Shown one piece after another: positions 1 through 64,000 of a stretch of DNA of 64,000 bases. Each line of letters begins with the position of its first letter. Within the stretch, counting starts at the first letter, position 1. The position numbers were made by a program, and so were the translations under genes. The stretch is from the NCBI GenBank assembly GCA_028873815.1, contig JAPPNN010000068.1:62001-126000 (forward strand), in the 5' to 3' direction. The stretch is from Gemmatimonadota bacterium (GTDB lineage: Bacteria > Gemmatimonadota > Gemmatimonadetes > Longimicrobiales > Gaopeijiaceae). The notes beneath the pieces are model-generated. The model was not told the origin of the DNA. It worked only from the letters and a program-made list of their open reading frames with translations, and searched no databases.

Positions 1-2
1 CG

Positions 3-407
3 CGCAAGCTGCGGAGCGACTTTCGGGACCCGGTCGAGGCGCGGCAACTGGCGCTGGGCGATTTCAACAAGCTCGATGCCCGGCACACCGATCTCGTCGG
101 CTTTGCGCACGACCTCGAGAAGAGCTGCCGGGGTGCACTCGACATGTACCGCACCGCCAACAGGGAAGCGCGAACCTTGCCGGAGCCGCAGATCTGGCAG
201 ACCTCGTGGGCGGCCGACTGGGATCTGCCGGAGGCCCCGGACGGGTCGCGGCTGATGAGCGAAGCGGAGGCGGAGGAGCGCAGCCGACTCATGCACGAGG
301 CGCTGGAGCAACGTGAGCGGAAACTGAGGGACTGCCACGATGAGTGCCGCGAGCTTGTGAACGAAATCACAAGGCTCGACCCGCACGACAAGGCCGTGCC
401 GACATGA
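3..407 (+). CDS. C-terminal part of an unknown protein, cut by window edge
   Basis: The frame is open from the first bases, so this is the last 134 residues of a longer protein whose start lies outside the window. What can be seen is charged and helical: a stretch from about residue 70 to 125 is rich in Glu, Arg and Leu and looks like a coiled coil (for example EAEAEERSRLMHEALEQRER). I recognise no domain. Its stop overlaps the next start in an ATGA at 404-407, so it is the upstream member of the coupled four-gene set that runs to 3856. In such a set it could be the catalytic or nucleotide-binding subunit, but nothing visible proves that. An internal ATG at 144 is not a convincing start because the frame continues upstream without a break. 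Confidence 0.7.
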   Translation, partial: RKLRSDFRDPVEARQLALGDFNKLDARHTDLVGFAHDLEKSCRGALDMYRTANREARTLPEPQIWQTSWAADWDLPEAPDGSRLMSEAEAEERSRLMHEALEQRERKLRDCHDECRELVNEITRLDPHDKAVPT

Positions 408-1222
408 GGCGACACCGGCGCAGGCGCGCGAACAAGCGAAAGAACCTGGCCGGGGCGGTCATCGGGGTGGTCGCCGCGCTGGTTCTGATCGCCCTGTTCG
501 TTCGTGGCCAGCGCCCGCGGCGCGCGTTCGACGCCGCCAACTGTCCGGAAGACGGCCGGTACGCGGCCCAGATCGCGATCCTGGTGGACCCCTCCGACAC
601 GCTGACCAACGTGCAGGAGGATTCGGGCGCACCCCGCGTCCTGGAACTCATCCAGAACGGCGCGCCCGAGACGGCCGAGATTCGGATCTACACCGTCGGG
701 CAGGCAGGCAGGGGCAACACGGGCGCCGTACTCAGGGTGTGCAAGCCCGCGCACCCGGACGATGTGTCTTCGGTCACGGGCAATCCCCAGTTGGCGGAAC
801 GCCGCTACCGCGACGAGTTCCTGGCGCCGGTCGAGCGCACGCTGGACGCGCTGCTCAACGTCGCGGGGGACTCGATCTCGCCGATCATGGAGGGCATGCA
901 GGTCGCCGCGGTGGGGGCGTTCCAGCCCCGTGCGGCCGACATCCCCCGCCAGCTCCTCGTCGTGTCCGACATGATCCAGAACTCGCGCAACCTCTCCTTC
1001 TACCGCGATCCCGTGGACTTCGGCCCGCTCGCGCGCACCCCGGACTATGGCACCCTCCGCGTCGACCTCTCCGGAGTCGAGGTGTCGGTGTTCCTGCTGG
1101 CCCGCCGGGGCCGGGCCGGCCGCATCCAGGGCGGTACGCTGCGCGGCTTCTGGGAGGACTATTTCCTGGACCAGGGAGCGTCGCCGCTCGCCCGGCCGAG
1201 ATGGATCATGGTGGAAGGATGA
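404..1222 (+). CDS. Membrane-anchored VWA-like protein
   Basis: A 272-residue protein. The start at 404 is chosen because its ATG overlaps the previous stop (ATGA); a start 20 codons upstream would extend deep into the preceding gene. Residues 2-13 are strongly basic and residues 14-33 form one transmembrane helix, so by the positive-inside rule the rest should face the periplasm. The strand IAILVDPSDT (about 57-66) looks like the metal-site motif of a von Willebrand factor A fold, with D-x-S-D-T in place of the usual DxSxS. A later QLLVVSDMIQNSR segment looks like the second metal-site loop. Its next neighbour is coupled by another ATGA. The VWA assignment rests on these motifs only. I infer a sensor or adaptor role in the membrane complex encoded around it. 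Confidence 0.72.
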   Translation: MRRHRRRRANKRKNLAGAVIGVVAALVLIALFVRGQRPRRAFDAANCPEDGRYAAQIAILVDPSDTLTNVQEDSGAPRVLELIQNGAPETAEIRIYTVGQAGRGNTGAVLRVCKPAHPDDVSSVTGNPQLAERRYRDEFLAPVERTLDALLNVAGDSISPIMEGMQVAAVGAFQPRAADIPRQLLVVSDMIQNSRNLSFYRDPVDFGPLARTPDYGTLRVDLSGVEVSVFLLARRGRAGRIQGGTLRGFWEDYFLDQGASPLARPRWIMVEG

Positions 1223-2628
1223 CGCCTGTCTCCGCACCCCGCTCCACCGCACACGCCGAAGAAACGCGCAGACAGCACCGCGACGCCTGGCTGATCGTAC
1301 TGGCCATCGGCTGCGCGATCATCCTCTTCGGGAACCTTCTCGGCATCGGGGCCTGGTGGCTCGCGTCGGCCGTCGCCGTGTGCATGGTCATCTATGGCAT
1401 CGGCATCCAGGTCTACATCGACAACAGCGACGTACCCGGCGACGTCAAGGGCGACTCGATCTACTACCTGGGGCTCCTCTTCACCTTCGCGGCTCTGGTT
1501 GCCGCGCTCATCACCTTCGACTGGGGCACGCCGGGCACGGACGGGAGCGGCACCACCGGATCGATCCGGAACTTCGGCATCGCGCTGCTGACGACGATCG
1601 TGGGGCTCGCGGGCCGCGTCTGGTTCACGATGTCTCAGGAGTCGCCCGGGGACATCGCGGATACCACCAGGTCCGAGCTCGAAGAGACGGTCTCCCTGAT
1701 GAAGGAAAGCCTCGACCGGGCGCGCGACGACCTGGACATCATGGCGAGCAAGTTCCGGGACTCGTCCGCGGGTCTCGCGAAGACGGCGGCCACAATCGCG
1801 GATAGCACGAAAAGAACGGCGGCGACGTACGAGGCGCTGGACGCATACACCGGGCAGGTTGCCGGCACCGCGGAGTCGCTCACCCATCAAATGGAACAGT
1901 TGAAAGGCGTGTGCGGCCTGTGTTCCAGCGCTCTCCTCTCGCTGCAGGAAACCGCGAGAGAGCTCGGTACGCATTTGGACGACGTGCCTGCCCGGCTCGG
2001 GAATCATTTCGACAGGGCGCAGGCCCAACTCACGAAAGCGGAAGCCACCTTCGACGGGATCAACAGGGTTGCAGGTCCCGCCGCGGAGAGAGTCGCCGAC
2101 ACCTTGCGGGGGGTGGAGGGCACCGCCGCCGCTGCGTCAGCGCTCGGCCGGTCCCTTTCCGGCATGCGGGGAAGCGCGGAGCAGGCAAGGAAGGCGCTCG
2201 CGGGCATCGCCGATGCGGTGGACGGTCAGGAGGCTCTGCCGCTTTGGAAGGAGTCGGTGGACCAACTGCACGAGGGGACGAGGGGTATCCGCGGGATTGC
2301 GACGCGCGCCGCCGCGATCAACGCCGAGTTCGAGGAACTCAGCGCATCACTGCGGGCCGCACGCGACGGGCTTGCCTCTATCCCCGGCAGGGCCCGCTCG
2401 ATCAACGAACAGCTTGGCGAGGCGCTTGACGAGGCTGTGCAGCAGGCCGGGGACCTGTCCGACAAGGTGCTGCGGGCCGCGCGGGCGGACGCGCGGGTGG
2501 ACGTGCGGGCTGAGCCGGCCCACGAACCGGGCGGTCGGATCCGGCAGGCGTTGGCCGGAACACGGCGAGCCCTGGCAGGGACACTCCGGGCCTGGAAGCG
2601 GCTGACCACGTTCCGGCGACAGCACTGA
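1219..2628 (+). CDS. TolQ/MotA-like membrane protein with long coiled coil
   Basis: A 469-residue protein starting in the ATGA overlap at 1219-1222. Four hydrophobic helices lie at about 23-43, 46-65, 82-99 and 115-135. The last carries FGIALLTTIVGLAGRVWF, which resembles the GxALxTTxxGL signature of TolQ/ExbB/MotA proton-channel subunits. After about residue 140 the rest of the protein (over 300 residues) is soluble, Ala/Glu/Arg-rich and built of heptads, which predicts a long cytoplasmic helical tail. TolQ and ExbB lack such a tail. ZorA of the Zorya defence system and some stator-like proteins have one. The family link is an inference from topology and motif. The following gene encodes a one-helix partner, the arrangement seen for ExbB-ExbD and MotA-MotB pairs. 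Confidence 0.7.
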   Translation: MTPVSAPRSTAHAEETRRQHRDAWLIVLAIGCAIILFGNLLGIGAWWLASAVAVCMVIYGIGIQVYIDNSDVPGDVKGDSIYYLGLLFTFAALVAALITFDWGTPGTDGSGTTGSIRNFGIALLTTIVGLAGRVWFTMSQESPGDIADTTRSELEETVSLMKESLDRARDDLDIMASKFRDSSAGLAKTAATIADSTKRTAATYEALDAYTGQVAGTAESLTHQMEQLKGVCGLCSSALLSLQETARELGTHLDDVPARLGNHFDRAQAQLTKAEATFDGINRVAGPAAERVADTLRGVEGTAAAASALGRSLSGMRGSAEQARKALAGIADAVDGQEALPLWKESVDQLHEGTRGIRGIATRAAAINAEFEELSASLRAARDGLASIPGRARSINEQLGEALDEAVQQAGDLSDKVLRAARADARVDVRAEPAHEPGGRIRQALAGTRRALAGTLRAWKRLTTFRRQH

Positions 2629-2641
2629 CGGGCCCCGACGG

Positions 2642-3856
2642 ATGTTGCCCGCCGAGAAGAAGCACTATCGGAAGGGACTCGCGCTGGGACTGACCCTGGC
2701 CGAGACGTTCAGCATCGTCGTCTTCATCCTGTTGCTTGCGTGCGCGGTCCTCCTCCGCTTCGAGCAATTCCAGCGCGACACGGCCGAGGCGCAACTCGAT
2801 ACCGCAAGAGTCGATCTCCACCTCACCCAGGAGATGCTGAACACGGAAACCAGTTCCTGGGGCAACGCGGACGCCTGGTACGAATACGCAAGGCAGCTTC
2901 GCGACACGGTGGAAGCGCTGCAGGCCCGGGTGTTCGACGCCGAGCGCGCGCGCGACCGCGCACGCATGCGTGCAGCGCAGGCGGATTCACTGCTGGCGGA
3001 CAACGGCATACCGGAGGAGTTCGCAGACCGGGCCGCGCGCCTCACGGGCGAACGCGACTCACTGAGGGCGGCCGCGGCCGAGAGCGACCGGCGTCTGCGG
3101 GAGGCCACGGCCCTGCGAGACTCGCTTGCACGGCGCCTTACCGACACGGAGAGAGTCGCCGACGAGCTTCGCGACGGTCTCGCCGGCGCCGACGGCCTGA
3201 CCCCGGAGGAGGCCGAGGACATCATCGGGCAGGCGGCACGGGCCTCCGACTTGCGCGACTCGCTGGACGCCGCCCGGAGGACGATCGGAGCCCTGGACCA
3301 GGAGCTCAGGACCGCCAGGACCGAGATGCTCGCGGACCCCGATTCCCTGGTCGACTCGCTGCGGGCCGGCCTCAGCGAGAGCCGGTTCCGCGAGGACACG
3401 TTGCGCAGCCGGGTCTGGGATGCCGAACGCGAACGGGACGACGCCGTCGGAAGGGCCGAGTACCGGGAAGCCCAGCTCGAGCAACTCCGTCAGGGCCGCG
3501 GTATTGATCCCCCGCCCTGCTGGCTCGATGGCGAGGGCAACCCCGAGTACATCTTCCGGATCGAGCTGACCGACGGCGGCATGCGCCTGTTCGGAATCGC
3601 CCCCGGACACAGGATCACAGGCGACCCCGATGCCACGAGGTACGCCGTAGCGATCGAGGAAGGCCGGGAGTACGCCCCGACGGAGTTTCTGCGCCTCACC
3701 CAGCCCTTCTACACCCTGGGCGTGTCCCGAACCCAGGCCTTTGGCCCCATGGGATGCCGCTTCTGGATCCGGCCAGTCGACCGGACCGGCGACCGCAAGG
3801 ACATCTTCCAGGAGCGCCAGGATCAACTGTGGCGGCGTTTCTGGTTTCGGTGGTAG
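2642..3856 (+). CDS. One-helix coiled-coil partner of the TolQ/MotA-like protein
   Basis: A 404-residue protein, 13 nt after its neighbour. A short charged N-terminus precedes one transmembrane helix at about 12-37 (GLTLAETFSIVVFILLLACA) with a Glu at position 21 near its start. ExbD and MotB carry their essential acidic residue in a comparable place, although there it is normally Asp. Residues 40-280 are a long coiled coil rich in RDSLR-type heptads. The last 120 residues form a separate domain with a PPCWLDGEGNPEYIF entry, a second Cys in PMGCRFWI and a very aromatic end (WRRFWFRW). I see no OmpA-like peptidoglycan-binding motif. Taken with the preceding gene, the simplest reading is a two-subunit ion-driven stator with an unfamiliar effector domain. 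This is unproven. Confidence 0.68.
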   Translation: MLPAEKKHYRKGLALGLTLAETFSIVVFILLLACAVLLRFEQFQRDTAEAQLDTARVDLHLTQEMLNTETSSWGNADAWYEYARQLRDTVEALQARVFDAERARDRARMRAAQADSLLADNGIPEEFADRAARLTGERDSLRAAAAESDRRLREATALRDSLARRLTDTERVADELRDGLAGADGLTPEEAEDIIGQAARASDLRDSLDAARRTIGALDQELRTARTEMLADPDSLVDSLRAGLSESRFREDTLRSRVWDAERERDDAVGRAEYREAQLEQLRQGRGIDPPPCWLDGEGNPEYIFRIELTDGGMRLFGIAPGHRITGDPDATRYAVAIEEGREYAPTEFLRLTQPFYTLGVSRTQAFGPMGCRFWIRPVDRTGDRKDIFQERQDQLWRRFWFRW

Positions 3857-4039
3857 GCATCGGAACTTCATTGAAATCTGATCGCTGAGCGTTCGGCTTT
3901 CAATTCTTGCGGGCACGCTGCAACCGCTGGAGGGATCACGGTGAATACTCGCCGCCCCGAGTGCGTATTTCGGAAAGAGACCTGATTCGAAAAGGGCCTA
4001 CAGAACTCAGGCGCCCGCACGAGAACCCGGAGGACCCGG

Positions 4040-4276
4040 ATGGCCGACTCCAGCGACTGCCAGAGGAGCAGGACGATCGCCCGTGATACCGTCCGCCGGC
4101 ACCTGAAGTCGTTGCCGCGACGCGGGGGCCCGGGCTTCCTCTCGCTCCTCGCCCTGCTGTTCATCGGGCTCAAACTGACCGGTCACATCGACTGGTCGTG
4201 GGTCTGGGTGCTCTCGCCTCTCTGGTTCCATGTCCTGTTTTTCTGCTTGTGGCCGCGGCGGTGGTTGCCTTCATGA
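4040..4276 (+). CDS. Small membrane protein, Tmemb_185A-like
   Basis: A 78-residue protein with a good ribosome binding site (GGAGG, 9 nt upstream of the ATG). The N-terminal 30 residues are basic. Then come two close hydrophobic helices at about 33-48 and 53-72. The segment LLFIGLKLTGHIDWSWVWVLSPLW matches what I recall of short bacterial members of the Tmemb_185A (fragile-X-F) family, with LKLTG and WSWxWVL as the recognisable words. The function of that family in bacteria is unknown. The gene stands alone between the four-gene set to the left and a convergent coiled-coil protein to the right, with its own 183-bp upstream gap. That gap holds only a weak ATTGAAA/TTTCAAT inverted repeat. Confidence 0.6.
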   Translation: MADSSDCQRSRTIARDTVRRHLKSLPRRGGPGFLSLLALLFIGLKLTGHIDWSWVWVLSPLWFHVLFFCLWPRRWLPS

Positions 4277-4378
4277 AGAAGACGGGCTGGAAACCCTCCG
4301 GGAAGACCTGAAAAGTCGCCTAGGGGGTCCGTGGACGACCTCGCGCGAGCACCAAGAGTGGTGAGGCCGCCTACGAGC

Positions 4379-4753
4379 TTACCGGAGATTCCCCAGCTCG
4401 CTTCGCAAACTCCCTATTTGGCCACTCAGGTCCGAACGCACTTGAGCGATTTCCGCGCGCAATTCCTTTCGCAGGTCCGAAATCAAATCGCGCGTTTCGA
4501 TCCGGGCATCCTGGATCTCGATCCGTGCATCCTGGATCTCGAGCCGGGTATCCTGGAACTCGAGCCGGGTTTCGAGCCGGGTCTCCTGAATCTCGACCCG
4601 AATTCCCTGCATCTCCTCACGCAGATCCGTAAACGCCTGGGACAGCGTCCAGACGCCTCCCCCTACCGTGACCGCCACGACCAGGACGAAGTGTCCCAGC
4701 TGCACGGGTTCGCTGAGCCTCGGTACGATCGCCGCCCTCACCCCCTCCTCCAT
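4379..4753 (-). CDS. Small membrane-anchored coiled-coil protein
   Basis: A 124-residue protein. The start at 4753 is preferred over an upstream ATG because AGGAGGAG lies about 6 nt before it. One transmembrane helix (about 18-39, LGHFVLVVAVTVGGGVWTL) is followed by a regular coiled coil to the end. The coiled coil contains near-identical heptads of the type RLEIQDA/RIEIQDA, so the DNA carries a 21-bp tandem repeat. The shape (short N-terminus, one helix, long heptad tail) is shared by DUF1640-like and other small inner-membrane scaffolds, but I cannot assign a family. A 195-bp gap separates it from the upstream oxidase gene. In that gap I see only a short CCCCC-GGAAA-GGGGG hairpin at 4858-4872. 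Confidence 0.65.
   Translation of the reverse strand: MEEGVRAAIVPRLSEPVQLGHFVLVVAVTVGGGVWTLSQAFTDLREEMQGIRVEIQETRLETRLEFQDTRLEIQDARIEIQDARIETRDLISDLRKELRAEIAQVRSDLSGQIGSLRSELGNLR
4502..4618 (-). repeat. 21-bp tandem repeats encoding heptads
   Basis: Imperfect 21-bp units start at 4502, 4523, 4544, 4577 and 4598, with a partial 12-bp unit at 4565. They share the pattern ccgggtatcctggatctcga. Each unit encodes one seven-residue turn of the coiled coil in the small membrane protein that contains it. The unit length keeps both reading frame and heptad phase, so copy number could vary without breaking the gene. Confidence 0.8.
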
Positions 4754-4948
4754 GCATCTCCTCCTGCGCTGCCGCCGGGATCCGAAGCCCCGGCGAGCGC
4801 ACTCCACCGCCCGCACCCTAACTCCACTCGCAACTCAATCGTAAAGGTCCGCGCAACCCCCGGAAAGGGGGAGGCCAACATTCGTCCCACACGGACATCG
4901 CGCCGACTCATCGGCGCATCCGAAGGCCGAGGCGACACCCCGAAGGCG

Positions 4949-6709
4949 CTACTCCTCTACCGTGAAGTGGAACATCATGCCCGCGCTGAGATGCTCCGCG
5001 ATGTGGCAGTGCAGCATCCAGTCGCCGGGGTTGGACATCTCGACGAGGATGTCCATGGTCGACCCGACGGGGAGGATCGCCGTGTCCTTCCAGACCAGGT
5101 TGTCGTTGGGAACGTCGTCGCGGGCGAGCACCACGAACCGCTGTCCGTGCACGTGAATGGGGTGGTTCATGGGGTGGAAGGAGACGGGCGAGTTGAAGAC
5201 GCGGATCTTCACGAGGTCGCCCCGCTGGAAGGTCCAGTGGATGTCGTCATTCTCGCGGCCGGTGGCGAGGTCCCGCAGGATCCAGGTGACCTGAGTGCCC
5301 GACGACAGCCAGTTCATCATGGGCATCGCGTCGTTCCACTCCATGGGAGGGATGTAGAGGGTGTCCATTTCCATCGAGCGGATGATCGGGAGCGGGAGCC
5401 CCTGGACCCGCACGGTGGCCTCAAGGGTGTAGTCGGGCGCGCGGCCGAGATGGCCGCGCATGGCCTCGGTCTCGGCCGCCATCCCCTCGATGCCGCGCAG
5501 CGTCTCGTAAGCTTCCGTCACCTGGTCGGCGACGGGCGACCCGGCGACCGTGACCAGCGCCAGAGTGTCCACGTGCGGGTAGAACTCGCCCCGGAAGTGG
5601 TTGATGGCCTGGATCGTGTTCGCGATCGCCACCTCCCCCTCCTCCGGGAAGACCACGTCCACCACGTACCGCTCGGCCGGCGCGATCACCACGCTCGACA
5701 CCCACGTCTCGCGCTCGAACCGGCTCACGTCGGACGCGACCAGCTTCACGTGCGCCGACCCGAAGGTCACGTTGAAGGTGCGGGTGTTGGCGACGTTGGT
5801 CATGAAGAAGCGGACGACCTCGCCGGGGCGGACCTGGAGCCCGTGTGCCGTCACGCCATTGACAAGCATCACGTTCCCGAAACGCCCCATGAGCGCGTGG
5901 GTCGGCGCTTCCCTGCCCCACGGGATGAAGCCCTGGTCGTCCATCAGTATGTCGTCCAGGACGAGCATCTCCTCGCGGTGGGCGGGGCCGTAATAGTCCG
6001 GATCGGGTGACGAGACGAGCAGGTTGCCGTAGAGGCCCAGGTCCTGCTGCACGTCCTCGCGCATGTGGGGATGGTACCAGAACATCCCCGCGTCGGGGAC
6101 ATGCAGTTCGTAGGTGAACGACTCGCCGACCTCGATCGGATCCTGGGTGAGCGTCTCGACGCCGTCGAAGCGGTTCTCGAGGCGGAGGCCGTGCCAGTGC
6201 ACGGTGGTGGGGCTCTCGATCCGGTTGGTGACACGCACCACGACCGTCGAGCCCTGCGGCGCCCGGATGAGGGGCCCAGGGTACTGGCCGTTGTAGCCGT
6301 ACATGGCGGCCGTATGGTCGTTGAGCGTGCGCCGCACGATGGTGACGTCGACGTTGAACGTGTCGCCCGCCTCGAGGTGCACGACCTCGCTGGGCCGCGC
6401 CTCGGGCAGGGTCATCACGTCGATCCCGGCCGCCGCGAGGAAGGGCTCGACCGGGGGCAGTGCCATCTCCAGACCCGGGATCATGGGCATGTTCGGGTCC
6501 ATCGGGGGCATGCGCCAGCCGCCGTCCATCCCATGCATCATGTGAGCGGCGTGGTCCATCTCCTGAGCGGCCACGGGGCCTGCGGGAAGGAGGGCGGCCG
6601 TCGCGACCGCGAGAAGCACGGCGGCCGCGGGCGCGAGGCCTCTGCCGGCCGCGGGCGCTGGGCCTTTGCCGGTCGAGATGACCCGAGTTGCCAACGATGC
6701 GTCCGTCAC
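4949..6709 (-). CDS. Exported multicopper oxidase
   Basis: A 586-residue multicopper oxidase, probably periplasmic. The GTG at 6709 is chosen because it overlaps the previous stop (GTGA) with GGAGG 10 nt upstream. The alternative is a TTG three codons earlier. A hydrophobic signal region ends near AAQ at about residue 49, followed by a Met/His-rich stretch (MDHAAHMMHGMDGG). All four copper motifs are intact: HWHG (171-174), HPH (213-215), HPMNHPIHVHG (512-522) and HCHIAEH (567-573). Cys568, His512, His573 and Met578 are the likely type 1 copper ligands. Met as axial ligand points to a high-to-medium potential site, as in CopA/CueO or bacterial laccases. Its Met-rich insert suggests copper handling, but aromatic oxidation is equally possible. 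It is the last gene of an operon starting at 9656. Confidence 0.88.
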   Translation of the reverse strand: MTDASLATRVISTGKGPAPAAGRGLAPAAAVLLAVATAALLPAGPVAAQEMDHAAHMMHGMDGGWRMPPMDPNMPMIPGLEMALPPVEPFLAAAGIDVMTLPEARPSEVVHLEAGDTFNVDVTIVRRTLNDHTAAMYGYNGQYPGPLIRAPQGSTVVVRVTNRIESPTTVHWHGLRLENRFDGVETLTQDPIEVGESFTYELHVPDAGMFWYHPHMREDVQQDLGLYGNLLVSSPDPDYYGPAHREEMLVLDDILMDDQGFIPWGREAPTHALMGRFGNVMLVNGVTAHGLQVRPGEVVRFFMTNVANTRTFNVTFGSAHVKLVASDVSRFERETWVSSVVIAPAERYVVDVVFPEEGEVAIANTIQAINHFRGEFYPHVDTLALVTVAGSPVADQVTEAYETLRGIEGMAAETEAMRGHLGRAPDYTLEATVRVQGLPLPIIRSMEMDTLYIPPMEWNDAMPMMNWLSSGTQVTWILRDLATGRENDDIHWTFQRGDLVKIRVFNSPVSFHPMNHPIHVHGQRFVVLARDDVPNDNLVWKDTAILPVGSTMDILVEMSNPGDWMLHCHIAEHLSAGMMFHFTVEE

Positions 6710-7695
6710 GCCGCGCAAGCCTCCAACTCCGCCAACTGCTCAAGCAGCGGCGCCTTGTCCTCGTCGCTCACCGCCTCCAGCGACACCCGCAACTCCTGCG
6801 TGATCTCCGCGCCCGACCGGTCCCACCCCGACCATCTCCAAATCCTGGCCTCCCGCGAGTCCGTTTCGCGGCCGCGTGCGGCCTTGCACGATTCCAGACC
6901 GTGGCCAATCACGGTCCGTGCTGCCTCCACCGCCTCGGCGATGTGACGACCGGCCGGAAAGTCGGTCCAGTATCTGGCCAGCCTGTTGTTGACGGCCTCC
7001 CTCACATCGCAGGCGAACTCCCCCTCACAGTTGCGAGTGCCGGATTCGCTTGCGTACGCCCACATGATCTCTTCCGCGAACGAGCCAGATCGGTGCTTCT
7101 CGTACAGGTTGAGATAGGCCTCGTCGCTCACCGTCCAGGCGTGCCCCTCCTGGGCGAGGCTGACCTCGTCTTCCAGCGCCCTGATCCAGGCCAGCGTCAA
7201 GGCATCGGCATCGCGGGGCCCAAGCGGGCGGAGAGCGGCCCGCAACAACTGTAGACGCCTGAGTCCCAGAACAGGAGACGCTTCCACCTCCTCCCGGTAC
7301 CAGGGGTGCCCGAAAAGGTTGTGGACGGCAAGCAGTTCATCGAGGGTGGGTGACACTGTCGCGGACAGCAGCCCGTCCGCCAGTTGCAGAAAGTGCCCGG
7401 TGCCCCTGGCCGGGACCACGTCCGATGACGGTACCCAGCAGCCATCGGGAACGCCGAAGCGGCCCAGCGTGCCGGCCGTGATGCGCGTCCACTGGCCCGC
7501 CGACGTGGATACGCCCTGGTAGACGAGGACCAGGTCTCCAGCCTCGAGCATTCCCACGGCATCCGCCGAAGGCTGGGGTGCGGCCCGGCAAACGGTTTCG
7601 GCAGGGACCGACGCGGTCCCGTACTGCGCGGCTGCAGGATCCGGCTCCGCGACGACCGCCGCCACCAGCGCAAGGCAGGCGACGGCCCTACTCAT
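6706..7695 (-). CDS. Exported protein with SH3-like N-terminal domain
   Basis: A 329-residue protein with a clear signal peptide (AVACLALVAAVVA, cleavage near AAAQ at about 23). Residues 25-95 look like a bacterial SH3 domain: a small beta barrel with a Cys pair (C36 and C87) and the word VLVYQGVSTSAGQWTRI. The remainder is helical and contains two Cys in NCEGEFACDVREAVNNR. I do not recognise it. It sits between an unknown exported protein and the multicopper oxidase, overlapping both (8 nt and 4 nt), so it is almost surely co-translated with them. A scaffold or a substrate-binding helper for the oxidase is possible, but this is a guess from context. Confidence 0.7.
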   Translation of the reverse strand: MSRAVACLALVAAVVAEPDPAAAQYGTASVPAETVCRAAPQPSADAVGMLEAGDLVLVYQGVSTSAGQWTRITAGTLGRFGVPDGCWVPSSDVVPARGTGHFLQLADGLLSATVSPTLDELLAVHNLFGHPWYREEVEASPVLGLRRLQLLRAALRPLGPRDADALTLAWIRALEDEVSLAQEGHAWTVSDEAYLNLYEKHRSGSFAEEIMWAYASESGTRNCEGEFACDVREAVNNRLARYWTDFPAGRHIAEAVEAARTVIGHGLESCKAARGRETDSREARIWRWSGWDRSGAEITQELRVSLEAVSDEDKAPLLEQLAELEACAA

Positions 7696-8296
7696 ACCCG
7701 TAGGCGGCGCAGTTTTTCTCTTCGAAGGGGCCGTGACCGGCCATGGTGTGCATCATGCCACTGCGGGACATGCCGCGGATGACGACGGGACCCGTCCACA
7801 TGGTCGCGCCCGGGTCGAAGGCAGGCTCGAGCGTGACGACCACGAGGAACTTGTTCCAGGCGACCTCGCCGCTGAAGCCCGCCGGGTTGGTCAACTCGCC
7901 CGCAAGCGCAATCTGGTCCAGTTCGGGGGTGGTGGTCCACACCACGTAGGTGCCGCCGCGCGCCGGGCCGAGGCGCTCGAAGCGGATGGTGAAGTCGTAG
8001 CGATAGCTCCCGTCGGACTCAAGCGCGACGCCGTACGGCGAGGGCGCGAAGTTCACCTCGCCGACGCCCGACGCGTTGCCGGTGCCCGGAACGCGCTTCG
8101 TGGAGACCATGGGGAACTGGTAATACTCGGGGCCGGCCCAGCCGGGGCACGCGACGCTCCCCGCCACCTCGGCCGGCGAGTCGGCCACCCGCCAGCCACC
8201 CTCGGCGTTCCGGACCGGCGCCGCGACGACGAGCAACGCCGTCAGCGCCAGGAAACCACCCGGTCGTCCGGATCCGGTCATCCTCATCCTGCTCAC
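7688..8296 (-). CDS. Unknown exported protein of the oxidase operon
   Basis: A 202-residue protein. The GTG start has GGAGG about 9 nt upstream; in-frame ATGs at 8287 and 8281 are possible alternatives. A signal peptide occupies the first 31 residues or so. The mature part is beta-rich (YVVWTTTPELDQIALAGEL, NKFLVVVTLEP) and loosely resembles the periplasmic domain of RskA-type anti-sigma factors, though no anti-sigma helix is present. A C-terminal GMSRSGMMHTMAGHG stretch is rich in Met and His, as expected of a protein that meets copper. It lies 13 nt after the propeller gene and overlaps the next gene by 8 nt, consistent with one operon ending in the multicopper oxidase. Confidence 0.62.
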   Translation of the reverse strand: MSRMRMTGSGRPGGFLALTALLVVAAPVRNAEGGWRVADSPAEVAGSVACPGWAGPEYYQFPMVSTKRVPGTGNASGVGEVNFAPSPYGVALESDGSYRYDFTIRFERLGPARGGTYVVWTTTPELDQIALAGELTNPAGFSGEVAWNKFLVVVTLEPAFDPGATMWTGPVVIRGMSRSGMMHTMAGHGPFEEKNCAAYGYE

Positions 8297-8309
8297 TCGT
8301 CTCCTCCGC

Positions 8310-9656
8310 TCAGCTCACCGGCCGGCGGATAGGTCCGCGGTCCCAGTCCTGCACCGACGAGATGTTGGGCACGCCCCAGTCCTCGCCGTTCCAGCCGCTG
8401 AATCCGTCCATGCGGAAGGTCCAGAGGCCGGTGGACATGTCGCTGACGACGATCAGGCCGTCGGCGTTGCGCACGTCGACTCCGAAGGCGCCGTTGAAGA
8501 CGGGGGTACGGTCCCTGTTGGGCGGACCGACGTAGGTGTCGTAGTAGCCGACCGTGACCGGGTTCTCGGGGTCCATGAGCGAGAAGATCTGCAGGCCGTC
8601 GAGGTAGCCGGACGCGAAGACGTACGGCCAGCGCACCTCGTGGTTGTGGACCAGGTTCTGCCAGTCGGCGGTCCACGCCGAGATGGGCGAGCGGATGTTG
8701 GTCACTTCGCCGTCGAGGGCGGGCTGGAGGTCGAAGATCCGGATCGGGGCGTACTGGTACTCGGTCTCCGCGATCACGTAGCGGCCGTCGGGGCTCGGGG
8801 TGAAGGTGTGCCCGCCACGCACGCCGCTGACGCCCACCAGCGTGATCCGCAACTCGGGGTTCTCGAGGTCGGTGACGTCGTAGATGTAGTAGCCGCCCGA
8901 GCCGCCGCCGTAGAACCGGTCCTCGCCGGTGTCGGGGTGGTATCCGACGTAGAAGTCGTGGTATCCGCGGCCGCCGCGGTTGAACTCGGTCTCCGGCACG
9001 GGCACCCGTCCGACCAGGGCGTTCTCGAGGTCGCCCTCGACCACCCGGGCGAGGTCGTAGACGTGGGCGAACGGCCCGCTCACGGTCGAGAAGAGCAGGA
9101 CCCGCGCGTCGGAGTGCTTGTAGACGAAGATGTTGTGGAACCCGCCCGGAAGGTCGGGCTCGCGGATCCGGGCCACCTCGCGGACGGTTGAGGGATCGGG
9201 CAGGCCCGTCACGTCCAGCACCACCGCGCCCATGTCGGTGTTGGGTCCGCCCTGGCCGAACTGCAGCGACTGCACCACGTAGTAGCGGTCGCCGATCTTG
9301 AAGTGCTTGACGTCCATGCCGCCGGTGCGCATGTGGAGATCCTGGTTTTCGATCCGCCACTCGTAGATCACCTCGGGGTGCTCGGGATCGGCGATCGAGA
9401 CGATGTCGAGCCCCTTGGGACCGACATCGCCGTACACCATCCGCGCGACGTACGCGTACGGCCGGTCCAGCTCCTGCTCTATGTCCATGTCGGCCACCGA
9501 GAGACGCGGTCCCAGCGGGATGTGCCCCAGGATGTCCATGTTGTCGCTGCCTGGCTTGGACGCGGTCCACTGGGCGTGGGCGGGGGCAGCCAGCGTGGAG
9601 AGGCCGGCGAGAAGGAAAGCGGCGGCGGTTAGCGCAGGGAGCGGACGACGGGACAT
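8310..9656 (-). CDS. LVIVD-type beta-propeller protein
   Basis: A 448-residue exported protein with a signal peptide (residues 1-28, cleaved after AHA). GGAGG lies 9 nt before the ATG. The mature protein repeats a blade of the type YxYVAR...GLDIVSIADPEHPEVI and YIYDVTDLENPELR, which is the LVIVD repeat of secreted beta-propellers. Such proteins are common on the surface or in the periplasm of Gemmatimonadota and Bacteroidota, usually with unknown ligand. As first gene of the operon it is followed by two exported proteins and the multicopper oxidase, so a role in electron transfer or substrate presentation to that enzyme is plausible. A TATAAC box at 9765-9770 on the reverse strand may be its -10 element; no convincing -35 accompanies it. 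Confidence 0.78.
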   Translation of the reverse strand: MSRRPLPALTAAAFLLAGLSTLAAPAHAQWTASKPGSDNMDILGHIPLGPRLSVADMDIEQELDRPYAYVARMVYGDVGPKGLDIVSIADPEHPEVIYEWRIENQDLHMRTGGMDVKHFKIGDRYYVVQSLQFGQGGPNTDMGAVVLDVTGLPDPSTVREVARIREPDLPGGFHNIFVYKHSDARVLLFSTVSGPFAHVYDLARVVEGDLENALVGRVPVPETEFNRGGRGYHDFYVGYHPDTGEDRFYGGGSGGYYIYDVTDLENPELRITLVGVSGVRGGHTFTPSPDGRYVIAETEYQYAPIRIFDLQPALDGEVTNIRSPISAWTADWQNLVHNHEVRWPYVFASGYLDGLQIFSLMDPENPVTVGYYDTYVGPPNRDRTPVFNGAFGVDVRNADGLIVVSDMSTGLWTFRMDGFSGWNGEDWGVPNISSVQDWDRGPIRRPVS

Positions 9657-9823
9657 GGCCTCAACCTCCAGGTAGTCTGGGTCTTGCGTGCAATCGGGTG
9701 GGTCGGTGAAAACTATGGGAGAGTGAGCGGGCCGAACAGGGAAGGCTACCTCGCACGAAGCGGCGTTATACTTGCTGATTCGGCATTGCGTGCGTGATTA
9801 GCAAGGTTAGGAGCCCGTCAACC

Positions 9824-10420
9824 TCACCACGGTACCCGCTGCACCGCCATCCAGGCCGCCATGACCCCGGTCACGGCCGACATGACCGCATTCCACCCCT
9901 TCTCCGACAGCGGCATGCTGCGCGTGGCCGCCAGCGCCAGCACCAGCACAACCCCCGCAACCACGATCTGCCCGAGTTCGAGCCCGATGTTGAACGACAG
10001 CAGAGGAAGAAGCAGGTTGCGCTCCTCGCCCAGCACCAGGCGGAGGAAGCTCGAGAAGCCGAGGCCGTGGATGACGCCGAAGACCAGGGCGAGCACATAG
10101 CGGGCGGGGCGCGCCGCAACCCGATGCTCGGACGGATCCTCGCGGCGCATGGCTACCAGGTTCGTCACCGCGGCCGCGACGATCGTCACCGGGATGAGGA
10201 ATTCCACGAGCCCGGTATCGACCCGCACCAGTCGCAGCGTGGCCAGCGCAAGCGACACCGAATGCCCGACCGTGAAAGCCGTCACAAGCACGAGCAGCTC
10301 GCGCCAGCGCGGCAGCGAATAGGCCGCGCAGAGGGCCGCGAGGAAGAGGATGTGGTCGTACCCCTGGAGGTCGAGCAGGTGCTCGAAGCCGAGGCGCAGA
10401 TAGACGGTGAAGGTGGTCAT
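9824..10420 (-). CDS. HupE/UreJ_2-like membrane protein
   Basis: A 198-residue membrane protein with about six helices. The N-terminus has HLLDLQGYDHILFLAALC, and later FGVIHGLGFSSFLR and NIGLELGQ. These three words are the hallmark of the HupE/UreJ_2 family (PF13795). Proper HupE and UreJ move nickel, but the _2 family occurs widely without hydrogenase or urease, and none is visible here. Its ATG overlaps the stop of the preceding PHP gene (ATGA at 10417-10420), so it is the third gene of a coupled unit headed by an XRE regulator. The 167-bp gap to the left separates it from the oxidase operon. Confidence 0.75.
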   Translation of the reverse strand: MTTFTVYLRLGFEHLLDLQGYDHILFLAALCAAYSLPRWRELLVLVTAFTVGHSVSLALATLRLVRVDTGLVEFLIPVTIVAAAVTNLVAMRREDPSEHRVAARPARYVLALVFGVIHGLGFSSFLRLVLGEERNLLLPLLSFNIGLELGQIVVAGVVLVLALAATRSMPLSEKGWNAVMSAVTGVMAAWMAVQRVPW

Positions 10421-11688
10421 AGGTCAGCGGGGTGTGGCGTGGGGCGGCCGCGGTGAGCCCGCACGGCGGCCCAGATCGCGACCCAGGCCAGCCAGGATAC
10501 GCGTTCCCCGAGTGTGAGGGTACGGAAGTGCGACCATAGCAGCAGCGGGACGGTGGCCGCCAGCTTGACCGCCGACCCGTCGTGATACGGCATCGTGCGT
10601 TCCACCACCGTCACCGCGCGGCGGCGCTCCTCGTGGAGGGCGTCCTCGATCGCGCTGCCGAACTCGCCCGGCGACATCCGGGGCCAGCCCGTGAGCCGCA
10701 TTACGCTCCAGGCGGCCACGGTGCGTCCCCACCCGTGGTGGTTGGCGCCCGCCACCACCGCCAGGTCCATGCTGTCGGCAAGAGCGAGGATCTCTTCCCG
10801 CTCGGCCCGCCCCTGCTCGAGGCCGCGCGGCGCCCCGTCTCTGAGCTCCACTCCGATCACGCCGGCCGGCGACCCGGGCCCGAACGGCACGATTTGGTCG
10901 AGCGGGCCGGGGATCGTGTACAGCATGGTGGCGGGCCGTGCGCCGCGGTCGTGCGCGGCGGCGATCGAGTCCGTGACGAGGTGGTGCCAGGTGCTGTCCA
11001 GCGCGAAGGCGTAGCGCGCGCGGTCGCCGAGGATGTTCGTGTGGCGGTCGCGCAGCCGCACCTCCATGCCGCTCAGCAGCACGGTGCGCTCGCCGGCGCG
11101 CGCCGGGTTGGCGGGCAGCGCCTCGTCCACGCCCGCCCAGGTATAGTGGTCCGTAATGTAGGCCGCGTGGAAGCCGCCGGCCTCGTGCCACGCGCGGTTG
11201 TGGGCCGCCGTGAAGAGCGACCACCCGTCGTGGGAGTGGTTGGTGTGCGAATGGAAGTCCACCGCGACGAGATCGGGCGAAGCCAGCCGGATCGCGGCCA
11301 TGGGGCGCGGGACGAGGGCGGTGGCCGCGTAGACGGCGAGCAGAGCGGCGAGGGCGGCGGCGGCGAAGAGGGCTTCCCGGCCGAGGCGACGGGGGAGCGC
11401 GGAGCGGGCGGCGGCGGCGCGTGCGCGCCCGGCCGCGACGAGGCGCGTGGCCGCGTACAGAACGACCAGCGTCGCCAGAACCGCGTAGTGCTGGCTGACC
11501 GTGAGCAGGGACAGCGTGTCCCAGAGGCCGAAGAGTGGTGCGCCGATGAGGTAGCCGGGCGGGTGGTGCAGGGTGGCGGGCGGGAAGGGTTGGAGGGTGG
11601 CGACATCGCGCAGGGCGGGAGTGGAGGCCAGCGCGGAGACGATGATGAGGAGGCCGACCATAAGCGGTCCGCGGGGCGACCGGATCAT
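10417..11688 (-). CDS. Membrane protein with PHP phosphoesterase domain
   Basis: A 423-residue protein. Three hydrophobic helices (about 9-22, 66-84 and 107-126) precede a PHP-type metal site: DFHSHTNHSHDGWS at 144-157 (H146 and H148), ITDHYTW, and ANHHGWG further on. A final hydrophobic segment lies near residue 385-405. PHP domains hydrolyse phosphate esters with two or three metal ions. The substrate cannot be read from the sequence. The catalytic domain should face the periplasm if the helix count holds, which is unusual for this fold. The start overlaps the stop of the upstream regulator (ATGA at 11685-11688) and the stop overlaps the HupE-like start, so all three should be made together. 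Confidence 0.75.
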   Translation of the reverse strand: MIRSPRGPLMVGLLIIVSALASTPALRDVATLQPFPPATLHHPPGYLIGAPLFGLWDTLSLLTVSQHYAVLATLVVLYAATRLVAAGRARAAAARSALPRRLGREALFAAAALAALLAVYAATALVPRPMAAIRLASPDLVAVDFHSHTNHSHDGWSLFTAAHNRAWHEAGGFHAAYITDHYTWAGVDEALPANPARAGERTVLLSGMEVRLRDRHTNILGDRARYAFALDSTWHHLVTDSIAAAHDRGARPATMLYTIPGPLDQIVPFGPGSPAGVIGVELRDGAPRGLEQGRAEREEILALADSMDLAVVAGANHHGWGRTVAAWSVMRLTGWPRMSPGEFGSAIEDALHEERRRAVTVVERTMPYHDGSAVKLAATVPLLLWSHFRTLTLGERVSWLAWVAIWAAVRAHRGRPTPHPADL

Positions 11689-11972
11689 TCGTAGGACCAG
11701 TTTGCCCTGGGCCCGGCGGCCGCGGCATCGGCGCTTGGCGCCGCGACCCCCTCACACGCCTCGGGCCCGCCCGGCGGCATCTCGACCCGCAGCGTGCATC
11801 CGAGCGTATCGAGCACCGCGATCACCTTCTCCAGCCGGACGGTCTTCTTGCCCCGCTCCAACTCGGAAAGAAAGCGGACACCGACGCCCGCCGCACCGGC
11901 CAACTGGTCCTGGCGGAGGCCCTGTGCCCGTCTGGCAGCCCGCACGATGCGTCCGATTTCCGCAGGCGTCAT
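11685..11972 (-). CDS. HipB/Y4mF-like XRE transcription regulator
   Basis: A 95-residue protein with one XRE helix-turn-helix (about 5-60). The recognition part LAGAAGVGVRFLSELERGKK and the tail VRLEKVIAVLDTLGC are typical of HipB/Y4mF antitoxins. Three in-frame ATGs exist (12038, 11981, 11972). I chose 11972 because GGAAGG sits about 10 nt upstream, whereas the others either lie on top of that site or would translate through an operator box. No HipA kinase follows. Instead the stop overlaps the start of a membrane PHP protein. The C-terminal 25 residues (Ala-rich, ending NWSYE) are outside the domain. It probably represses its own operon through the three boxes at 11987-12118. Confidence 0.78.
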   Translation of the reverse strand: MTPAEIGRIVRAARRAQGLRQDQLAGAAGVGVRFLSELERGKKTVRLEKVIAVLDTLGCTLRVEMPPGGPEACEGVAAPSADAAAAGPRANWSYE

Positions 11973-11986
11973 CTTGCCCATTCCTT

Positions 11987-12118
11987 CCCGATCGGGAAAA
12001 CCGACCCCCGCCAAGCTGATGGCTTCGGGCTTGTTCATCAAGTACGCACTATCCCGAACGGGAAAACGACATCGGCTGGCACTCGCGAACCACACTGGAT
12101 TTGCCCGAACGGGAAAAC
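11987..12118 (-). promoter_or_regulatory. Three repeated operator boxes upstream of the XRE gene
   Basis: The 15-mer CCCGAWCGGGAAAAC occurs three times, at 11987-12001, 12053-12067 and 12104-12118, all in the same orientation. Each core is a palindrome (CCCGATCGGG or CCCGAACGGG). The copy at 11987 touches the ribosome binding site of the regulator gene, so a bound protein would block both transcription and translation start. HipB-like regulators commonly bind several such boxes in front of their own gene. Confidence 0.7.
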
Positions 12119-12155
12119 CGATCGCTGTCGGCTCGGGGGACAGCCCCAGCCCCCC

Positions 12156-14411
12156 TTACCTCGCAAACGTATGCGAGTACTTCACCAGCAGGGCGCGCCC
12201 GGACGACAGCGGGCGCCGCGGCCCCAGCCCGTCGTCGCGCACGTTGTTGAACCCCTCGTTGTAGACGATCCAGAGGTCGGTGCCTTCGCGGAAGTGGTAG
12301 CGGAAGCGCACGTTCACGCTGGTCTGGTCGGTGGCGCTGTTGTACTGGCCGAAGGTGCTCATCGACACCTTCGGGTTCACCGCCGTCTTGACTCTCAGGC
12401 TTCCTAGCTGGGCGGTGGTGGCAACCCCCCGGTCGGCGAAGTCCAGGCGATTGACCTCGTAGCCCGCCTCCAGTTCCAGGTACTTCGACACGACCCACAC
12501 GGGCTTCAGCGACAGCCTGACCCGGGTGCCGTCGTAGAAGCTCCCCGCCGAGGCCTCGAAATCGCCCCTGAGGAGGTCGCTGCGCGGGAATCTGAGCGTG
12601 GAAGTCAGTTCGTGGAACCAGTATTCGCCCGACGGAATCACCACGTCCGAGATCGGGAACGCAGAGCGCACGCTCTCGAAGCTCGACAGCGTTCCCACGG
12701 TCAGGTTCGACCCATCGCGGAAATCGAACTCGAGCTCGGGCTTGATCTCGCGGGACTCGGCGCTTCCGTCCGCGTTGCGGAAGTACTGGGCCGTGCTGAT
12801 CTGGAGCGCGCGCGCCAGCAGCGGCGAGGCGTCGTCCCGCAACTGCCGGTAGCGCAGCTGGGCGCCCCCGTAGGTGAAGTCCCTACGCAGCTGGAACCCG
12901 AGGCCGGGCAGGTAGTCCTCGCCGGCCCGGATCCCCTCGGCGTAGTAGGAGAACCCCTCGTCGCGGCGGCGCTCCAGCCGGACCCTCCCCAACCCCGACT
13001 CCAGTCCGCCGGCCTGATCGGCCGCCTCGTCGAAGGTGTGGGCCCATTGGACGATCAGGTACTCGTAGCCGAACCACCGTATGACCGCATCGAGGCCGTA
13101 GGCGGTGTTGTTGCGCCCGGACGACCCGAGGCGGGTGGTCAGCATGCCGCCGACGCTCGAAAAGTCGTCGATGACCTGCTGGCGCAGCCGAAACACGCCG
13201 ACGTTCTCCGACGACAGATCGCCGTGCGGGGCGGTCTGCATGCTCAGGAAGCCGAAGTCCGTGCCGGCCCAGCGCCCCACGGCCCGCGCGCCCCCGTAGA
13301 TGCGCACGATTTCGCCCTGGTCCAGCCCGATCCGGCGGCTGTGGAAGAGCCGGTTGAACATGCCGCCCGTGTTGAAGTCGAAGGTCGAGGCGCGCTCCTG
13401 GAAGAACTGCCGCTTCTCGGGAAAGAACAGCGCAAAGCGGGTCAGGTTGATCTGCTGATCGTCCGCCTCGACCTGCGCGAAATCGGTGTTGAGGGTGAGG
13501 TCGAGCGCCAAGTTCGAGGTGGGCGAGTACTTGAGGTCGAGCCCCAGCTCGGTGGTGGGATCGCGCTCGCTCCGCCACTGGGCCCTGGGCACCTCGGGCG
13601 GCTCCGCGAGCACCGGATTCTGCTTGAAGCCGCCCAGCGTAAACGGGGTCAGGTACACCGGCGCGGACTGCTGCACGTCGCGGAGCACCACGCGTTGCGC
13701 TCTCGAAGGCTTGGCAAACCCCAGACGTCCCCACCTGGGCTCGATCGGCGGAAAGGTCTGACGCTCGTTCTTGCGGGCCACCGCGCGGTAGAGGATCAGC
13801 CCCATCTCCACCTCGTTCCCGGTGACCTGAAAGCCCAGCGTCGAGAACGGAATCCGGAACTCGGCGAACCAACCCTCGTCGGTCTGCGTGGTCACCACGT
13901 CCCAGTACGAGTTCCAGTCCCAGCTCATCGGCATGCCGTTGGTGAACTCGGCGTCGTTCGAGATCGTCCTGTCCTGGCGCACTCCCGACGGGTTCACGGT
14001 GAACCAGACCGCGGTCTCGTAGTCGTTGTAGCTGTCGATGATCACCGACAGGATGTCGTCGCCGCTGTATTGGTCGCGGTAGAAGGTCCCCGTCCGGATC
14101 CCGTCGGGGTCGGAGTCCCACATCCGTCCCGCGACGTAGAGGTAACGGTCGTCGTGCGCCACCCAAACCTCCGTCCGCTCCGTGAGCGCGCCGCCGAAGT
14201 TGGGCTGGTACATGTACATGTCGAAGGGCGCGAGTTCGTCCCAAGCCGCCTCGTCCACGACGCCGTCCAGCACGATCTCGCCCGGAAGGCGGGGAATCGT
14301 GATGGGGGAGTCGGGGGAGGGTTGCAGAGGGCGGAGTTGGCCGTGCAGGCCGCCCGTCGTCATGAGGAAGACGACGAGGCCTGTGCCCGCCAGGAGGGAG
14401 CTTCGAGTCAT
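12156..14411 (-). CDS. DUF5916 outer-membrane protein with CBM9-like domain
   Basis: A 751-residue exported protein. The ATG at 14411 is chosen because the signal peptide (MTRSSLLAGTGLVVFLMTTG, cleavage near HG-Q) begins there; the open frame upstream has no sense as protein. Residues 40-220 form a carbohydrate-binding CBM9-like domain (PGEIVLDGVVDEAAWDEL, then VWVAHDDRYLYVAGRMWD). Residues 240-751 are the DUF5916 beta barrel, with FFPEKRQFFQERASTFDF as its marker. The last strand ends in Phe-Ala-Arg rather than a bare aromatic. The family is common beside TonB receptors, and its substrate is unknown. It is transcribed away from the broken hydrolase gene across an 81-bp gap. Confidence 0.85.
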   Translation of the reverse strand: MTRSSLLAGTGLVVFLMTTGGLHGQLRPLQPSPDSPITIPRLPGEIVLDGVVDEAAWDELAPFDMYMYQPNFGGALTERTEVWVAHDDRYLYVAGRMWDSDPDGIRTGTFYRDQYSGDDILSVIIDSYNDYETAVWFTVNPSGVRQDRTISNDAEFTNGMPMSWDWNSYWDVVTTQTDEGWFAEFRIPFSTLGFQVTGNEVEMGLILYRAVARKNERQTFPPIEPRWGRLGFAKPSRAQRVVLRDVQQSAPVYLTPFTLGGFKQNPVLAEPPEVPRAQWRSERDPTTELGLDLKYSPTSNLALDLTLNTDFAQVEADDQQINLTRFALFFPEKRQFFQERASTFDFNTGGMFNRLFHSRRIGLDQGEIVRIYGGARAVGRWAGTDFGFLSMQTAPHGDLSSENVGVFRLRQQVIDDFSSVGGMLTTRLGSSGRNNTAYGLDAVIRWFGYEYLIVQWAHTFDEAADQAGGLESGLGRVRLERRRDEGFSYYAEGIRAGEDYLPGLGFQLRRDFTYGGAQLRYRQLRDDASPLLARALQISTAQYFRNADGSAESREIKPELEFDFRDGSNLTVGTLSSFESVRSAFPISDVVIPSGEYWFHELTSTLRFPRSDLLRGDFEASAGSFYDGTRVRLSLKPVWVVSKYLELEAGYEVNRLDFADRGVATTAQLGSLRVKTAVNPKVSMSTFGQYNSATDQTSVNVRFRYHFREGTDLWIVYNEGFNNVRDDGLGPRRPLSSGRALLVKYSHTFAR

Positions 14412-14492
14412 TGTCGCGTGGTGGTTGACCGTCGCATGGGTCGGGGGTCGGCGCGGGGGAGGTGGCCCCGCGCACCTGTGATAACATACGTC

Positions 14493-15402
14493 ATGACCCA
14501 TATCCATACCGAAACTGTTGTGGCGCCCGGCGCGGCGCCGACCAGGCAGCTGCTCGTACTGCACGGGATCTACGGGGCCGGCAGGAACTGGGGCAGCGTC
14601 GCGCGGCGGCTCGTCAGGGCGCGCCCCGACTGGGGCGTGGTGCTGGTGGATCTTCGCTCGCACGGCCGGTCACCACGGCTGTCGCCCCACACGGTCGAAG
14701 CGTGCGCGCGCGATCTGGTGCGGCTGGAGGGACATCTGGGGCGGCGCATGAATGCCGTGCTGGGGCACTCGTTCGGTGGGAAGGTCGCGCTGGTGTACGC
14801 GCGGATGCGGTGGGGGGCGGGGGTGGGGGGCCGGGATGCGGGGCGGGCGCTGGCGGGCGCTGGCGGGGCGGGCGGGCGAGGTCGTGCTCCCGCGCAGCGA
14901 GGCCCAGGCGGGCGGGCAGCCCCTCCGCCAACTCTGGGTCGTCGATTCCTCACCCGGTACGGGTCGGGCCGGCGGCAGCGCCTGGCGGATGCTGGGCGTG
15001 CTCAGGCGGCATCCGGGGCCGTTCGGCAGCCGCGCCGAGGCGGTCGCCGCCGTCGAGTCCCAAGGGTATTCGACGCTGGTGGCGAAATGGATGGCGACCA
15101 ACGCCGTGCCGACGGACAACGGGCTGGAATGGCGCTTGGATCCGGACGAGATGGAGGCCTACCTGCGGGACTACTTCCGCACCGACGCGTGGGATGTTGT
15201 GGTGAGGCCGCCGACGGGCACGGATGTTCACTTCGTGAGGGCGCTGGGGTCGCGGGTGCTCGACGAGGTGGCGGTTGCGCGGATCCGCGAGGCCGCCGCC
15301 GACACCGGCCGCGTCTTCCTCCATGAGGTGGACGGCGGGCACTGGGTCAACACGGAGAATCCGGACGCGCTGCACGAGTTGCTGGTGGCGGGGGTGGGCT
15401 GA
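14493..15402 (+). pseudogene. Alpha/beta hydrolase with a frameshift
   Basis: The N-terminal half reads in one frame from the ATG at 14493 (LLVLHGIYGAGRNW, VVLVDLRSHGRS, then nucleophile elbow GHSFGG with Ser). The C-terminal half reads in another frame to 15402 (PLRQLWVVDSSPGT, then FLHEVDGGHWVNTENP, which supplies the catalytic His). The switch falls at a perfect tandem duplication of the 10-mer gcgggcgctg at 14843-14862. Removing one copy restores one frame and a 299-residue protein. So this is an esterase/lipase-type alpha/beta hydrolase broken by a 10-bp duplication, or an assembly error in a G-rich stretch. A TAACAT box 5 nt before the ATG suggests a leaderless transcript. Confidence 0.78.
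14843..14862 (+). repeat. Exact tandem 10-bp duplication in the hydrolase gene
   Basis: The 10-mer gcgggcgctg is present twice without a gap, and period-10 identity extends over 14842-14867. Ten is not a multiple of three, and the shift matches exactly the frame change between the two halves of the hydrolase. It is therefore the likely inactivating mutation or a sequencing artefact. Confidence 0.85.
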
Positions 15403-15407
15403 ACGCG

Positions 15408-16032
15408 CTACAGCCCTCGGGCCCGGGCGATAACCTGCGCAACCGTGTCGCATTCGATGATCGCGCGAGCGAGCGCTCCGTCACGATCCGAGCCCGCTCG
15501 TTCATCCAGCACCTCGGCGAGTTGCGCGACGCCGCCCGGACCGAACTCCTGGAGCGCCAATTGGCGCAGGAGGGACTGGCGCCCCTCCCGGTGTCCCCTT
15601 CGGTGCCCCTCCTGGTGTCCCTTCTCGTGCCCTTCCCGGCGCAGTTCCTCGTCTCGCTTCCGGAGGTTCTCGGCGAGCCAGGTTTCTTCGAATCGCATCA
15701 TCGGTCAGTTCCGCCTCGCGGAGCATCAGGCCGACATACTCGTAGGCCCGGAAGGACATGTTGCTCACCGGGGCCGACTGGAATTCCAGCGAAAGGTAGA
15801 CGGGGTGCCGTCCGTGTGTTCGAAGCCGCGCCCTCCACAGCATGTCGGCGTGCCGCTGCCGGAGCGCCCCTCGCTTGACGAAGCTGGGAGACAGCTTTCG
15901 AAGGGTCGCAAGGTCGACTTGTTGCGCGAAATCGGGGAGCACGTGGATCAGAGCATCTTCGATCATGACCGGACTTGAGAAGAGCAGCTTGTAGGCTTCG
16001 TCGTACTTGGGTCGAGGCCGGTCTGCGGGCAT
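15408..16032 (-). pseudogene. Remnant of Rpn/PD-(D/E)XK (Transposase_31) nuclease
   Basis: Two frames carry pieces of one protein. From 16032, about 108 residues read as the N-terminal catalytic part of the Rpn recombination-promoting nuclease family: KYDEAYKLLFSSP, then RHADMLWRARL and VYLSLEFQSAP, which hold the D and E-x-Q residues of the PD-(D/E)XK site. From 15701 in another frame come the typical C-terminal residues (WLAENLRKRDEELRREG, a Gly-His-Arg repeat, then LLRQLALQEFGPG). The central 90 to 100 residues found in full-length members (the LPIVLYNG region) are absent and a one-base shift joins the halves. I read it as a deleted and frameshifted gene. It ends 5 nt from the broken hydrolase. 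Confidence 0.65.
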
Positions 16033-16334
16033 CGGGGATGGGGGCGGGCAAGGGTCGGCGGATTGCGGTATGCGGCGGTGGCGGGCGTTCTCCCGACGCG
16101 CGAAGACAATGGTGGGACTCTATGGCGGGCGCTTACATGGCGGGACGGGACTGAATCCCATGCCAGGGTCGGGCATGAACGCATACAAGCGGTCGGGATG
16201 GCGCGATCAGCCTGCCCGCGATCGCTCCGCGGTCATCCCTTCCCAAAAGCGAGGGCCCCCCCGCCGGCATCGGCGCGGGGGCCCATGCAGGCTGGCGACG
16301 ACCCGGCCGCCGCCAGGTCATCGCCGCCCTTCAG
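16033..16334. other. 302-bp gap between nuclease remnant and TonB receptor
   Basis: No gene is supported here. The stretch has short open frames on both strands but none with a start site or a plausible protein. It holds the terminator of the TonB receptor at 16253-16284. The rest contains several GGCGGG and CGGGC words without clear repeat structure. It must also hold the promoter for the nuclease remnant if that is transcribed. Confidence 0.6.
16253..16284 (-). terminator. Hairpin terminator after the first TonB receptor
   Basis: GGGCCCCC at 16253-16260 pairs with GGGGGCCC at 16277-16284. The stem continues for five more pairs after one C-C mismatch and closes on a GCAT loop. On the reverse strand it is followed by CTCGCTTTTGGG, a short U-tract. 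It lies 51 nt past the receptor stop, so it is a likely intrinsic terminator for that gene. Confidence 0.6.
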
Positions 16335-19103
16335 TCAATGATAGATCTGGAACCCGAAGTTGAAGTAGCGCGGGAAGCCCACAAACACCTCGGCGTCATC
16401 GGCCTTGTGGCTTAGCCGTCCGGCCTCGCGCTCGGCGGAGTCACGGTAGCCGTTGAAGCGCGAGTTGTCCTGCGCGTCCTGGATGTACACGGTGTCGAAG
16501 ATGTTGAACGCGTGCAGGAACAGGTGCACGTTGCCGCCGAAGGCCGCCGACAGATCCGAGGGAAGCCGGTACGACGTGTGGATGTCGAAAACCGTGTACC
16601 CCGGGGGACGCCACGACTGGATGCCCGCTTCCTCGGGGCTCTGCCGCGAGAAGGGGTCGAAATTGGCGTAGTGTTTGCCGAAGGTCTTGCCCACCAGGCG
16701 CGCGTACCAACCACCAGCCGGGAACACCGAGAGCGCGTACGCCATCTGGAACTGGGGCGCGTCGCCCACGTAGAGGTCTTTCACATAGAAGGTGTAGTCA
16801 AGCGTCTCCGACTGCCGGTCCTCGGCCCGGAAGCTGCCCTCGATGTCGTCCGTGTACTTCCAGTCGCCGTAGGACAGGGCACCGTCAAAGCGCATCCAGT
16901 CACTTGCCTGGAAGGCACCCTCCAGCTCGATGCCCATGTGGCGCGCGTCCATGCCCAGCAGGCGGATGATGGCATCCGCCCCTTCGCCGAAGAAATCCCT
17001 GGCGAACCGTCTGCCCGTCCGGTCGTTCCACTGGGTGTAGTAGATGTTGGCGTCCAATGAGAACTTCCGATTGAGCGAGCGAAAACGTGTCCCCGCCTCG
17101 AACGACGTGAAGGTCTCGTTCTTGGGGTTCGCGATCGGCTGGCCGCTGACGTCGTCGATCACGCCGTCGAAGATCGGCACCTTGGACACGAGGCCGACAT
17201 TGCCGTATACCGACCACTCGGGGTCCAGGTTGCGCACCGCGCCACCCTTGATCTGATAGCCGGACAGGCCGCCGCTGCTGAGTGTATGGAATCCGCCGGT
17301 GGAGCCTCGGGTGAAGAAGTCGATGAAGTCATAGGAGATATGGGAGACCCCTGCCATGCCGTAGAACGAGCCTGCAAGCGACGACTTCTCGGCCTGGACG
17401 TGGGCACCGATCCAGTTCACGTCGTTTTCGTTGTGGTAGTGGATCTTGTCGCCCAGTCCGCGGTTGCCCTGTTCTTCGGACCAGAAGTCGGAGCTGCAGC
17501 CGCGGAAGCAGTCGTTGTAGAAGCTGCCTCCGAGCAGATCGCGCACTTCGCGGTAGTGCTCGATCGTGGCCGTTCGCCAGTCGAGTCCGATGTTGGCAAC
17601 CAGCCCATTGTCGAAATCCTTCTGCAATTTGGCGATCGCTCCCCAGGTGTCCTGGTTGTTCACCGAATTGCGGAGAATGCCGTAGGATGCGCCGTCATCG
17701 TTTCCGCGGTTGCGCGCGATCGTCGCGTTCCAGTCGGCGAAGCGCTGGCCGTAGGTATAGTCCCAGCGCAGCGACCCGTACGTGCCCGTGCCGCCCCCGC
17801 GTCCGCCCGAGTAGTAGGCCACCGTGTTGGCGGTCAGGCCGTTACCGAGGTACGAGTACCAGTTGAGATTGACCTGGGGCTTATGGAAGTAGTTCTCGCG
17901 CTCGTTGAGGAAGTTGCGGTCGAAGCGGCTCGATACGCCCGCGCCGGGACCCGTGCTGTTGAACTGGCGCCCGTTGTAGCTGGGGTCCACGCCGCCGACG
18001 TTGGGGTTCCAGTAGCGCCCCGCTTCGGTCGAATACCGGTCGAGCCCGGCCGGATCATAGTCGGACAGCGAGGCCGCGAACTCCCTGTCGATCGTGGCGA
18101 TGTTCAGCTTGTACAACCGCTGGCCGTGGCGCTGGGGCGCTCCGAGCGCGTAGAGTTCCAGCCGGTTGCGGTCGCCCAGCCGGTATTGCGACGCGACGTA
18201 GAAGGACCACGCGTCCTGCCAGACGCCGTCGACGATGCCATCGGCAGTCGTACGAACCCCCGCCGCGGACATCGAAAAGTTGCCGACCGGTCCGGTTGCC
18301 GCCGTCATCGTCGTCTTCAGGTAGTTGCCGGTGCCGAATTCCTGCTTGAGGGTGTACCCCGGATTCGCGGGACTAGGGTCGGTGATCACGTTCAGCGTGC
18401 CGCCGATGGAGGGCGTAGCCAGGTTGACGGCGCTGAGGCCACGCTGGAGCTGGATGCTGGTTGCGACGTCCCCCGCTCCGGCCCAGTTGGACCAGTAGAC
18501 CCAACCATTCTCCATATCGTTCACGGGAACGCCGTTGATCATCACGGCCGTGTTGCGCTGGCTGAAGCCCCGCACGTTGATACGCGCGTCGCCCGCGCCG
18601 CCGCCCTGGGCGGTAGAGTACACCGACGGCGTGACGTTGAGCACCAGGGGCAGGTCACGGGACCCGAGCTGGGCCTGGATCTCCGCCTTCGAGACATCCG
18701 TAAAGGCCACCGGCGTACGCCGCTCTTCGGCTCGCTCGGCAAGCACCTCGATGCCGCCCAGCGTGAGGGCCGACGAGGTCATGGCAAAGTCGGCAACCGC
18801 GGTGGCGCCGGCCTCCAGTGTGAGCAGTTGGCTGGCGGCCGTATACCCGATCAGCTCCACCGAAATCGTGTATGAGCCGGCGGGCACGCCCACCACGTTG
18901 AATCGTCCGGTGTCGTTGGTCAGGCCGCCGTACTGGGCGCCCGTCTGGTCCTGGACCAGCACCACCTGGGCGCTGCCCAGGCCCGATCCATCGGCCGTGA
19001 CCATGCCGGTGACGGTGCCGGCCTGCTGGGCCTGCAGCGGAACCGCCAGCAACAGCGGAAGCGCCAGGCACAGCGCGTGTGGTGTTGAACGAAGTAGCTT
19101 CAT
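16335..19103 (-). CDS. TonB-dependent receptor with carboxypeptidase-like domain
   Basis: A 922-residue outer-membrane receptor. Residues 1-25 are the signal peptide, and 28-115 are a carboxypeptidase regulatory-like domain (GTVTGMVTADGSGLGSAQVVL, then GVPAGSYTISVELIGY). The plug spans about 120-245 (INVRGFSQRNTAVMINGVPVND, IGGTLNVITDPS), and a 22-strand-type barrel fills the rest, ending FNFGFQIYH. Size and order are normal for SusC/CarboxypepD-type receptors. The ligand is unknown: no SusD partner is next to it, which argues against a classic polysaccharide locus. It stands alone, with a terminator after it and a 363-bp divergent region before it. That region holds the direct repeat CGTAAC-N5-CGTAAC about 150 nt upstream of the start, a possible activator site. 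Confidence 0.88.
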   Translation of the reverse strand: MKLLRSTPHALCLALPLLLAVPLQAQQAGTVTGMVTADGSGLGSAQVVLVQDQTGAQYGGLTNDTGRFNVVGVPAGSYTISVELIGYTAASQLLTLEAGATAVADFAMTSSALTLGGIEVLAERAEERRTPVAFTDVSKAEIQAQLGSRDLPLVLNVTPSVYSTAQGGGAGDARINVRGFSQRNTAVMINGVPVNDMENGWVYWSNWAGAGDVATSIQLQRGLSAVNLATPSIGGTLNVITDPSPANPGYTLKQEFGTGNYLKTTMTAATGPVGNFSMSAAGVRTTADGIVDGVWQDAWSFYVASQYRLGDRNRLELYALGAPQRHGQRLYKLNIATIDREFAASLSDYDPAGLDRYSTEAGRYWNPNVGGVDPSYNGRQFNSTGPGAGVSSRFDRNFLNERENYFHKPQVNLNWYSYLGNGLTANTVAYYSGGRGGGTGTYGSLRWDYTYGQRFADWNATIARNRGNDDGASYGILRNSVNNQDTWGAIAKLQKDFDNGLVANIGLDWRTATIEHYREVRDLLGGSFYNDCFRGCSSDFWSEEQGNRGLGDKIHYHNENDVNWIGAHVQAEKSSLAGSFYGMAGVSHISYDFIDFFTRGSTGGFHTLSSGGLSGYQIKGGAVRNLDPEWSVYGNVGLVSKVPIFDGVIDDVSGQPIANPKNETFTSFEAGTRFRSLNRKFSLDANIYYTQWNDRTGRRFARDFFGEGADAIIRLLGMDARHMGIELEGAFQASDWMRFDGALSYGDWKYTDDIEGSFRAEDRQSETLDYTFYVKDLYVGDAPQFQMAYALSVFPAGGWYARLVGKTFGKHYANFDPFSRQSPEEAGIQSWRPPGYTVFDIHTSYRLPSDLSAAFGGNVHLFLHAFNIFDTVYIQDAQDNSRFNGYRDSAEREAGRLSHKADDAEVFVGFPRYFNFGFQIYH

Positions 19104-19245
19104 TCGGATCTCCCTTCTCTCCCAGTTTCAGGGTGACGGCACCAACGCCCCTCGCGTCGCGTCCCGTCGGCTTCGGCGGTCTCAAGTCCCCTGCCGCAGT
19201 GCCCGCGGATGATACCCGGACACCGGAGCGGAAGGGGTCAAGAGA

Positions 19246-19263
19246 CCGTAACGAAATCGTAAC
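19246..19263. promoter_or_regulatory. Direct repeat with Pho-box-like spacing
   Basis: CGTAAC occurs at 19247-19252 and again at 19258-19263, 11 bp apart. Each copy can be read as a 7-mer separated by four A/T-rich bases. Direct 7-mers with a 4-bp spacer are the layout of PhoB-type response-regulator boxes. The motif itself is not a textbook PhoB box. It lies about 150 nt upstream of the TonB receptor start. Confidence 0.35.
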
Positions 19264-19412
19264 TCCGGTTGTTCCACAAAGTGCGGCTTGCGGGTTCGCG
19301 TGACAAGACTCCGGAGGGTCCTTTGACGGACTTCGGGGAGGCAGGACGGCAAGCTCCGGGCAACCCCCGCCACCGTTCTCGGAGTCGCTCTGCCGGACGG
19401 CTTGAAAGGATC

Positions 19413-19441
19413 TGGACACGAATCGCGGAAGCGAATAGAAT
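19413..19441 (+). promoter_or_regulatory. Predicted sigma-70 promoter of the ABC operon
   Basis: TGGACA (19413-19418) and TAGAAT (19436-19441) are separated by exactly 17 bp, a near-consensus spacing and sequence. Transcription would begin around 19448. A strong AAAGGAGG ribosome binding site follows at 19455-19462. Confidence 0.6.
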
Positions 19442-19466
19442 CCGTCCGGCAACAAAAGGAGGATGG

Positions 19467-20450
19467 ATGATATCCGTGCAAGGGATCACCAAGCGCTACG
19501 GTTCCATTGTGGCAGTCGACCGGGCCAGCTTCGAAGTGGCGCGAGGGGAAGTGGTGGGCTTCCTGGGACCGAACGGGGCCGGAAAGACCACCACGATGCG
19601 CATGCTCACGGGAACGCTGCAGCCCGACGAGGGCACCATACGGTTCGACGGCCGACCAATCTCGGACAACCTGACCGGGGCGAAGGCGCGCGTCGGATAC
19701 CTGCCCGAAGCGAACCCGCTCTACGACGACATGCTCGTCTGCGAATTCCTGGAATACGTCGCGCGGCTGCGCGGCATGGACGACGCTGCCGGCCGGACAG
19801 GGATCGAACGGGCGGTGGAGGAGACGGGCCTGGAGGAGGTGTTCTTCCGGCCCATCAGCGAAATCTCGAAGGGGTTCCGGCAGCGCACGGGGATGGCGGG
19901 TGCGATCCTGCACGAGCCCGAGATCCTCGTCCTGGACGAGCCCACCGAGGGGCTCGATCCCAACCAGCGCGTCGAGATCCGGAAGCTGGTCAACTCCCTT
20001 GGGGGCGATCGCACGGTCATCCTCAGCACGCACGTCATGCAGGAGGTCGAGGCCACCTGCGACCGGCTGCTGATCATCTCGAAGGGTGCCATCACCGCCG
20101 ACGGCACCGTGGCCGAGTTGATGGACGCCGGGCGGGGGATCTCCCGGTACACCGTCGAGGCCGAGGGCGATGGGGTCGCCGAGGCGCTGGCGCGGCTGCC
20201 CGGGGTCGCCGACCAGGCGATCGAGGCCGTCAACGGACGGACGCGGGTCCGTCTCGAGACGACGGGTGATCACGAGCTTCGTCCCGAGATCTTCAACCTT
20301 GCGACCGAGCGTGGCTGGGTGCTCTGGGAGTTGCACCGCGAACGGGCCACGCTGGAACAGGTGTTCCGCGAGCTGACGATGGACGACGGGGGTGAGCCGG
20401 AGGACGGCGGGGAGGAGCGGGAGCACGGAGAGGAGGGTGGCGAGGAATGA
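19467..20450 (+). CDS. Gliding-type ABC transporter ATP-binding protein
   Basis: A 327-residue ABC ATPase. The ATG at 19467 follows AAAGGAGG by 4 nt; frames opening upstream are not supported. Motifs are complete: Walker A GPNGAGKTT (about 32-40), Q-loop LPEANPLYDDM, a signature region degenerate at EISKGFRQRTGMA, Walker B ILVLDEPTEGLDP, and the H-loop STHVMQEVE. After residue 225 a C-terminal extension follows, as in the GldA/CcmA group, ending in an acidic Glu/Gly-rich tail. It pairs with the fused permease/auxiliary protein encoded next, with ATGA overlap at 20447-20450. Such transporters serve gliding motility in Bacteroidota, but here there are no other gld genes, so the cargo is unknown. 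Confidence 0.85.
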   Translation: MISVQGITKRYGSIVAVDRASFEVARGEVVGFLGPNGAGKTTTMRMLTGTLQPDEGTIRFDGRPISDNLTGAKARVGYLPEANPLYDDMLVCEFLEYVARLRGMDDAAGRTGIERAVEETGLEEVFFRPISEISKGFRQRTGMAGAILHEPEILVLDEPTEGLDPNQRVEIRKLVNSLGGDRTVILSTHVMQEVEATCDRLLIISKGAITADGTVAELMDAGRGISRYTVEAEGDGVAEALARLPGVADQAIEAVNGRTRVRLETTGDHELRPEIFNLATERGWVLWELHRERATLEQVFRELTMDDGGEPEDGGEEREHGEEGGEE

Positions 20451-22810
20451 TGAAGCAGATCCTGCTCGTTGCCCGCAAGGAGCTCCGGAGTTTCTTCGAC
20501 CAGCCCATCGCCTATGTCCTGGCGGTGGCCTTCCTCGGCCTCGGGCTGTACATGGCGTTTCGGTCGCTCTACGCGGTGTCGGCGGCGACGCTCCGGCCGT
20601 TCTTCGACCTGTTGCCGTGGCTGCTCGTGGTGTTCGTTCCCGCCGTGGCGATGAAGAGCCTGGCCGAGGAACGCAGGGGAAGAACGCTGGAATGGCTGTT
20701 GGCGCAACCGCTGACGGAGACGGAGATCGTCCTGGGCAAGTTCCTGGGAAGCTGGCTCTTCATCCTGATCACGCTCGCCGGCACGCTGCCGATGGCGGTC
20801 GGTGTCCTGGCGGCCTCCGAGGCCGACCCGGGCATCATGGTCGCGCAGTATGTGGGCGCGTCATTGCTCGCGGCGCAGATGCTGGCGGTGGGGATCTGGG
20901 CGTCGTCCATGACGCGCAACCAGATCACCGCATTCATCGCCGGGGCGTTCACGTGCTTCATGCTGGTACTGATCGGGACGCCGATCGTCCAGATCGGCCT
21001 GCCGCGCCTGATCGGCGGCTGGGCGGTCCAGCTCTCGGTGCTCAGCCACTTCGAAAACGTGGCGCGGGGCGTGATCGACCTGCGCGATCTTCTCTACTTC
21101 GTCTCCACGTGCGGGCTCTTCCTGTTGCTCGCGGTCGCGGCGCTCGGGCACGAGCGTTTGAGCCGCCAAAGCGAAGCCTTCCGCCGTCTGAGGCTGGGGA
21201 CCGGCGTCATCGCACTCGGGGTCCTCGTCCTCAACCTCCTTGGGGGACACGTCCGGGGGCGCCTGGACCTGACCCGGGGCGATCTGTTCACCCTCTCGGA
21301 CGGCAGCCGCGAGATCCTGGGCGGCCTGGACGACATCGTGAACCTCAGCTTCTTCGTGAGCGATGACCTGCCCCAGGAGATCCAGCTCACGGAGCGCGAT
21401 GTGCGCGATCTGATCGCCGACCTGGAGAACGCGTCGAACGACATGCTCGCGGTCTCGGTGGTCAATCCCGACGACGGGGAGGATGCGGCCGACGAGGCGA
21501 GTTCCCTCGGGATCGCGCCGATCGAGTTCAATGTCCTCAGGGACGACGAACTGCAGGTGAGGCGCGGCTACTTCGGGCTGGCCGTTACCTACGCCGACGA
21601 ACAGGAAACCATCCCGGTGATCGACCGGGCCGACGACCTCGAATTCCGGCTGGTGTCGGCGATCGCCAACATGACCATGGATGAACGCCCTACGCTCGCC
21701 TTCATGAGCGGGTTCGAGGCCAAGGACCCGTTCTACTACCGGAGCTTCCGCGAGAGCATTGGCGACCGGTACGGCGTCACGTCAATCGACATCCAGAACG
21801 ATTCGACGGGTGCGCTGACGCCCGATTCCATCGACGTGCTCGTGGTGGCGGCGCCGGCACAGCCCGTTTCACCCGATGTAGCCGACGCGATCGACGGCTA
21901 CCTGCGTGCCGGGGGCGCGGCGCTGCTCCTGTTGGAGCGCCACGGGATGAACCCGCAAGCGCCGACGTCGATGCCGATCTTCACGGGGCTGGAAGAATTG
22001 CTGGCGGCCCGCGGCGTGGAGGCCTCCGGCGACCTGGTGGTGGACCTGGCGTCGGCCGAGCGCGTATCGATGAGGCAGGGGATCTTCAACGTGATCCGGC
22101 CGTATCCGCTGTGGCCGGTGGCGTTCCGGGGCGACGATCACGCCACCAACCGCGACCTGGAGAACGTCAGCTTCGGCTGGGCCGCGCCTTTTACCTGGGA
22201 AGAAGGGGACCCGGCGGTGACCGCGCTGTGGAACACGACCGAGGGCGGGGCGCGCAGGCCGCCCGGAGGCCTCATCGCGCCGGGGATGGACCTCGGCGTG
22301 ACCGAGGATGATCTGGGGATTCACACGTTTGCGGTCGCGGTGGATCCGTCGGCGGGGGACGCGGAGGACGCCGGCGCCGAGGACGAGGGCGGCGGTGAGG
22401 ACGACGCGGAGGCCGTGGGAGCCACGGACCAGGCGGAGGACGGCAATGTCGAAGCGGACGGCGCCGAGCCCGCTGACCCCGTACCGGGCGGAAGGATCAT
22501 CGCGGTCGGCGACGCGGACTTCCTGGAAGACCGCTTCGTGCAGTCCAATTCGCAGAACCTGGTCTTTACGGCGAACGCGGTAGACTGGCTCGCCCAGGAT
22601 GAGGCGCTGATCGGAATCCGCTCGAAGGACCGAACACCTCCGACCCTCGCGTTCGAGTCCGAGGCCGGGAAGAACGCGCTGAAATGGGGCTCCCTGATCG
22701 GGGTGCCGGTGCTGTTCATGCTGTTCGGCTTCCTGCGCGTCAACGGGCGGACGACGCGGGCCGAACGCCGATGGAACGAGGCCGCAGAGGAGCGATCCGA
22801 CGATGAGTGA
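20447..22810 (+). CDS. Fused ABC-2 permease and GldG-like auxiliary domain
   Basis: A 787-residue fusion. Residues 1-245 are an ABC-2 type permease with six helices (start LLVARKELRSFFDQPIAYVL). Residues 255-720 match the ABC_transp_aux (GldG) family: LNLLGGHVRGRLDLTRGDLFTLSDG, then VDFL-like segments, then DVLVVAAPAQPVSPD and GGRIIAVGDADFLEDRF. A last helix lies at about 748-765. In GldF and GldG these are two proteins. Here no stop separates them. An acidic, low-complexity insert (about 640-685, rich in Asp/Glu/Ala) interrupts the periplasmic part. The start overlaps the ATPase stop and the end overlaps the DUF4340 gene by 8 nt, so the three form one operon. Confidence 0.82.
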   Translation: MMKQILLVARKELRSFFDQPIAYVLAVAFLGLGLYMAFRSLYAVSAATLRPFFDLLPWLLVVFVPAVAMKSLAEERRGRTLEWLLAQPLTETEIVLGKFLGSWLFILITLAGTLPMAVGVLAASEADPGIMVAQYVGASLLAAQMLAVGIWASSMTRNQITAFIAGAFTCFMLVLIGTPIVQIGLPRLIGGWAVQLSVLSHFENVARGVIDLRDLLYFVSTCGLFLLLAVAALGHERLSRQSEAFRRLRLGTGVIALGVLVLNLLGGHVRGRLDLTRGDLFTLSDGSREILGGLDDIVNLSFFVSDDLPQEIQLTERDVRDLIADLENASNDMLAVSVVNPDDGEDAADEASSLGIAPIEFNVLRDDELQVRRGYFGLAVTYADEQETIPVIDRADDLEFRLVSAIANMTMDERPTLAFMSGFEAKDPFYYRSFRESIGDRYGVTSIDIQNDSTGALTPDSIDVLVVAAPAQPVSPDVADAIDGYLRAGGAALLLLERHGMNPQAPTSMPIFTGLEELLAARGVEASGDLVVDLASAERVSMRQGIFNVIRPYPLWPVAFRGDDHATNRDLENVSFGWAAPFTWEEGDPAVTALWNTTEGGARRPPGGLIAPGMDLGVTEDDLGIHTFAVAVDPSAGDAEDAGAEDEGGGEDDAEAVGATDQAEDGNVEADGAEPADPVPGGRIIAVGDADFLEDRFVQSNSQNLVFTANAVDWLAQDEALIGIRSKDRTPPTLAFESEAGKNALKWGSLIGVPVLFMLFGFLRVNGRTTRAERRWNEAAEERSDDE

Positions 22811-23693
22811 GAAGTCCCTGCGCGCCTCGCTGTACTTTTTCGGCGCGGTCGTGGCGCTGTACTTGGTGGCCCGGCTGGTTGGTGGCGGAGGTGGAGGCGC
22901 GGCGACGACGGACTCCGACCTCGCGGCCGCTTTCGAGTCGATCGACACGGAGAGCCTTTCGGTCGTGGAGATCGCAGGTCCCACCGACGCCCTGCGGCTC
23001 GAAAGGGACGGCGATGCATGGACCGTGAACGGGTTCGAGGCGGACTCGAGCGCCGTTGCCCGCCTTCTGAGGGCGATCGACGAGGTGGAAGTGGCCGGCG
23101 TGGCCGCCACAAACCCGGCGAATCACGCGCGCCTGGGGATCACCGCCGACAGCGCATGGGCCCTGACAGCCGACGGTGGCCGCACGGTGCTCCTGGGCAA
23201 GACCGGCAATCGCTTCCGAACGTCGTACGCCCGCCTGCCGGACGCCGACGTGGTGAGCCTGATCGAGGGAGACCTGCGTTCCGCGGCGGCACGGTCGCTC
23301 TTCGATTGGCGCAACAAGGTCGTGCTCGAGGCAGACACAGCCGCCGTGATGAGCGTTCGCGTGACGAGGGATGGTCAGGCGTTCCTCTACGAGCGGCAGG
23401 ACTCGGTCTGGACGACGGGCGGCGAAGAGGCCGACGCGACAACCGTTCGCAACATACTCCAGGAGCTGGCCGGGTTGCGCGCGAGCGGCTTCGCCCCGCA
23501 GGATGCCGAGATGCCGGCCGAACCCGATCGACTCGTACAGGCCATGGACGCGGCGGGGAACGAGGTTGCGGCCGTCGCGCTCGTGGAGGGGGATGGGAAT
23601 TTCAGGGTCTCCACGCCGGCGAGCTCCTACATCTTCGAGATACCCACCTTCCGGGCCGACCGGATCGCTCCCGCGCCACCGGACGACGGCTGA
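22803..23693 (+). CDS. DUF4340 protein
   Basis: A 296-residue protein anchored by one helix (about 8-25, YFFGAVVALYLVARLVGGGG). The periplasmic part has two repeats of a DUF4340 unit: LERDGDAWTVNGFEADSSAVARLLRAI, then NHARLGITADSAWALTADGGRTVLLG with the arrangement 'strand, Gly-Lys, RTSYARLP'. DUF4340 proteins nearly always follow GldG-type auxiliary proteins, as here with an 8-nt overlap, and are thought to complete the periplasmic part of that ABC complex. The biochemical role is unknown. The next gene, a GMC oxidoreductase, starts 31 nt later and may be read from the same transcript. Confidence 0.8.
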   Translation: MSEKSLRASLYFFGAVVALYLVARLVGGGGGGAATTDSDLAAAFESIDTESLSVVEIAGPTDALRLERDGDAWTVNGFEADSSAVARLLRAIDEVEVAGVAATNPANHARLGITADSAWALTADGGRTVLLGKTGNRFRTSYARLPDADVVSLIEGDLRSAAARSLFDWRNKVVLEADTAAVMSVRVTRDGQAFLYERQDSVWTTGGEEADATTVRNILQELAGLRASGFAPQDAEMPAEPDRLVQAMDAAGNEVAAVALVEGDGNFRVSTPASSYIFEIPTFRADRIAPAPPDDG

Positions 23694-23724
23694 CCGGCGC
23701 GCGGCACCAACAAGGGAACAAGCC

Positions 23725-25506
23725 ATGAACCAAAGCCCCGCCTACGACGCAATCGTGGTCGGGTCCGGGGCGGGTGGCGGCATGGCGGCGTTCATTCTCG
23801 CCACCTCCGGGCTCCGCGTGCTCATGCTGGAGGCGGGACGGGACTATGACCCGATTCGCGAAACCCCGATGTTCCAGTTGCCCAAGGACGCTCCGTTGCG
23901 AGGCGCGGGTACGCCCGAAAAGCCCTTCGGGTTCTACGACGCGACGGTGGACGGGGGCTGGCAGGTGCCGGGCGAACCGTACTCGGTGGCGGAGGGCTCC
24001 GAATTCCTGTGGTGGCGCTCGCGCATGCTGGGCGGCCGTACCAACCACTGGGGGCGGATCTCGCTGCGCATGGGCGAGTACGACTTCAAGCCGCGCTCGC
24101 GAGACGGCCTGGGCTTCGACTGGCCGATGGACTACGAGGACCTCGCGCCCTACTACGACAGGACCGAGGCGCTGATCGGCGTCTACGGGTCGAACGAGGG
24201 GATCGAGAACACGCCCAACTCGTCTCCGGGGGTGCTGCAGCCGCCGCCGAGGCCGCGGGCGTACGAACTGCTCACCCGCAAGGCGTGCCGCCGCATGGGC
24301 ATCCCGGTGATTCCGGCCCATCTGGCGATCATGACGCAGACCCAGGACGCCGACCGCCTGCCGGGCGAGATCTTCCCCGACAATGACCTGGCCCGGCGCG
24401 TGACCGCCGACTCCATGCGCGGGCGCGCTGCGTGTTACTGGGCGACGCCGTGCGGCCGGGGCTGTTCGATCCGCGCGAATTTCCAGTCGACCACCGTCCT
24501 GCTGCCGCCCGCGCTCGCCACCGGGAACCTCGAGGTGCGCACGGGGGCCATGGTGCGCGAGGTGACCATGGATTCGCAGGGACGCGCCACCGGGGTCCAC
24601 TACGTCGACAAGGCCACGCTGCTCGACGAATTCGCCTCGGCGCGGGTTGTCGTGGTCGCCGCGAGTGCCTGCGAGTCCGCGCGCATCCTGCTCAACTCCA
24701 CGAGCAGCCTCTTCCCCGACGGGCTGGCCAATTCCTCGGGCCTCGTCGGCAAGTACGTCATGGACACGGTCGGCGCGGGCGTGTACGCGCACATCCCCGC
24801 GCTCCAGGGGCTGCCCCCGCACAACGAGGACGGCGCGAGCGGCATGCACATGTACATGCCATGGTGGCTCTACGGCGAGCAGCTGGCTGGCCGCCTCGAC
24901 TTCCCGCGCGGCTACCACATCGAGTTCGGCGGCGGGCGGCGCAGCGCGCCCGGCTACGGCGCATTCTCCGGCCTCGAACCCCTCACGGGAGGCAGCTACG
25001 GACAGCAATTCAAGGACGACTGCCGCCGCTACTACGGCAGCTTCCTCTTCTTCGACGGACGCGGCGAGATGATCCCGAACGAGGACTGCTACTGCGAGAT
25101 CGACCCCGACAAGGTCGACCGGTACGGCATACCCGTCCTCAGATTCCACTGGAAGTGGGCCGACCACGAACTCAACCAGGCCCTGCACATGCAGCGCACG
25201 TTCGCCGAGATCGTGGACGAGATGGGTGGCCAGCTGCTGACCCCGGTGGCGAGCAACGGTGCCGACGCGATCTCCAAGGGGGGCGAGATCATTCACGAGG
25301 TGGGCGGTGCAGGCATGGGCGACGATCCACGCACGTCGGTGCTGAACGAGTTCTGCCAGTCGTGGGACGTGCCGAACCTGTTCGTGACGGACGGCGCGCC
25401 CTTCGTGTCGAACGCGGACAAGAACCCGACGCTGTCGATCATGGCGATCGCGTGGCGCGCCAGCGACTACATTGTCGAACAGCTTCGGCAGAGGAGCATC
25501 GGATGA
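23725..25506 (+). CDS. GMC-type FAD oxidoreductase
   Basis: A 593-residue flavoprotein. The ADP-binding fold is plain at 8-36 (AIVVGSGAGGGMAAFILATSG, then LEAG). The FAD-covering loop LGGRTNHWGRISLR follows at about 102-115, and the C-terminal GMC segment (NLFVTDGAPFVSNADKNPTLSIMAIA) lies near 555-580. The catalytic His/Asn pair should fall there, and His in EIIHEVGGAGMG is a further conserved residue. It has no signal peptide. The next gene, overlapping by ATGA, encodes a Tat-signal subunit-3 protein, as in periplasmic gluconate and sorbose dehydrogenases, where the large subunit rides across on the partner's signal. The substrate is probably a sugar acid or polyol. No cytochrome c subunit is seen nearby. 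Confidence 0.87.
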   Translation: MNQSPAYDAIVVGSGAGGGMAAFILATSGLRVLMLEAGRDYDPIRETPMFQLPKDAPLRGAGTPEKPFGFYDATVDGGWQVPGEPYSVAEGSEFLWWRSRMLGGRTNHWGRISLRMGEYDFKPRSRDGLGFDWPMDYEDLAPYYDRTEALIGVYGSNEGIENTPNSSPGVLQPPPRPRAYELLTRKACRRMGIPVIPAHLAIMTQTQDADRLPGEIFPDNDLARRVTADSMRGRAACYWATPCGRGCSIRANFQSTTVLLPPALATGNLEVRTGAMVREVTMDSQGRATGVHYVDKATLLDEFASARVVVVAASACESARILLNSTSSLFPDGLANSSGLVGKYVMDTVGAGVYAHIPALQGLPPHNEDGASGMHMYMPWWLYGEQLAGRLDFPRGYHIEFGGGRRSAPGYGAFSGLEPLTGGSYGQQFKDDCRRYYGSFLFFDGRGEMIPNEDCYCEIDPDKVDRYGIPVLRFHWKWADHELNQALHMQRTFAEIVDEMGGQLLTPVASNGADAISKGGEIIHEVGGAGMGDDPRTSVLNEFCQSWDVPNLFVTDGAPFVSNADKNPTLSIMAIAWRASDYIVEQLRQRSIG

Positions 25507-26330
25507 GCGAGGATCCGAAGGGCGGCCCACAGGTGTCCGGAGCCACGCCCGCCGGCGAGTCGGCTTCGGCTGCCAGCGAGTCGGCGTCGGCTGCCGACCC
25601 GTCGGCGTCGGCTGCCGGGTTGCCCGCATCAGCAGGTGCGGCCGACGCGGAGGCGATTTCGCGCCGCGGAGCGCTCAAGGTCATCGCGGCCACGGCGGCA
25701 CTGGGCACCGCAGCTTCGTGTGCGCCTGACGACGTGACGCGGTCGACGGAGTCCGCCCACGAGGCCCTGTCCGGCTTCGAGCCTCTGCCTCCCGCCAACC
25801 CTCGCGCCGCGGGCACGCTGACCGATCCCGACATGCTCGCGCCCGTGGTGCCCTGGGATATGGTCCTCACCGAGGAGGAACTGCGCCAGGTCGCGGCGCT
25901 GGCGGACGTGATCATCCCCGCGGACGCGGGGTCGCCGGCCGCGAGCGCCGTGGGCGTGCCCGACTACATCAACGAGTTCGTCTCTGCGCCCGCCCACACG
26001 GAACAGCTCACCCAACTGCGCGGGGGCCTGGCGTGGCTCAACCGAGTCGCGCGGGAACGCTTCGGCGCAGAGAACTTCCCCGCCCTGCAGCTGGTCCAGC
26101 AGCACGAGATCTGCGACGAGATTTGCTTCGAGCCGGATGTCCCCGAGGACCTCAAGCCTCAAGCCCGCTTCTTCGACGCCGTCCGCGACATGTGCGCCAC
26201 CGGTTTCTGGACCACCGAGGAGGGCATGCGCGATCTCGGCTACGTGGGGAACGTGCCGCTGCCGAGCTTCGATGGACCCCCGCCAGAGGTGCTGGCGCAA
26301 CTGGGGCTGGAGGGGGACGACCTGGTTTGA
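25503..26330 (+). CDS. Gluconate 2-dehydrogenase subunit 3 family, Tat lipoprotein
   Basis: A 275-residue protein. The first 50 residues are an Ala/Ser low-complexity leader (ASAASESASAAD repeats) placed before the Tat motif SRRGALKVIAATAALGTAAS, with a lipobox-like AASC at about 71-74. Long cytoplasmic leaders before a Tat motif are unusual. The mature part matches gluconate_2-dh3 (PF13618): LTEEELRQVAALADVIIPAD, then VPDYINEFV and a helical C-terminus. It should carry the GMC flavoprotein through the Tat system and tether it to the membrane. The 4-nt overlap with that gene supports one-to-one synthesis. The convergent Fic gene ends 21 nt downstream. Confidence 0.83.
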   Translation: MSEDPKGGPQVSGATPAGESASAASESASAADPSASAAGLPASAGAADAEAISRRGALKVIAATAALGTAASCAPDDVTRSTESAHEALSGFEPLPPANPRAAGTLTDPDMLAPVVPWDMVLTEEELRQVAALADVIIPADAGSPAASAVGVPDYINEFVSAPAHTEQLTQLRGGLAWLNRVARERFGAENFPALQLVQQHEICDEICFEPDVPEDLKPQARFFDAVRDMCATGFWTTEEGMRDLGYVGNVPLPSFDGPPPEVLAQLGLEGDDLV

Positions 26331-26351
26331 GGGGGCCTGCCGAAGCTCGAC

Positions 26352-27521
26352 TCAACTCTCTTCCGGTTCCGTCCCCTCGTTCAGAATCGCGACGTACCGG
26401 CGGTACGCAAACAGCCGGCCGCGGCGCCTGCCCGTAACCTCCCCGACGATGCCCTGGTCGACCAGCAGATCCATCGCTGAAGATGCAGCGGAAAAGGAGA
26501 GGCTCGCTCGCTCCGAAGCCTCGGTGATCGACAGAATGGGCCGCTCCCGGAGCGCGGCGTAGACGCGAAGGGCGGAACCCGCGCGGCGTCCCAGTTTCTC
26601 GATTGCGTTTCTGTCGTTTGCGAACAGATCCAATAGCCTTCTGGTCGTGTTCACCGCCCCCGCCGCCGTGACCTGCACACCTTCCAGAAAGAACTCGAGC
26701 CACGCCTCCCAATCGCCGGTCTCGCGCACACGGTCGAGGAGTTCATAGTAGGTGCTCCTGTGTTGCTTGAGGTACAGGCTCAGGTACAGGAGAGGCTCCT
26801 GCAATACACCAGCGTGGATCAACTGGAGCATGATGAGGAGCCTTCCCACCCTTCCGTTACCGTCGAGGAAGGGGTGGATAGTCTCGAACTGCGCATGCGC
26901 CAGCCCGATCCGGATCAGCATCGGCAAGCCGGCGTCCCGTGCGTGAAGAAAACGCTCCAGGTCGCCCATACAGCGCTGTACCGCCGTGTGGGGCGGGGGC
27001 ACAAAGGCAGCGTTGCCCGGCCGCGTACCCCCGATCCAGTTCTGCGAACGGCGAAACTCGCCAGGGTCCATGTGGCTCCCAAGCCCGCGCGCAAGGAGTA
27101 CCCCGTGGATTTCCCGAATGAGCCGGTTTGAAAAGGGGAAGTCCCCGGCAAGCCGAAGTCGGCCATGCTCCATCGCCGCCACGTAGTTCGAAACCTCCAC
27201 GACATCGTCGACCGGAACACCCGCAACCTCATCCACCTCGTAGAGGAGCAGGTCGGACAAGGAGGATTGAGTACCTTCGATCTGGGAAGAAAGCACCGCC
27301 TCCTTTCGGATGTAGAGGTACATGAAGAGCGTGCGGTCAGACAGCAGAGTGGACATGCCGTCCAGCCGGCCGAGGCTGATCGCGGCCGCTTCCAACGCCG
27401 ACCGCAGCGGCCCCTCAAGTACCAGCCCGGGCCTCGGCGGCAACGGCAGGGGTACGAATGCGTTGACTTGCTCACCATCGGTCACGGTGATTTCGTATTG
27501 TCCAGTCGGTCCTCGGTGCAT
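26352..27521 (-). CDS. Fic family protein with winged-helix C-terminus
   Basis: A 389-residue protein. The start at 27521 is preferred because GGAAGGGAAG lies about 8 nt upstream; a start 33 codons earlier would translate the control region. The core motif HPFLDGNGRVGR (216-227) is intact, with catalytic His216, so it should transfer AMP (or another nucleotide part) to a protein hydroxyl. The inhibitory motif is present at the N-terminal side (SSQIEG, 78-83, with Glu82), making this a class II, self-inhibited Fic. Residues 320-375 look like a winged helix (SITEASERASLSFSAASSAMDLLVDQGIV), a common fusion that suggests DNA binding and autoregulation. The upstream 200 bp are AT-rich and carry repeats, unlike the surroundings. 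Confidence 0.87.
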   Translation of the reverse strand: MHRGPTGQYEITVTDGEQVNAFVPLPLPPRPGLVLEGPLRSALEAAAISLGRLDGMSTLLSDRTLFMYLYIRKEAVLSSQIEGTQSSLSDLLLYEVDEVAGVPVDDVVEVSNYVAAMEHGRLRLAGDFPFSNRLIREIHGVLLARGLGSHMDPGEFRRSQNWIGGTRPGNAAFVPPPHTAVQRCMGDLERFLHARDAGLPMLIRIGLAHAQFETIHPFLDGNGRVGRLLIMLQLIHAGVLQEPLLYLSLYLKQHRSTYYELLDRVRETGDWEAWLEFFLEGVQVTAAGAVNTTRRLLDLFANDRNAIEKLGRRAGSALRVYAALRERPILSITEASERASLSFSAASSAMDLLVDQGIVGEVTGRRRGRLFAYRRYVAILNEGTEPEES

Positions 27522-27571
27522 CTCTGAGACTTCCCTTCCGGTTTCGGTTATTCCAGAGAAACGAATAGCAA

Positions 27572-27659
27572 ATTCTGTTATTCTGTTTGGGGCCCTAAAA
27601 CCTAATAACGAAACCGTCACGGTCGAAAGTGGGGCGCTGGCGACACAGTTATTCTGTTT
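27572..27659 (-). promoter_or_regulatory. Direct repeats in the AT-rich Fic upstream region
   Basis: GTTATTCTGTTT occurs at 27578-27589 and again at 27648-27659, 70 bp apart. A further partial copy (aattctg) precedes the first, and other TTATTcc words lie nearby. On the reverse strand the repeat reads AAACAGAATAAC. The region lies 50 to 140 nt upstream of the Fic start. Since that protein has a C-terminal winged helix, these may be its own operators. Confidence 0.45.
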
Positions 27660-27725
27660 TCTGCAATAACCCGACCTGACAATTCTGGTTTTCGTCCAAA
27701 ATCAAAACAAGCTCCTCTGGAAGCC

Positions 27726-28418
27726 ATGACCTTACCCAGCTCGCTACCCCGCCCGACGTCATTCATCCTCCTCGCCGTCGCTTGCGTCGCCGCCTGCGTC
27801 GCAATCCCCGAGGAGCCCGAACCGGTTCTGCTCGAGGCCATCGACTGGTACACCGGCGTGGCTGGCTCGGTGGACAACGACCGCGCCCGCGAACTGCTCG
27901 AGCAGGCCATCGCGGGTGGCGGCCCGCTGGCGATGATGTGGCTCGCCCGAGTTCATTCGACCGGACGCATGGGATTCCCGCGCGACGAGAAACAGGCCCG
28001 CGACATCGCCGCCGGGGTGATCCGGGAGGTGCAGCGCGCGGCGGAATCCGGCGTGCTGGAGGCGGTTTTCCTGATGGGGACGGCCTACGACGAGGGGCTG
28101 GGGAAGCCGGTCGATCACGCACTCGCGGCGGTATGGCACCGGCGGGCGGCCGAGCGCGGCCATGTCCTCGGTGCGCACAACATCGGCAATCAGTACAGCG
28201 AAGGACGCGGCGTGGCAGAGGATCCCGGGCAGGCGGTGGTGTGGTGGACGCAGGCCGCCGAACAGGGTGACGCGATCACGCAGCTCCGCCTGGGCGAATC
28301 CTACGAGGCCGGGCGTGGCGTGACGCGTGACCTGGATGCGGCGCGGGATTGGTACGCGCGGGCGGCGGCAGCAGGGAACCGGGAGGCCGAGGAGGCGCTG
28401 GAGCGGCTGGGGAGCTAG
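27726..28418 (+). CDS. Sel1-repeat lipoprotein
   Basis: A 230-residue protein. Residues 12-24 form a lipoprotein signal (SFILLAVACVAAC, lipobox Cys at 20 or 24). From about residue 90 there are three to four Sel1-like repeats of roughly 36 residues with the pattern AxxxLGxxYexGxGvxxDxxxAxxWyxxAAexG, for example AHNIGNQYSEGRGVAEDPGQAVVWWTQAAEQG. Such repeats make a right-handed solenoid used for protein binding. No enzyme domain is visible. It is divergent from the Fic gene. Its stop is shared with that of the convergent nurA-like gene in a single CTAG at 28415-28418. Confidence 0.82.
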   Translation: MTLPSSLPRPTSFILLAVACVAACVAIPEEPEPVLLEAIDWYTGVAGSVDNDRARELLEQAIAGGGPLAMMWLARVHSTGRMGFPRDEKQARDIAAGVIREVQRAAESGVLEAVFLMGTAYDEGLGKPVDHALAAVWHRRAAERGHVLGAHNIGNQYSEGRGVAEDPGQAVVWWTQAAEQGDAITQLRLGESYEAGRGVTRDLDAARDWYARAAAAGNREAEEALERLGS

Positions 28419-29362
28419 GGTCGAAAGCCCCACACCGCCCGCTGAAGGGCCCGTAAGACCATGCCGCGGTCCCCCAGGCGGCGGCGCAGCTCCCGTTCGA
28501 GCCCTGCAATGGGATAGAGGTTCTGAGGCGCACGGTCGTCCTTGTGCGGCTCGGAAGCGAACCTGGGCAGCGCGGCACCGGTCGCGTCCGCAATCCTCCT
28601 GACCTTCTCCAGCCCGCTTTCGGACCACGCCTCGCACCGGACGATCCCGGCCCAGGGATGTCCGTCCGCCTCGCTGAGCCGCATATACCACGAATAGCGC
28701 GTCCATTTCGTCTGGATGAGAAACACCGGAGTGCGTTGTCCGGGTGCCAGGGCTGCGACCACTTTGCGCGGCCCGACGGGGAGGTATTGGACGCGATGGC
28801 TCTTGACGTAGCCGACCGCTCCCTGAATGCGCTGTCGGCCCCTTAGCGGACCGTCCAGGACGATCAGAGCGTCGGGGCTGCCAGCCGGGCCGGCCACCTC
28901 GACCTCCAGCAGTCCCATGCGCTCCTGCAGACCGTTGACCAGCTGCTGGATATCGTCCTCCGCCACGGGGCACCCCGCAAAGGTGCCGGCGCGGGTCGCA
29001 AGATCGGGAACCGGAGCCAGTGCGAAGAAGCCGCGGCCGACCTTCACCGCCCGTATCTCCGCCTTGCGGTCGCATCGGACTACGCCCGCCGCGTAGGAGG
29101 CGCAGATCCCGAGGCGAGCCTCCCCGTCTTCCCCGGTTATCCAGATCCTGGCTTCGATCCGCCGGACCCCGTCCACGAAGTCGACACTGGCGGGCATCCA
29201 TGCATCCGACCCCGGATCCACGGGACGCCATTCATCCTCCGGCACCTCTGCGCCTGCGTCGACCTGGGCTGCCGGCATCTCATCCTGATCGCCCTCTACC
29301 GGGGCGCCGTACTCTGGCGACCACCCCTCGATCGTTAGCCCCTCAACCCGTCGCACGCTCAC
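28415..29362 (-). CDS. nurA: NurA-like nuclease
   Basis: A 315-residue protein starting with a GTG that overlaps the SbcC stop (GTGA at 29359-29362). The key block MPASVDFVDGVRRIEARIWI (56-75) looks like the first NurA metal site (Asp61 and Asp64-Gly65 followed by a beta hairpin). A later LPRFASEPHKDDRAPQNLYPI region resembles the C-terminal NurA motif with its Asp/His. NurA is a 5'-3' nuclease that works with the HerA translocase. The presence of HerA, SbcD and SbcC in the same operon is the strongest argument for the call. The N-terminal 50 residues are acidic and not recognised. Divergence is high, so the identification is from motif plus context. Confidence 0.7.
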   Translation of the reverse strand: MSVRRVEGLTIEGWSPEYGAPVEGDQDEMPAAQVDAGAEVPEDEWRPVDPGSDAWMPASVDFVDGVRRIEARIWITGEDGEARLGICASYAAGVVRCDRKAEIRAVKVGRGFFALAPVPDLATRAGTFAGCPVAEDDIQQLVNGLQERMGLLEVEVAGPAGSPDALIVLDGPLRGRQRIQGAVGYVKSHRVQYLPVGPRKVVAALAPGQRTPVFLIQTKWTRYSWYMRLSEADGHPWAGIVRCEAWSESGLEKVRRIADATGAALPRFASEPHKDDRAPQNLYPIAGLERELRRRLGDRGMVLRALQRAVWGFRP

Positions 29363-32139
29363 GTCTCGACCCTCTCCACCGAGGACGCGTTGCCGACCTT
29401 CCGCACCTGGTACTGCACAGGGATGCGGTCCGCCAGTTCGGGAACGTGCGTCACCAGGCCCACCATGCGTTCCGCGCCGAGTTGCTCTATCGTGGCGGCC
29501 ACGACGTCGAGCGTCTCCGAATCGAGCGTGCCGAAACCCTCGTCGAGGAAAAGCGCCTCCAGTTTCGAGCTTCCCCTCGCGGCCAGGCTGGCAACCTGTT
29601 CGGCCAGCGACAGAGCGAGGGCCAACGAGGCGAGGAACGTCTCGCCCCCGGACAGCGTCTTCGCCAGCCGCGGTTCGTCAGCATTCCGGTGGTCGATCAC
29701 CAGGAACTCGTTTCGGTCGGAAAGATCGAGCGAGTACTGGCCGCTCGACAGTTCGCGCAGACGCGCGGTGGCACCCTCGACGAGCCAGGCGAGGATCTGG
29801 TTCTGCATCCAGGCGCCGAACTTCCTGGCACCGAGATGGTCGCCGAGATCCTTGGCGATACGGGCTCGGGAGCGGGTTTCGCCGGCTTCCGCTTCAACGC
29901 GCTTCCTGTCAGCAGCAGCGGTGTGAAGATGATCGAACTCCTTGCGGGCCGCGCCCAGTGCTTCCGAAACCTTTCGCCTGGGGTCTTCGCCCAGATCGAG
30001 GGAGAGGCCATCCTCCGTGCAGCGTGCCCGGATCCGCGCATCGAGTCGACCCTTCTCGCGGTCCGCGGCCGCGCGATCGGCATCGGCCTGGGCCATGACC
30101 GACTTCGTTGCCAGGTGGGTGCGTTCCGCCCACTGCGACAGGGTTTCCCAAGAGCCGGTCAGGTCTGTCTCGGCGAAATCCGGCGGCCGCATCTCGGCGA
30201 CGGAATCGCGAGCGCCGTGGTACTCTCTCCAGACCCCGCCGAGGCGTGACTTCCAGCGTTCCAACGTCTTCGAGGCTGTTTCCTGCGTCTGCCGGGTCGA
30301 CTCCTCCTCGGCTCGGGCCCGGCACACCAATTCGTCGGCCGCGCGGATTTCGTCCAGCAATCTTTTGGTTTCTTCCCGGGATCGTGCCGTCGCCAGGTCG
30401 CTACGCAGGGTCGCCGCGAACTTCTCCTGCTCCTTAAGCGTCGCGTCGGCGTGGTTGGCTTCACGCGCCCGTTCGGACCACGCGGTCACCGCGTCATTCA
30501 GGCGCTTCTCAAGACTTTGGACCCGCTTCTCGGTCTCGTCGACCTCGGCAATCCTGGCGGAGATCTCGGTTGGGGCAGGGGCGTCCGCGAGGGACTGCGC
30601 GAGGGAGCGCGCCGACTTCGTCTGCAGTTCCAGGTTGGTGGTGCACGCTGTCCGCGCCGCGGCACAACGATCCCGCTCCGCGGCGGCCTGTATGGACGCT
30701 TCCCGTGCCGTGGCCCGGCGGGTTCGAGCGGCGTCGAGGTCGGCGGGGGCGGCGCGGTCGGGCAGCCGCGCGACGGTCTGGAGGCAAACGGGACAGGGCC
30801 CGCCTTCCTGAAGATGATGGGCCATGTCGGCCGCGCTATGGGCGGTGCGCAACGTCCCAAAGGCCTGCGCCGCCGTTTCCAGTTCCCGATCCGCGTCGGT
30901 CTTTTTTCGCTCAGCCGCATTGTACGCCTGTTCGGCCCGGGTCAGTTCGCTCCGCACGCGCTCCAGTTCGTCCTCCAGCTTGCGGAACTGCTCGTGCTTC
31001 TGGCCAACGCTCTCCAGTTCCGAACGCTCGGGCAGCTCCTTCAAACGCAGTCTGGCGCTCTCGAACTCTTCGCGGATGGCCACCTTGTTCGTTACGGCCT
31101 CCTTCACCGCCTCCGTCGTCCCCTCGAAGTCAAGTCGGGTCCGTGTAATCTCCGCTTCCCTGCGCTCGAGTTGGTCGCGCATCTCCACCACCTTTTCGAT
31201 GGCAGCCTTCTCAGGCAGACCCGCCCTGGCTGACCCGGCATCGCGCAAGCGCCGGGCGGCGGCGTTCCACGCCTCGGCGGACTGCTGAAGCTTCTGTTCG
31301 GCCTCGCGGTGGCGGGTTGCCACGTCGGCAGTTCCATCCGGGACCCGGACCCTGGCCAGGAGATTCAGCTGCGCGGCCGCCTTCGTCGACCGACCGGCGG
31401 CGTCCTGTATCTTCGAGTCAAGGTCGCCAAACTGACCGGCGGCTTCGTCGACATGCCTACGGAGCCGAGCCAGCACCCCGACCCGGGCCTTGGCTGCCCA
31501 AACGGCATCCTGGGTCGCGTTTGCGAACACCGAATCCAATTGCCACTGCAGGTTGTCGGCTCGTCCCTCCTCGAGCTTCCACCGCATGTTCGCGGCCTTG
31601 CGCAGGCGCTCGTACAGCCCCAGTCCCAGCAACCGCTCAAGCAGTTGCTTGCGTTCACCGGGCTTCGAGCGAAGGAAGGCCGCGAAATCACCCTGCGGAA
31701 GCACGACGCACTTGGTGAAGTGGTCGAGGCCGAGGCCGATCACATCGTTCTGGACGCACGCCGACAGATCCGATTCCGTGGCCGCCAGCGTCTTCACGGG
31801 TTCGCCATCGGAACGCTCCTCGAGGCGGGCCTCCCGCGTGGTGGCTCCAGTTGCGGTGCGCTGCACGACCCTAACCGCTGTGTATCGCTTGCCCCGTGCC
31901 TCGAAATCGAGCCGTACCCGGGCGCGGACCTTCCCCTGGCTGATGACGGGCGCGATCAGGCTGACGTGGTCATACCGCGGTACCGATCCGTAGAGGGCGA
32001 AGATCATCGCGTCGATGAGGCTGGATTTCCCCGATCCTGTCGCCCCGGTGAACACCAGGAGGTTGGTGTCGGCAAAGTCGACGACCGTAGGCTCGCGGTA
32101 TGACGTGAAGCCCTCCAGCTCAAGTCGTAGCGGACGCAT
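29359..32139 (-). CDS. sbcC: SbcC/Rad50-type ATPase
   Basis: A 926-residue SMC-like ATPase. Walker A GATGSGKSS is at about 32-40, a Q-loop with VVLPQGDFAAFLRSKPGER near 145, and long coiled coils follow on both sides of the zinc hook CPVC (about 448-451). The signature TLSGGETFLASLALALSLA is near 825 and Walker B ALFLDEGFGTLD near 860. All elements needed for ATP-driven tethering and processing of DNA ends are present. The length is close to bacterial SbcC and archaeal Rad50. It overlaps the upstream sbcD gene by 20 nt and the downstream nurA-like gene by 4 nt. It should form the Mre11-Rad50-type complex with that SbcD. Confidence 0.93.
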   Translation of the reverse strand: MRPLRLELEGFTSYREPTVVDFADTNLLVFTGATGSGKSSLIDAMIFALYGSVPRYDHVSLIAPVISQGKVRARVRLDFEARGKRYTAVRVVQRTATGATTREARLEERSDGEPVKTLAATESDLSACVQNDVIGLGLDHFTKCVVLPQGDFAAFLRSKPGERKQLLERLLGLGLYERLRKAANMRWKLEEGRADNLQWQLDSVFANATQDAVWAAKARVGVLARLRRHVDEAAGQFGDLDSKIQDAAGRSTKAAAQLNLLARVRVPDGTADVATRHREAEQKLQQSAEAWNAAARRLRDAGSARAGLPEKAAIEKVVEMRDQLERREAEITRTRLDFEGTTEAVKEAVTNKVAIREEFESARLRLKELPERSELESVGQKHEQFRKLEDELERVRSELTRAEQAYNAAERKKTDADRELETAAQAFGTLRTAHSAADMAHHLQEGGPCPVCLQTVARLPDRAAPADLDAARTRRATAREASIQAAAERDRCAAARTACTTNLELQTKSARSLAQSLADAPAPTEISARIAEVDETEKRVQSLEKRLNDAVTAWSERAREANHADATLKEQEKFAATLRSDLATARSREETKRLLDEIRAADELVCRARAEEESTRQTQETASKTLERWKSRLGGVWREYHGARDSVAEMRPPDFAETDLTGSWETLSQWAERTHLATKSVMAQADADRAAADREKGRLDARIRARCTEDGLSLDLGEDPRRKVSEALGAARKEFDHLHTAAADRKRVEAEAGETRSRARIAKDLGDHLGARKFGAWMQNQILAWLVEGATARLRELSSGQYSLDLSDRNEFLVIDHRNADEPRLAKTLSGGETFLASLALALSLAEQVASLAARGSSKLEALFLDEGFGTLDSETLDVVAATIEQLGAERMVGLVTHVPELADRIPVQYQVRKVGNASSVERVET

Positions 32140-33277
32140 ACTCGTCCTCGAGCAGTTCGCCGAAGAGCTTCACGAGTTCCTCGCCCTCGATGCCGCGCTC
32201 CCTGATGTAGCGCTGGAACTGGGTTTGCGGATCGCGCAGTTCACTCGGGTCGATCGTCTCAGGTTCGGCCGCCGTTTCCCCCGGCCGAGACACGATCACG
32301 TCCACCACCTGCGGGAACATGTCTCGCACCCTCTCCGCAAGGCCGGGCAAGGGTGCCTCTTCGACGATGACGCGCAGGAAGTCGTCGCCGGTTGTGCCGG
32401 CCAGCTGTTCGAGTTCGAGGCTGCTGCCGCGGATGGTCGTGAGCGCCCGCCCCGATTTCAGCGGGACTCGCTCGATGCGCGCCGGTTTCCCGGTCTCTGC
32501 CTCGATGAGGATGACACTGTGCTCGCCGTGAGCCTCCCCGAAGTCGAGCGCAAAAGGCGAACCGGCGTACCGGATGGGGCAGCGTCCGGGGATTCGCTGG
32601 GGCTTGTGGATGTGTCCCAGGGCAACGTAGTGGGCCTCGACCGGGAAAATGTCCGCGGGAACGTAGTAGTCGAAGATGTGGGCCGTGCGTTCGCCGCCAC
32701 CCGCCATAGCGCCCACGACGGTCAGGTGGGCCACCACCAGGTTGACCGTGTCGGCCGCAAATCCGGTGCACAGGGCCCGTGCGATGGCACGGCAGCGATC
32801 AGCGTACTCCTTCTGGTGGTCGTCGGGGTCCCCGGTCATCAGGGCCTCGGCCCGGACGATCCCACGCTTTGACTGGAAGGGGAAGAGCGCGATACAAGCG
32901 GTCTCGCCCGACGCGGTGGCGAGGTGGAGGACGCCACCCTTGTCGGGGGGCGTGACTCGTGAGGCGGCGGTGATGTCGGCCAACTCCAGCAGAGGACGAA
33001 CGGCACTCAGCCGGCGCGGGTTGTCATGATTGCCGGCGATGACCACGACCTGCGCCCCGGTTTGGGCCAGGCGCAGCAGCGCGTCATAGACGATCTGCTC
33101 CGATTCCGGGGTAGGGACCGCGCGGTCGAACTGGTCACCCGCAACCAACACCAGATCGACCACCTCTTCCTCCGCGATTGCGATGATCTCGTCCAGGACC
33201 GCCCGGTGTTCGTCGGCACGGCTGCGACCGCGCAGGGTCTTGCCAACATGCCAATCCGCGGTGTGAAGGATCTTCAC
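32120..33277 (-). CDS. sbcD: SbcD/Mre11-type nuclease
   Basis: A 385-residue metallophosphoesterase with a GTG start 10 nt after the HerA stop. The metal-site motifs are all present: TADWHVGKT (6-14, Asp8 and His10), LVAGDQFDR (Asp48), IAGNHDNPR (Asn-His-Asp) near 80, a His in VAHLT, and ALGHIHKPQ near 220. C-terminal capping and Rad50-binding regions follow, so it is full length. It cuts DNA ends in complex with SbcC and would supply 3'-5' nuclease and endonuclease activity to the HerA-NurA pair in the same operon. Confidence 0.93.
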   Translation of the reverse strand: MKILHTADWHVGKTLRGRSRADEHRAVLDEIIAIAEEEVVDLVLVAGDQFDRAVPTPESEQIVYDALLRLAQTGAQVVVIAGNHDNPRRLSAVRPLLELADITAASRVTPPDKGGVLHLATASGETACIALFPFQSKRGIVRAEALMTGDPDDHQKEYADRCRAIARALCTGFAADTVNLVVAHLTVVGAMAGGGERTAHIFDYYVPADIFPVEAHYVALGHIHKPQRIPGRCPIRYAGSPFALDFGEAHGEHSVILIEAETGKPARIERVPLKSGRALTTIRGSSLELEQLAGTTGDDFLRVIVEEAPLPGLAERVRDMFPQVVDVIVSRPGETAAEPETIDPSELRDPQTQFQRYIRERGIEGEELVKLFGELLEDEYASATT

Positions 33278-33287
33278 CCTGCGCGTC

Positions 33288-34979
33288 TCACTCCAGTCCT
33301 TCGAAGGGATCGCCGATATCTTCTGGACCGCCCGACCCCGCCACCGCTTCGTCAGGTCGCGTGGCCCACGCCGGGAAGGGGAACTCCAGCACCAGCGGGA
33401 CCGGCAGCTCTGGTTGCGACAGGATCATGGTGCCGGGCTTGGATATGGTCGCGCGCTGGCGGTGCGCCGGCGGAAGAAACGCGTATTCCGGGCGCCCGGC
33501 TTCGGCGCTGTCCAGCCGCCCCACCACGCGCAGCGACGAATTGGCGATGACCCGCCGCTCCACTTCGCTGGCAGTCTGCTGGGCGCCGATCAGGATCACG
33601 CCCAGGGAGCGCCCCCGCTCCGCGATGTCGAGTAGAATCTCCTTGATCGGGCTGCGGCCCTCACGCGGGGCGTATTTGTTGAGCTCATCCAGCACGACGA
33701 AGAGAAGCGGCTCGCGCGATCCGGTCTCCTCCTTCCGCTGAAAGGTCTTGCGCAGCACGACGCCTACCACGAAGCGCTGCGCGCGACGCGACAGCTTGGC
33801 GATGTCCACCACCGCCAACTGCTCCTGGAAGTCGAGGCGATGCTTGCCGGGGTTGGGCACGTCGCCGCGCACGAGATGCCGCACATCCTTCCGCGCCGCG
33901 TGGAGGCGTCGAACGAAGGCGTTGATTGTACCGCCGCCGATTGCCCGCCCTGCCCAATCCCCCTCATCTCCCTCGACACGGTCGCTGATCGCTTCGATGA
34001 GTTGTCCGAAGGTGCGGCAGGTCACGCCCCCAACCCGTACGCCGCCGTCGCCTGCTGGCCTGGCCTCGCGGCGCAGCTTCGCAGTGACGTTGTGCACCAC
34101 GATCGTGTACTGCTGCCGGTCGTCGTCGGCGTCGGCGAAGAGGAAGGGAAGGAGTTCATCGGTGCAGAACTCCTCCAGCGTCCAGAAGAATGAACTGACC
34201 CCGTCCGCACGGCTCCCCGTGCTGGGCGCGGCCGAGGGGTCGCCCTGGCGCGGCGGAGCCCAGAGTTCGACGCTGTCGAAGGGCTGGGCGGGTAGACCGA
34301 GTGCCGCATAGCGCCCCTGCTGCTCGCCGTCGAGGTTGCGGTTGGCACGGTCCAGGAAGAGGAGGTCCTCGCCCTTCACGTTGAAGATCAGCGCCCTGGT
34401 GTTGTGGGTGCCGCCACCCAGCTGCCCCGACGTGAAGAGGCTGTGGAGGAGGAAGACGGCGTAGCTGGTCTTCGTGGCCACGCCCGACACACCGCTGATG
34501 TTGACGTGGGCGCCTCGCGTCCCGTCCAGGAACTCGAGGTTCGCGTGGATGATCTCGCCGTCGCGCGACAGCCCCACGGGGATTTTGCGTTTCATTCCGT
34601 CGAAGAACAGCGCCTGATCGCGCGCGTCGCCCGTGGCCTTGCGCACGACCTCGCCGGGAACCGGCGCGACGTAAACCTCCGGCTCGAAGCGGGTCGCCAG
34701 CACCCTGGCCGCCTCGGTGACCTGAGCGGGCAGCACTCCGTCCTCGATCAGGAAGACGTCGCTGTCGAAGCGGGCCCCTTCGTGCCGGGCCCGAAGGTCG
34801 GCGACCATCCCGTAGATGCGGACTGGCTGGCTGCGTCCCGGGAGTTTTCTCTCAAGGACGAGTACGTCGTCGAGCTGAAGGAAGCAGCCCTCACTGACCG
34901 CCACCCAGAATTCGAGGGGCGTGGCCGGATCCGTCCCGATCACCCGGCCGATCGGAGGGGAATTGGGTTGTTCACTCAT
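33288..34979 (-). CDS. herA: HerA-like DNA translocase
   Basis: A 563-residue ATPase of the HerA/FtsK superfamily. The ATG at 34979 is chosen; a GTG four codons upstream is possible and neither has a good ribosome binding site. An N-terminal beta-barrel HAS-like domain (10-110) is followed by the RecA-like core. The P-loop reads NISGVSGVATKTSYAVFLL (160-178), an odd Walker A without the usual Gly before Lys170. Walker B LLFVVLDELNKYAPREGR lies near 435-455. A helical insertion occupies about 230-330. HerA forms hexamers that pump DNA into NurA. It heads the operon with sbcD, sbcC and nurA. The P-loop variant looks to be a feature of bacterial relatives, from memory, rather than a loss of function. 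Confidence 0.85.
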   Translation of the reverse strand: MSEQPNSPPIGRVIGTDPATPLEFWVAVSEGCFLQLDDVLVLERKLPGRSQPVRIYGMVADLRARHEGARFDSDVFLIEDGVLPAQVTEAARVLATRFEPEVYVAPVPGEVVRKATGDARDQALFFDGMKRKIPVGLSRDGEIIHANLEFLDGTRGAHVNISGVSGVATKTSYAVFLLHSLFTSGQLGGGTHNTRALIFNVKGEDLLFLDRANRNLDGEQQGRYAALGLPAQPFDSVELWAPPRQGDPSAAPSTGSRADGVSSFFWTLEEFCTDELLPFLFADADDDRQQYTIVVHNVTAKLRREARPAGDGGVRVGGVTCRTFGQLIEAISDRVEGDEGDWAGRAIGGGTINAFVRRLHAARKDVRHLVRGDVPNPGKHRLDFQEQLAVVDIAKLSRRAQRFVVGVVLRKTFQRKEETGSREPLLFVVLDELNKYAPREGRSPIKEILLDIAERGRSLGVILIGAQQTASEVERRVIANSSLRVVGRLDSAEAGRPEYAFLPPAHRQRATISKPGTMILSQPELPVPLVLEFPFPAWATRPDEAVAGSGGPEDIGDPFEGLE

Positions 34980-35003
34980 TATTCGGCCCACAACTTAAGC
35001 CAA

Positions 35004-35039
35004 CGGCCCCGGACCGGCATCAACGCCGGCCCGGGGCCG
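35004..35039 (-). terminator. Strong hairpin between the second TonB receptor and herA
   Basis: CGGCCCCGG (35004-35012) pairs with CCGGGGCCG (35031-35039), and CCGGC with GCCGG inside it after one A-C mismatch, closing on a 6-nt loop. On the reverse strand the downstream bases are GTTGGCTTAAGTT, a poor U-tract. It sits 53 nt past the receptor stop and just before the herA start, so it probably separates the two transcription units. Confidence 0.55.
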
Positions 35040-35091
35040 CGTCTCTAAGGTGCCCTGGGTCCGAAGTCCCTGGGGAGCCCGTGAGGTCAGC

Positions 35092-37971
35092 CTACCAGCG
35101 GTAGCCCAGCCGCGTGTAGTAGAAGCCGCCGTTGAAGCCGAAGGGCGTGAACTGGCCGTAGGTGTTGCCCACGCCGGCCGCGGCCCCCGGATACTCCTGC
35201 GGGAAGGTGTTGAACACATTCTGGGCGCCCACGGTGAGCGTCCAGCTGTCCGAGAAGGTGTGGGCGGCCTCGAGGTCGACCAGGTTCCGCGACGGGTAGT
35301 CGATCGTGTTGGCGGAGCTGCCCTCGTAGTACGGCTGCTCGCCGTCGTAGTAGCCGCCCCAGTGGCTGATCCGCGCCAGCACGCGCGTGCCGCCGACGAA
35401 CTCGTGGTTGACCGAGATGTTGCCGCGCAGGTTCGGCAGACCTTCCTCCAGGATGCGGATACGGCCTGCGCTCAGCGTCTCCGAGTTGAAATCCGTAACC
35501 ACAGTGCGATTCAGGTTCCACGCGGTGCTGAAGGTGGTGGCGGAACCGTCGCCGGCAGCGGCCCGGTACGCCGCTACCCAGTCGATTCCCTCGCTCTTCG
35601 TCGAGAAGTCGTTGATGAAGAAGCGGAACCGGGCGAGCACGCCGCCGGGACGGATGATGCCCTCGGCGAGCAGCCGGTCAATGTCAGCGGGGCCGAGCTT
35701 GAAGTCCTGGGTGAAGGTGAGCCGGTCGGACATGCGGATCTGATAGGCGTCGAACGACATGCTCACGTTGCCGCTCTCGACCACGCCGCCCAACGCCAGG
35801 TTGACCGAGGTCTCCGGCGTCAGCGGCTCGCCGCCGAACTCCCTCCCCAGATCGGAGGTTGACGGGATGGTCCCGTTGTTTGTCAGGTCCATGATGGCCG
35901 GATCGTAGATCGTGGAGATGTTGAAGGCGTTGGACTGACCGGGCGTGGGGGCGCGGAAGCCGGTGCTGGCGCTCATCCGCAGCGCGAACGCCTCGGACAG
36001 GCTCACGCGGGCGGCCACCTTGCCGTTGATGGTGCTGCCGAAGTCAGAGAAGTTCTCGAAGCGGCCCGCCACCCCGAACGTCCACGCGCCCTCCGGCTCG
36101 CGGATCTCCAGGTCGCTGTAGACCGCGAAGTTGTTCCGGTTCCAGACGCCCTCGGTCAGCGGACCGAAGCCCGTGAACCCGTTCGATCCCGGGGTGAAGC
36201 CCTGCTCGGCCAGCGGACCCTCGGTCCAGCTCGCCCGGTCGCCCGGGACGATCTCGAATCTCTCGTTCCGGAACTCCGCGCCGCCGGCGAAGTTGACCCT
36301 CTCGTTCACGGCATAGGCGAGGTCGACGTTCAGGTTGGTCTCCTGCTGGTCGTAGATGCCCGGGTGGAAGTACGGGGTGCACGGCTGGTCGGGGACGTGC
36401 GGCGAGAGCTTCTGGTCGGTGGCGCAGGGCTGGTCCGGCCCGAGCGACGAGTTGACCGTGTTGTACATGTAGAAGTCCATGTTCGACTTGCCCCAGGCCG
36501 CGCTGGCGTCCCAGGACAGCTTCTCGCTCGCGCCCTTGAGGCCCGCGACTGCGGAGGCGTCCAGCACGTTGGCCCCGAACTGTGGCGTGAATCCGCCGGG
36601 GAACATCTTCTGGAAGGTCCAGCAGTTGGGGTTGGCCAGCAATTCCTGCCACGCGGCCTGGTCGGTCACCACGCCGCCGGAGACGGCCACCCTGGGGCAG
36701 CCCGCCGAGCCGTCGAGCACACCGTCCTGCGCGTCGAGCAGGTCGCCCACCAGCAGGAAGTCCCCGTCGTCGTCGCTGGTGCCGAACACGCCGCTCCGGG
36801 TGTTCGGGTTCCGGAAGTAGAAGCCGCCCTCGACCGTCTTGCTGACGTAGTTGCCGTGGCCGTAGAACTGCATCTGGTCCCCGAAGACGTAGCCGGTGTT
36901 GGCCCACAGCTTGATCTCGTCGGACACTTCGGGCGATCCCCAGATCTGGGCGGGATCCCGCACGCTGTTGTTCCCCTGCACGTTGATGAGTGCGATTGCG
37001 TCGTCGCGCTGGACGCTGCGGTCGGTGGGAAGCGCGTTGCCGTACTCACCGGTCAGGTTGAGGAATCCGGTCTCGCCGAGCGGGAGCCCGATGTTGCCGG
37101 ACAACGTGTACATGTCGCCGTCGCCGGGCAGGACGCCACGGTCCACCCGGTTGCTGGTGTCACCGAAGAGGTGCCCGCCGCTCTTGAACTCGATCGAGCC
37201 GCCGGAGCGGTCGTTGCGGAGCACGAAGTTCATCACGCCCGCGATGGCGTCGGAGCCGTACTGGGCCGCCGCGCCGTCGCGCAGCACCTCGGCCTGCTCG
37301 AGCGCCAGGCCGGGGATGAGCGCGATGTCGGGACCCTGCGAGCCGTCCGCGAGCCCGTTGCCGTACCAGGTGATGACGGCCGTGCGGTGGCGCCGCTTCC
37401 CGTTGATCAGCACCAGCGTGTGATCGGGAGCCAGACCGCGCAGGTTGGCGGGCCGCGCGAAGGTGGCCGCGTCCGAAATCGGCTGAATGTTGACATTGAA
37501 CGACGGGACCACGTTGCGCAGCAGGTTGGCGAAGTCGGTGTCGCCCTGCTGAACGATGTCCGTCGTCGGAATCACGTCGACGGGCACGGGCGATTCGGTC
37601 ACCGTACGTGGTTGTGCGCGGCTGCCGACGGCGACCAGGCCTTCGAGTTCCAGGGCGGCCGTGATCATGGCCGCGTCGAGCCGGGTGGTCTGGCCTGCGG
37701 TGATCGTGACCTGGGTCCGGTAGGTCTGATAGCCGATCAGGATGATCGCGACATCGTGCGTGCCGGCCGGAATGTTCGAGACCGTGTAGCTGCCGTCGGC
37801 GCGGCTGTTGGCACCCAGGTTGAGATCCGGAAGTGATACCTGGGCGCCCGCCAGAGCGGCGCCGGTGCCCTGCATGGTCACCGTGCCTTCGAGGGTTCCC
37901 TGTTGCGCGAGGGCCGCCGTGGGCAAGATCAGAGCGCCGAGCGCCCCGAAGAGAAGCAGTTTCTTCTTCAT
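35092..37971 (-). CDS. TonB-dependent receptor with carboxypeptidase-like domain
   Basis: A 959-residue receptor. The MKKKLLLFGALGALILPTAALAQ signal peptide fixes the start at 37971; an ATG four codons upstream is an alternative. Residues 26-110 are the carboxypeptidase-like domain (GTLEGTVTMQGTGAALAGAQVSL, GTHDVAIILIGYQTY). The plug is at about 120-260 with FANLLRNVVPSFNVN, ANLRGLAPDHTLVLINGKRRH and GSDAIAGVMNFVLRND. The barrel ends in the aromatic GFYYTRLGYRW. Several Cys pairs lie in extracellular loops. The ligand cannot be told. It follows the Tat-signal aminotransferase by 2 nt, so the two are almost certainly cotranscribed and may act on the same amino compound. Confidence 0.9.
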   Translation of the reverse strand: MKKKLLLFGALGALILPTAALAQQGTLEGTVTMQGTGAALAGAQVSLPDLNLGANSRADGSYTVSNIPAGTHDVAIILIGYQTYRTQVTITAGQTTRLDAAMITAALELEGLVAVGSRAQPRTVTESPVPVDVIPTTDIVQQGDTDFANLLRNVVPSFNVNIQPISDAATFARPANLRGLAPDHTLVLINGKRRHRTAVITWYGNGLADGSQGPDIALIPGLALEQAEVLRDGAAAQYGSDAIAGVMNFVLRNDRSGGSIEFKSGGHLFGDTSNRVDRGVLPGDGDMYTLSGNIGLPLGETGFLNLTGEYGNALPTDRSVQRDDAIALINVQGNNSVRDPAQIWGSPEVSDEIKLWANTGYVFGDQMQFYGHGNYVSKTVEGGFYFRNPNTRSGVFGTSDDDGDFLLVGDLLDAQDGVLDGSAGCPRVAVSGGVVTDQAAWQELLANPNCWTFQKMFPGGFTPQFGANVLDASAVAGLKGASEKLSWDASAAWGKSNMDFYMYNTVNSSLGPDQPCATDQKLSPHVPDQPCTPYFHPGIYDQQETNLNVDLAYAVNERVNFAGGAEFRNERFEIVPGDRASWTEGPLAEQGFTPGSNGFTGFGPLTEGVWNRNNFAVYSDLEIREPEGAWTFGVAGRFENFSDFGSTINGKVAARVSLSEAFALRMSASTGFRAPTPGQSNAFNISTIYDPAIMDLTNNGTIPSTSDLGREFGGEPLTPETSVNLALGGVVESGNVSMSFDAYQIRMSDRLTFTQDFKLGPADIDRLLAEGIIRPGGVLARFRFFINDFSTKSEGIDWVAAYRAAAGDGSATTFSTAWNLNRTVVTDFNSETLSAGRIRILEEGLPNLRGNISVNHEFVGGTRVLARISHWGGYYDGEQPYYEGSSANTIDYPSRNLVDLEAAHTFSDSWTLTVGAQNVFNTFPQEYPGAAAGVGNTYGQFTPFGFNGGFYYTRLGYRW

Positions 37972-37973
37972 TT

Positions 37974-39116
37974 TCAAACCCATCCCTTTCCGCGGAAGGT
38001 ACGTAGCGTCTCGCAGAACCGGCCCATGTCCTCGGGCAGGCCGAACGATAACCGGTTCCAATCAAGCATCGGAGGGAAGTCCCTTCCAACCAGGAATCCC
38101 TCTTCCGCCATGCGATTCCGATAGGTGGACAGGTCGCCGCTGATCCGGTGCATCAGGAAGTTGGCCTGGGTGGGCATGTACTCCAGCCCGAGCTCGTCCA
38201 GGGTGGTTTCGACCATTTCCCGCGACTCCCGGTTCACCTCACGGCTCTTCGCAATAAGCGCCTCGTCCCGGAACGACGCACCCGCTGCCGCGATGGCCAG
38301 CTGGTTTGCGTTGTTTCTGGAGGCAAAGTCCATCAGGCGCGTGGCGGTGTCGGGGTGGGCGATCCCGTACCCGATGCGAAGCCCGGCCAGCCCGTAGATC
38401 TTCGAGAAGGTCTTCACGACGACCACATTGCGCTTCTTCGCAATCCACGGAAGCGAGCTCCACATGCGCTCGTCATCGACGTACTCGATGTACGCCTCGT
38501 CCGAGAGGAAGAAGACGTGGTCGGGGGCTTCGGAGATCCAGGCGTCGATCTCCGCGCTGGGCGTGATCGTCGCCGTCGGGTTGTTCGGGTTGCACAGGTA
38601 GACCAGGGCCGGGCGTCCCGTGCTCTCGGCCGCCTCGCGCATCCGCCCGATGTCGTGCGCGTGGTCGGCCGTGAGCGGCACCTTGACGAGTTCGTAGGCC
38701 TCGGTGCGCTGGTAGTTCGTCACCGCCTCGTAGGTGGGATCCGCCATGACGAGCCTGGCGCGCGGCGCGGCATACGCCTGCACGACCATTTGCAACACTT
38801 CCGCCGACCCCGTGCCGATCACGATCTGGTTCTCCGCAACCTCATGGGCTGCGGCCAGCTTCGAGACGAGCTCCCCCTGCTGGTCCGACGGGTAGCGGTT
38901 GGCGAGCACGATGGCTTCCACGAGCGCATCCTTCGCCGCGGGCGATATCCCCAGCGGGTTCTCGTTGGAATTGAGCCGCACCGCCCCGTTGCTCAGCCTC
39001 CGCCCCGGAGCACCGACAAGTCCCGCGAGGGGGCTCCCGAGTCCCCCGAACGCATTGGCGCCGGCTACGACGCCCGAGACCGCTCCGGCCCTGATGAAGA
39101 AATCGCGTCTACGCAT
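37974..39116 (-). CDS. Exported PLP aminotransferase (HisC-like) with Tat signal
   Basis: A 380-residue class I/II aminotransferase of the histidinol-phosphate type. GGGAGG stands 6 nt before the ATG at 39116. The N-terminus MRRRDFFIRAGAVSGVVAGA is a Tat signal (RRxFF). The core has SNENPLGISPAAKDAL, ADPTYEA, YLCNPNNPT, FLSDEAYIEY and the PLP lysine in TFSKIYGLAGLRIGYG, so it should be active. HisC is cytoplasmic; a folded, cofactor-loaded enzyme sent out through Tat is odd but would explain the signal. It is cotranscribed with a TonB receptor and preceded by a three-unit operator array. I infer that it acts on an amino compound in the periplasm. A true biosynthetic HisC role is unlikely. Confidence 0.85.
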   Translation of the reverse strand: MRRRDFFIRAGAVSGVVAGANAFGGLGSPLAGLVGAPGRRLSNGAVRLNSNENPLGISPAAKDALVEAIVLANRYPSDQQGELVSKLAAAHEVAENQIVIGTGSAEVLQMVVQAYAAPRARLVMADPTYEAVTNYQRTEAYELVKVPLTADHAHDIGRMREAAESTGRPALVYLCNPNNPTATITPSAEIDAWISEAPDHVFFLSDEAYIEYVDDERMWSSLPWIAKKRNVVVVKTFSKIYGLAGLRIGYGIAHPDTATRLMDFASRNNANQLAIAAAGASFRDEALIAKSREVNRESREMVETTLDELGLEYMPTQANFLMHRISGDLSTYRNRMAEEGFLVGRDFPPMLDWNRLSFGLPEDMGRFCETLRTFRGKGWV

Positions 39117-39157
39117 GTGCGCCTCCCGGAAAGAGGGGTTGAAGAACCTTAACAGTT

Positions 39158-39217
39158 GTCCGAAAAAGTCGCAATATGTCCGATTTTGTCGCATCCTGAC
39201 CGAAATTGTCGTAGTCG
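39158..39217. promoter_or_regulatory. Three 20-bp operator-like repeats
   Basis: Three adjacent 20-bp units start at 39158, 39178 and 39198. Each carries CGA-N5-TCG: CGAAAAAGTCG, CGATTTTGTCG and CGAAATTGTCG, within the wider pattern GWCCGAWWWNGTCG. A 20-bp period is about two helical turns, so three dimers would bind on one face of the DNA. The array begins 42 nt upstream of the exported aminotransferase start, where a repressor or activator of that operon would act. The rest of the 278-bp gap (39218-39394) shows no gene. Confidence 0.55.
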
Positions 39218-39394
39218 GCAACCGGGATCGGGGGCTACGTTGCTCGTCCGCTGCCGGTCACGAACAAATATCGTTGGAGAAGCGGGACTGCGCCAGCGAA
39301 ATGCGACGAATACGGCCACAAACCTGCTTGTCGGCGTCAATTCATGTCCAGCAACAGGTCGCGGATACCTGTCATCTCCCCCCTCATCGGTTGC

Positions 39395-40021
39395 TCAGCC
39401 TCCCGCCGACCACGGGGGCACCACGCCATTGACGCGAGCGTACGCGATCGACTGGCCCAGATGCTCATGGCAATGAGCCAGGGTGAAGGTCATCGCCCCA
39501 CGCACGCTGGTCGCGCCGAACAGGTCCACGCCTTCTCCCCAGCCGTCATCGGCGGTCGCCTCGAGCGCTTCGCCGATGTAGTCGAAGGACGCCGCGAGCG
39601 CCGCCACGACGGTCGGCTTGTCGGTGATCGACTCCGCGTCCTGACCGTACCAGGCCTCCACCCCCGCGGGCGGATCGGTGCCCATGACCCGGGAGACCAG
39701 TCCGATGTTCGCGGAAGCCACGTGCATGTACACCTCGGAAACGGAACGCACGCCTTCGCCGGGGCGCCATCCGTAGGCGGACTCGGGCATGGCCTCGGCC
39801 AGGCCCACGTACTTGCCGCGCAGGTTCGCCAGGTCCCCCAGCAGTTCGGACTGAACGGTGGACTGAGCGGCCGCGGATTCGTCCCCGGCGGCCATCTCGT
39901 CGGCGGCCTCCGCGGCCTCCCCATCGCCGCTGCCGGCCGGGGCGCACCCGGTCAGCGCAAGGGCACAGATCGCCGCGAACACGGTCGGATACATCCCCAT
40001 CGGATACTTCGTCTTCATCAT
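39395..40021 (-). CDS. DinB-family lipoprotein
   Basis: A 208-residue protein. ATGs at 40033, 40021 and 40018 all precede the same signal; I give 40021. The lipobox ALALTGCAPAG makes it a lipoprotein. Residues 50-205 match the DinB-like four-helix fold: LLGDLANLRGKYVGLAEAMPESAYGWRPGEGVRSVSEVYMHVASA and, at the end, HCHEHLGQSIAYARVNGVVPPW. The His residues of the usual metal triad (in YMHVA and HEHLGQ) are present. DinB-like proteins of the DUF664/YfiT type are thiol-linked transferases or hydrolases in the cytosol; exported ones are common in Gemmatimonadota and have no known role. It is separated from the next upstream gene by 92 nt. Confidence 0.8.
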   Translation of the reverse strand: MMKTKYPMGMYPTVFAAICALALTGCAPAGSGDGEAAEAADEMAAGDESAAAQSTVQSELLGDLANLRGKYVGLAEAMPESAYGWRPGEGVRSVSEVYMHVASANIGLVSRVMGTDPPAGVEAWYGQDAESITDKPTVVAALAASFDYIGEALEATADDGWGEGVDLFGATSVRGAMTFTLAHCHEHLGQSIAYARVNGVVPPWSAGG

Positions 40022-40113
40022 GCCGCCTTTCATCTTTACGAGCGCGTCCCGGGTCGGCCTCCTGAGCCGAACAGCGTCCGGGCGTCCCCACCACTGACGG
40101 TCAATAGACAGCG

Positions 40114-41316
40114 CTACGTCGCCGCGTGCCACCACCTCGACGGCTTCAGGCGCTTCCCACGGCCGCTGACGCGGTCCAGCCAGAGGGCCACGCGCCTCAG
40201 CGGGGTTCCGGCCAGCCACCGCCATACCCGGTTCGGCCAATCGCGGAAGTCGCGGTTGTAGGGACACACGCGCACGCAGATCGAGCAGTCCGTATTCTGG
40301 TTTGCCCAGAAGCGGAAGCACTTCTCGGCGTCGGTGGTCCACTTGCGGATGCCCTGGATGTTGGACCGGTTGTGCACGACCCTGGACGGGTCGCCCCCGT
40401 CGATGGCCCTGGCCGGACATCCTTCGGTGCAGGCACGGCAGATGTCGCACACCTCCCGGACGCCGAAGCGCACCGGCCGGTCGTGCGCGAGAGGCATGTC
40501 CGTGAAGACCTTCCCGATGCGGACACGGGGTCCGAACTCGCGGGTGATCAGGAGGCCGTGGCGCCCGTATTCCCCCAGTCCGGCCTTGATCGCCAGCGGG
40601 ATGACCAGCGCGGAATCGTTCATGCTCGCAACCGCGCGATACCCCAGGTTGGTGACGTACTGGGCAATGGCCAGGAGGACGATGGTGTCGCGCGAATAGG
40701 TGGCGCCGGTAGCCGTGCCGCTCAGCGCCGATGGCGCGGTGCGCAGGACCTCCAGGTCCATGGACTGCGCGATGACGATGACATTGTCGAGGTCGGCGGG
40801 TATTTCCTGCGGCTTTTCGACCTCCCCTTCGCGGCTGTACCCGTGCGTGTACATCCACCGTTCGTCGTACCCGGTGATCCCGACGAGGTCGGCGCCCAGC
40901 GTGCGGGCCGCATGCTTGACCTCTCTAGCCATCTCCTCCGGCGACTCGACGGGAAGCGCGCTGCCCGGCCCGTCGCGCATGACCGTGTACGGATCCAGGA
41001 AGCCTTCGCGCCGGTCCGCGTCCTGCTTGAGTTCGGCGAAGATGTCGGTGACGTGCCACGAGGCGTTGCGCAGCGCGTAGTCCCGCTGGGTGAAGCCGTC
41101 CACGGACCGCCATGTCATCCGCGGGGTCCTGTAGGTCTCGTAGAACATGTCCGAACGGTGCGTGCGCACCTCGGGGTCCCAGAACGAGCGGCAGAAGATG
41201 TCGTCCCGCTGCGAGAAACGGCGAAAGTCCTCGTCTACCTCGAATCCGGCTTCGCGATCGGACGCCGCGCTGGCGGCCGCAGCACCGGTGCGGGTTCCTT
41301 CGGCTTCCTTGCCCAT
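40114..41316 (-). CDS. Reductive dehalogenase-like iron-sulfur protein
   Basis: A 400-residue protein. Two 4Fe-4S sites are near the C-terminus: C290-x2-C293-x2-C296-x3-C300-P, then C333, C344-x2-C347-x3-C351-P. The upstream core has AIKAGLGEYGRHGLLITREFGPRVRIGKVFTDMPL, which matches the conserved region of RdhA reductive dehalogenases and their queuosine-reductase relative QueG. That region binds the cobalamin cofactor and holds the catalytic Tyr. There is no Tat signal and no RdhB anchor gene, so it is not a respiratory dehalogenase of the usual kind and is more like the cytoplasmic NpRdhA type, though it lacks the fused reductase domain. The substrate is unknown; other reduced or halogenated compounds are possible. 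Confidence 0.8.
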   Translation of the reverse strand: MGKEAEGTRTGAAAASAASDREAGFEVDEDFRRFSQRDDIFCRSFWDPEVRTHRSDMFYETYRTPRMTWRSVDGFTQRDYALRNASWHVTDIFAELKQDADRREGFLDPYTVMRDGPGSALPVESPEEMAREVKHAARTLGADLVGITGYDERWMYTHGYSREGEVEKPQEIPADLDNVIVIAQSMDLEVLRTAPSALSGTATGATYSRDTIVLLAIAQYVTNLGYRAVASMNDSALVIPLAIKAGLGEYGRHGLLITREFGPRVRIGKVFTDMPLAHDRPVRFGVREVCDICRACTEGCPARAIDGGDPSRVVHNRSNIQGIRKWTTDAEKCFRFWANQNTDCSICVRVCPYNRDFRDWPNRVWRWLAGTPLRRVALWLDRVSGRGKRLKPSRWWHAAT

Positions 41317-41369
41317 GCCGCCAATGTACTACCTGCCCCGGCTACACGCTTCCGGCGTGCGTGCGGCCC

Positions 41370-43187
41370 CTACGTCTCGGCCCGTCCCCGCCCCGTGAGG
41401 GGCCGCAGCTCCTCGCCCGGATTCACGAACCGGTTCAGTTCGATCCTGTACTGGCGGTCGTGCAGGTCCCGGTAGCGTCCGCCTGCGGCCATGAGCTGGT
41501 CGTGGGTGCCGCGCTCAACCACCCGGCCCTCCTCGATCACCAGAATCTGATCCGCGCTGCGAATGGTGGACAACCGATGCGCGATGACGAAGGTCGTCCG
41601 TCCCGACCGCAGCGCGCGCAAGCCCTCCTGGATCTGCGCCTCGCTCTCCGAGTCGAGGCTGGACGTGGCCTCGTCGAGCACAAGGATGCGCGGATCGGCC
41701 AGGATCGCACGGGCGATCGCGAGCCGCTGCCGCTGGCCACCGGAGACCTTTACGCCGCGCTCGCCGATCACGGTGTCGTAGCCGTCCGGGAAGCCCGTAA
41801 TGAACTCGTGGCAGTGCGCCAGCTTCGCGGCCTCCACGACCTCTTCCCTGGACGCGCGCGGGCGCCCGTAGCGGATGTTGTACTCGACCGTGTCGTCAAA
41901 GAGGAAGTTGTCCTGCAACACGACGCCCACGTGCCGCCGGTACTCGTCCAGCCGGATCTCCGCCAGGTCGCGGCCGTCCACGAGCACGCGCCCCGAATCC
42001 GGTGCGTTGAAGGACAGCACCAGTCCGGCCAGAGTGCTCTTTCCGGACCCCGACGACCCCACCAGCGCGGTCGTCGTGCCGGGTGGCGCGTCCAGCGAGA
42101 CATCCCGGAGGACGGGCACGTCGCTGTCGTACGCGAAGGACACGTTCTCGAAAGAGATCCATCCCTGGATCAGTCCCAGCGGCTTCTTGCCCAGGTCCCG
42201 GTCGGCCTCGGTGCTCATCGTCCGCAGCTCCCGGATGCGGTCCAGGCCCGCGAACGCCTCGGTGATCTGCGTGCCGATGCTCGCGATCTGGACCAGCGGA
42301 CCCGCCATCATCCCCGTGAGGATCAGGTACATCACGAAGTCGCCAAGGGTCATGGCTTCGGTGACGATCGCGCGGCCCCCGACGAGGATCATCACCACGC
42401 TGATGAGCCCGATGATCACCGAGGAGAACGACGTTACGGCCGAGACTCCGGTCACCGATTTGGCCACGTTGCGCAGCAGCCGGTGCGCCCCCTTCGCGAA
42501 GACCCTGTCTTCCGTCCGTTCCGAGGTGTATGCCTTCACGATGCGCACGCCCGCCAGGCTCTCGCCGAGCCGGCCGGTCACCTCCGCATTGATCCGGCCC
42601 CGCTCCCGGAACAGCGGCCTGAGGCGCCTGAAGGCGATGGCCATGGCGCCCCCGAAGACGAGCAGGATCGACATGGTGAAGAGGGTGAGAACCCAGTTGA
42701 CGTACATCAGGATGGCGAAGCAGGTCGCCGACATGACCAAGCCGCCCGTCAACTGAACCAGCCCCGTGCCGACGAGATTCCTTATCCCCTCTGCGTCGGT
42801 CATGATCCGCGAAATCAGAACCCCGGACTTCGTGGAATCGAAGTAGTTGACCGGCAGGCGCGCGACGTGGGCCTGCACCGTCTTCCGCATTTCCGTGATT
42901 GCGCGCTGCGCCGTGACACCGAGGATCTGGGACAGCGCGAACGAGCTTACCCCCTGCACGAGCGCCGCCGCTCCCACCACGATCGCGAGCGGCAACAGCA
43001 GATCGGTCCGGCCCTGGCCGACCACATCGTCGATCAGGAATTTCGACGAAGCGGGCGCAACAAGCCCGGCCAGACGGCCGATCACCATGACCAGCAGACC
43101 GAAGGCGACCCGTCCGCGATACCGCCAGATGATCGCCTTCGCCTCCCTCCACACCCTTTCCCGCTTCAGCTTCCTCTTCTCCGTCAC
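41370..43187 (-). CDS. ABC exporter, fused permease and ATPase (MsbA type)
   Basis: A 605-residue half-transporter. The GTG at 43187 is chosen because the coding pattern and basic N-terminus (VTEKRKLKRERVW) begin there and AGGGG lies 8 nt upstream. Six helices (about 25-330) form an ABC_membrane domain. The ATPase has GSSGSGKSTLAG (Walker A), Q-loop VLQDNFLFDD, signature VSGGQRQRLAIARA, Walker B ILVLDEATSSLD and H-loop IAHRLST, all intact. This is the homodimeric exporter class that includes MsbA and multidrug pumps. The nearby genes do not fix the cargo. Its 180-bp upstream gap has a 19-bp tandem repeat. Confidence 0.9.
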   Translation of the reverse strand: MTEKRKLKRERVWREAKAIIWRYRGRVAFGLLVMVIGRLAGLVAPASSKFLIDDVVGQGRTDLLLPLAIVVGAAALVQGVSSFALSQILGVTAQRAITEMRKTVQAHVARLPVNYFDSTKSGVLISRIMTDAEGIRNLVGTGLVQLTGGLVMSATCFAILMYVNWVLTLFTMSILLVFGGAMAIAFRRLRPLFRERGRINAEVTGRLGESLAGVRIVKAYTSERTEDRVFAKGAHRLLRNVAKSVTGVSAVTSFSSVIIGLISVVMILVGGRAIVTEAMTLGDFVMYLILTGMMAGPLVQIASIGTQITEAFAGLDRIRELRTMSTEADRDLGKKPLGLIQGWISFENVSFAYDSDVPVLRDVSLDAPPGTTTALVGSSGSGKSTLAGLVLSFNAPDSGRVLVDGRDLAEIRLDEYRRHVGVVLQDNFLFDDTVEYNIRYGRPRASREEVVEAAKLAHCHEFITGFPDGYDTVIGERGVKVSGGQRQRLAIARAILADPRILVLDEATSSLDSESEAQIQEGLRALRSGRTTFVIAHRLSTIRSADQILVIEEGRVVERGTHDQLMAAGGRYRDLHDRQYRIELNRFVNPGEELRPLTGRGRAET

Positions 43188-43269
43188 GCCCCTCGCCCCT
43201 GTTGGTTCGTCGGTACCGGAACGAAAGGGTAGCGGAGACACCCGCAGACCGCCAAGCGCGTATGTGGAC

Positions 43270-43307
43270 TGCCCGCGGTGGAGCACCGTGCCCGCGGTGG
43301 AGCACCG
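43270..43307. repeat. Perfect tandem 19-bp repeat upstream of the ABC exporter
   Basis: tgcccgcggtggagcaccg is present twice, at 43270-43288 and 43289-43307. Each copy contains the dyad CGGTG-GAG-CACCG. The pair lies 83 to 120 nt upstream of the exporter start, where an operator would be expected. The full 180-bp gap has no gene. Confidence 0.65.
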
Positions 43308-43366
43308 GGCGCGCCGCCCCACCCGTGTCGCGTGAGGGGGCAGCGGCGCCCGTGCTGTGCGGCCCG

Positions 43367-44314
43367 CTACGCTCCCAGACCGTGCGGCCACGGATCGCCG
43401 CCGGGCGGGACCGCGCGCTCCCGTGTGTATCTCTCCGCCAGTTGACCCGTCACAAACGCGTCCAACTCGCGTACGTCCCGGCCGGCACCTTGCAGGGCCG
43501 CCAGCAGGTTCCTTCGGAACAGCGGGTTGCTACCGTCGAGCGTGACTGCGAGGGCAAGGGGCCCGATGGCGTCTTCGAAGCGGCCATGTTCGATCAACAG
43601 GTAGCCCATGTTGTTCAGTGCCCACACGTCTTCCGAGTCGACCCGAAGTGCCTCTTCGTAGCTCGCAAGCGCGCTCGAGCAATCACCGCTCTCGGCCTGG
43701 GCGCGAGCGAGGGTGCGCCACGCTGCGGACGACCCGGAATCGAGATCGGTCGCGATGCCGGCATGCTCCCGGGCCTCGTAAGGGCGGCCGATCTCGATGA
43801 GCGCCCGCGCCAGGTTCACGCGGCCCCTGGCGTGATCGGGCCGGCGAGCCACCCACGCCCGGAGGTGCTCCTCGGCGCCTTCCGGATCGCCGTCGCGCCA
43901 CGCAGCAATCCCGAGCGAATAGCGATCCAATGGTGCGACCGCCCTGCCGTCCCGCGGGGACGCATCGGAGATCGTTGCCGACGCATCGGGGACCGGTGCC
44001 GGCGCATCCGAGACCGCTGGCGAGGCGTCCGGGGTCGGTGGCGAGGCGTCCGGGGTCGGCGCGCTCACCTCCGGCGCCGCGTCCCCCCGCCTCTGCACCC
44101 GCTCCTCCCGAATCGCCGCGGTCGTCTCGAACATCGTAGACGATTCGGTCACCCCGGTCGTCTCGATCTCCGCAATCGCCACCTCGCCCACAGGCACTTC
44201 CCCGTCCTCGTCCGTGCACGCCGCGGCGCCCGCGAAGAAAGCAAGCGCCAGTCCCACGGCACTCCAGCGCAGCAACGCCTCCGAACGATCCCTCTCCATC
44301 GTCGTGTACTTCAT
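43367..44314 (-). CDS. TPR lipoprotein
   Basis: A 315-residue protein. GGGAGG lies 7 nt before the ATG at 44314. A lipoprotein signal (LALAFFAGAAAC) ends near Cys32. Residues 70-120 form a Pro/Asp/Ala/Ser low-complexity linker with repeats of the type PDASP. From 125 on there are four to five tetratricopeptide repeats, for example YSLGIAAWRDGDPEGAEEHLRAWVARRPDHARGRVNLARALIEIG. TPR domains bind other proteins; nothing enzymatic is seen. It lies 265 nt downstream of the response-regulator gene, on the same strand, and has its own ribosome binding site. It may or may not be read with the two-component genes. Confidence 0.82.
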   Translation of the reverse strand: MKYTTMERDRSEALLRWSAVGLALAFFAGAAACTDEDGEVPVGEVAIAEIETTGVTESSTMFETTAAIREERVQRRGDAAPEVSAPTPDASPPTPDASPAVSDAPAPVPDASATISDASPRDGRAVAPLDRYSLGIAAWRDGDPEGAEEHLRAWVARRPDHARGRVNLARALIEIGRPYEAREHAGIATDLDSGSSAAWRTLARAQAESGDCSSALASYEEALRVDSEDVWALNNMGYLLIEHGRFEDAIGPLALAVTLDGSNPLFRRNLLAALQGAGRDVRELDAFVTGQLAERYTRERAVPPGGDPWPHGLGA

Positions 44315-44579
44315 TGTCCGGCCTCCCGAAGCCTGGCCCCGTGCCAGGTTCGGATCGTTGCCGACCATGGCTCGAGGCGGTGGTGTTCGGCCCGCAAAAA
44401 GGGCAACGAGTGGGCCAATCGGGGCCGGGGGTGGCGCTTTCAACCGCAAAGCGTTGCGCGGAAACGAGTTGGGTGCGGGCGCACGGGTTCGCGGCTTGTC
44501 GGCCTCACGCTTCATCGTGTCCGGTTGGACACGGGCGGCGGGTTCGACCGTGGCCGATGCGCCACCGCGACGGGCCCCG

Positions 44580-45980
44580 TCAGGTACCCGGACGCCCCGG
44601 GCGGCGGACTCCCAGCCTGTTCATGATCTTGAGGAGGCTCGAATGATCGGCCAATCCCAGCGCTGCCGCCGTACGGCCGATCCTCCAGTTGTGGGCCTCG
44701 AGGGCACGGCGCACGATGACCTGCTCCGCCGTCCGCTTCTGCTCCCGAAAAGTGCCCTGCGCGCCGATCGCCCCGTCGGAGGTCACGGGCGCCGCGTCCC
44801 CGCCGGGCGCACCGTGCCGTCCCAGGTCCGGGGGCAGGTGATCGACATCGAGGAGCGGTCCGTCCGACGCGATGATCATCCGCTCGATCGTATTGCGGAG
44901 CTCCCGAACGTTGTTGCGTCTCCAGTCCCGTGCCTGGAGAGCATCGCGGGCCGCATCCGATACCGGACGCGCCGAGCGGCCCAGGCGAGGCGCGAGCGCT
45001 GCCGCGAAATGGTCGGCGAGGAGCCCGATGTCCCCGCCGCGTTCCCGGAGCGGGGGCACTTGGACAACGTGCACGTTGAGGCGGTAGAACAGGTCCCTGC
45101 GGAACGTTCCGGCTTCCACTTCGGCTTCGAGGTCCCGATGGGTCGCGGCCACGACCCGCGTTCCCACGGTGATCGGATCCTCGCCACCCAGCCGTGTGAT
45201 CTCGCCCCCCTCGAGCACGCGCAGGAGCCGCGCCTGCAGCGCTCCCGGCAGTTCACCGATCTCGTCCAGGAAGAGGGTCCCCGCCGATGCGCGCTCGAAG
45301 GCCCCCCGCCGTGCCTTGACGGCTCCCGTGAAGGCGCCCCGGTCGTGGCCGAATAGGTCGCTGTCCACCAGTCCTTCCGCCATGCCGCCACAGTTGACGG
45401 CCACGAACGCCTCCGCGCTGCGTCGGCTCTGCCGGTGCAACTCCCTGGCCACCAGCTCCTTGCCCGTCCCGCTTTCGCCCAGGATGAGCACGGGGCTGGG
45501 AATGTCCGCCAGTTTCCCGATGGCGGAACGGAGGTCGGCCATGGGCCCGCTCTCACCGATCAGCATCGGTCGCCGGCCCTCGCCCTCCAGGTCCTCAAGC
45601 CGTTCCCGAAGATCGGTCTGGCGAAGCGCCAGGCGAACCTCGTGCACGACGCGCTCCATCGGCTCGGCCTTGTCCACGAAGCTGAAAGCGCCAAGGCGCA
45701 CGGCTTCCACGCATCGGTCGAAGCTGCCGGTGCCGGTGTAGACGATCACCGGAACATCGATACCCCGGTGCTCCATCGACCTCAGCACGTCGAAGCCGTC
45801 GAGTCCCGGCATCTCGAGGTCGAGAATCACGCAATCCACGGCTTCCCGCGTGAGAATGTCGAGCCCCTCCGAGCCTCCCGCCGCCACGCGCGTTCTGAAG
45901 TCCCCAAGGCGCTGGAGGTCGTACGCGTACTGCCTGGCCAGCGGCTTCACGTCGTCGACGATCAATACCAGCGGACTCAT
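44580..45980 (-). CDS. NtrC-family sigma-54 response regulator
   Basis: A 466-residue regulator. Receiver domain (1-120): acidic pocket Asp9-Asp10, phospho-acceptor Asp54 (VILDLEMPG) and Lys104. The AAA+ domain (140-370) has Walker A GESGTGKE (168-175), the sigma-54 contact loop GAFTGA (215-220) and Walker B LFLDE (236-240). The C-terminus is a Fis-type helix-turn-helix (RRALEAHNWRIGRTAAALGLADHSSLLKIMNRLG). All activating elements are intact, so it should open sigma-54 promoters when phosphorylated. Its start overlaps the stop of the histidine kinase gene (ATGA at 45977-45980), which makes that kinase its partner. Confidence 0.93.
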   Translation of the reverse strand: MSPLVLIVDDVKPLARQYAYDLQRLGDFRTRVAAGGSEGLDILTREAVDCVILDLEMPGLDGFDVLRSMEHRGIDVPVIVYTGTGSFDRCVEAVRLGAFSFVDKAEPMERVVHEVRLALRQTDLRERLEDLEGEGRRPMLIGESGPMADLRSAIGKLADIPSPVLILGESGTGKELVARELHRQSRRSAEAFVAVNCGGMAEGLVDSDLFGHDRGAFTGAVKARRGAFERASAGTLFLDEIGELPGALQARLLRVLEGGEITRLGGEDPITVGTRVVAATHRDLEAEVEAGTFRRDLFYRLNVHVVQVPPLRERGGDIGLLADHFAAALAPRLGRSARPVSDAARDALQARDWRRNNVRELRNTIERMIIASDGPLLDVDHLPPDLGRHGAPGGDAAPVTSDGAIGAQGTFREQKRTAEQVIVRRALEAHNWRIGRTAAALGLADHSSLLKIMNRLGVRRPGRPGT

Positions 45981-47683
45981 CGCACTTCCTCTCCAGCCGC
46001 CTTGAGGATCATCTCGATTCGGGTTCCCTTCCCTTCATCGCTCTCCAGGATGATCCTGCCACCGACATCCGCAACCAGCCGGCGTGCGATCGCGAGACCA
46101 AGGCCGGTTCCCTCGGAACGGGTTGTGAAGAAGGGCTCGAACACACGGGCGCGCAACTCGGCGGGAATGCCGGGCCCATCATCCTCAACGAAGAGGCGGT
46201 ACTCCGGCGCAGCGGAGCCGCCAACGGCCTCAACCCCGATCCGAACTTCGCCATTCGTCTTGCCGGCCGCCGCCACGGCATTCGCAACGAGGTTCTCGAT
46301 CACCCTGCGCAACGAGACGCTGTCCATCTCCACCCACGCAGGCTCGGTTCCCGGCTTCGGCACCAACCTCACCCCGTGCTCCGCCCCCGCCTCGACCACC
46401 GAATGGGAGATGGCGCGAAGATCGGAGCGCTCCCTCGCCCCGTGGACGGCCACCGCCTGATACTGGTCCGCCAGCTCACCCAGATAGTCAAGGCTCTCGG
46501 CCACGGTGGCGGCCCTCGCTTCGTACGTCTCCGCCAGCGCGCTGGAACCGGTCCGATGCGCTTCATCGAGATGCCGCATCACGTTGCGTATCGGGATGAG
46601 GCCGTTGCGCACGTCGTGGTTGACCTGGCGGGCCAGCTCTCCCAGCGTGGCCCGCTTCTCGGCGTCCCGAACCCGTGCCAGCCCCTCCCGGATCCGTCCC
46701 AGCATCCCGTTCAGAAAGAACCCGAGGCGGTCCAGCTCGCGGGCTCCGCCGCGCGTGAAGGCGACATCGAGCCGCCCCAGGTGAACACGCCGCGCCGTGG
46801 CCGCCAGATTCTCCACGGGACTCGCCATACGCCGCGCCATCGCCATCCCGATGAGCAGCGCCAGCACGGCGGAACCTGCAAGCGCAAAGAGCAGGGCCCT
46901 GTCCCAGGAGCGCAACATGGCCGCCCGCAACGGATCCTGCCACGCGACCACCAGGTCCACGGGCACGATGTCGGTCCCGCCGTCCCAGCCCTCCCACGCA
47001 ACGCGTGCGACAGGACGGCGGCCCTGAAACCCCGCAGCCCCTGCCGTCACCGACCCGTCTCCAGCAATCCTGCGGGGTGCCATATCTGCACCCCGGACGG
47101 GAACGGCAAGCAGCGAAACCTCGCTGTCACCCTGCACGGCCGCGAGGCCGCCCAGCTCGACGCCCACGATCGCAACGGCGCCGACCCCGCCCACATCGAG
47201 ACGGCGCGCCCGGACCAGCGCCGTGATATCGCCGGTCGGCAGGGGCACGCGCGCCACCACGGCGCCGGCGACCTCGTCCGCCAGAGCGGCAAGAACCGGA
47301 TCGTGCCGGCCCGCGTCGCCCGGGAAGTGACTAGCCGCCAGGATCGTCCCTGCGGGATCGGTCACATACGTGATCGTGGTCCCGCTCGACGCGGAAAACC
47401 GCCCCACGGCCCCCTGCAGGGCTCCCGCCTCGCCCAACCGGAGCGCGATCCTCGCCGCGTTGTCCTCGGACAGCAGACGCTCCAATACGTCGAGACGCTC
47501 TCCCATCCGGCCGGTATCACGCTCCCAGCTCCGCACGATACGGTCCAGGCGCTCCTCCACCCTCCGTTCGTTGGCCTCGGTCAGCCGATCGGCGCCAACC
47601 GAGCGAATCAGCAACCCCAGGGACAGCACCGGCACCCACGCGGCGATGAGCGCACCGATCACCAGGCGGGTCCGAAAGCTCAC
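45977..47683 (-). CDS. Membrane sensor histidine kinase
   Basis: A 568-residue kinase. The GTG at 47683 overlaps the previous stop (GTGA at 47680-47683); any start further upstream would read through that gene. Helix 1 is at 5-27 and helix 2 at 263-283, framing a 235-residue periplasmic sensor domain. A HAMP follows at 284-335. The phosphorylation site is His356 in RQVNHDVRNGL. The ATPase has the N-box ENLVANAVAAAGKTNG (463-478), G1 DDGPGIP (501-507), F-box FEPFFTTRS and G2 GTGLGLAIA (525-533). The family resembles NtrB/AtoS-type partners of sigma-54 regulators, agreeing with the next gene. The preceding lipoprotein may deliver its signal. Confidence 0.92.
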   Translation of the reverse strand: MSFRTRLVIGALIAAWVPVLSLGLLIRSVGADRLTEANERRVEERLDRIVRSWERDTGRMGERLDVLERLLSEDNAARIALRLGEAGALQGAVGRFSASSGTTITYVTDPAGTILAASHFPGDAGRHDPVLAALADEVAGAVVARVPLPTGDITALVRARRLDVGGVGAVAIVGVELGGLAAVQGDSEVSLLAVPVRGADMAPRRIAGDGSVTAGAAGFQGRRPVARVAWEGWDGGTDIVPVDLVVAWQDPLRAAMLRSWDRALLFALAGSAVLALLIGMAMARRMASPVENLAATARRVHLGRLDVAFTRGGARELDRLGFFLNGMLGRIREGLARVRDAEKRATLGELARQVNHDVRNGLIPIRNVMRHLDEAHRTGSSALAETYEARAATVAESLDYLGELADQYQAVAVHGARERSDLRAISHSVVEAGAEHGVRLVPKPGTEPAWVEMDSVSLRRVIENLVANAVAAAGKTNGEVRIGVEAVGGSAAPEYRLFVEDDGPGIPAELRARVFEPFFTTRSEGTGLGLAIARRLVADVGGRIILESDEGKGTRIEMILKAAGEEVR

Positions 47684-48783
47684 GGGAGGCCCCCCGCTCC
47701 GTCCCCGATGGCGAACGCGCCCGTCTCGCCCACAACCAGCACGGTGGGCCCGTCTCCAGTCCCCCCGGCGCCCCATCCCGCGAGTCTTTGCACAGCTTCC
47801 GCGTAAAGGGAACAGGGATGCACGGAGCCGGCCGGCACGCGCACCACGGCGGCGACATCGCCAAGGGCCCGCCCCGCGTCCGCGGCACTCGCCGCACGCA
47901 CAGTCAATCGGCCGCGAGCACCCGTGAGTGCGGCCAGCACCGCGGCCATTGCGTCGCCCCGCAAGGCCGTCGAAGCCAGGCGCTCCGCAAGCTGCCGTCC
48001 AGGGAGGTCGCCCTCCGGGTAGCTCACCGACTGGATGCCTCCGCTCCCGGCGCGATCCGGTCCGCCGGTATTCAAAGCGACCGGATCGGCCACCCTCCCC
48101 GCCACGGCGGGCGAGCAGTCGGCCGAAATCCTGTCCCACGCAAGCGCGGACGGGCGCCGTGTGCCTGTCGGACCCCATCGCACCCAGTCCACCCCCATCA
48201 CCGCCGCCAGCGCGCGCGAATCGGCCGGTCCCGCAGTTCCCGGCAGCGCGACCATATAGGCGCGGTCGAACGCCACCAGGCGGACCGGGACCCCGATGGA
48301 TCTCGCGTATTCGATCGAGGCGCCGTGCCGGGTGACGATTCCGCGCTCACCGGCGTCGATTGCGTCCCGCACGTCATCATCTCCGACGATCGCGGTCGGG
48401 CCCGCCAGTCTCGGATCCGCGAACAACCGTGCGATGCCGGGCGCCGGATCCCGGAACGCGACGCTGACGCGGTTGCGCGAGACGACGATGTCGTCAACCC
48501 GGTGACCGATCCACGGCGGCTGGTTCAGCGGCGGCCACCGGGCCACGAGATCCCTGCCCGTGAGTCCCCGCGAGGCCGAATCGAAATCCAGCGTAACCAC
48601 GCCATCCGCAACCGCCCAGTTCGCTCGGCCGGGGCGCAACTCCCCATCGCAGCCCAGGCGCACCAACGCCTCGGGGTAGCCGATCCCGGCGTCACCGGCC
48701 TCGCACCCCGGGTTCGGATCCGCAGGTGCCGACGCACAGGCGCCCACAAGCGCGCACAGGGCAAGCCGCGTCCAGTTGCTCAT
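47680..48783 (-). CDS. Solute-binding-like lipoprotein linked to the kinase
   Basis: A 367-residue protein. The ATG at 48783 begins a lipoprotein signal (LALCALVGAC, lipobox Cys19). The mature part looks like a two-lobed periplasmic binding protein of the extracellular solute-binding type 5 or phosphonate type, for example FDSASRGLTGRDLVARWPPL, VSVAFRDPAPGIARLFADPRL and VPVRLVAFDRAYMVALPG. No transporter genes are adjacent. The stop overlaps the kinase start by GTGA, so it is probably the ligand-binding partner of that kinase, forming a three-component sensing unit. A TAGAGT box stands 7 nt before the ATG and no ribosome binding site is visible, so the mRNA may be leaderless. Confidence 0.68.
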   Translation of the reverse strand: MSNWTRLALCALVGACASAPADPNPGCEAGDAGIGYPEALVRLGCDGELRPGRANWAVADGVVTLDFDSASRGLTGRDLVARWPPLNQPPWIGHRVDDIVVSRNRVSVAFRDPAPGIARLFADPRLAGPTAIVGDDDVRDAIDAGERGIVTRHGASIEYARSIGVPVRLVAFDRAYMVALPGTAGPADSRALAAVMGVDWVRWGPTGTRRPSALAWDRISADCSPAVAGRVADPVALNTGGPDRAGSGGIQSVSYPEGDLPGRQLAERLASTALRGDAMAAVLAALTGARGRLTVRAASAADAGRALGDVAAVVRVPAGSVHPCSLYAEAVQRLAGWGAGGTGDGPTVLVVGETGAFAIGDGAGGLP

Positions 48784-48790
48784 GTCACAT

Positions 48791-48823
48791 ACTCTAACGA
48801 TCCGGACCATGTCGGGTTAGAAT
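48791..48823. promoter_or_regulatory. Divergent leaderless-type promoter boxes
   Basis: On the forward strand TAGAAT (48818-48823) lies 6 nt before the sulfurtransferase ATG. On the reverse strand TAGAGT (48791-48796) lies 7 nt before the ATG of the binding-protein gene. Neither gene has a Shine-Dalgarno site. A -10 box this close puts the transcript start at the A of ATG, that is, leaderless mRNAs. Confidence 0.45.
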
Positions 48824-48829
48824 CGACAC

Positions 48830-49732
48830 ATGCACGATTCGACCGCCCGCCCCAGCGCGGAAATCCCCGGACCTGCCGTCTCCGCCACCTGGCTGGCCAA
48901 CCGCCTGGGGTCGCCCGGCCTCGTGGTGCTGGATGGATCATGGTACCTGCCCGGTTCGGGCCGTGATCCCGTGAGCGAGTTCGACGACGCGCGCATTCCG
49001 GGAGCGCGGTACTTCGACATCGACCGCTGCAGCGACCCCGGGGCGGAGTTGCCGCACACGGTTCCGGCCCCGGAGCATTTCCGCAGGTGCGCCGAAGAGG
49101 TTAAGGTATCGGATGCGTCCAGCGTGGTGGTGTACGATGGATCGGGCGTCAACCTCAGCGCCGCCCGGGTCTGGTGGATGTTCCGCTATTTCGGTTTCGA
49201 CAACGTGGCGGTGCTGGACGGCGGACTGCGCCACTGGCTCGCCTCCGGCCACCCCGTCGAATCGGGCCCGGCCGTGCGAACCCTCGAAGCGGCGGCGCCC
49301 TTCCGCGCCACCCCCCGGCCGCACCTCGTTCGCTCGCTGGACGACATCGTCGAGGCCATCGGCGCCGCCGACAGGCAGATCGTCGATGTCCGTCCGCCGG
49401 GACGATTCGCCGGGACCGCACCCGAACCGCGAGCGGGTCTCCGCGGGGGCCACATTCCGGGGAGCCGCAACCTCCCCTACACCAGCCTTGTGGACTCCGG
49501 CACGGGATTGGCCATCGGCGGGAACGAGCTTGCGCGCGCGCTCCGCGAGGCCGGCATCGATCCCGCTCGCGAACTGATCGGCACCTGCGGCTCGGGGACG
49601 AGCGCGTGCGCCTTCGCCTGGATGATGGCCCGGTCCGGCCACGAGGACGTGGCGATCTACGACGGATCCTGGTCGGAGTGGGGCGGACGCGACGACGTTC
49701 CCGTCGACACAGGCCCGGCCGACCCACCCTGA
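48830..49732 (+). CDS. sseA: 3-mercaptopyruvate sulfurtransferase type, two rhodanese domains
   Basis: A 300-residue protein with two rhodanese domains (about 15-145 and 165-295). The first is inactive-type (VVVYDGSGVNLSAARVWW, no Cys), and the second carries the catalytic loop CGSGTSA with Cys253. That loop is closer to the mercaptopyruvate form (CG[S/T]GVT) than to thiosulfate rhodanese (CRxG). It would move sulfur from mercaptopyruvate to cyanide or thiols in cysteine breakdown. No signal peptide is seen, so it is cytoplasmic. It is divergent from the kinase operon, and it converges with a small lipoprotein gene 14 nt downstream. Confidence 0.88.
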   Translation: MHDSTARPSAEIPGPAVSATWLANRLGSPGLVVLDGSWYLPGSGRDPVSEFDDARIPGARYFDIDRCSDPGAELPHTVPAPEHFRRCAEEVKVSDASSVVVYDGSGVNLSAARVWWMFRYFGFDNVAVLDGGLRHWLASGHPVESGPAVRTLEAAAPFRATPRPHLVRSLDDIVEAIGAADRQIVDVRPPGRFAGTAPEPRAGLRGGHIPGSRNLPYTSLVDSGTGLAIGGNELARALREAGIDPARELIGTCGSGTSACAFAWMMARSGHEDVAIYDGSWSEWGGRDDVPVDTGPADPP

Positions 49733-49746
49733 AACCCTGGTCGCAG

Positions 49747-50112
49747 CTACCGGCGCCGGGTGGCGGTGACGGTCCCGCGACGCGTGCCCATCACCCAGTT
49801 TCCCGCCAGAAAAGACTCGTCGCCCGCCAACCTCAGAACCAGCCTGCCGGACTCGACGGCCGCGGTCACGTGCATCAGGTTCGCATCCACCTCCACCCCG
49901 ACGATCCGCGCGGTCATGCGTCCGGCCACCAACGTGCCCCGATACGCGCCCGGTCCCCCCTCGATCGACATCGTTCCTTCCGAAACCAGACTCTCGGACG
50001 ACAGCGTCACCTCGTACTCGCCCAGCGGGTCGAGCCTTGCCTCGCCGACGGCCGGGCCGTGAGCGCAACTCCACAGGAACGCGGCCGCGGCCACGCCAAG
50101 ACGGAGTACCAT
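49747..50112 (-). CDS. Small lipoprotein, unknown
   Basis: A 121-residue protein. The ATG at 50112 begins a short lipoprotein signal (RLGVAAAAFLWSC, Cys16). The mature part is all beta: GEYEVTLSSESLVSEGTMSIEGGPGAYRGTL and repeated strands to NWVMGTRRGTVTATRR. The pattern of a sensing or binding barrel with GxW-like ends is common among small secreted proteins of this group, without known function. It follows a small membrane protein gene by 26 nt on the same strand. Confidence 0.65.
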   Translation of the reverse strand: MVLRLGVAAAAFLWSCAHGPAVGEARLDPLGEYEVTLSSESLVSEGTMSIEGGPGAYRGTLVAGRMTARIVGVEVDANLMHVTAAVESGRLVLRLAGDESFLAGNWVMGTRRGTVTATRRR

Positions 50113-50138
50113 CGCGTGCGTGGCGGAGTCCTGGCGGG

Positions 50139-50405
50139 TCAGCCGGAGAACGCGGTGACGGCAATCCAGTCGGCTACCGTCCGAATCCCCGTGATCACGC
50201 CCTCGCCCACCGCCACCAGCATGTCGCCCGCCATCGTCTTGTCGAGCAGGCCCAGCCACACGGCCGCGGCCAGGAGGATGGCTGCCGGGACGAGGACCCT
50301 CAGGGCGATGCGCGCGAACTCCTTGAAGATCATCCAGGTCACCGCGAGAAGCAGCAGGAACACCACCAACTCGCCGATCAGGGCGGGAGCAACGACTTCT
50401 GTCAC
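50139..50405 (-). CDS. Small membrane protein, unknown
   Basis: An 88-residue protein that is nearly all hydrophobic, with two or three helices (about 9-27, 33-55 and 63-82). The N-terminus is short and acidic. I find no family motif. It may share a transcript with the small lipoprotein downstream. A strong hairpin at 50448-50482 lies between it and the HU gene, and may end transcription from HU, so this gene probably has its own start nearby. Confidence 0.55.
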   Translation of the reverse strand: MTEVVAPALIGELVVFLLLLAVTWMIFKEFARIALRVLVPAAILLAAAVWLGLLDKTMAGDMLVAVGEGVITGIRTVADWIAVTAFSG

Positions 50406-50447
50406 CTGGGGCCTCCGTCAAGGAGCGTCGACTCAATATACAACGTA

Positions 50448-50482
50448 GGGGAGGCGGCTCCGGTTTCCGAAGCCGCCTCCCC
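50448..50482. terminator. Perfect 12-bp hairpin between HU and the small membrane protein
   Basis: GGGGAGGCGGCT (50448-50459) is fully complementary to AGCCGCCTCCCC (50471-50482), with an inner CGG-TTT-CCG. On the forward strand GTTTCC follows. The stem is strong but the U-tract is weak, so it may be a terminator, a transcript-end stabiliser or a barrier. Confidence 0.4.
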
Positions 50483-50534
50483 GTTTCCTGCGGCGAAACC
50501 TGCCGATCGGCGAGTCTCGCCATTCCTTGCGAGA

Positions 50535-50564
50535 AAGCGTCGCCAGAGTCCCCCGGCGACGCTT
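50535..50564 (-). terminator. Intrinsic terminator of the HU gene
   Basis: AAGCGTCGCC (50535-50544) pairs with GGCGACGCTT (50555-50564) around a 10-nt loop. On the reverse strand the stem is followed by TTTCT. It starts 10 nt past the HU stop, as expected for a rho-independent terminator. Confidence 0.65.
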
Positions 50565-50574
50565 CTTCGGAGTC

Positions 50575-50859
50575 CTACGAAATCCGGTCCTTGAGGCCCT
50601 TGGCGGCCTTGAACGCGGGATACCTCTTCGCAGCGATGGTAATGCTCTCGCCCGTGCGCGGGTTGCGGCCGCTGCGGGCCCCTCGATGACGGGCCTCAAA
50701 GGTCCCGAACCCTCCGATCGAGACCTTTCCGCCGGCGTCGAGTTCGTCGGCAACGACGCCGAGGGCGGGGTCGAACACGATATCCAGGACTTCCGCAGCC
50801 TTAGCCTGGGTCAAACCAGACTTCGCGGCGACCTTCCTGGCCATCTCGGACTTGTTCAT
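50575..50859 (-). CDS. hup: HU-family DNA-binding protein
   Basis: A 94-residue histone-like protein. AAAGGAG lies about 9 nt before the ATG. The fold is plain: MNKSEMARKVAAKSGLTQAKAAEVLDIV helices, then GGKVSIGGFGTFEARHRGARSGRNPRTGE with the DNA-binding arms and the conserved RNP tip Pro, ending KRYPAFKAAKGLKDRIS. The length is standard. HU bends DNA and compacts the chromosome as a dimer. The gene stands alone with its own terminator. The 237-bp gap to the right holds its promoter and that of the divergent alcohol dehydrogenase. Confidence 0.95.
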   Translation of the reverse strand: MNKSEMARKVAAKSGLTQAKAAEVLDIVFDPALGVVADELDAGGKVSIGGFGTFEARHRGARSGRNPRTGESITIAAKRYPAFKAAKGLKDRIS

Positions 50860-51096
50860 CTGCTCTTGCTCCTTTGGGGTGGTTTGCCTTCGCCCGCGCG
50901 TGCCGCGGGATTGGGACCGGTACGACGCACCGACGAGTGCGTCGCGCTTCAGTTACACTATCATCCTGTTCTGTGCCAAAAACTCCCCATTCGGGTTGAT
51001 CCCCTGAAGAGTTCCCGCGTATCACTGTGACGGAAAACGCGTCGGAATGGAAGGGGACAACCGGAATCGCCGACTACCGGCCCAACCTGCGAGATC

Positions 51097-52143
51097 ATGA
51101 TGAAAGCCGCTATCTACCGGGAATACCGAGGCCCGATCACCGTCGAAACGCTGCCCGACCCCGTGCCGCAGCCCGATGGAGTCGTGCTGCGCGTTGAATC
51201 GAATGGCATATGCAGGAGTGACTGGCACGGGTGGGTGGGACACGATCCGGACATCGTCCTGCCGCACGTCCCGGGGCACGAGATCGCGGGAGTGGTGGAG
51301 GATGTCGGGAGCGAAGTCAGGCGGTGGAAGACGGGTGACCGCGTGTCGGTGCCCTTCATCGCCGGTTGTGGACGGTGCCGTCCGTGTCGGGCAGGCAACC
51401 AGCAGGTCTGCGACCGCCAGTTCCAGCCGGGATTCCACGGTTGGGGCGGGTTCGCCGAGCGGGTGGCGCTTCGGCATGCGGACCTCACGCTTGCGGCGCT
51501 CCCCGACGATGTGGGCTTTGTCGACGCCGCCAGCCTCGGTTGCCGGTTCGCGACGTCGTTCCGGGCGATCCAGGCCCAGGGACGGGTGACGGGCGGCGAC
51601 TGGGTCGCTGTGCACGGGTGCGGCGGCGTCGGGCTGGCCGCGGTGATGATCGCCGCCGGCCTCGGCGCCCGTGTCGTCGCAGTGGACATCCGCGGAGAAG
51701 CCCTGAAGATGGCACGCGGCGTCGGCGCGGCCGCAGCCGTCAATGCCTCCGAATCCGAGGACCCGGTGCAGGAGATCCGCGACATCACCGGCGGTGGCGC
51801 CCACGTGTCGCTGGATGCCCTCGGTCACAGGGACACCTGCTTCAACTCGGTGGCCTGCCTGCGCAAGCGGGGCCGCCACGTACAGGTGGGGCTCATGACG
51901 GCGGAGCATCGCCATGCGGGCATACCGTGGGACCTGGTGATCGCCTGGGAACTGGAGATGGTCGGGAGCCACGGGCTGCAGGCGCACGAGTACGACCGCA
52001 TTCTGCGCATGGTCGCGGCTGGCTCCGTCGACCCGGCGAAGCTCGTGACACGGACCGTCTCCCTCGAGGAAGGCGTGGACGTCCTGACCGGCATGGACGA
52101 CTACAGCGTGCTTGGCGTCGTCGTTATCGACCGCTTCGCGTAG
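51097..52143 (+). CDS. Zinc-dependent alcohol dehydrogenase family
   Basis: A 348-residue medium-chain dehydrogenase. Catalytic zinc ligands are Cys39 (NGICRSDWH), His61-Glu62 (GHE) and a later Cys (SLGCRFATS). The structural zinc site has Cys91, 94, 97 and 105 in [15 protein letters not shown]. The NAD(P)-binding Rossmann motif is [11 protein letters not shown] near 193, and the acidic VVAVDI after it favours NAD. All ligands are intact. The substrate cannot be told; the sequence is close to the broad 'alcohol dehydrogenase catalytic domain' group. Two ATGs stand in tandem at the start. Its last 20 nt overlap the end of the convergent protease gene. Confidence 0.9.
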
Positions 52144-54715
52144 GCAGCCCACGGACAAGACTCGTCGGCATGGTCCACGGACCTCCAGCGGGGCTCCAAC
52201 GGGTCCAGTCCCGAACCCAATCACCGACCCAGTCCATCGCGGGGGTCCCGATTGGAGCTCCGGGCGGCGCGTTCGGCGTCGCGACCGGCGTCCAGGGCGC
52301 ATACGGACGATCCTCGAAGCGCTGAATGTCGCGGGCCAGGAGCGCGAAATGGGCCCCCTGCGCACCGTCGTCCAAAGCGAGACTGGCCGCCATCGACCCC
52401 AGTTGGCCGAGGTGCCGCGCCGCGACCGCGCGCACCTGCGACATGGGGGCACCATCGGCGAGCCGCATCAGTCCGTCCGCGACCACCCGCCCCACCGCCC
52501 GACGGACCTCCGCCTCGTACGGCCCATCGCCACCGTTCGGCTCGCCGACCTCGGCCAGGGCGGCGATCACGTCGCCCAGCCCCGGAAGCGATGCATCGAG
52601 AACGCGCTGCTCCAGCAACCGCGCCGCACGGCTCGGATTCAACACCTCCTCCACCACGTGCGCCGCTGCGACGACGGCCGGAGAGATCGCGTCGAACACC
52701 GGCCCCGTGTAGCGCGGGAAGAGTTCCCGCGTCCGCCCGTACCCCGACGGCCGGGGCGGCAGCTCCGCCAACACCGCCTCGGGAATGGTCAGCTCGGCGG
52801 GCTGAATCGCGCGCACGAGCGCATCCAGCGCCCGCTGCTGCTCCGCGGCCGACGCCGGCCGTACCGGATCGACCCCGTCGCCGCGGACCGCGTACGTGTA
52901 GTGCATGCCCCCGAGCACCGAGGCGGCCGCGGTGACCTGGTAGCGGTGGTGCAGGTACAGCGGCACCAGGACCTCCTCCATCTGCGCCATGGGACGACCG
53001 GCGCGAATCGCCCGCTCGCCGAAGCGGTCGAGGGCGGCGCGGCGGACATCCAGCATGCGGTCCAGCTCGGCCCCGGCGTCCGTCCCATTCGACCATTGAT
53101 CGGCCCGCGCGTGTGCCGAAACATCCTGGTTCGTGAAGAAGCGGACGTCCTCTTCCCAAGCCTCGTCGAGGATCCGCTCCAGCTCGGCCGCCTCGTCCGC
53201 GCCGGCCGGGAACACCTCGTAGCCGTAGCGGATCGCGACCTTGTCCCACTCGCCGATGTCCGTGTCGTAGACTTCGGAGTAGTCGAAGCCGTCACCGTCC
53301 AGGGTGATGAGCGGATGCGGGTAGTCCAACACCGAGATCCTCCCCGCCTCGCTGTCGTAGTAGTTGTGCGACAGACCCAGCGTGTGCCCGACCTCGTGTG
53401 CCGAAAGCTGACGAATCCTGGCCAGCGCCCACTCGGCAATGTCGTCCGCGCTCTCGTTGCCGTTCTCGTACGGGGCCAGCAGGCCCTCGGCGATCAGGTA
53501 GTCCTGGCGCACCCGCAACGAGCCGAGTGTCACGTTGCCCTTGAGGATTTCGCCGGTGCGCGGGTCGGTGATCGAGCCACCCGTGCTCCAGCCCCGGGTG
53601 GAACGATGCACCCAGTTGATCACGTTATAGCGCACGTCGTGGCTGCTCACGTCCTCGGGCCGCAGCTCGACCCGGAAGGCGTCGATGAAGCCGGCGGCCT
53701 CGAAGGCCTGATTCCACCAGCGGGCCCCGTCCAGCAGCGCCGAGCGCACCGGTTCCGGGGTCCCCGGATCGAGGTAGTAGACGATGGGCTCGACGGGCTC
53801 GCTCATCGAGGAGGACGGATCCCTCTTCTCCAGCCTGTGTCGGCGTATGAAGCGCTTTGTCATCGGCTCGCCGAGCGGGGTCGAGTAGTCCTGGAACGCG
53901 AGTCCCCCGTACCCGGCGCGCGGATCGTGAGCACGCGGCGTGTATTCCCCCAGCTCCGGAAGCTTGATGAAGGAGTGATGCATCCGAATGGTGGCCGCCG
54001 CCGCGGAAGCCGCCACATTGCCGACTCCCTCGAACCCGCCGCCTCCGCCCCCGAATCCCCCAAAGCCCCCACCCCCGCCGTCCTGCCGCACGAAGGTGAG
54101 CGAGGCCTCCATCTCGGTGTTGTCGGGGAAGTTCATGACCATGGGCAGGTACACCGCGCTGCGGCTCGCGTCCAGCCGGTAGGTCCCCGGCCGCATCCTC
54201 CCGGCAAAGCCCGCGATGTCCTGAAGCAGGAATGGGGTGAAGTCCACCAGCACGCGGTCACCCGTCTCCGCCCCAACCGTGAACCCCCAGAGGGTCGACG
54301 GCGCGAAGGCATCCTCCACGGCCTTGCGTTCCGCAGGATTGTTGCTCGACGCGCGGAACCGGTAGTTGGGCTGGATCATCAGCACCTTGGGGCCCACGCG
54401 ATTGAAACGCACCACCCGCGACCCAGCGAGCTGTCCGCGGTCGATGCCGATGTCGTTGGAGCCCAGTCCGGCGCCGATTCCGGAGGCGTGGAGCACATCC
54501 GTGTCCCACTCGCCGATCTCCAGCCAGATCCTGCCGCTCGCCTCCTCCCAGTAGAGCGGCATGAAGCCGTCCATCAGCTCCATCGAGGCGGTCCTGTCCT
54601 CGATCGTCGGCACCTCGCCCCCACTCTGCGCCCCCGCTTGTGCCGGAACCGAAGCCTGAGCCAGGGCCAGGAAAACTGTCACGGCCGCGGCGCGGCCCAC
54701 GCGAACGCTCGTCAT
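52124..54715 (-). CDS. Exported zinc metalloprotease (met-zincin-like)
   Basis: An 863-residue protein. The ATG at 54715 has GGAGG 9 nt upstream and starts a signal peptide ([23 protein letters not shown]). The N-terminal half is beta-rich. The zinc site [16 protein letters not shown] sits near 420-435: His-Glu-x2-His-x2-Gly-x2-His. This is the long form found in the DUF5117/DUF4953 (PF16313) family of met-zincin-like proteins. Later residues (RSMVEWD-type and [23 protein letters not shown]) carry the usual helical C-terminal part. A Gly-rich [11 protein letters not shown] stretch lies in the N-terminal part. Members are common in Gemmatimonadota and Bacteroidota; substrates are unknown. It lies 40 nt downstream of the class V aminotransferase. 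Confidence 0.88.
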
Positions 54716-54755
54716 CGTGCTGTACCTCCAAGGTTGAACTGCTGTTTCCGAACTG

Positions 54756-55913
54756 CTACGTGCCAAGCTGGGCGCGCACCGCCTCCGCCACCAGCTTCAT
54801 CTCCTCCGCCGTGTTGTACAGGTGCGGCGAGACGCGGATGCGGCCCCTCCGCAGGGACACCACGACACCCTCATCGGCAAGCCCCTGTTCCAGTGTCTCT
54901 CCGTCGATGTCCGGGTGGCGGAACGTGAGCATGTGCCGACGCTGCCCCGGGTCGGGAGCGGTCACGCATCCCAGGGCCTCGAGCCGCCCGGCAAGATCGT
55001 CGACCAGCCCGCCCACGTGCTCCGCGATCGCGTCGATCCCCGCCTCCTCGAGCAGTTCCAGCGCGGCCAGAAAGCCCGCGATCAGCGGGTACGCGAGGCT
55101 GCCCTCCTCGAAACGGCCGGCATCGGGGAGCAATTCGTAGTGCACGCGGTCGAAGTTGAATGCTTCGGTGGTGCTCCTCCAGCCGATCAGGGGCGGGTGG
55201 ACGCTGCGCACGAGCGAGCGGTCCACGAAGACGGCCCCGATGCCCATCATTCCGAGCATCCACTTGTGGCTGTCTGCCGACAGAAAGCGAACACCGTCCT
55301 TCTTCACGTCGGTCGGAAGCGCGCCCACGGTCTGGATGCCGTCCACGCACAGCAGCACGTCGCGCTCGCGACACAGCTCACCGAGGCCGGTCAGGTCGGT
55401 GACCGCGCCGGTCGCGTACTGTGCCGAACTCACCGCCAGCACGCGGGTCGCGGGTTTCAGCACACGGGCGGCCGTATCCACGGTCACCGTGCCCGCTTCG
55501 TCGGCGGGAAGGACGTCGAGCGCCGCGATTCCACGCCGGTCCAGATCGATCCACGGATAGACGTTGGACGGGTACTCGACCGAGGCTGCCGCAGCGACGC
55601 GGTCGCCGGGACGCCAATCCAGCCCCGCCGCAAGAAGCGACAGGCCATGCGAGGTGTTGCGCACGAACGCGACTTCGTCCGCTTCGCAGCCGATCAGACG
55701 GGCGAAGCGCTCGCGGCACGACTGGGCCAGCGACTCCCAGTCGTCGAACGACGGCCGGCCCATCCGAGCCATCGCGTCCATGAAGCCGTGAACCGCCTCG
55801 ACGACGCGCGTCGACGTGGGCGAGACGCCCGCATGGTTGAGGAAGATGTGGGTGCGCGACACCGGGAACTCGTCGCGATACGACTGCGGGAGGGTGCGCA
55901 GGGGCATGTTCAT
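54756..55913 (-). CDS. Class V aminotransferase (cysteine desulfurase-like fold)
   Basis: A 385-residue PLP enzyme. The ATG overlaps the previous stop (ATGA at 55910-55913). Recognisable blocks are FLNHAGVSPTSTRVVEAV, VRNTSHGLSLLA, AVSSAQYATGAVTDL, VDGIQTVGALPTDV and the PLP lysine in LSADSHKWMLGMMGIG, ending with RVSPHLYNTAEEM. This is the isopenicillin-N epimerase or cysteine-lyase-like branch of class V, not a true NifS/IscS, since I see no active-site Cys loop. Its place directly after two LPS glycosyltransferases, co-translated, is unusual. It might modify an amino sugar or simply share the promoter. Confidence 0.85.
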   Translation of the reverse strand: MNMPLRTLPQSYRDEFPVSRTHIFLNHAGVSPTSTRVVEAVHGFMDAMARMGRPSFDDWESLAQSCRERFARLIGCEADEVAFVRNTSHGLSLLAAGLDWRPGDRVAAAASVEYPSNVYPWIDLDRRGIAALDVLPADEAGTVTVDTAARVLKPATRVLAVSSAQYATGAVTDLTGLGELCRERDVLLCVDGIQTVGALPTDVKKDGVRFLSADSHKWMLGMMGIGAVFVDRSLVRSVHPPLIGWRSTTEAFNFDRVHYELLPDAGRFEEGSLAYPLIAGFLAALELLEEAGIDAIAEHVGGLVDDLAGRLEALGCVTAPDPGQRRHMLTFRHPDIDGETLEQGLADEGVVVSLRRGRIRVSPHLYNTAEEMKLVAEAVRAQLGT

Positions 55914-57007
55914 CGGTTCCGGCGCCTCCTGACCACCTCGCGATAGACCTCGAGGTTGCCGTCCACCATCGTATCCACCGTGAAGCGGCTTTCAATCCGT
56001 TCCCGGGCGCGCATTCCCATCGCCCGGGCGGTATCGGGATCGGAGAGGATGGACGCGAGCGCCGTCGCGAGAGAGCCGGCGTCGCCGGGGGGGCAAAGCA
56101 GCCCCGTGCGCCCGTCCTCGATGATCTCCGGAATTCCGCCCGCCCGGGTGCCCACCACCGGCAGGCCAGCAGCTCCCGCCTGCAGCGCGGCCACGCCCAG
56201 GCCCTCGCGCAGCGGAGGATGCACGCAGAAGTCGAAGGATCCCAGCCAACGGTGCAGGTCGGTGCGAAAGCCTGCGAAGCGGATCTGATTCTCGACGCCG
56301 GCGACTTCCGCCAGCTCCGCAACGTTTTCCCCCATCGAGCCGCGACCGAAGAGGACCACGGAGGGGGTCATGCCCCGGCGTTTCAGGATGGCCAGTGCGT
56401 CGACGAGCACCCAGTGACCCTTGCGCGGGATAAACTGAGCCACCATGGCCCCGGCCGGCTCGCCCGGCACGAGTCCGAACTCGGCGTCCGTCTCCTTGCG
56501 GGCGACCGGTTCCACCCAGTCGCCGGCCTCCACCGCCGAGTGCACCAGCGAGATCTTGTCGCGCGGCACGCCCTGATCGACCAGCACCTCGCGCACGGCC
56601 GCCGAGATCGCGATCACGCGCCGGTACAGCCCGTACTTCGCACCCACGATCCACCCCGCCTCCGGGTTGTCCACGCGGCGCGTCACCACGACCGGCACGC
56701 GGGCGAGCGTGGCGGCCACGGCTCCCAGCGTGTCGGCGCCGCGGCGCGAATGCAGGTGCACCAGTTCCACGTCCGCCCGGCGAAACCGCGCGGCCATCCT
56801 GGCCAACGCCGTGACGTCACCCTCGCCGCGGAACGCGAACTCTTCCACGCGCAGCCACCGATCCCGCCCCGCCGCCGCCACCTCCGAGCCGCGCGGGACC
56901 ATGAGCACCGACTTGATGCCGCGCTCCTGCAGCCCCTGGGCCAGGTAGAGCACCTGCAGCGCCCCCCCGTAGAGGTGCCGCCCGGTCTCGACATGGACGA
57001 CGCTCAC
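55910..57007 (-). CDS. Family 4 glycosyltransferase
   Basis: A 365-residue glycosyltransferase. The GTG at 57007 overlaps the upstream stop (GTGA); the frame before it is a Gly-rich run without protein sense. The Rossmann N-half begins VSVVHVETGRHLYGGALQVLYLAQGL, a GT-B acceptor domain. The donor half has VAQFIPRKGHWVLVDAL, then FRTDLHRWLGSFDFCVHPPLREGLGVAALQAGAAGLPVVGTRAGGIPEII. The E-x7-E motif (REGLGVAALQAGAAG is the first part) is close to GT4. It should add a sugar to LPS core or a similar acceptor at the cytoplasmic face. It lies between the heptosyltransferase and the aminotransferase in one operon. Confidence 0.87.
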   Translation of the reverse strand: MSVVHVETGRHLYGGALQVLYLAQGLQERGIKSVLMVPRGSEVAAAGRDRWLRVEEFAFRGEGDVTALARMAARFRRADVELVHLHSRRGADTLGAVAATLARVPVVVTRRVDNPEAGWIVGAKYGLYRRVIAISAAVREVLVDQGVPRDKISLVHSAVEAGDWVEPVARKETDAEFGLVPGEPAGAMVAQFIPRKGHWVLVDALAILKRRGMTPSVVLFGRGSMGENVAELAEVAGVENQIRFAGFRTDLHRWLGSFDFCVHPPLREGLGVAALQAGAAGLPVVGTRAGGIPEIIEDGRTGLLCPPGDAGSLATALASILSDPDTARAMGMRARERIESRFTVDTMVDGNLEVYREVVRRRRNR

Positions 57008-58155
57008 GAGGCCTTCACGACTGGCCCGGACAGGCCCAGCACCGCCCCCACCGCCCCCACCACCTCGTCGACCGTGATGTCCCTCATGCAATCGACCCGT
57101 CCGTCACACGTCAGCTTGCCCCGGCACGGCGAGCAGTCCCTCCCCGAATGCAGGATCCTCACGCCCGGGCCCGGCGGGTCCAGGTAGGGCGTGTTCGAGC
57201 CGAAGAGGAGCACCGCCGGGCGGCCGTAGGCGTGGGCCATATGGCTCAGTCCCGTGTCCACGCCCACCAGCACCCCGCAGCGCGACACCAGCGCGGCCGC
57301 TTCCCCCAGCGTGGTCCGCCCGACCAGATCCACCACGGGAACATCCGCCGCCGTATCGGCGACTCCCGCCCTCTTGCCGGGCGCGTCCAACCCCGGCGCA
57401 TCCACGCCCGCCACCCGGACACCAGCCCCCGCCAGGATCCGGTCCGCGGCCTCCCGGTCGGACGGGCCCCCGAGCATCGCGACGCCCACGCGCATGTCGG
57501 CACGGAGCCTGCGGATCACCTCGGACCACCGCTCCTCCAGCCAGTGCTTGTGGAAGCGCGTCGTGAACGGACACACGGCCACGAACCCCGCTTGGAGCCC
57601 TTCCCGCTCCACCACGCGCGCGGCCCCTTCCACCTCGTCGGCCGAGCGCGGGATTTCGAGCGGAAACGACCGCGTGTCCAGCCCCAGGGCTTCGGCAAGG
57701 TGGACGTACTCGGAGGCGATGCGGCGCGCATCGCCGCCGCGAGGCGCGACCCTGGTCATCAGGGCGCGCGACCCCTCCCGCGATCCCAGCCCGATCCGCA
57801 CCGGAGCCCCGGTGAGAAAGGTCAGCACGCCGCTACGCAAGAGTCCCTGCGCGTCGAGCGCAACATCGAAACGGGCGTCCCGCAGGCGCTCGAGCAGGTC
57901 CGCCACGGCGCGTGCCAGCGTCCCCCAGCGGCCCGTCCGCAGCATGCGTCTCCACGCCGCGCGCTCCCAGACGATCACTTCGTCCAGGTGCGGATTGTGC
58001 CGGATCACGTCCGCCGTGTGCTCCTCGGCCGCCCACGCAATGTGGGCATTGGGGTACCGCCGGCGCAACGCGCCCGCCAGGGGGGAAGCGAAGACCAGAT
58101 CGCCGCGCGCGGACAGGCGCACGATCAGGATCTTCCGAACGGTTCGAGGAATCAT
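57004..58155 (-). CDS. Family 9 glycosyltransferase (LPS heptosyltransferase type)
   Basis: A 383-residue protein. The start at 58155 is chosen as the first Met of the GT9 N-terminus (MIPRTVRKILIVRLSARGDLVFASPLAGALRRRYP). The family marker VDTGLSHMAHAYGRPAVLLFGSNTPYLDPP lies near 325-355. VALDAQGLLRSGVLTFLTGAPVRIG and FVAVCPFTTRFHKHW agree with WaaC/WaaF. It has a ten-residue-scale Gly/Ala/Asp insert near 270 (VDAPGLDAPGKRAGVADTAADV). GT9 enzymes attach heptose to LPS inner core from ADP-heptose. The divergent partner 49 nt away is the Kdo transferase, so this is the LPS core locus. Confidence 0.9.
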   Translation of the reverse strand: MIPRTVRKILIVRLSARGDLVFASPLAGALRRRYPNAHIAWAAEEHTADVIRHNPHLDEVIVWERAAWRRMLRTGRWGTLARAVADLLERLRDARFDVALDAQGLLRSGVLTFLTGAPVRIGLGSREGSRALMTRVAPRGGDARRIASEYVHLAEALGLDTRSFPLEIPRSADEVEGAARVVEREGLQAGFVAVCPFTTRFHKHWLEERWSEVIRRLRADMRVGVAMLGGPSDREAADRILAGAGVRVAGVDAPGLDAPGKRAGVADTAADVPVVDLVGRTTLGEAAALVSRCGVLVGVDTGLSHMAHAYGRPAVLLFGSNTPYLDPPGPGVRILHSGRDCSPCRGKLTCDGRVDCMRDITVDEVVGAVGAVLGLSGPVVKAS

Positions 58156-58204
58156 CGAATGAAGGTTATGATTGGCTGTTGCCGTCACAACTCCCCAACC
58201 AGGC

Positions 58205-59533
58205 ATGATCGGACTGTTTCGCGACCTCGCACTGGGTCTGGGTCTTGTCGCCTACGCCGTGCGCAAGCGCATCGGCAAGGGGAGCTGGCCCGCCGACCTG
58301 CGCAGCCGCAGCGGCCGGCTGGCCGGACCCGTGCGCCGTGCGCCAGGGCCACGCATCCTCGTGCACGGCGTCAGCGTCGGCGAGATCCACGCCCTGGAGC
58401 CGCTGGTCGAGGCGCTGGCGGCCTCCCCGGCCGCGCCGGACGTCGTGGTCAGCGCCACCACCACGACGGGGTTTGAGCAGGCGCGCCGGATCCACGTCCC
58501 TGACCGCGAGGTCGTGCGCTTCCCGGCGGACTTCACGTGGATGACCGCCCGCTTCCTGGACACGGTCCGTCCCGAGCTCGTGGTCCTGGCCGAACTGGAG
58601 CTGTGGCCGTCCTTCCTCGCCGCGTGCACGCGCCGCCGCATACCGATCTGCGTCGTGAACGGCCGACTCTCGGAGCGCAGCTTCCGGGGCTACCGGCGGC
58701 TGCGCGCGCTGGCCCGCCCCATGTTCCGCCAACTGGCCCTCGTGACGGCCCAGACGGTCACGTACCGGGACAGGTTCACGGCCATGGGCGTGCCGGCGGA
58801 CCGGGCCCTGGTGGGCGGCAGCCTGAAGTGGGACGCCGCGCGGGCCGACCCCGATCCCGCGGGGACTGCCGCCCTCGCGGCCGCGCTCGGGATCGACCGG
58901 TCCAGGCCCCTGATCGTCGCCGGGTCGACGGGGCCGGGGGAGGAGGAGGCCCTGCTGCGAGGCCTTCCCGAAGGGTGCCAGCTGCTGCTCGCGCCGCGGA
59001 ACCCCGACCGCTGGGACACTGTCGCGCGCCTGGTTCCGGGGATGCCGCGCAGATCACGGGCCAACGCGGGCCGCTCGCGCTCAACGGCCCCCCGGCCGAG
59101 CGCGGGCGGTCCGACACGCCATGCGCCTGATTCGCCCTCCCAACCCGAACCCGCCCGGGTCTTCCTCCTCGACACCATCGGTGACCTGGCGGCGGCCTAC
59201 CTCCTCGCGGACGCGGTATTCGTGGGCCGCAGCCTCACCCCGCTCGGCGGCTCCAATCCCCTGGAGGCGGCGGCACTGGGGAAGCCCGTCACGACCGGCC
59301 CCCACCACGACAACTTTGCCGGTGTGGTGGACGCGCTGAAGCAGGAGGGCGGGATCGCGGTATCCGCCGATCCGATGGCCGTCATCCGCGGCTGGCTCGC
59401 CGACCCCGAGGCCGCCGCCGCAGTCGCCGAAGGCGCGCGACGGGCGATGGCGCGGCACCGAGGCGTGGCGCGATCGACGGCCGACCGGGTGCTGGGGCTG
59501 CTCCCAGGTGCTGCGGACGCCACCGAAGGTTAA
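58205..59533 (+). CDS. waaA: 3-deoxy-D-manno-octulosonic acid (Kdo) transferase
   Basis: A 442-residue protein. The ATG at 58205 starts a short membrane anchor (LFRDLALGLGLVAYAVRKRIG). Key motifs are HGVSVGEIHALEPLVEAL with base Glu60, PADFTWMTARFLDTVRPELVVLAELELWPSF, VNGRLSERSFRGYRRL and the donor region FVGRSLTPLGGSNPLEAAALGKPVTTGPHHDNFAGV. All are typical of WaaA, which moves Kdo from CMP-Kdo to lipid A. A disordered Arg/Ser/Pro insert near 280-315 is unusual and lies between the two GT-B halves. It is divergent from the core transferase genes and converges with the OM protein of the export operon. Confidence 0.92.
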   Translation: MIGLFRDLALGLGLVAYAVRKRIGKGSWPADLRSRSGRLAGPVRRAPGPRILVHGVSVGEIHALEPLVEALAASPAAPDVVVSATTTTGFEQARRIHVPDREVVRFPADFTWMTARFLDTVRPELVVLAELELWPSFLAACTRRRIPICVVNGRLSERSFRGYRRLRALARPMFRQLALVTAQTVTYRDRFTAMGVPADRALVGGSLKWDAARADPDPAGTAALAAALGIDRSRPLIVAGSTGPGEEEALLRGLPEGCQLLLAPRNPDRWDTVARLVPGMPRRSRANAGRSRSTAPRPSAGGPTRHAPDSPSQPEPARVFLLDTIGDLAAAYLLADAVFVGRSLTPLGGSNPLEAAALGKPVTTGPHHDNFAGVVDALKQEGGIAVSADPMAVIRGWLADPEAAAAVAEGARRAMARHRGVARSTADRVLGLLPGAADATEG

Positions 59534-59564
59534 CTATAGTTGAACTTCAATCGGCAGAAGTCAC

Positions 59565-60782
59565 CTACCAGAAGAACACGCTCGCCGACAGGTAGCCCAC
59601 GCGGGGCAGCGCTCCGAATTCGGACCCCAGCGACAGCTCCGCACCGTCCAGCAACGGCCCTTCGCCCACGCCGAAATACGCGCCCGCGCTCAGCGACATG
59701 CTCTCGCTGACCGAGTAGCCCAGACCGGGAGCGAAAACGAACGAGCCGTCCCGGAGGCTGCCCAGCACCAGCGCGCTGGCGGAAACCAGCGGATGCACCG
59801 GATACGACATCTGCAGCGCACCCACGTCGCGGCCGAGCCCCTGCATCTCGCCCTGCTCGAACGCCCGGCTCCGCGCGGCGTCCAGCAGCCCATCCGATTC
59901 GGTGGCCCCGAAACCGTCGCGCTGGTACTCGACCACGACATACAGGTCCGCGCCCGCCACGGGGAACGTCCGGTCCAGGCCCACCGTGCCGCGCACCACG
60001 AGCCGGTCCTCCAGGTCGCGCACCGCGCCCTCCGCGCGGAGCGCCCACAGTCCCACGGAACCGCTCAGGAACGCGGCCGCCCCGAAGGTGTCGTGCACCA
60101 CACCGCCCCACGCCCCCAGGTCCCAGCCGCCCCGGTTCGAACTGACGCGTCCGAGTATCGTCAGCGTCTCCCGGTCGCCGGGGCGCGCGGGGCGGACGAC
60201 GACCTCGAACTGCGTGAACGAACCGCTGTAGTAGCGAAGCCGCGCCGCATCGACCCCGGTGCGGTACTCGCGAAAGGGGTCGGCCGGATCGAACGGCGAG
60301 AAGGGGTCGGCCGGGGTGAGGAACAGCGTCGTCGCCCACGATACCGGCTGGCGCCCGATCACCAGGTCCGCGCTGCTTCCCAGGTCGATCCGCACGCTCA
60401 GCCGGTCCACCCTGTGTCGCCACAGCGTTCGCGCGTCCGACCGGATCTCGCCGCCGAGGGACAGCCAGTCCCCGCCCGACGCGGTTGCTGCCGCGGTGAA
60501 GAGCTGAGCACCCAGCACCCCCTCCTGCCTGAGCGTCAGCGTGTGCTCGTAGGCCGCGTCCAGGCGCAGCGGCCCAGATGATCCATTCCACATGATCCGG
60601 AGCCGCTGGAAGTCGGTGACCCCGGCGGGCGCGAGCACACTCTCGCCGACGCCCGTGAACAGGTTCAGGTAGTACCCCGAAAGCCCCGGCTGCTGGGCTT
60701 CCATGCCGGACGGCACGAGGGTCGCAAGCAGCGGGGCCGCGAGAACCGCGCGCCAGAACCGCCAAACGCTACCCGGCGTCAC
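59565..60782 (-). CDS. Predicted outer-membrane beta barrel of the export operon
   Basis: A 405-residue protein starting with GTG (GAGGAAA about 10 nt upstream) and overlapping the ATPase gene by 14 nt. It has a signal peptide (AVLAAPLLATLVPSG...AQ, about 30 residues). The rest alternates polar and hydrophobic residues in 16 or more strands, such as LRLDAAYEHTLTLR and DLYVVVEYQRDGFG, and ends in YLSASVFFW, an aromatic terminal residue as needed for barrel insertion. I recognise no family for certain; alginate-export-like or Wzi-like are possible. As the last gene of an ATPase-permease-permease operon it may be the outer-membrane partner or the cargo. Confidence 0.68.
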   Translation of the reverse strand: MTPGSVWRFWRAVLAAPLLATLVPSGMEAQQPGLSGYYLNLFTGVGESVLAPAGVTDFQRLRIMWNGSSGPLRLDAAYEHTLTLRQEGVLGAQLFTAAATASGGDWLSLGGEIRSDARTLWRHRVDRLSVRIDLGSSADLVIGRQPVSWATTLFLTPADPFSPFDPADPFREYRTGVDAARLRYYSGSFTQFEVVVRPARPGDRETLTILGRVSSNRGGWDLGAWGGVVHDTFGAAAFLSGSVGLWALRAEGAVRDLEDRLVVRGTVGLDRTFPVAGADLYVVVEYQRDGFGATESDGLLDAARSRAFEQGEMQGLGRDVGALQMSYPVHPLVSASALVLGSLRDGSFVFAPGLGYSVSESMSLSAGAYFGVGEGPLLDGAELSLGSEFGALPRVGYLSASVFFW

Positions 60783-61470
60783 CGGACACGGTTTCCTCGG
60801 CTACGCGCCCGTCGACCAACCGCACCAACCGGCTCGCCCGCTCCATGACCCGCGGGTCGTGCGTCGAGAACACGAACGTCGTCCCGTTGTCGCGATTGAG
60901 CTGCTCCATCACGTCGAGCAGGGCGTCCGCCGTCGCCGAGTCGAGGTTCGCCGTCGGTTCATCGGCCAGCACGAGCGCGGGTTCGCCCAGCACCGCCCGC
61001 GCCACCGCCACACGTTGCTGCTCGCCCCCCGACAGCCTGGGCGGACGCCGGTCCTCGAGTCCCTCCAGGCCGATCTCCCGGAACAGGCGCCGGACCCGCC
61101 GCCGGCGCTCCGTTACGGGCACGCCCTGCAGCAGCAGCGTGAACTCCGCGTTTTCGAGCGCCGTAAGCACGGGAAGCAGGTTGTAGGACTGAAAGACAAA
61201 TCCGATCCGCGAAAGCCGTACTTGCGCCAGCGCCTTGTCCGGAAGCGCCGATATCTCGCGGCCTTCGATCCACACCTTCCCCCGTGAAGGGCGGGTCAGT
61301 CCTCCCAGCAGGTTGAGCACGGTGGTCTTCCCGGAACCGGACGGTCCGGCCATCACCACGAATTCGCCCGGAGCGACCACGAGGTCGACGCCCCGCACGG
61401 CCTCGACCGGACGTGGCTCCTGCGGATAGATCTTCCAGAGGTCCTCGGTGCGGACGGCGTGCTCGTTCAT
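60769..61470 (-). CDS. LolD/MacB-type ABC ATPase
   Basis: A 233-residue ATPase, standard length for LolD. The motifs are Walker A GPSGSGKTTVLNLLGG (near 42-58), Q-loop FVFQSYNLLPVLTALEN, signature RLSGGEQQRVAVARA, Walker B LVLADEPTANLD and H-loop STHDPRV. The VFQSxNLLPxLTAxEN wording and the 'DEPTANLD' ending are characteristic of the LolD/MacB/FtsE group, which pull on FtsX-like permeases instead of passing substrates through the membrane. Its start follows the permease stop directly (TAG-ATG). The role is probably lipoprotein release or an outer-membrane extraction step with the two permeases upstream. Confidence 0.93.
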   Translation of the reverse strand: MNEHAVRTEDLWKIYPQEPRPVEAVRGVDLVVAPGEFVVMAGPSGSGKTTVLNLLGGLTRPSRGKVWIEGREISALPDKALAQVRLSRIGFVFQSYNLLPVLTALENAEFTLLLQGVPVTERRRRVRRLFREIGLEGLEDRRPPRLSGGEQQRVAVARAVLGEPALVLADEPTANLDSATADALLDVMEQLNRDNGTTFVFSTHDPRVMERASRLVRLVDGRVAEETVSGDAG

Positions 61471-62724
61471 CTATTCCACCTTCACGGATTCGGCCGGGTC
61501 GAGACGGGCCGCGTGCCACGCCGGATACAGCGACGCGGACAGCCCGATCACCGTGGTCAGCGCCACGCTCTGGACCAGGTGCGTGAGTTCGATCGAGGGA
61601 TACATGACGGGATTGAAGACGATCCCGCCGAAGGTGATGTCCGCGGGCATGATGTCCGTCAGGTCCAATCCGTTGCGGAAGAACGCCCATACCAGGGCGA
61701 ATCCGAGCGCCACGCCCAGCAGGCCGCTCGCGATCGTCAGCAGGACGCCCTCGACGAAGACCACGAGCCCCGTTTCGGCCCCGCTCAGGCCGAGGGAGCG
61801 CAGCAGGCCGAGTTCGCGCTTGCGGTGCAGTACGGACATGAATACTGCGTTGAGGATCGCCAGCGTCACGATGGCGAAGAGGATGAGGTGGAAGACCCAG
61901 TCCCCCGCGTCGTCGATCCTCACCGCGGAATAGAGTTCCCGGGCGGTCTCCGGCCACCCGGCCACCTCGATCCCGGCGCCCTCAAGGGTGGCCCGGGCCT
62001 CTGCCAGCACCGGATCGGTAAAGGCGGAATGGGGCAGGACCATGGAGACGCTCGTGGCGCCCTCCACGCCGAGCCAGCTCCGCGCGACCGACAACGGAAT
62101 GTGGACCAGGGCCTCGTCCAGGTCGTCGAGTCCGGTTCGGTACGTTCCCACGACGCGCACGAGCTGGCCCGCGATATCGCCCGAGGCAACCTGCGCGGTC
62201 AGCACCATTCTCGAGCCGGTGCGGAGGCCGAGCCTGGTGGCCATTCCGGCCCCGATGAACGCGTGCAGGCGGTCGCCCTCCTGCAGGTAGCGCCCGGTGG
62301 CGGGCTCGGCGCCAAGCCGCGAAAACGCGAGTTCCGAGGCTGGATCCACACCCACGATCAGCGCCGGCAGCGCGCCGTCGGCGGACGATGCGAGTCCGCG
62401 CGTCGCCACCCGCACGGTGGTGATCGACGGCTCGGTCAGGGGGGCCAGGGCGGCAGCGCCAAGCGACGCCTCGAGCTGTCCGGCGTCCAGGCGGTCGTCC
62501 AGGCTCTCGCTGTCACGGTAACCGGGTGCGTTGAACGACACGTGACCCGACGCGAGCCTCACGCCCGAGTCGATCCAGTCCTCGTGCGCTCCGTCCGCAA
62601 GGGTGCGGGAGAGGATGAGCAGGGCGAGTCCCACGGTCATCGCGGCGGCGGTCAGCGCGCTCCGCCGCAGTTCGCGCCCGAGGTTGCGCAGGGCCAGCCA
62701 GCCCAGTGTCGGGAAGCGGATCAT
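61471..62724 (-). CDS. FtsX-like ABC permease
   Basis: A 417-residue permease of the LolC/LolE/MacB kind. The first helix (about 20-40, LRRSALTAAAMTVGLALLILSRTL) is followed by a periplasmic domain of about 230 residues. Three C-terminal helices form the FtsX domain (VFHLILFAIVTLAILNAVFMSVLHRKRELGLLRSLGLSG with the conserved coupling motif; end LYPAWHAARLDPAESVKVE). The ending A-x-x-P-A-E-S is typical. Its start overlaps the stop of the other permease (ATGA at 62721-62724). The two differ in sequence, so a LolC+LolE-like heterodimer with the ATPase is expected. Confidence 0.9.
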   Translation of the reverse strand: MIRFPTLGWLALRNLGRELRRSALTAAAMTVGLALLILSRTLADGAHEDWIDSGVRLASGHVSFNAPGYRDSESLDDRLDAGQLEASLGAAALAPLTEPSITTVRVATRGLASSADGALPALIVGVDPASELAFSRLGAEPATGRYLQEGDRLHAFIGAGMATRLGLRTGSRMVLTAQVASGDIAGQLVRVVGTYRTGLDDLDEALVHIPLSVARSWLGVEGATSVSMVLPHSAFTDPVLAEARATLEGAGIEVAGWPETARELYSAVRIDDAGDWVFHLILFAIVTLAILNAVFMSVLHRKRELGLLRSLGLSGAETGLVVFVEGVLLTIASGLLGVALGFALVWAFFRNGLDLTDIMPADITFGGIVFNPVMYPSIELTHLVQSVALTTVIGLSASLYPAWHAARLDPAESVKVE

Positions 62725-63983
62725 CGGTCGGCGAGCACGTCCGCGGGTGGCAGGCGCGCCGCCCGCCAGGCCGGGAGCAGTGCCGAGACGATGCCGGTGC
62801 CCAGTAGCGCCACCGCACTCACCAGCGGCTCCTGGAAGGAGTATTCGACGGTCAGCTGGGGCCGGATCGCCGAGCCCATGAACGAATAGGTGCCGACGAA
62901 AGCGCTCAGGTCGATCGGATTCGCGCGGATGTGGGCCAGGAGGGGAAACGCCAGCGCCGCGCCCGCGGCCAGCGCGACCACGCCGAGCAGGAGGCCCTCA
63001 TAGACGACGATCCGCCCCAGGGCGACGCCCGAAGTCCCCAGCGCCCGCGCAACGGCGAACTCGCGGCGACGCTCGAATGTCGCCAGGAGCATCGTGTTGG
63101 CGACGCCGAAGATCGCCATGCCGAAGATCATGAACGCGACGACCGAGTTCATCGCGCTGGCAAGACTCACCACGAAGTACAGCTGGCCCAGAAACACCGA
63201 CCACGGCTCGGTAGCCAGGTCCGGCGACAACCCCGCGACGGCGACCGCAACCCTCTCGGCCACGGGGTCCGCATCGCGCACACGGTCCACCGAAATCGCC
63301 ACCTCGTGAATCCGGCCGCGATCCATCGCCAGGAAATCCTGCAACGTGCCCAGTTCGAGCAGCGCATAGCTGTCGTCGAAGCCGCCGAGGTCCAGGCGGT
63401 AGATGCCCGACACGCCGAATAGGTCGTTGCCCGTCGAGCCGTCCGCCGCCGGGGCGACCAGCACCGCCTCGTCACCCACCGCGATGCCGATCTTGTCGGC
63501 CAGCGCGGCCCCGACGGCCACCTCTCCCGGCCCCGGCATCCCCCCCTCCACGAAAACGCTCGCGAAGCGGCTGACGCGCGGCTCGCGCTCCGGATCCACG
63601 CCCATGAGCACGGCCCCCACCGTCTCGTCGCCGGAACTGACCAGCCCTCCCCCGTAGAGGCGCGGCGCGACCCCCGCCACCCCATTCTGCGCCTCCGCCG
63701 CGGCGACGAGCGCGCCCACATCCAGGCCTTCGCGGCCGCCCATCGTGTCATGAATGCTGCGCTCGGGACGATACGCCTCGGCATGGATCTGGATCTGCCC
63801 CGTCACCACCTCGGTCCCGTTGGAGACCATCTCCTCCATCATGCCGTTCATGAACCCCATCATCAGGACCGCGGCGACGAAGCCGAACGAGAGCGCGGAC
63901 GCGGTCAGGAACGTGCGGCGGCGGTTGCGCCACAGGTTCCGCCACGCCATCCGCCACCAGATGTCCCGGGTACTGCGGCTCAC
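62721..63983 (-). CDS. FtsX-like ABC permease, second subunit
   Basis: A 420-residue permease, first gene of the operon seen in the window. It opens WWRMAWRNLWRNRRRTFLTASALSFGFVAAVLMMGFMNGMMEEM, the common start of MacB-like permeases (AWRNLxRN). A 240-residue periplasmic domain follows, then three helices (VVAFMIFGMAIFGVANTMLLATFERRREFAVARALGTSG), ending LLPAWRAARLPPADVLADR. It should pair with the permease encoded next and the LolD-type ATPase. The 17 bases beyond the start are too few to judge a promoter or further upstream gene. Confidence 0.9.
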   Translation of the reverse strand: MSRSTRDIWWRMAWRNLWRNRRRTFLTASALSFGFVAAVLMMGFMNGMMEEMVSNGTEVVTGQIQIHAEAYRPERSIHDTMGGREGLDVGALVAAAEAQNGVAGVAPRLYGGGLVSSGDETVGAVLMGVDPEREPRVSRFASVFVEGGMPGPGEVAVGAALADKIGIAVGDEAVLVAPAADGSTGNDLFGVSGIYRLDLGGFDDSYALLELGTLQDFLAMDRGRIHEVAISVDRVRDADPVAERVAVAVAGLSPDLATEPWSVFLGQLYFVVSLASAMNSVVAFMIFGMAIFGVANTMLLATFERRREFAVARALGTSGVALGRIVVYEGLLLGVVALAAGAALAFPLLAHIRANPIDLSAFVGTYSFMGSAIRPQLTVEYSFQEPLVSAVALLGTGIVSALLPAWRAARLPPADVLADR

Positions 63984-64000
63984 GGCGGCGCGGCCCCGCC

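Follow-up and report, generated by a model that had tools for sequence, protein, structure and literature searches.

The window (the whole stretch of 64,000 nucleotides analyzed here) opens within a group of four genes, A to D, and raises the question of whether these genes jointly encode a membrane machine and, if so, what such a machine does. An earlier note, made from the sequence alone, had pointed to coupled overlaps on one strand, a layout that is borne out: A/B and B/C each overlap by 4 bases, and a 13-base gap separates C from D (Table 1). The first protein, which that note had left as an unknown cut by the window edge, was completed as A in L003, the locus that holds the window operon plus the DNA 5' of the window; the gene starts at L003:10899, 1,102 bases 5' of the window, and ends at window position 407. 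The GC content of the four genes (0.68 to 0.70) is that of the window (0.68). Judged by eye, the divergent gene upstream of the operon is presumably a type III glutamine synthetase gene, and the downstream gene, on the opposite strand, is presumably multicopper-oxidase-like. None of the four proteins reaches a curated family model (Pfam, PADLOC, NCBIfam); the matches are weak, mostly to coiled coils.

Table 1 Features of the operon, in window coordinates unless marked otherwise
Feature	Position	Strand	Description
Gene A, 3' part	1..407	+	Whole gene at L003:10899-12407; 502 aa; four predicted membrane helices
Gene B	404..1222	+	272 aa; one N-terminal helix, then VWA domain
Metal-site-like residues of B	587..970	+	D62 (587-589), S64 (593-595), S159 (878-880), D189 (968-970); near-invariant or invariant columns
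Gene C	1219..2628	+	469 aa; MotA/TolQ/ExbB/ZorA-like channel protein with long helical tail
Channel-type threonines of C	1483..1596	+	T89 (1483-1485), T125-T126 (1591-1596); register with TolQ/ExbB
Helical, coiled-coil-like tail of C	1645..2625	+	Residues 143-469
Gene D	2642..3856	+	404 aa; one-helix partner, coiled coil, end domain
Glu21 of D	2702..2704	+	Start of helix; Glu in 20/20 rows of the two-lineage alignment
End domain of D	3494..3853	+	Residues 285-404; two conserved Cys; unlike the OmpA-like end of alphaproteobacterial relatives

Motor signature and VWA fold

The AlphaFold model of C comprises helices at residues 10-40, 45-67, 74-102, and 112-139, followed by a helical tail to residue 468, with a mean pLDDT of 66.2 and values mostly between 80 and 90 over the first 140 residues; by hydropathy (19-residue window), three helices exceed the threshold. 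The model thus agrees with the original description of a four-helix protein with a tail of more than 300 residues, and C carries FGIALLTTIVGL, as described there. T89 and T126 are threonine in all 32 rows of the alignment, and T125 is threonine in 23 and serine in 9. When the channel region (32 rows) was compared by hhalign with a set of TolQ/ExbB/MotA/ZorA-like proteins collected through PF01618, both threonine motifs were aligned in register at an E value of 9.7e-6 (probability, 82.6), against 0.0064 to 0.72 for five control families, which supports the assignment of C as a TolQ/MotA-like channel protein. An earlier hhalign comparison with 111 rows, nearly all from Gemmatimonadota, yielded E values of 0.0013 (TolQ set) and 0.0031 (a ZorA-like pair), with controls at 0.042 to 0.29; a single MotA-type protein (0.2) and the ExbB-with-VWA type (0.24) were not matched.

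The next gene, D, encodes a protein with one helix (residues 19-37 by the same hydropathy measure), and in 118 of 121 homologues a Glu directly follows the G-x-T-x-A motif, which was not found in the other 3. Two cysteines lie within the last 125 residues in 119 of the 121, in an end domain of ∼120 residues for which no relative was found among PDB sequences. No OmpA-like end was detected in the window D by Pfam and PADLOC scans, profile alignment, or comparison with PDB sequences. Searched against PDB sequences with HMMER, D matches coiled coils, and the two-lineage alignment matches nothing at 0.01; the helix region aligned with ZorB/MotB at 0.079, which is not significant (control A, 0.015). 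The alphaproteobacterial D proteins match PF00691 at an E value of ≤0.01 in 6 of 7 cases, 3 of them at or over the cut-off, with no match in the Microvirga protein (L128). Their end aligns with ZorB/MotB-type proteins at 1.9e-8, and the Rhizobium johnstonii D matches PADLOC ZorB1 at 8.2e-6. The one-helix partner with Glu21 and a separate C-terminal domain recognized in the first reading therefore holds up, its MotB/ZorB character being clearest in the alphaproteobacterial versions with the OmpA-like distal domain.

It could be objected that C and D do not form a motor, C being a four-helix coiled-coil protein whose threonine motifs are a chance likeness. No family match exceeds its cut-off, and the hhalign probability quoted above is modest: C does not match PF01618 in the Pfam scan, scores 8.7 bits against the ZorA model NF033914 (cut-off, 190), and matches PADLOC ZorA at an E value of 0.0011 or worse, the channel helices alone matching none. 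With HMMER, the channel region found no motor chain among PDB sequences; the C profile found coiled coils and one ZorA chain, 8vvn_C, aligned over 78-443, which was left uncounted because the coiled coil dominates the alignment. For the whole C model, the matches listed by Foldseek and VIA include coiled coils and no motor, because the coiled coil filled those lists. The objection is nevertheless very improbable in our judgment, given that both threonine-bearing helices are in register with TolQ/ExbB and with the ZorA-like pair, that PF01618 does weakly match the divergent C of locus L043 (E value, 0.0071; 16.5 bits, below the cut-off of 22.9), and that the neighboring D has a single helix, bears an invariant acid, and terminates in an OmpA-like domain in relatives.

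B has a single helix (residues 15-33, hydropathy as above), and its fold is that of a VWA domain according to both the AlphaFold model and the Foldseek and VIA searches, in which the matches listed are VWA domains; the one-helix VWA-like protein proposed at the outset is thus upheld. Given this fold, the four residues listed in Table 1 probably constitute a metal site. No Pfam VWA model matches B at an E value of ≤1, and the single sequence finds nothing among PDB sequences with HMMER; a 31-row profile finds four weak matches, two of which are VWA proteins (best E value, 0.18). Direct hhalign comparison with VWA_2 proteins gave 0.17, and an indirect chain leads from B to the related gene of locus L083 (5.7e-8) and from L083 to VWA_2 (1.3e-4). 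Inspection of the alignment by eye revealed neither a conserved His nor an acid in the B helix. The helix regions of A are at residues 139-157, 163-190, 204-222, and 305-323 (hydropathy, same window); HMMER comparison of A with PDB sequences yielded only two weak matches, both unrelated. We hold the motor-plus-VWA anatomy, taken by itself, with high confidence. Of the proposal that an ion-driven motor is joined to a VWA sensor, the fold and the motor signature are established by computation, and ion flow and sensing are what we infer from them.

An accessory unit in Gemmatimonadota and on plasmids

At an E value of ≤0.001, and with ∼8,000 candidates scored in each search, at least 160 homologues of D and at least 111 of C were found in the protein collection, the organism names shown being Gemmatimonadetes or Gemmatimonadota metagenome-assembled genomes. 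The co-occurrence check that had been suggested was made on 15 named Gemmatimonadota loci, and in 14 of them A, B, C, and D lie together in this order on one strand (in L007, the A match starts only at residue 112). At L015, the remaining locus, a D homologue was found but none of the other three genes, and in G139, apparently the same contig, the D frame contains two stop codons. Each family alignment has invariant columns; with the conserved order, this led to the rejection of chance adjacency. The neighbors of the loci vary, except in one clade (L003, L004, L005, and L018) that has the window's site. Smaller groups of loci have a few neighbors in common.

Among 395 sampled genomes of the phylum, D is matched at an E value of ≤0.001 in 24: 16 of the matches are full-length or nearly so, one (G167) is divergent and partial, and the other seven, being short and weak, were left uncounted. 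In the window's genus, D is present in 14 of 23 sampled genomes, one copy being broken (G139), and a trace is found in one more. A strong B match occurs in 16 of the 395 genomes, all among the 17 with D, G139 being the genome with D but without B; weak B matches alone occur in six further genomes. Because B co-occurs with D and presence is patchy in both genus and phylum, the four genes are, within these searches, a unit and an accessory one.

Loci reached through the weak B matches show that part of this unit can stand by itself. In six of them (L076 and L078 to L082; gene lists read), A-like and B-like genes occur without a neighboring C or D, and L083 is a seventh, looser A-B pair. The motor-less pair type aligns with B at 1.1e-20 (hhalign) and with A at 1.5e-15 (profile alignment), the corresponding comparison of A with the L083 gene not being significant (0.05). 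L077 has A, B, and C without D, and an integrase-like gene adjoins them. The separate occurrence of homologues, named earlier as evidence against a common module, is therefore found in part, for the divergent A-B pair and for L077. Since A-B pairs occur without C-D, A-B is a module able to couple to a motor.

In the divergent G167 locus (L043), the gene order is conserved (A'-B'-C'-D'), and B' is 25 to 33% identical to seven other members. The L043 B' finds 23 plasmid records, and the B of R. johnstonii finds 24 among 72,556, from Rhizobium (12), Paracoccus (6), Sinorhizobium (3), Microvirga (2), and Tistrella (1). Sixteen of the 24 plasmid loci, several of them near-identical, were inspected by tblastn with the R. 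johnstonii proteins A to D: the order A-B-C holds in every one, and D is found in 13. In the other three, all from Paracoccus, the D-position gene carries an OmpA family annotation (two) or a hypothetical one (one), and the two of these genes that were aligned have the D N-terminus in common. Profile alignment ties the lineages together for A (1e-51) and for D (2e-11, over residues 7-63 only of the window-type D), and C and B have 13 and 17 cross-lineage invariant columns, respectively (11 rows each). In phages, neither the L043 D (tblastn) nor the R. johnstonii B found a match, and the L043 D likewise found nothing in plasmids.

Defense genes and a linked nuclease near the operon

The neighborhood was characterized by a PADLOC scan of ten flanking genes, picked for their size and promise and not at random, in seven Gemmatimonadota loci (L006, L007, and L009 to L013). 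Seven of these ten genes, in five of the seven loci, match a defense model at an E value of <1e-60, a line drawn after the results were seen: PDC-S01 and GajB in L006, GajA and GajB in L010, PDC-S37 in L009, BnzA in L012, and a type III methyltransferase in L013. The three genes without such a match are one each in L006, L007, and L011. By the same measure, none of ten large window genes matches, three giving weaker matches (best, 1e-30), and four upstream genes of L003 match nothing at 1e-5. Of the two roles first proposed, defense and envelope stress, the context thus favors defense, although the window's own neighbors show no strong match to a defense model. The site itself can be occupied otherwise: in G067, the interval between the glutamine-synthetase-like and oxidase-like genes holds, in place of the operon, genes of the PDC-S01 (2.2e-86) and RmrA-like (3e-20) types together with a PIN-like gene that has no match, and D lies on another contig.

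The diverged relatives have comparable surroundings. L043 has a WYL gene and a BREX/DISARM-like SNF2 helicase (BrxHI, 2.1e-73; DrmD, 2.3e-69) that also matches ZorD1 at 4.1e-40, other helicase models scoring better, and three further genes there have no match. L077 has two Orf5/HEC-06-type genes (1.2e-102 and 5.3e-79) and weaker matches. In Sinorhizobium fredii (L127), a PD-Lambda-1 gene (5.8e-170), annotated as DUF4041, lies near the operon; we take it to belong to the same family as SNIPE.

A staphylococcal-nuclease gene adjoins the operon, or lies one gene off (L127), in 10 of the 16 plasmid loci (L124, L126, L127, L128, L132, L133, L134, L136, L137, and L138). L135 contains a nuclease remnant, and the gene was not found in L125, L129, L130, L131, or L139; it is missing from the Paracoccus, Tistrella, and one Sinorhizobium locus. 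Three arrangements occur: the nuclease gene precedes A, follows D in the same orientation, or follows D convergently. PF00565 was confirmed in both nucleases tested (L128 and L043). Among the 60 matches listed for the TA1 nuclease, which is itself operon-linked, 19 are at least 49% identical to it, and 14 of these 19 are operon-bearing records. Because the same search gave at least 5,000 records, genes of the SNase type are in general frequent on plasmids. In the Gemmatimonadota loci searched, the nuclease is present in G167 (L043) only, with another gene between it and D.

Another conceivable role is that the operon controls DNA entry or exchange on behalf of a plasmid or island, either by entry exclusion or because the nuclease breaks down DNA from outside, and does not act against phages. 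Plasmid typing of the 24 records is compatible with such a role insofar as 11 are conjugative and 4 mobilizable, and the linked nuclease family is common on other plasmids too; the remaining 9 records are non-mobilizable, and chromosomal copies in Gemmatimonadota lie beside Gabija, Bunzi, and other defense genes. On balance, we consider control of DNA entry improbable.

Relation to described systems and proposed mode of action

Among the closest described systems is Zorya, in which ZorA-ZorB is accompanied by ZorC/D or ZorE. Like Zorya, the operon encodes a channel protein with a long cytoplasmic tail and a partner whose single helix contains an acid; in the alphaproteobacterial versions, this partner mostly has an OmpA-like end. 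It is likewise accessory and often located among defense genes, and a nuclease gene is nearby in many alphaproteobacterial loci. According to PMC11890865, Zorya defense depends on the flow of ions, on the tail of ZorA, and on the peptidoglycan-binding domain of ZorB; the acid of ZorB is an Asp (D24, D21) that packs against a ring of Ser/Thr, whereas the acid here is Glu. The window proteins also differ from Zorya in reaching no ZorA or ZorB model, in the D end without an OmpA-like domain, in the addition of the VWA protein B and the membrane protein A, and in that C-D is flanked by A and B, with large neighbors that match no Zor model at 1e-5. Plain Zorya was rejected for the window copy, the ZorA model, the OmpA-like D end, the Asp, and ZorC/D/E neighbors all being absent. 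The module may nevertheless work like Zorya while not being a member by the features tested, and it may be an undescribed relative of these anti-phage machines, since the same set adjoins anti-virus genes in very different bacteria.

The combination of a VWA protein with a TolQ-like motor is already in print. PMC12204202 proposes a force-transducer role for VWA proteins encoded next to tolQ-like motor genes. The absence of a described system with this exact set, asserted in the earlier note, stands in that no description of the gene set was found in searches of the open PubMed Central literature (one elsewhere is possible), but the pairing at its center has this precedent. The main rival reading follows from it: the C-D motor would drive B and A on outer-membrane or surface structures, in stability, adhesion, or gliding, with no role in defense. 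Such a transducer would suit the inner-membrane-tethered VWA protein encoded beside a TolQ-like gene, the ordinary neighbors of the window copy, and the OmpA-like, wall-binding type of domain that ends D in the relatives. It fits poorly with the patchy presence in one genus and the repeated occurrence beside defense genes and the nuclease. Furthermore, the systems of PMC12204202 differ in that the B helix, judged by eye, has neither their His motif nor their pore acid, the acid being on the separate D, and in that the four-helix A is always present, where TPR genes or paired VWA genes occur in those families instead. We regard the force transducer as rather unlikely, if less so than control of DNA entry.

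Two further systems are similar in part. MotAB, TolQR, and ExbBD likewise have threonine-bearing channel helices and a one-helix partner with an acid, but the sequences here are very diverged, C has a long helical tail, and the gene set is different; plain TolQR/ExbBD was rejected as the identity of the module. With SNIPE (PD-Lambda-1), the operon would share the placement of a nuclease at the envelope; SNIPE, as presented in PMC13190303, is a single membrane nuclease without the motor that A-B-C-D has.

The preferred reading is that A to D encode a motor of the 5:2 type, driven by ions and joined to a VWA subunit and a four-helix partner, most likely a Zorya-like defense machine, a composite claim in which our confidence is slightly better than even; its motor and VWA parts come from computation, and its defense part is drawn from the neighborhood, the patchiness, the nuclease link, and the likeness to Zorya. 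The four genes would encode one envelope machine, in which, by homology with 5:2 motors, five C subunits around two D helices would form an ion channel in which ions travel past the invariant D Glu and the C threonines. C would have its long tail in the cytoplasm, and the coiled coil of D would extend into the periplasm, where the end domain may anchor or sense. B would place its VWA domain in the periplasm, with the four-helix A as its partner. Acting against phage or other incoming DNA in the manner of Zorya, the periplasmic parts of B and D would catch an envelope disturbance at DNA entry; this would set ions flowing, and an effector may be activated or recruited as the C tail or A-B moves. 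The adjoining staphylococcal-type nuclease, whose signal-like start suggests a periplasmic location, is the effector candidate in the alphaproteobacteria; no effector gene was found near the window version. Only tentatively, and with clearly less confidence than the defense reading itself, can this be extended to a widespread, undescribed immune machine powered by a motor, whose ion-driven rotor, together with the VWA sensor and the four-helix partner, would survey the envelope and release a secreted nuclease against incoming DNA in the periplasm, the outer end of D being interchangeable, an OmpA-like domain in one lineage and the unfamiliar two-cysteine domain in another.

To our knowledge, Zorya is the sole ion-driven motor shown to serve immunity. 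If the preferred reading is correct, this motor set would be a second case, strongly diverged, equipped with a VWA subunit, and accompanied in one lineage by a linked nuclease; it would point to more than one recruitment of such motors for defense, and how they sense DNA entry would become testable. The operon is present in sequenced Rhizobium strains, and testing is therefore practical.

A-B pairs and A-B-C loci

Divergent counterparts of the pair A (four predicted helices) and B (VWA) that lack the motor genes C-D were found in three genomes of the window's own genus (L076, L078 and L079), adjoining genes that, on inspection by eye, resemble imuB and/or dnaE2. Two further divergent pairs lie in other settings: one close to genes that by eye resemble TrbL/VirB4-type conjugation genes (L082), the other directly followed by an extra A-type gene (L080). 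At L077, A-B-C is present without the one-helix partner D; two genes of DUF262 type (Orf5/HEC-06) and one that is integrase-like adjoin it.

Coordinates of compared loci and window genes
Feature	Position	Strand	Basis
Divergent A-B pair without C-D	L076:666-2872
Divergent A-B pair without C-D	L078:8055-10258
Divergent A-B pair without C-D	L079:2042-4248
Divergent A-B pair, conjugation-like genes nearby	L082:8532-10681		by eye (neighbours)
Divergent A-B pair plus extra A-type gene	L080:7440-10794
A-B-C without D	L077:2347-15493
Putative true ZorA and ZorB genes	L115:2168-5193		by eye
Putative true ZorA and ZorB genes	L116:427-3512		by eye
ExbB-like and VWA-like genes	L120:604-2541
Large gene, weak ATPase-type match	window 29362-32139	-	PADLOC scan
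Large gene, weak ATPase-type match	window 41373-43391	-	PADLOC scan

Other motor-type genes

Another ExbB-like gene adjoins a VWA-like gene in the window's own genome (G000:C41, locus L120), as also at L121 and L123; these genes recall the VWA/tolQ pairs described in PMC12204202. Two of the genomes from the window's genus carry putative true ZorA and ZorB genes, recognised by eye.

Defence-model matches in the window

The PADLOC matches of the two large window genes (LmuB, 2.4e-26; mad3, 1e-30) are weak and of the ATPase type.
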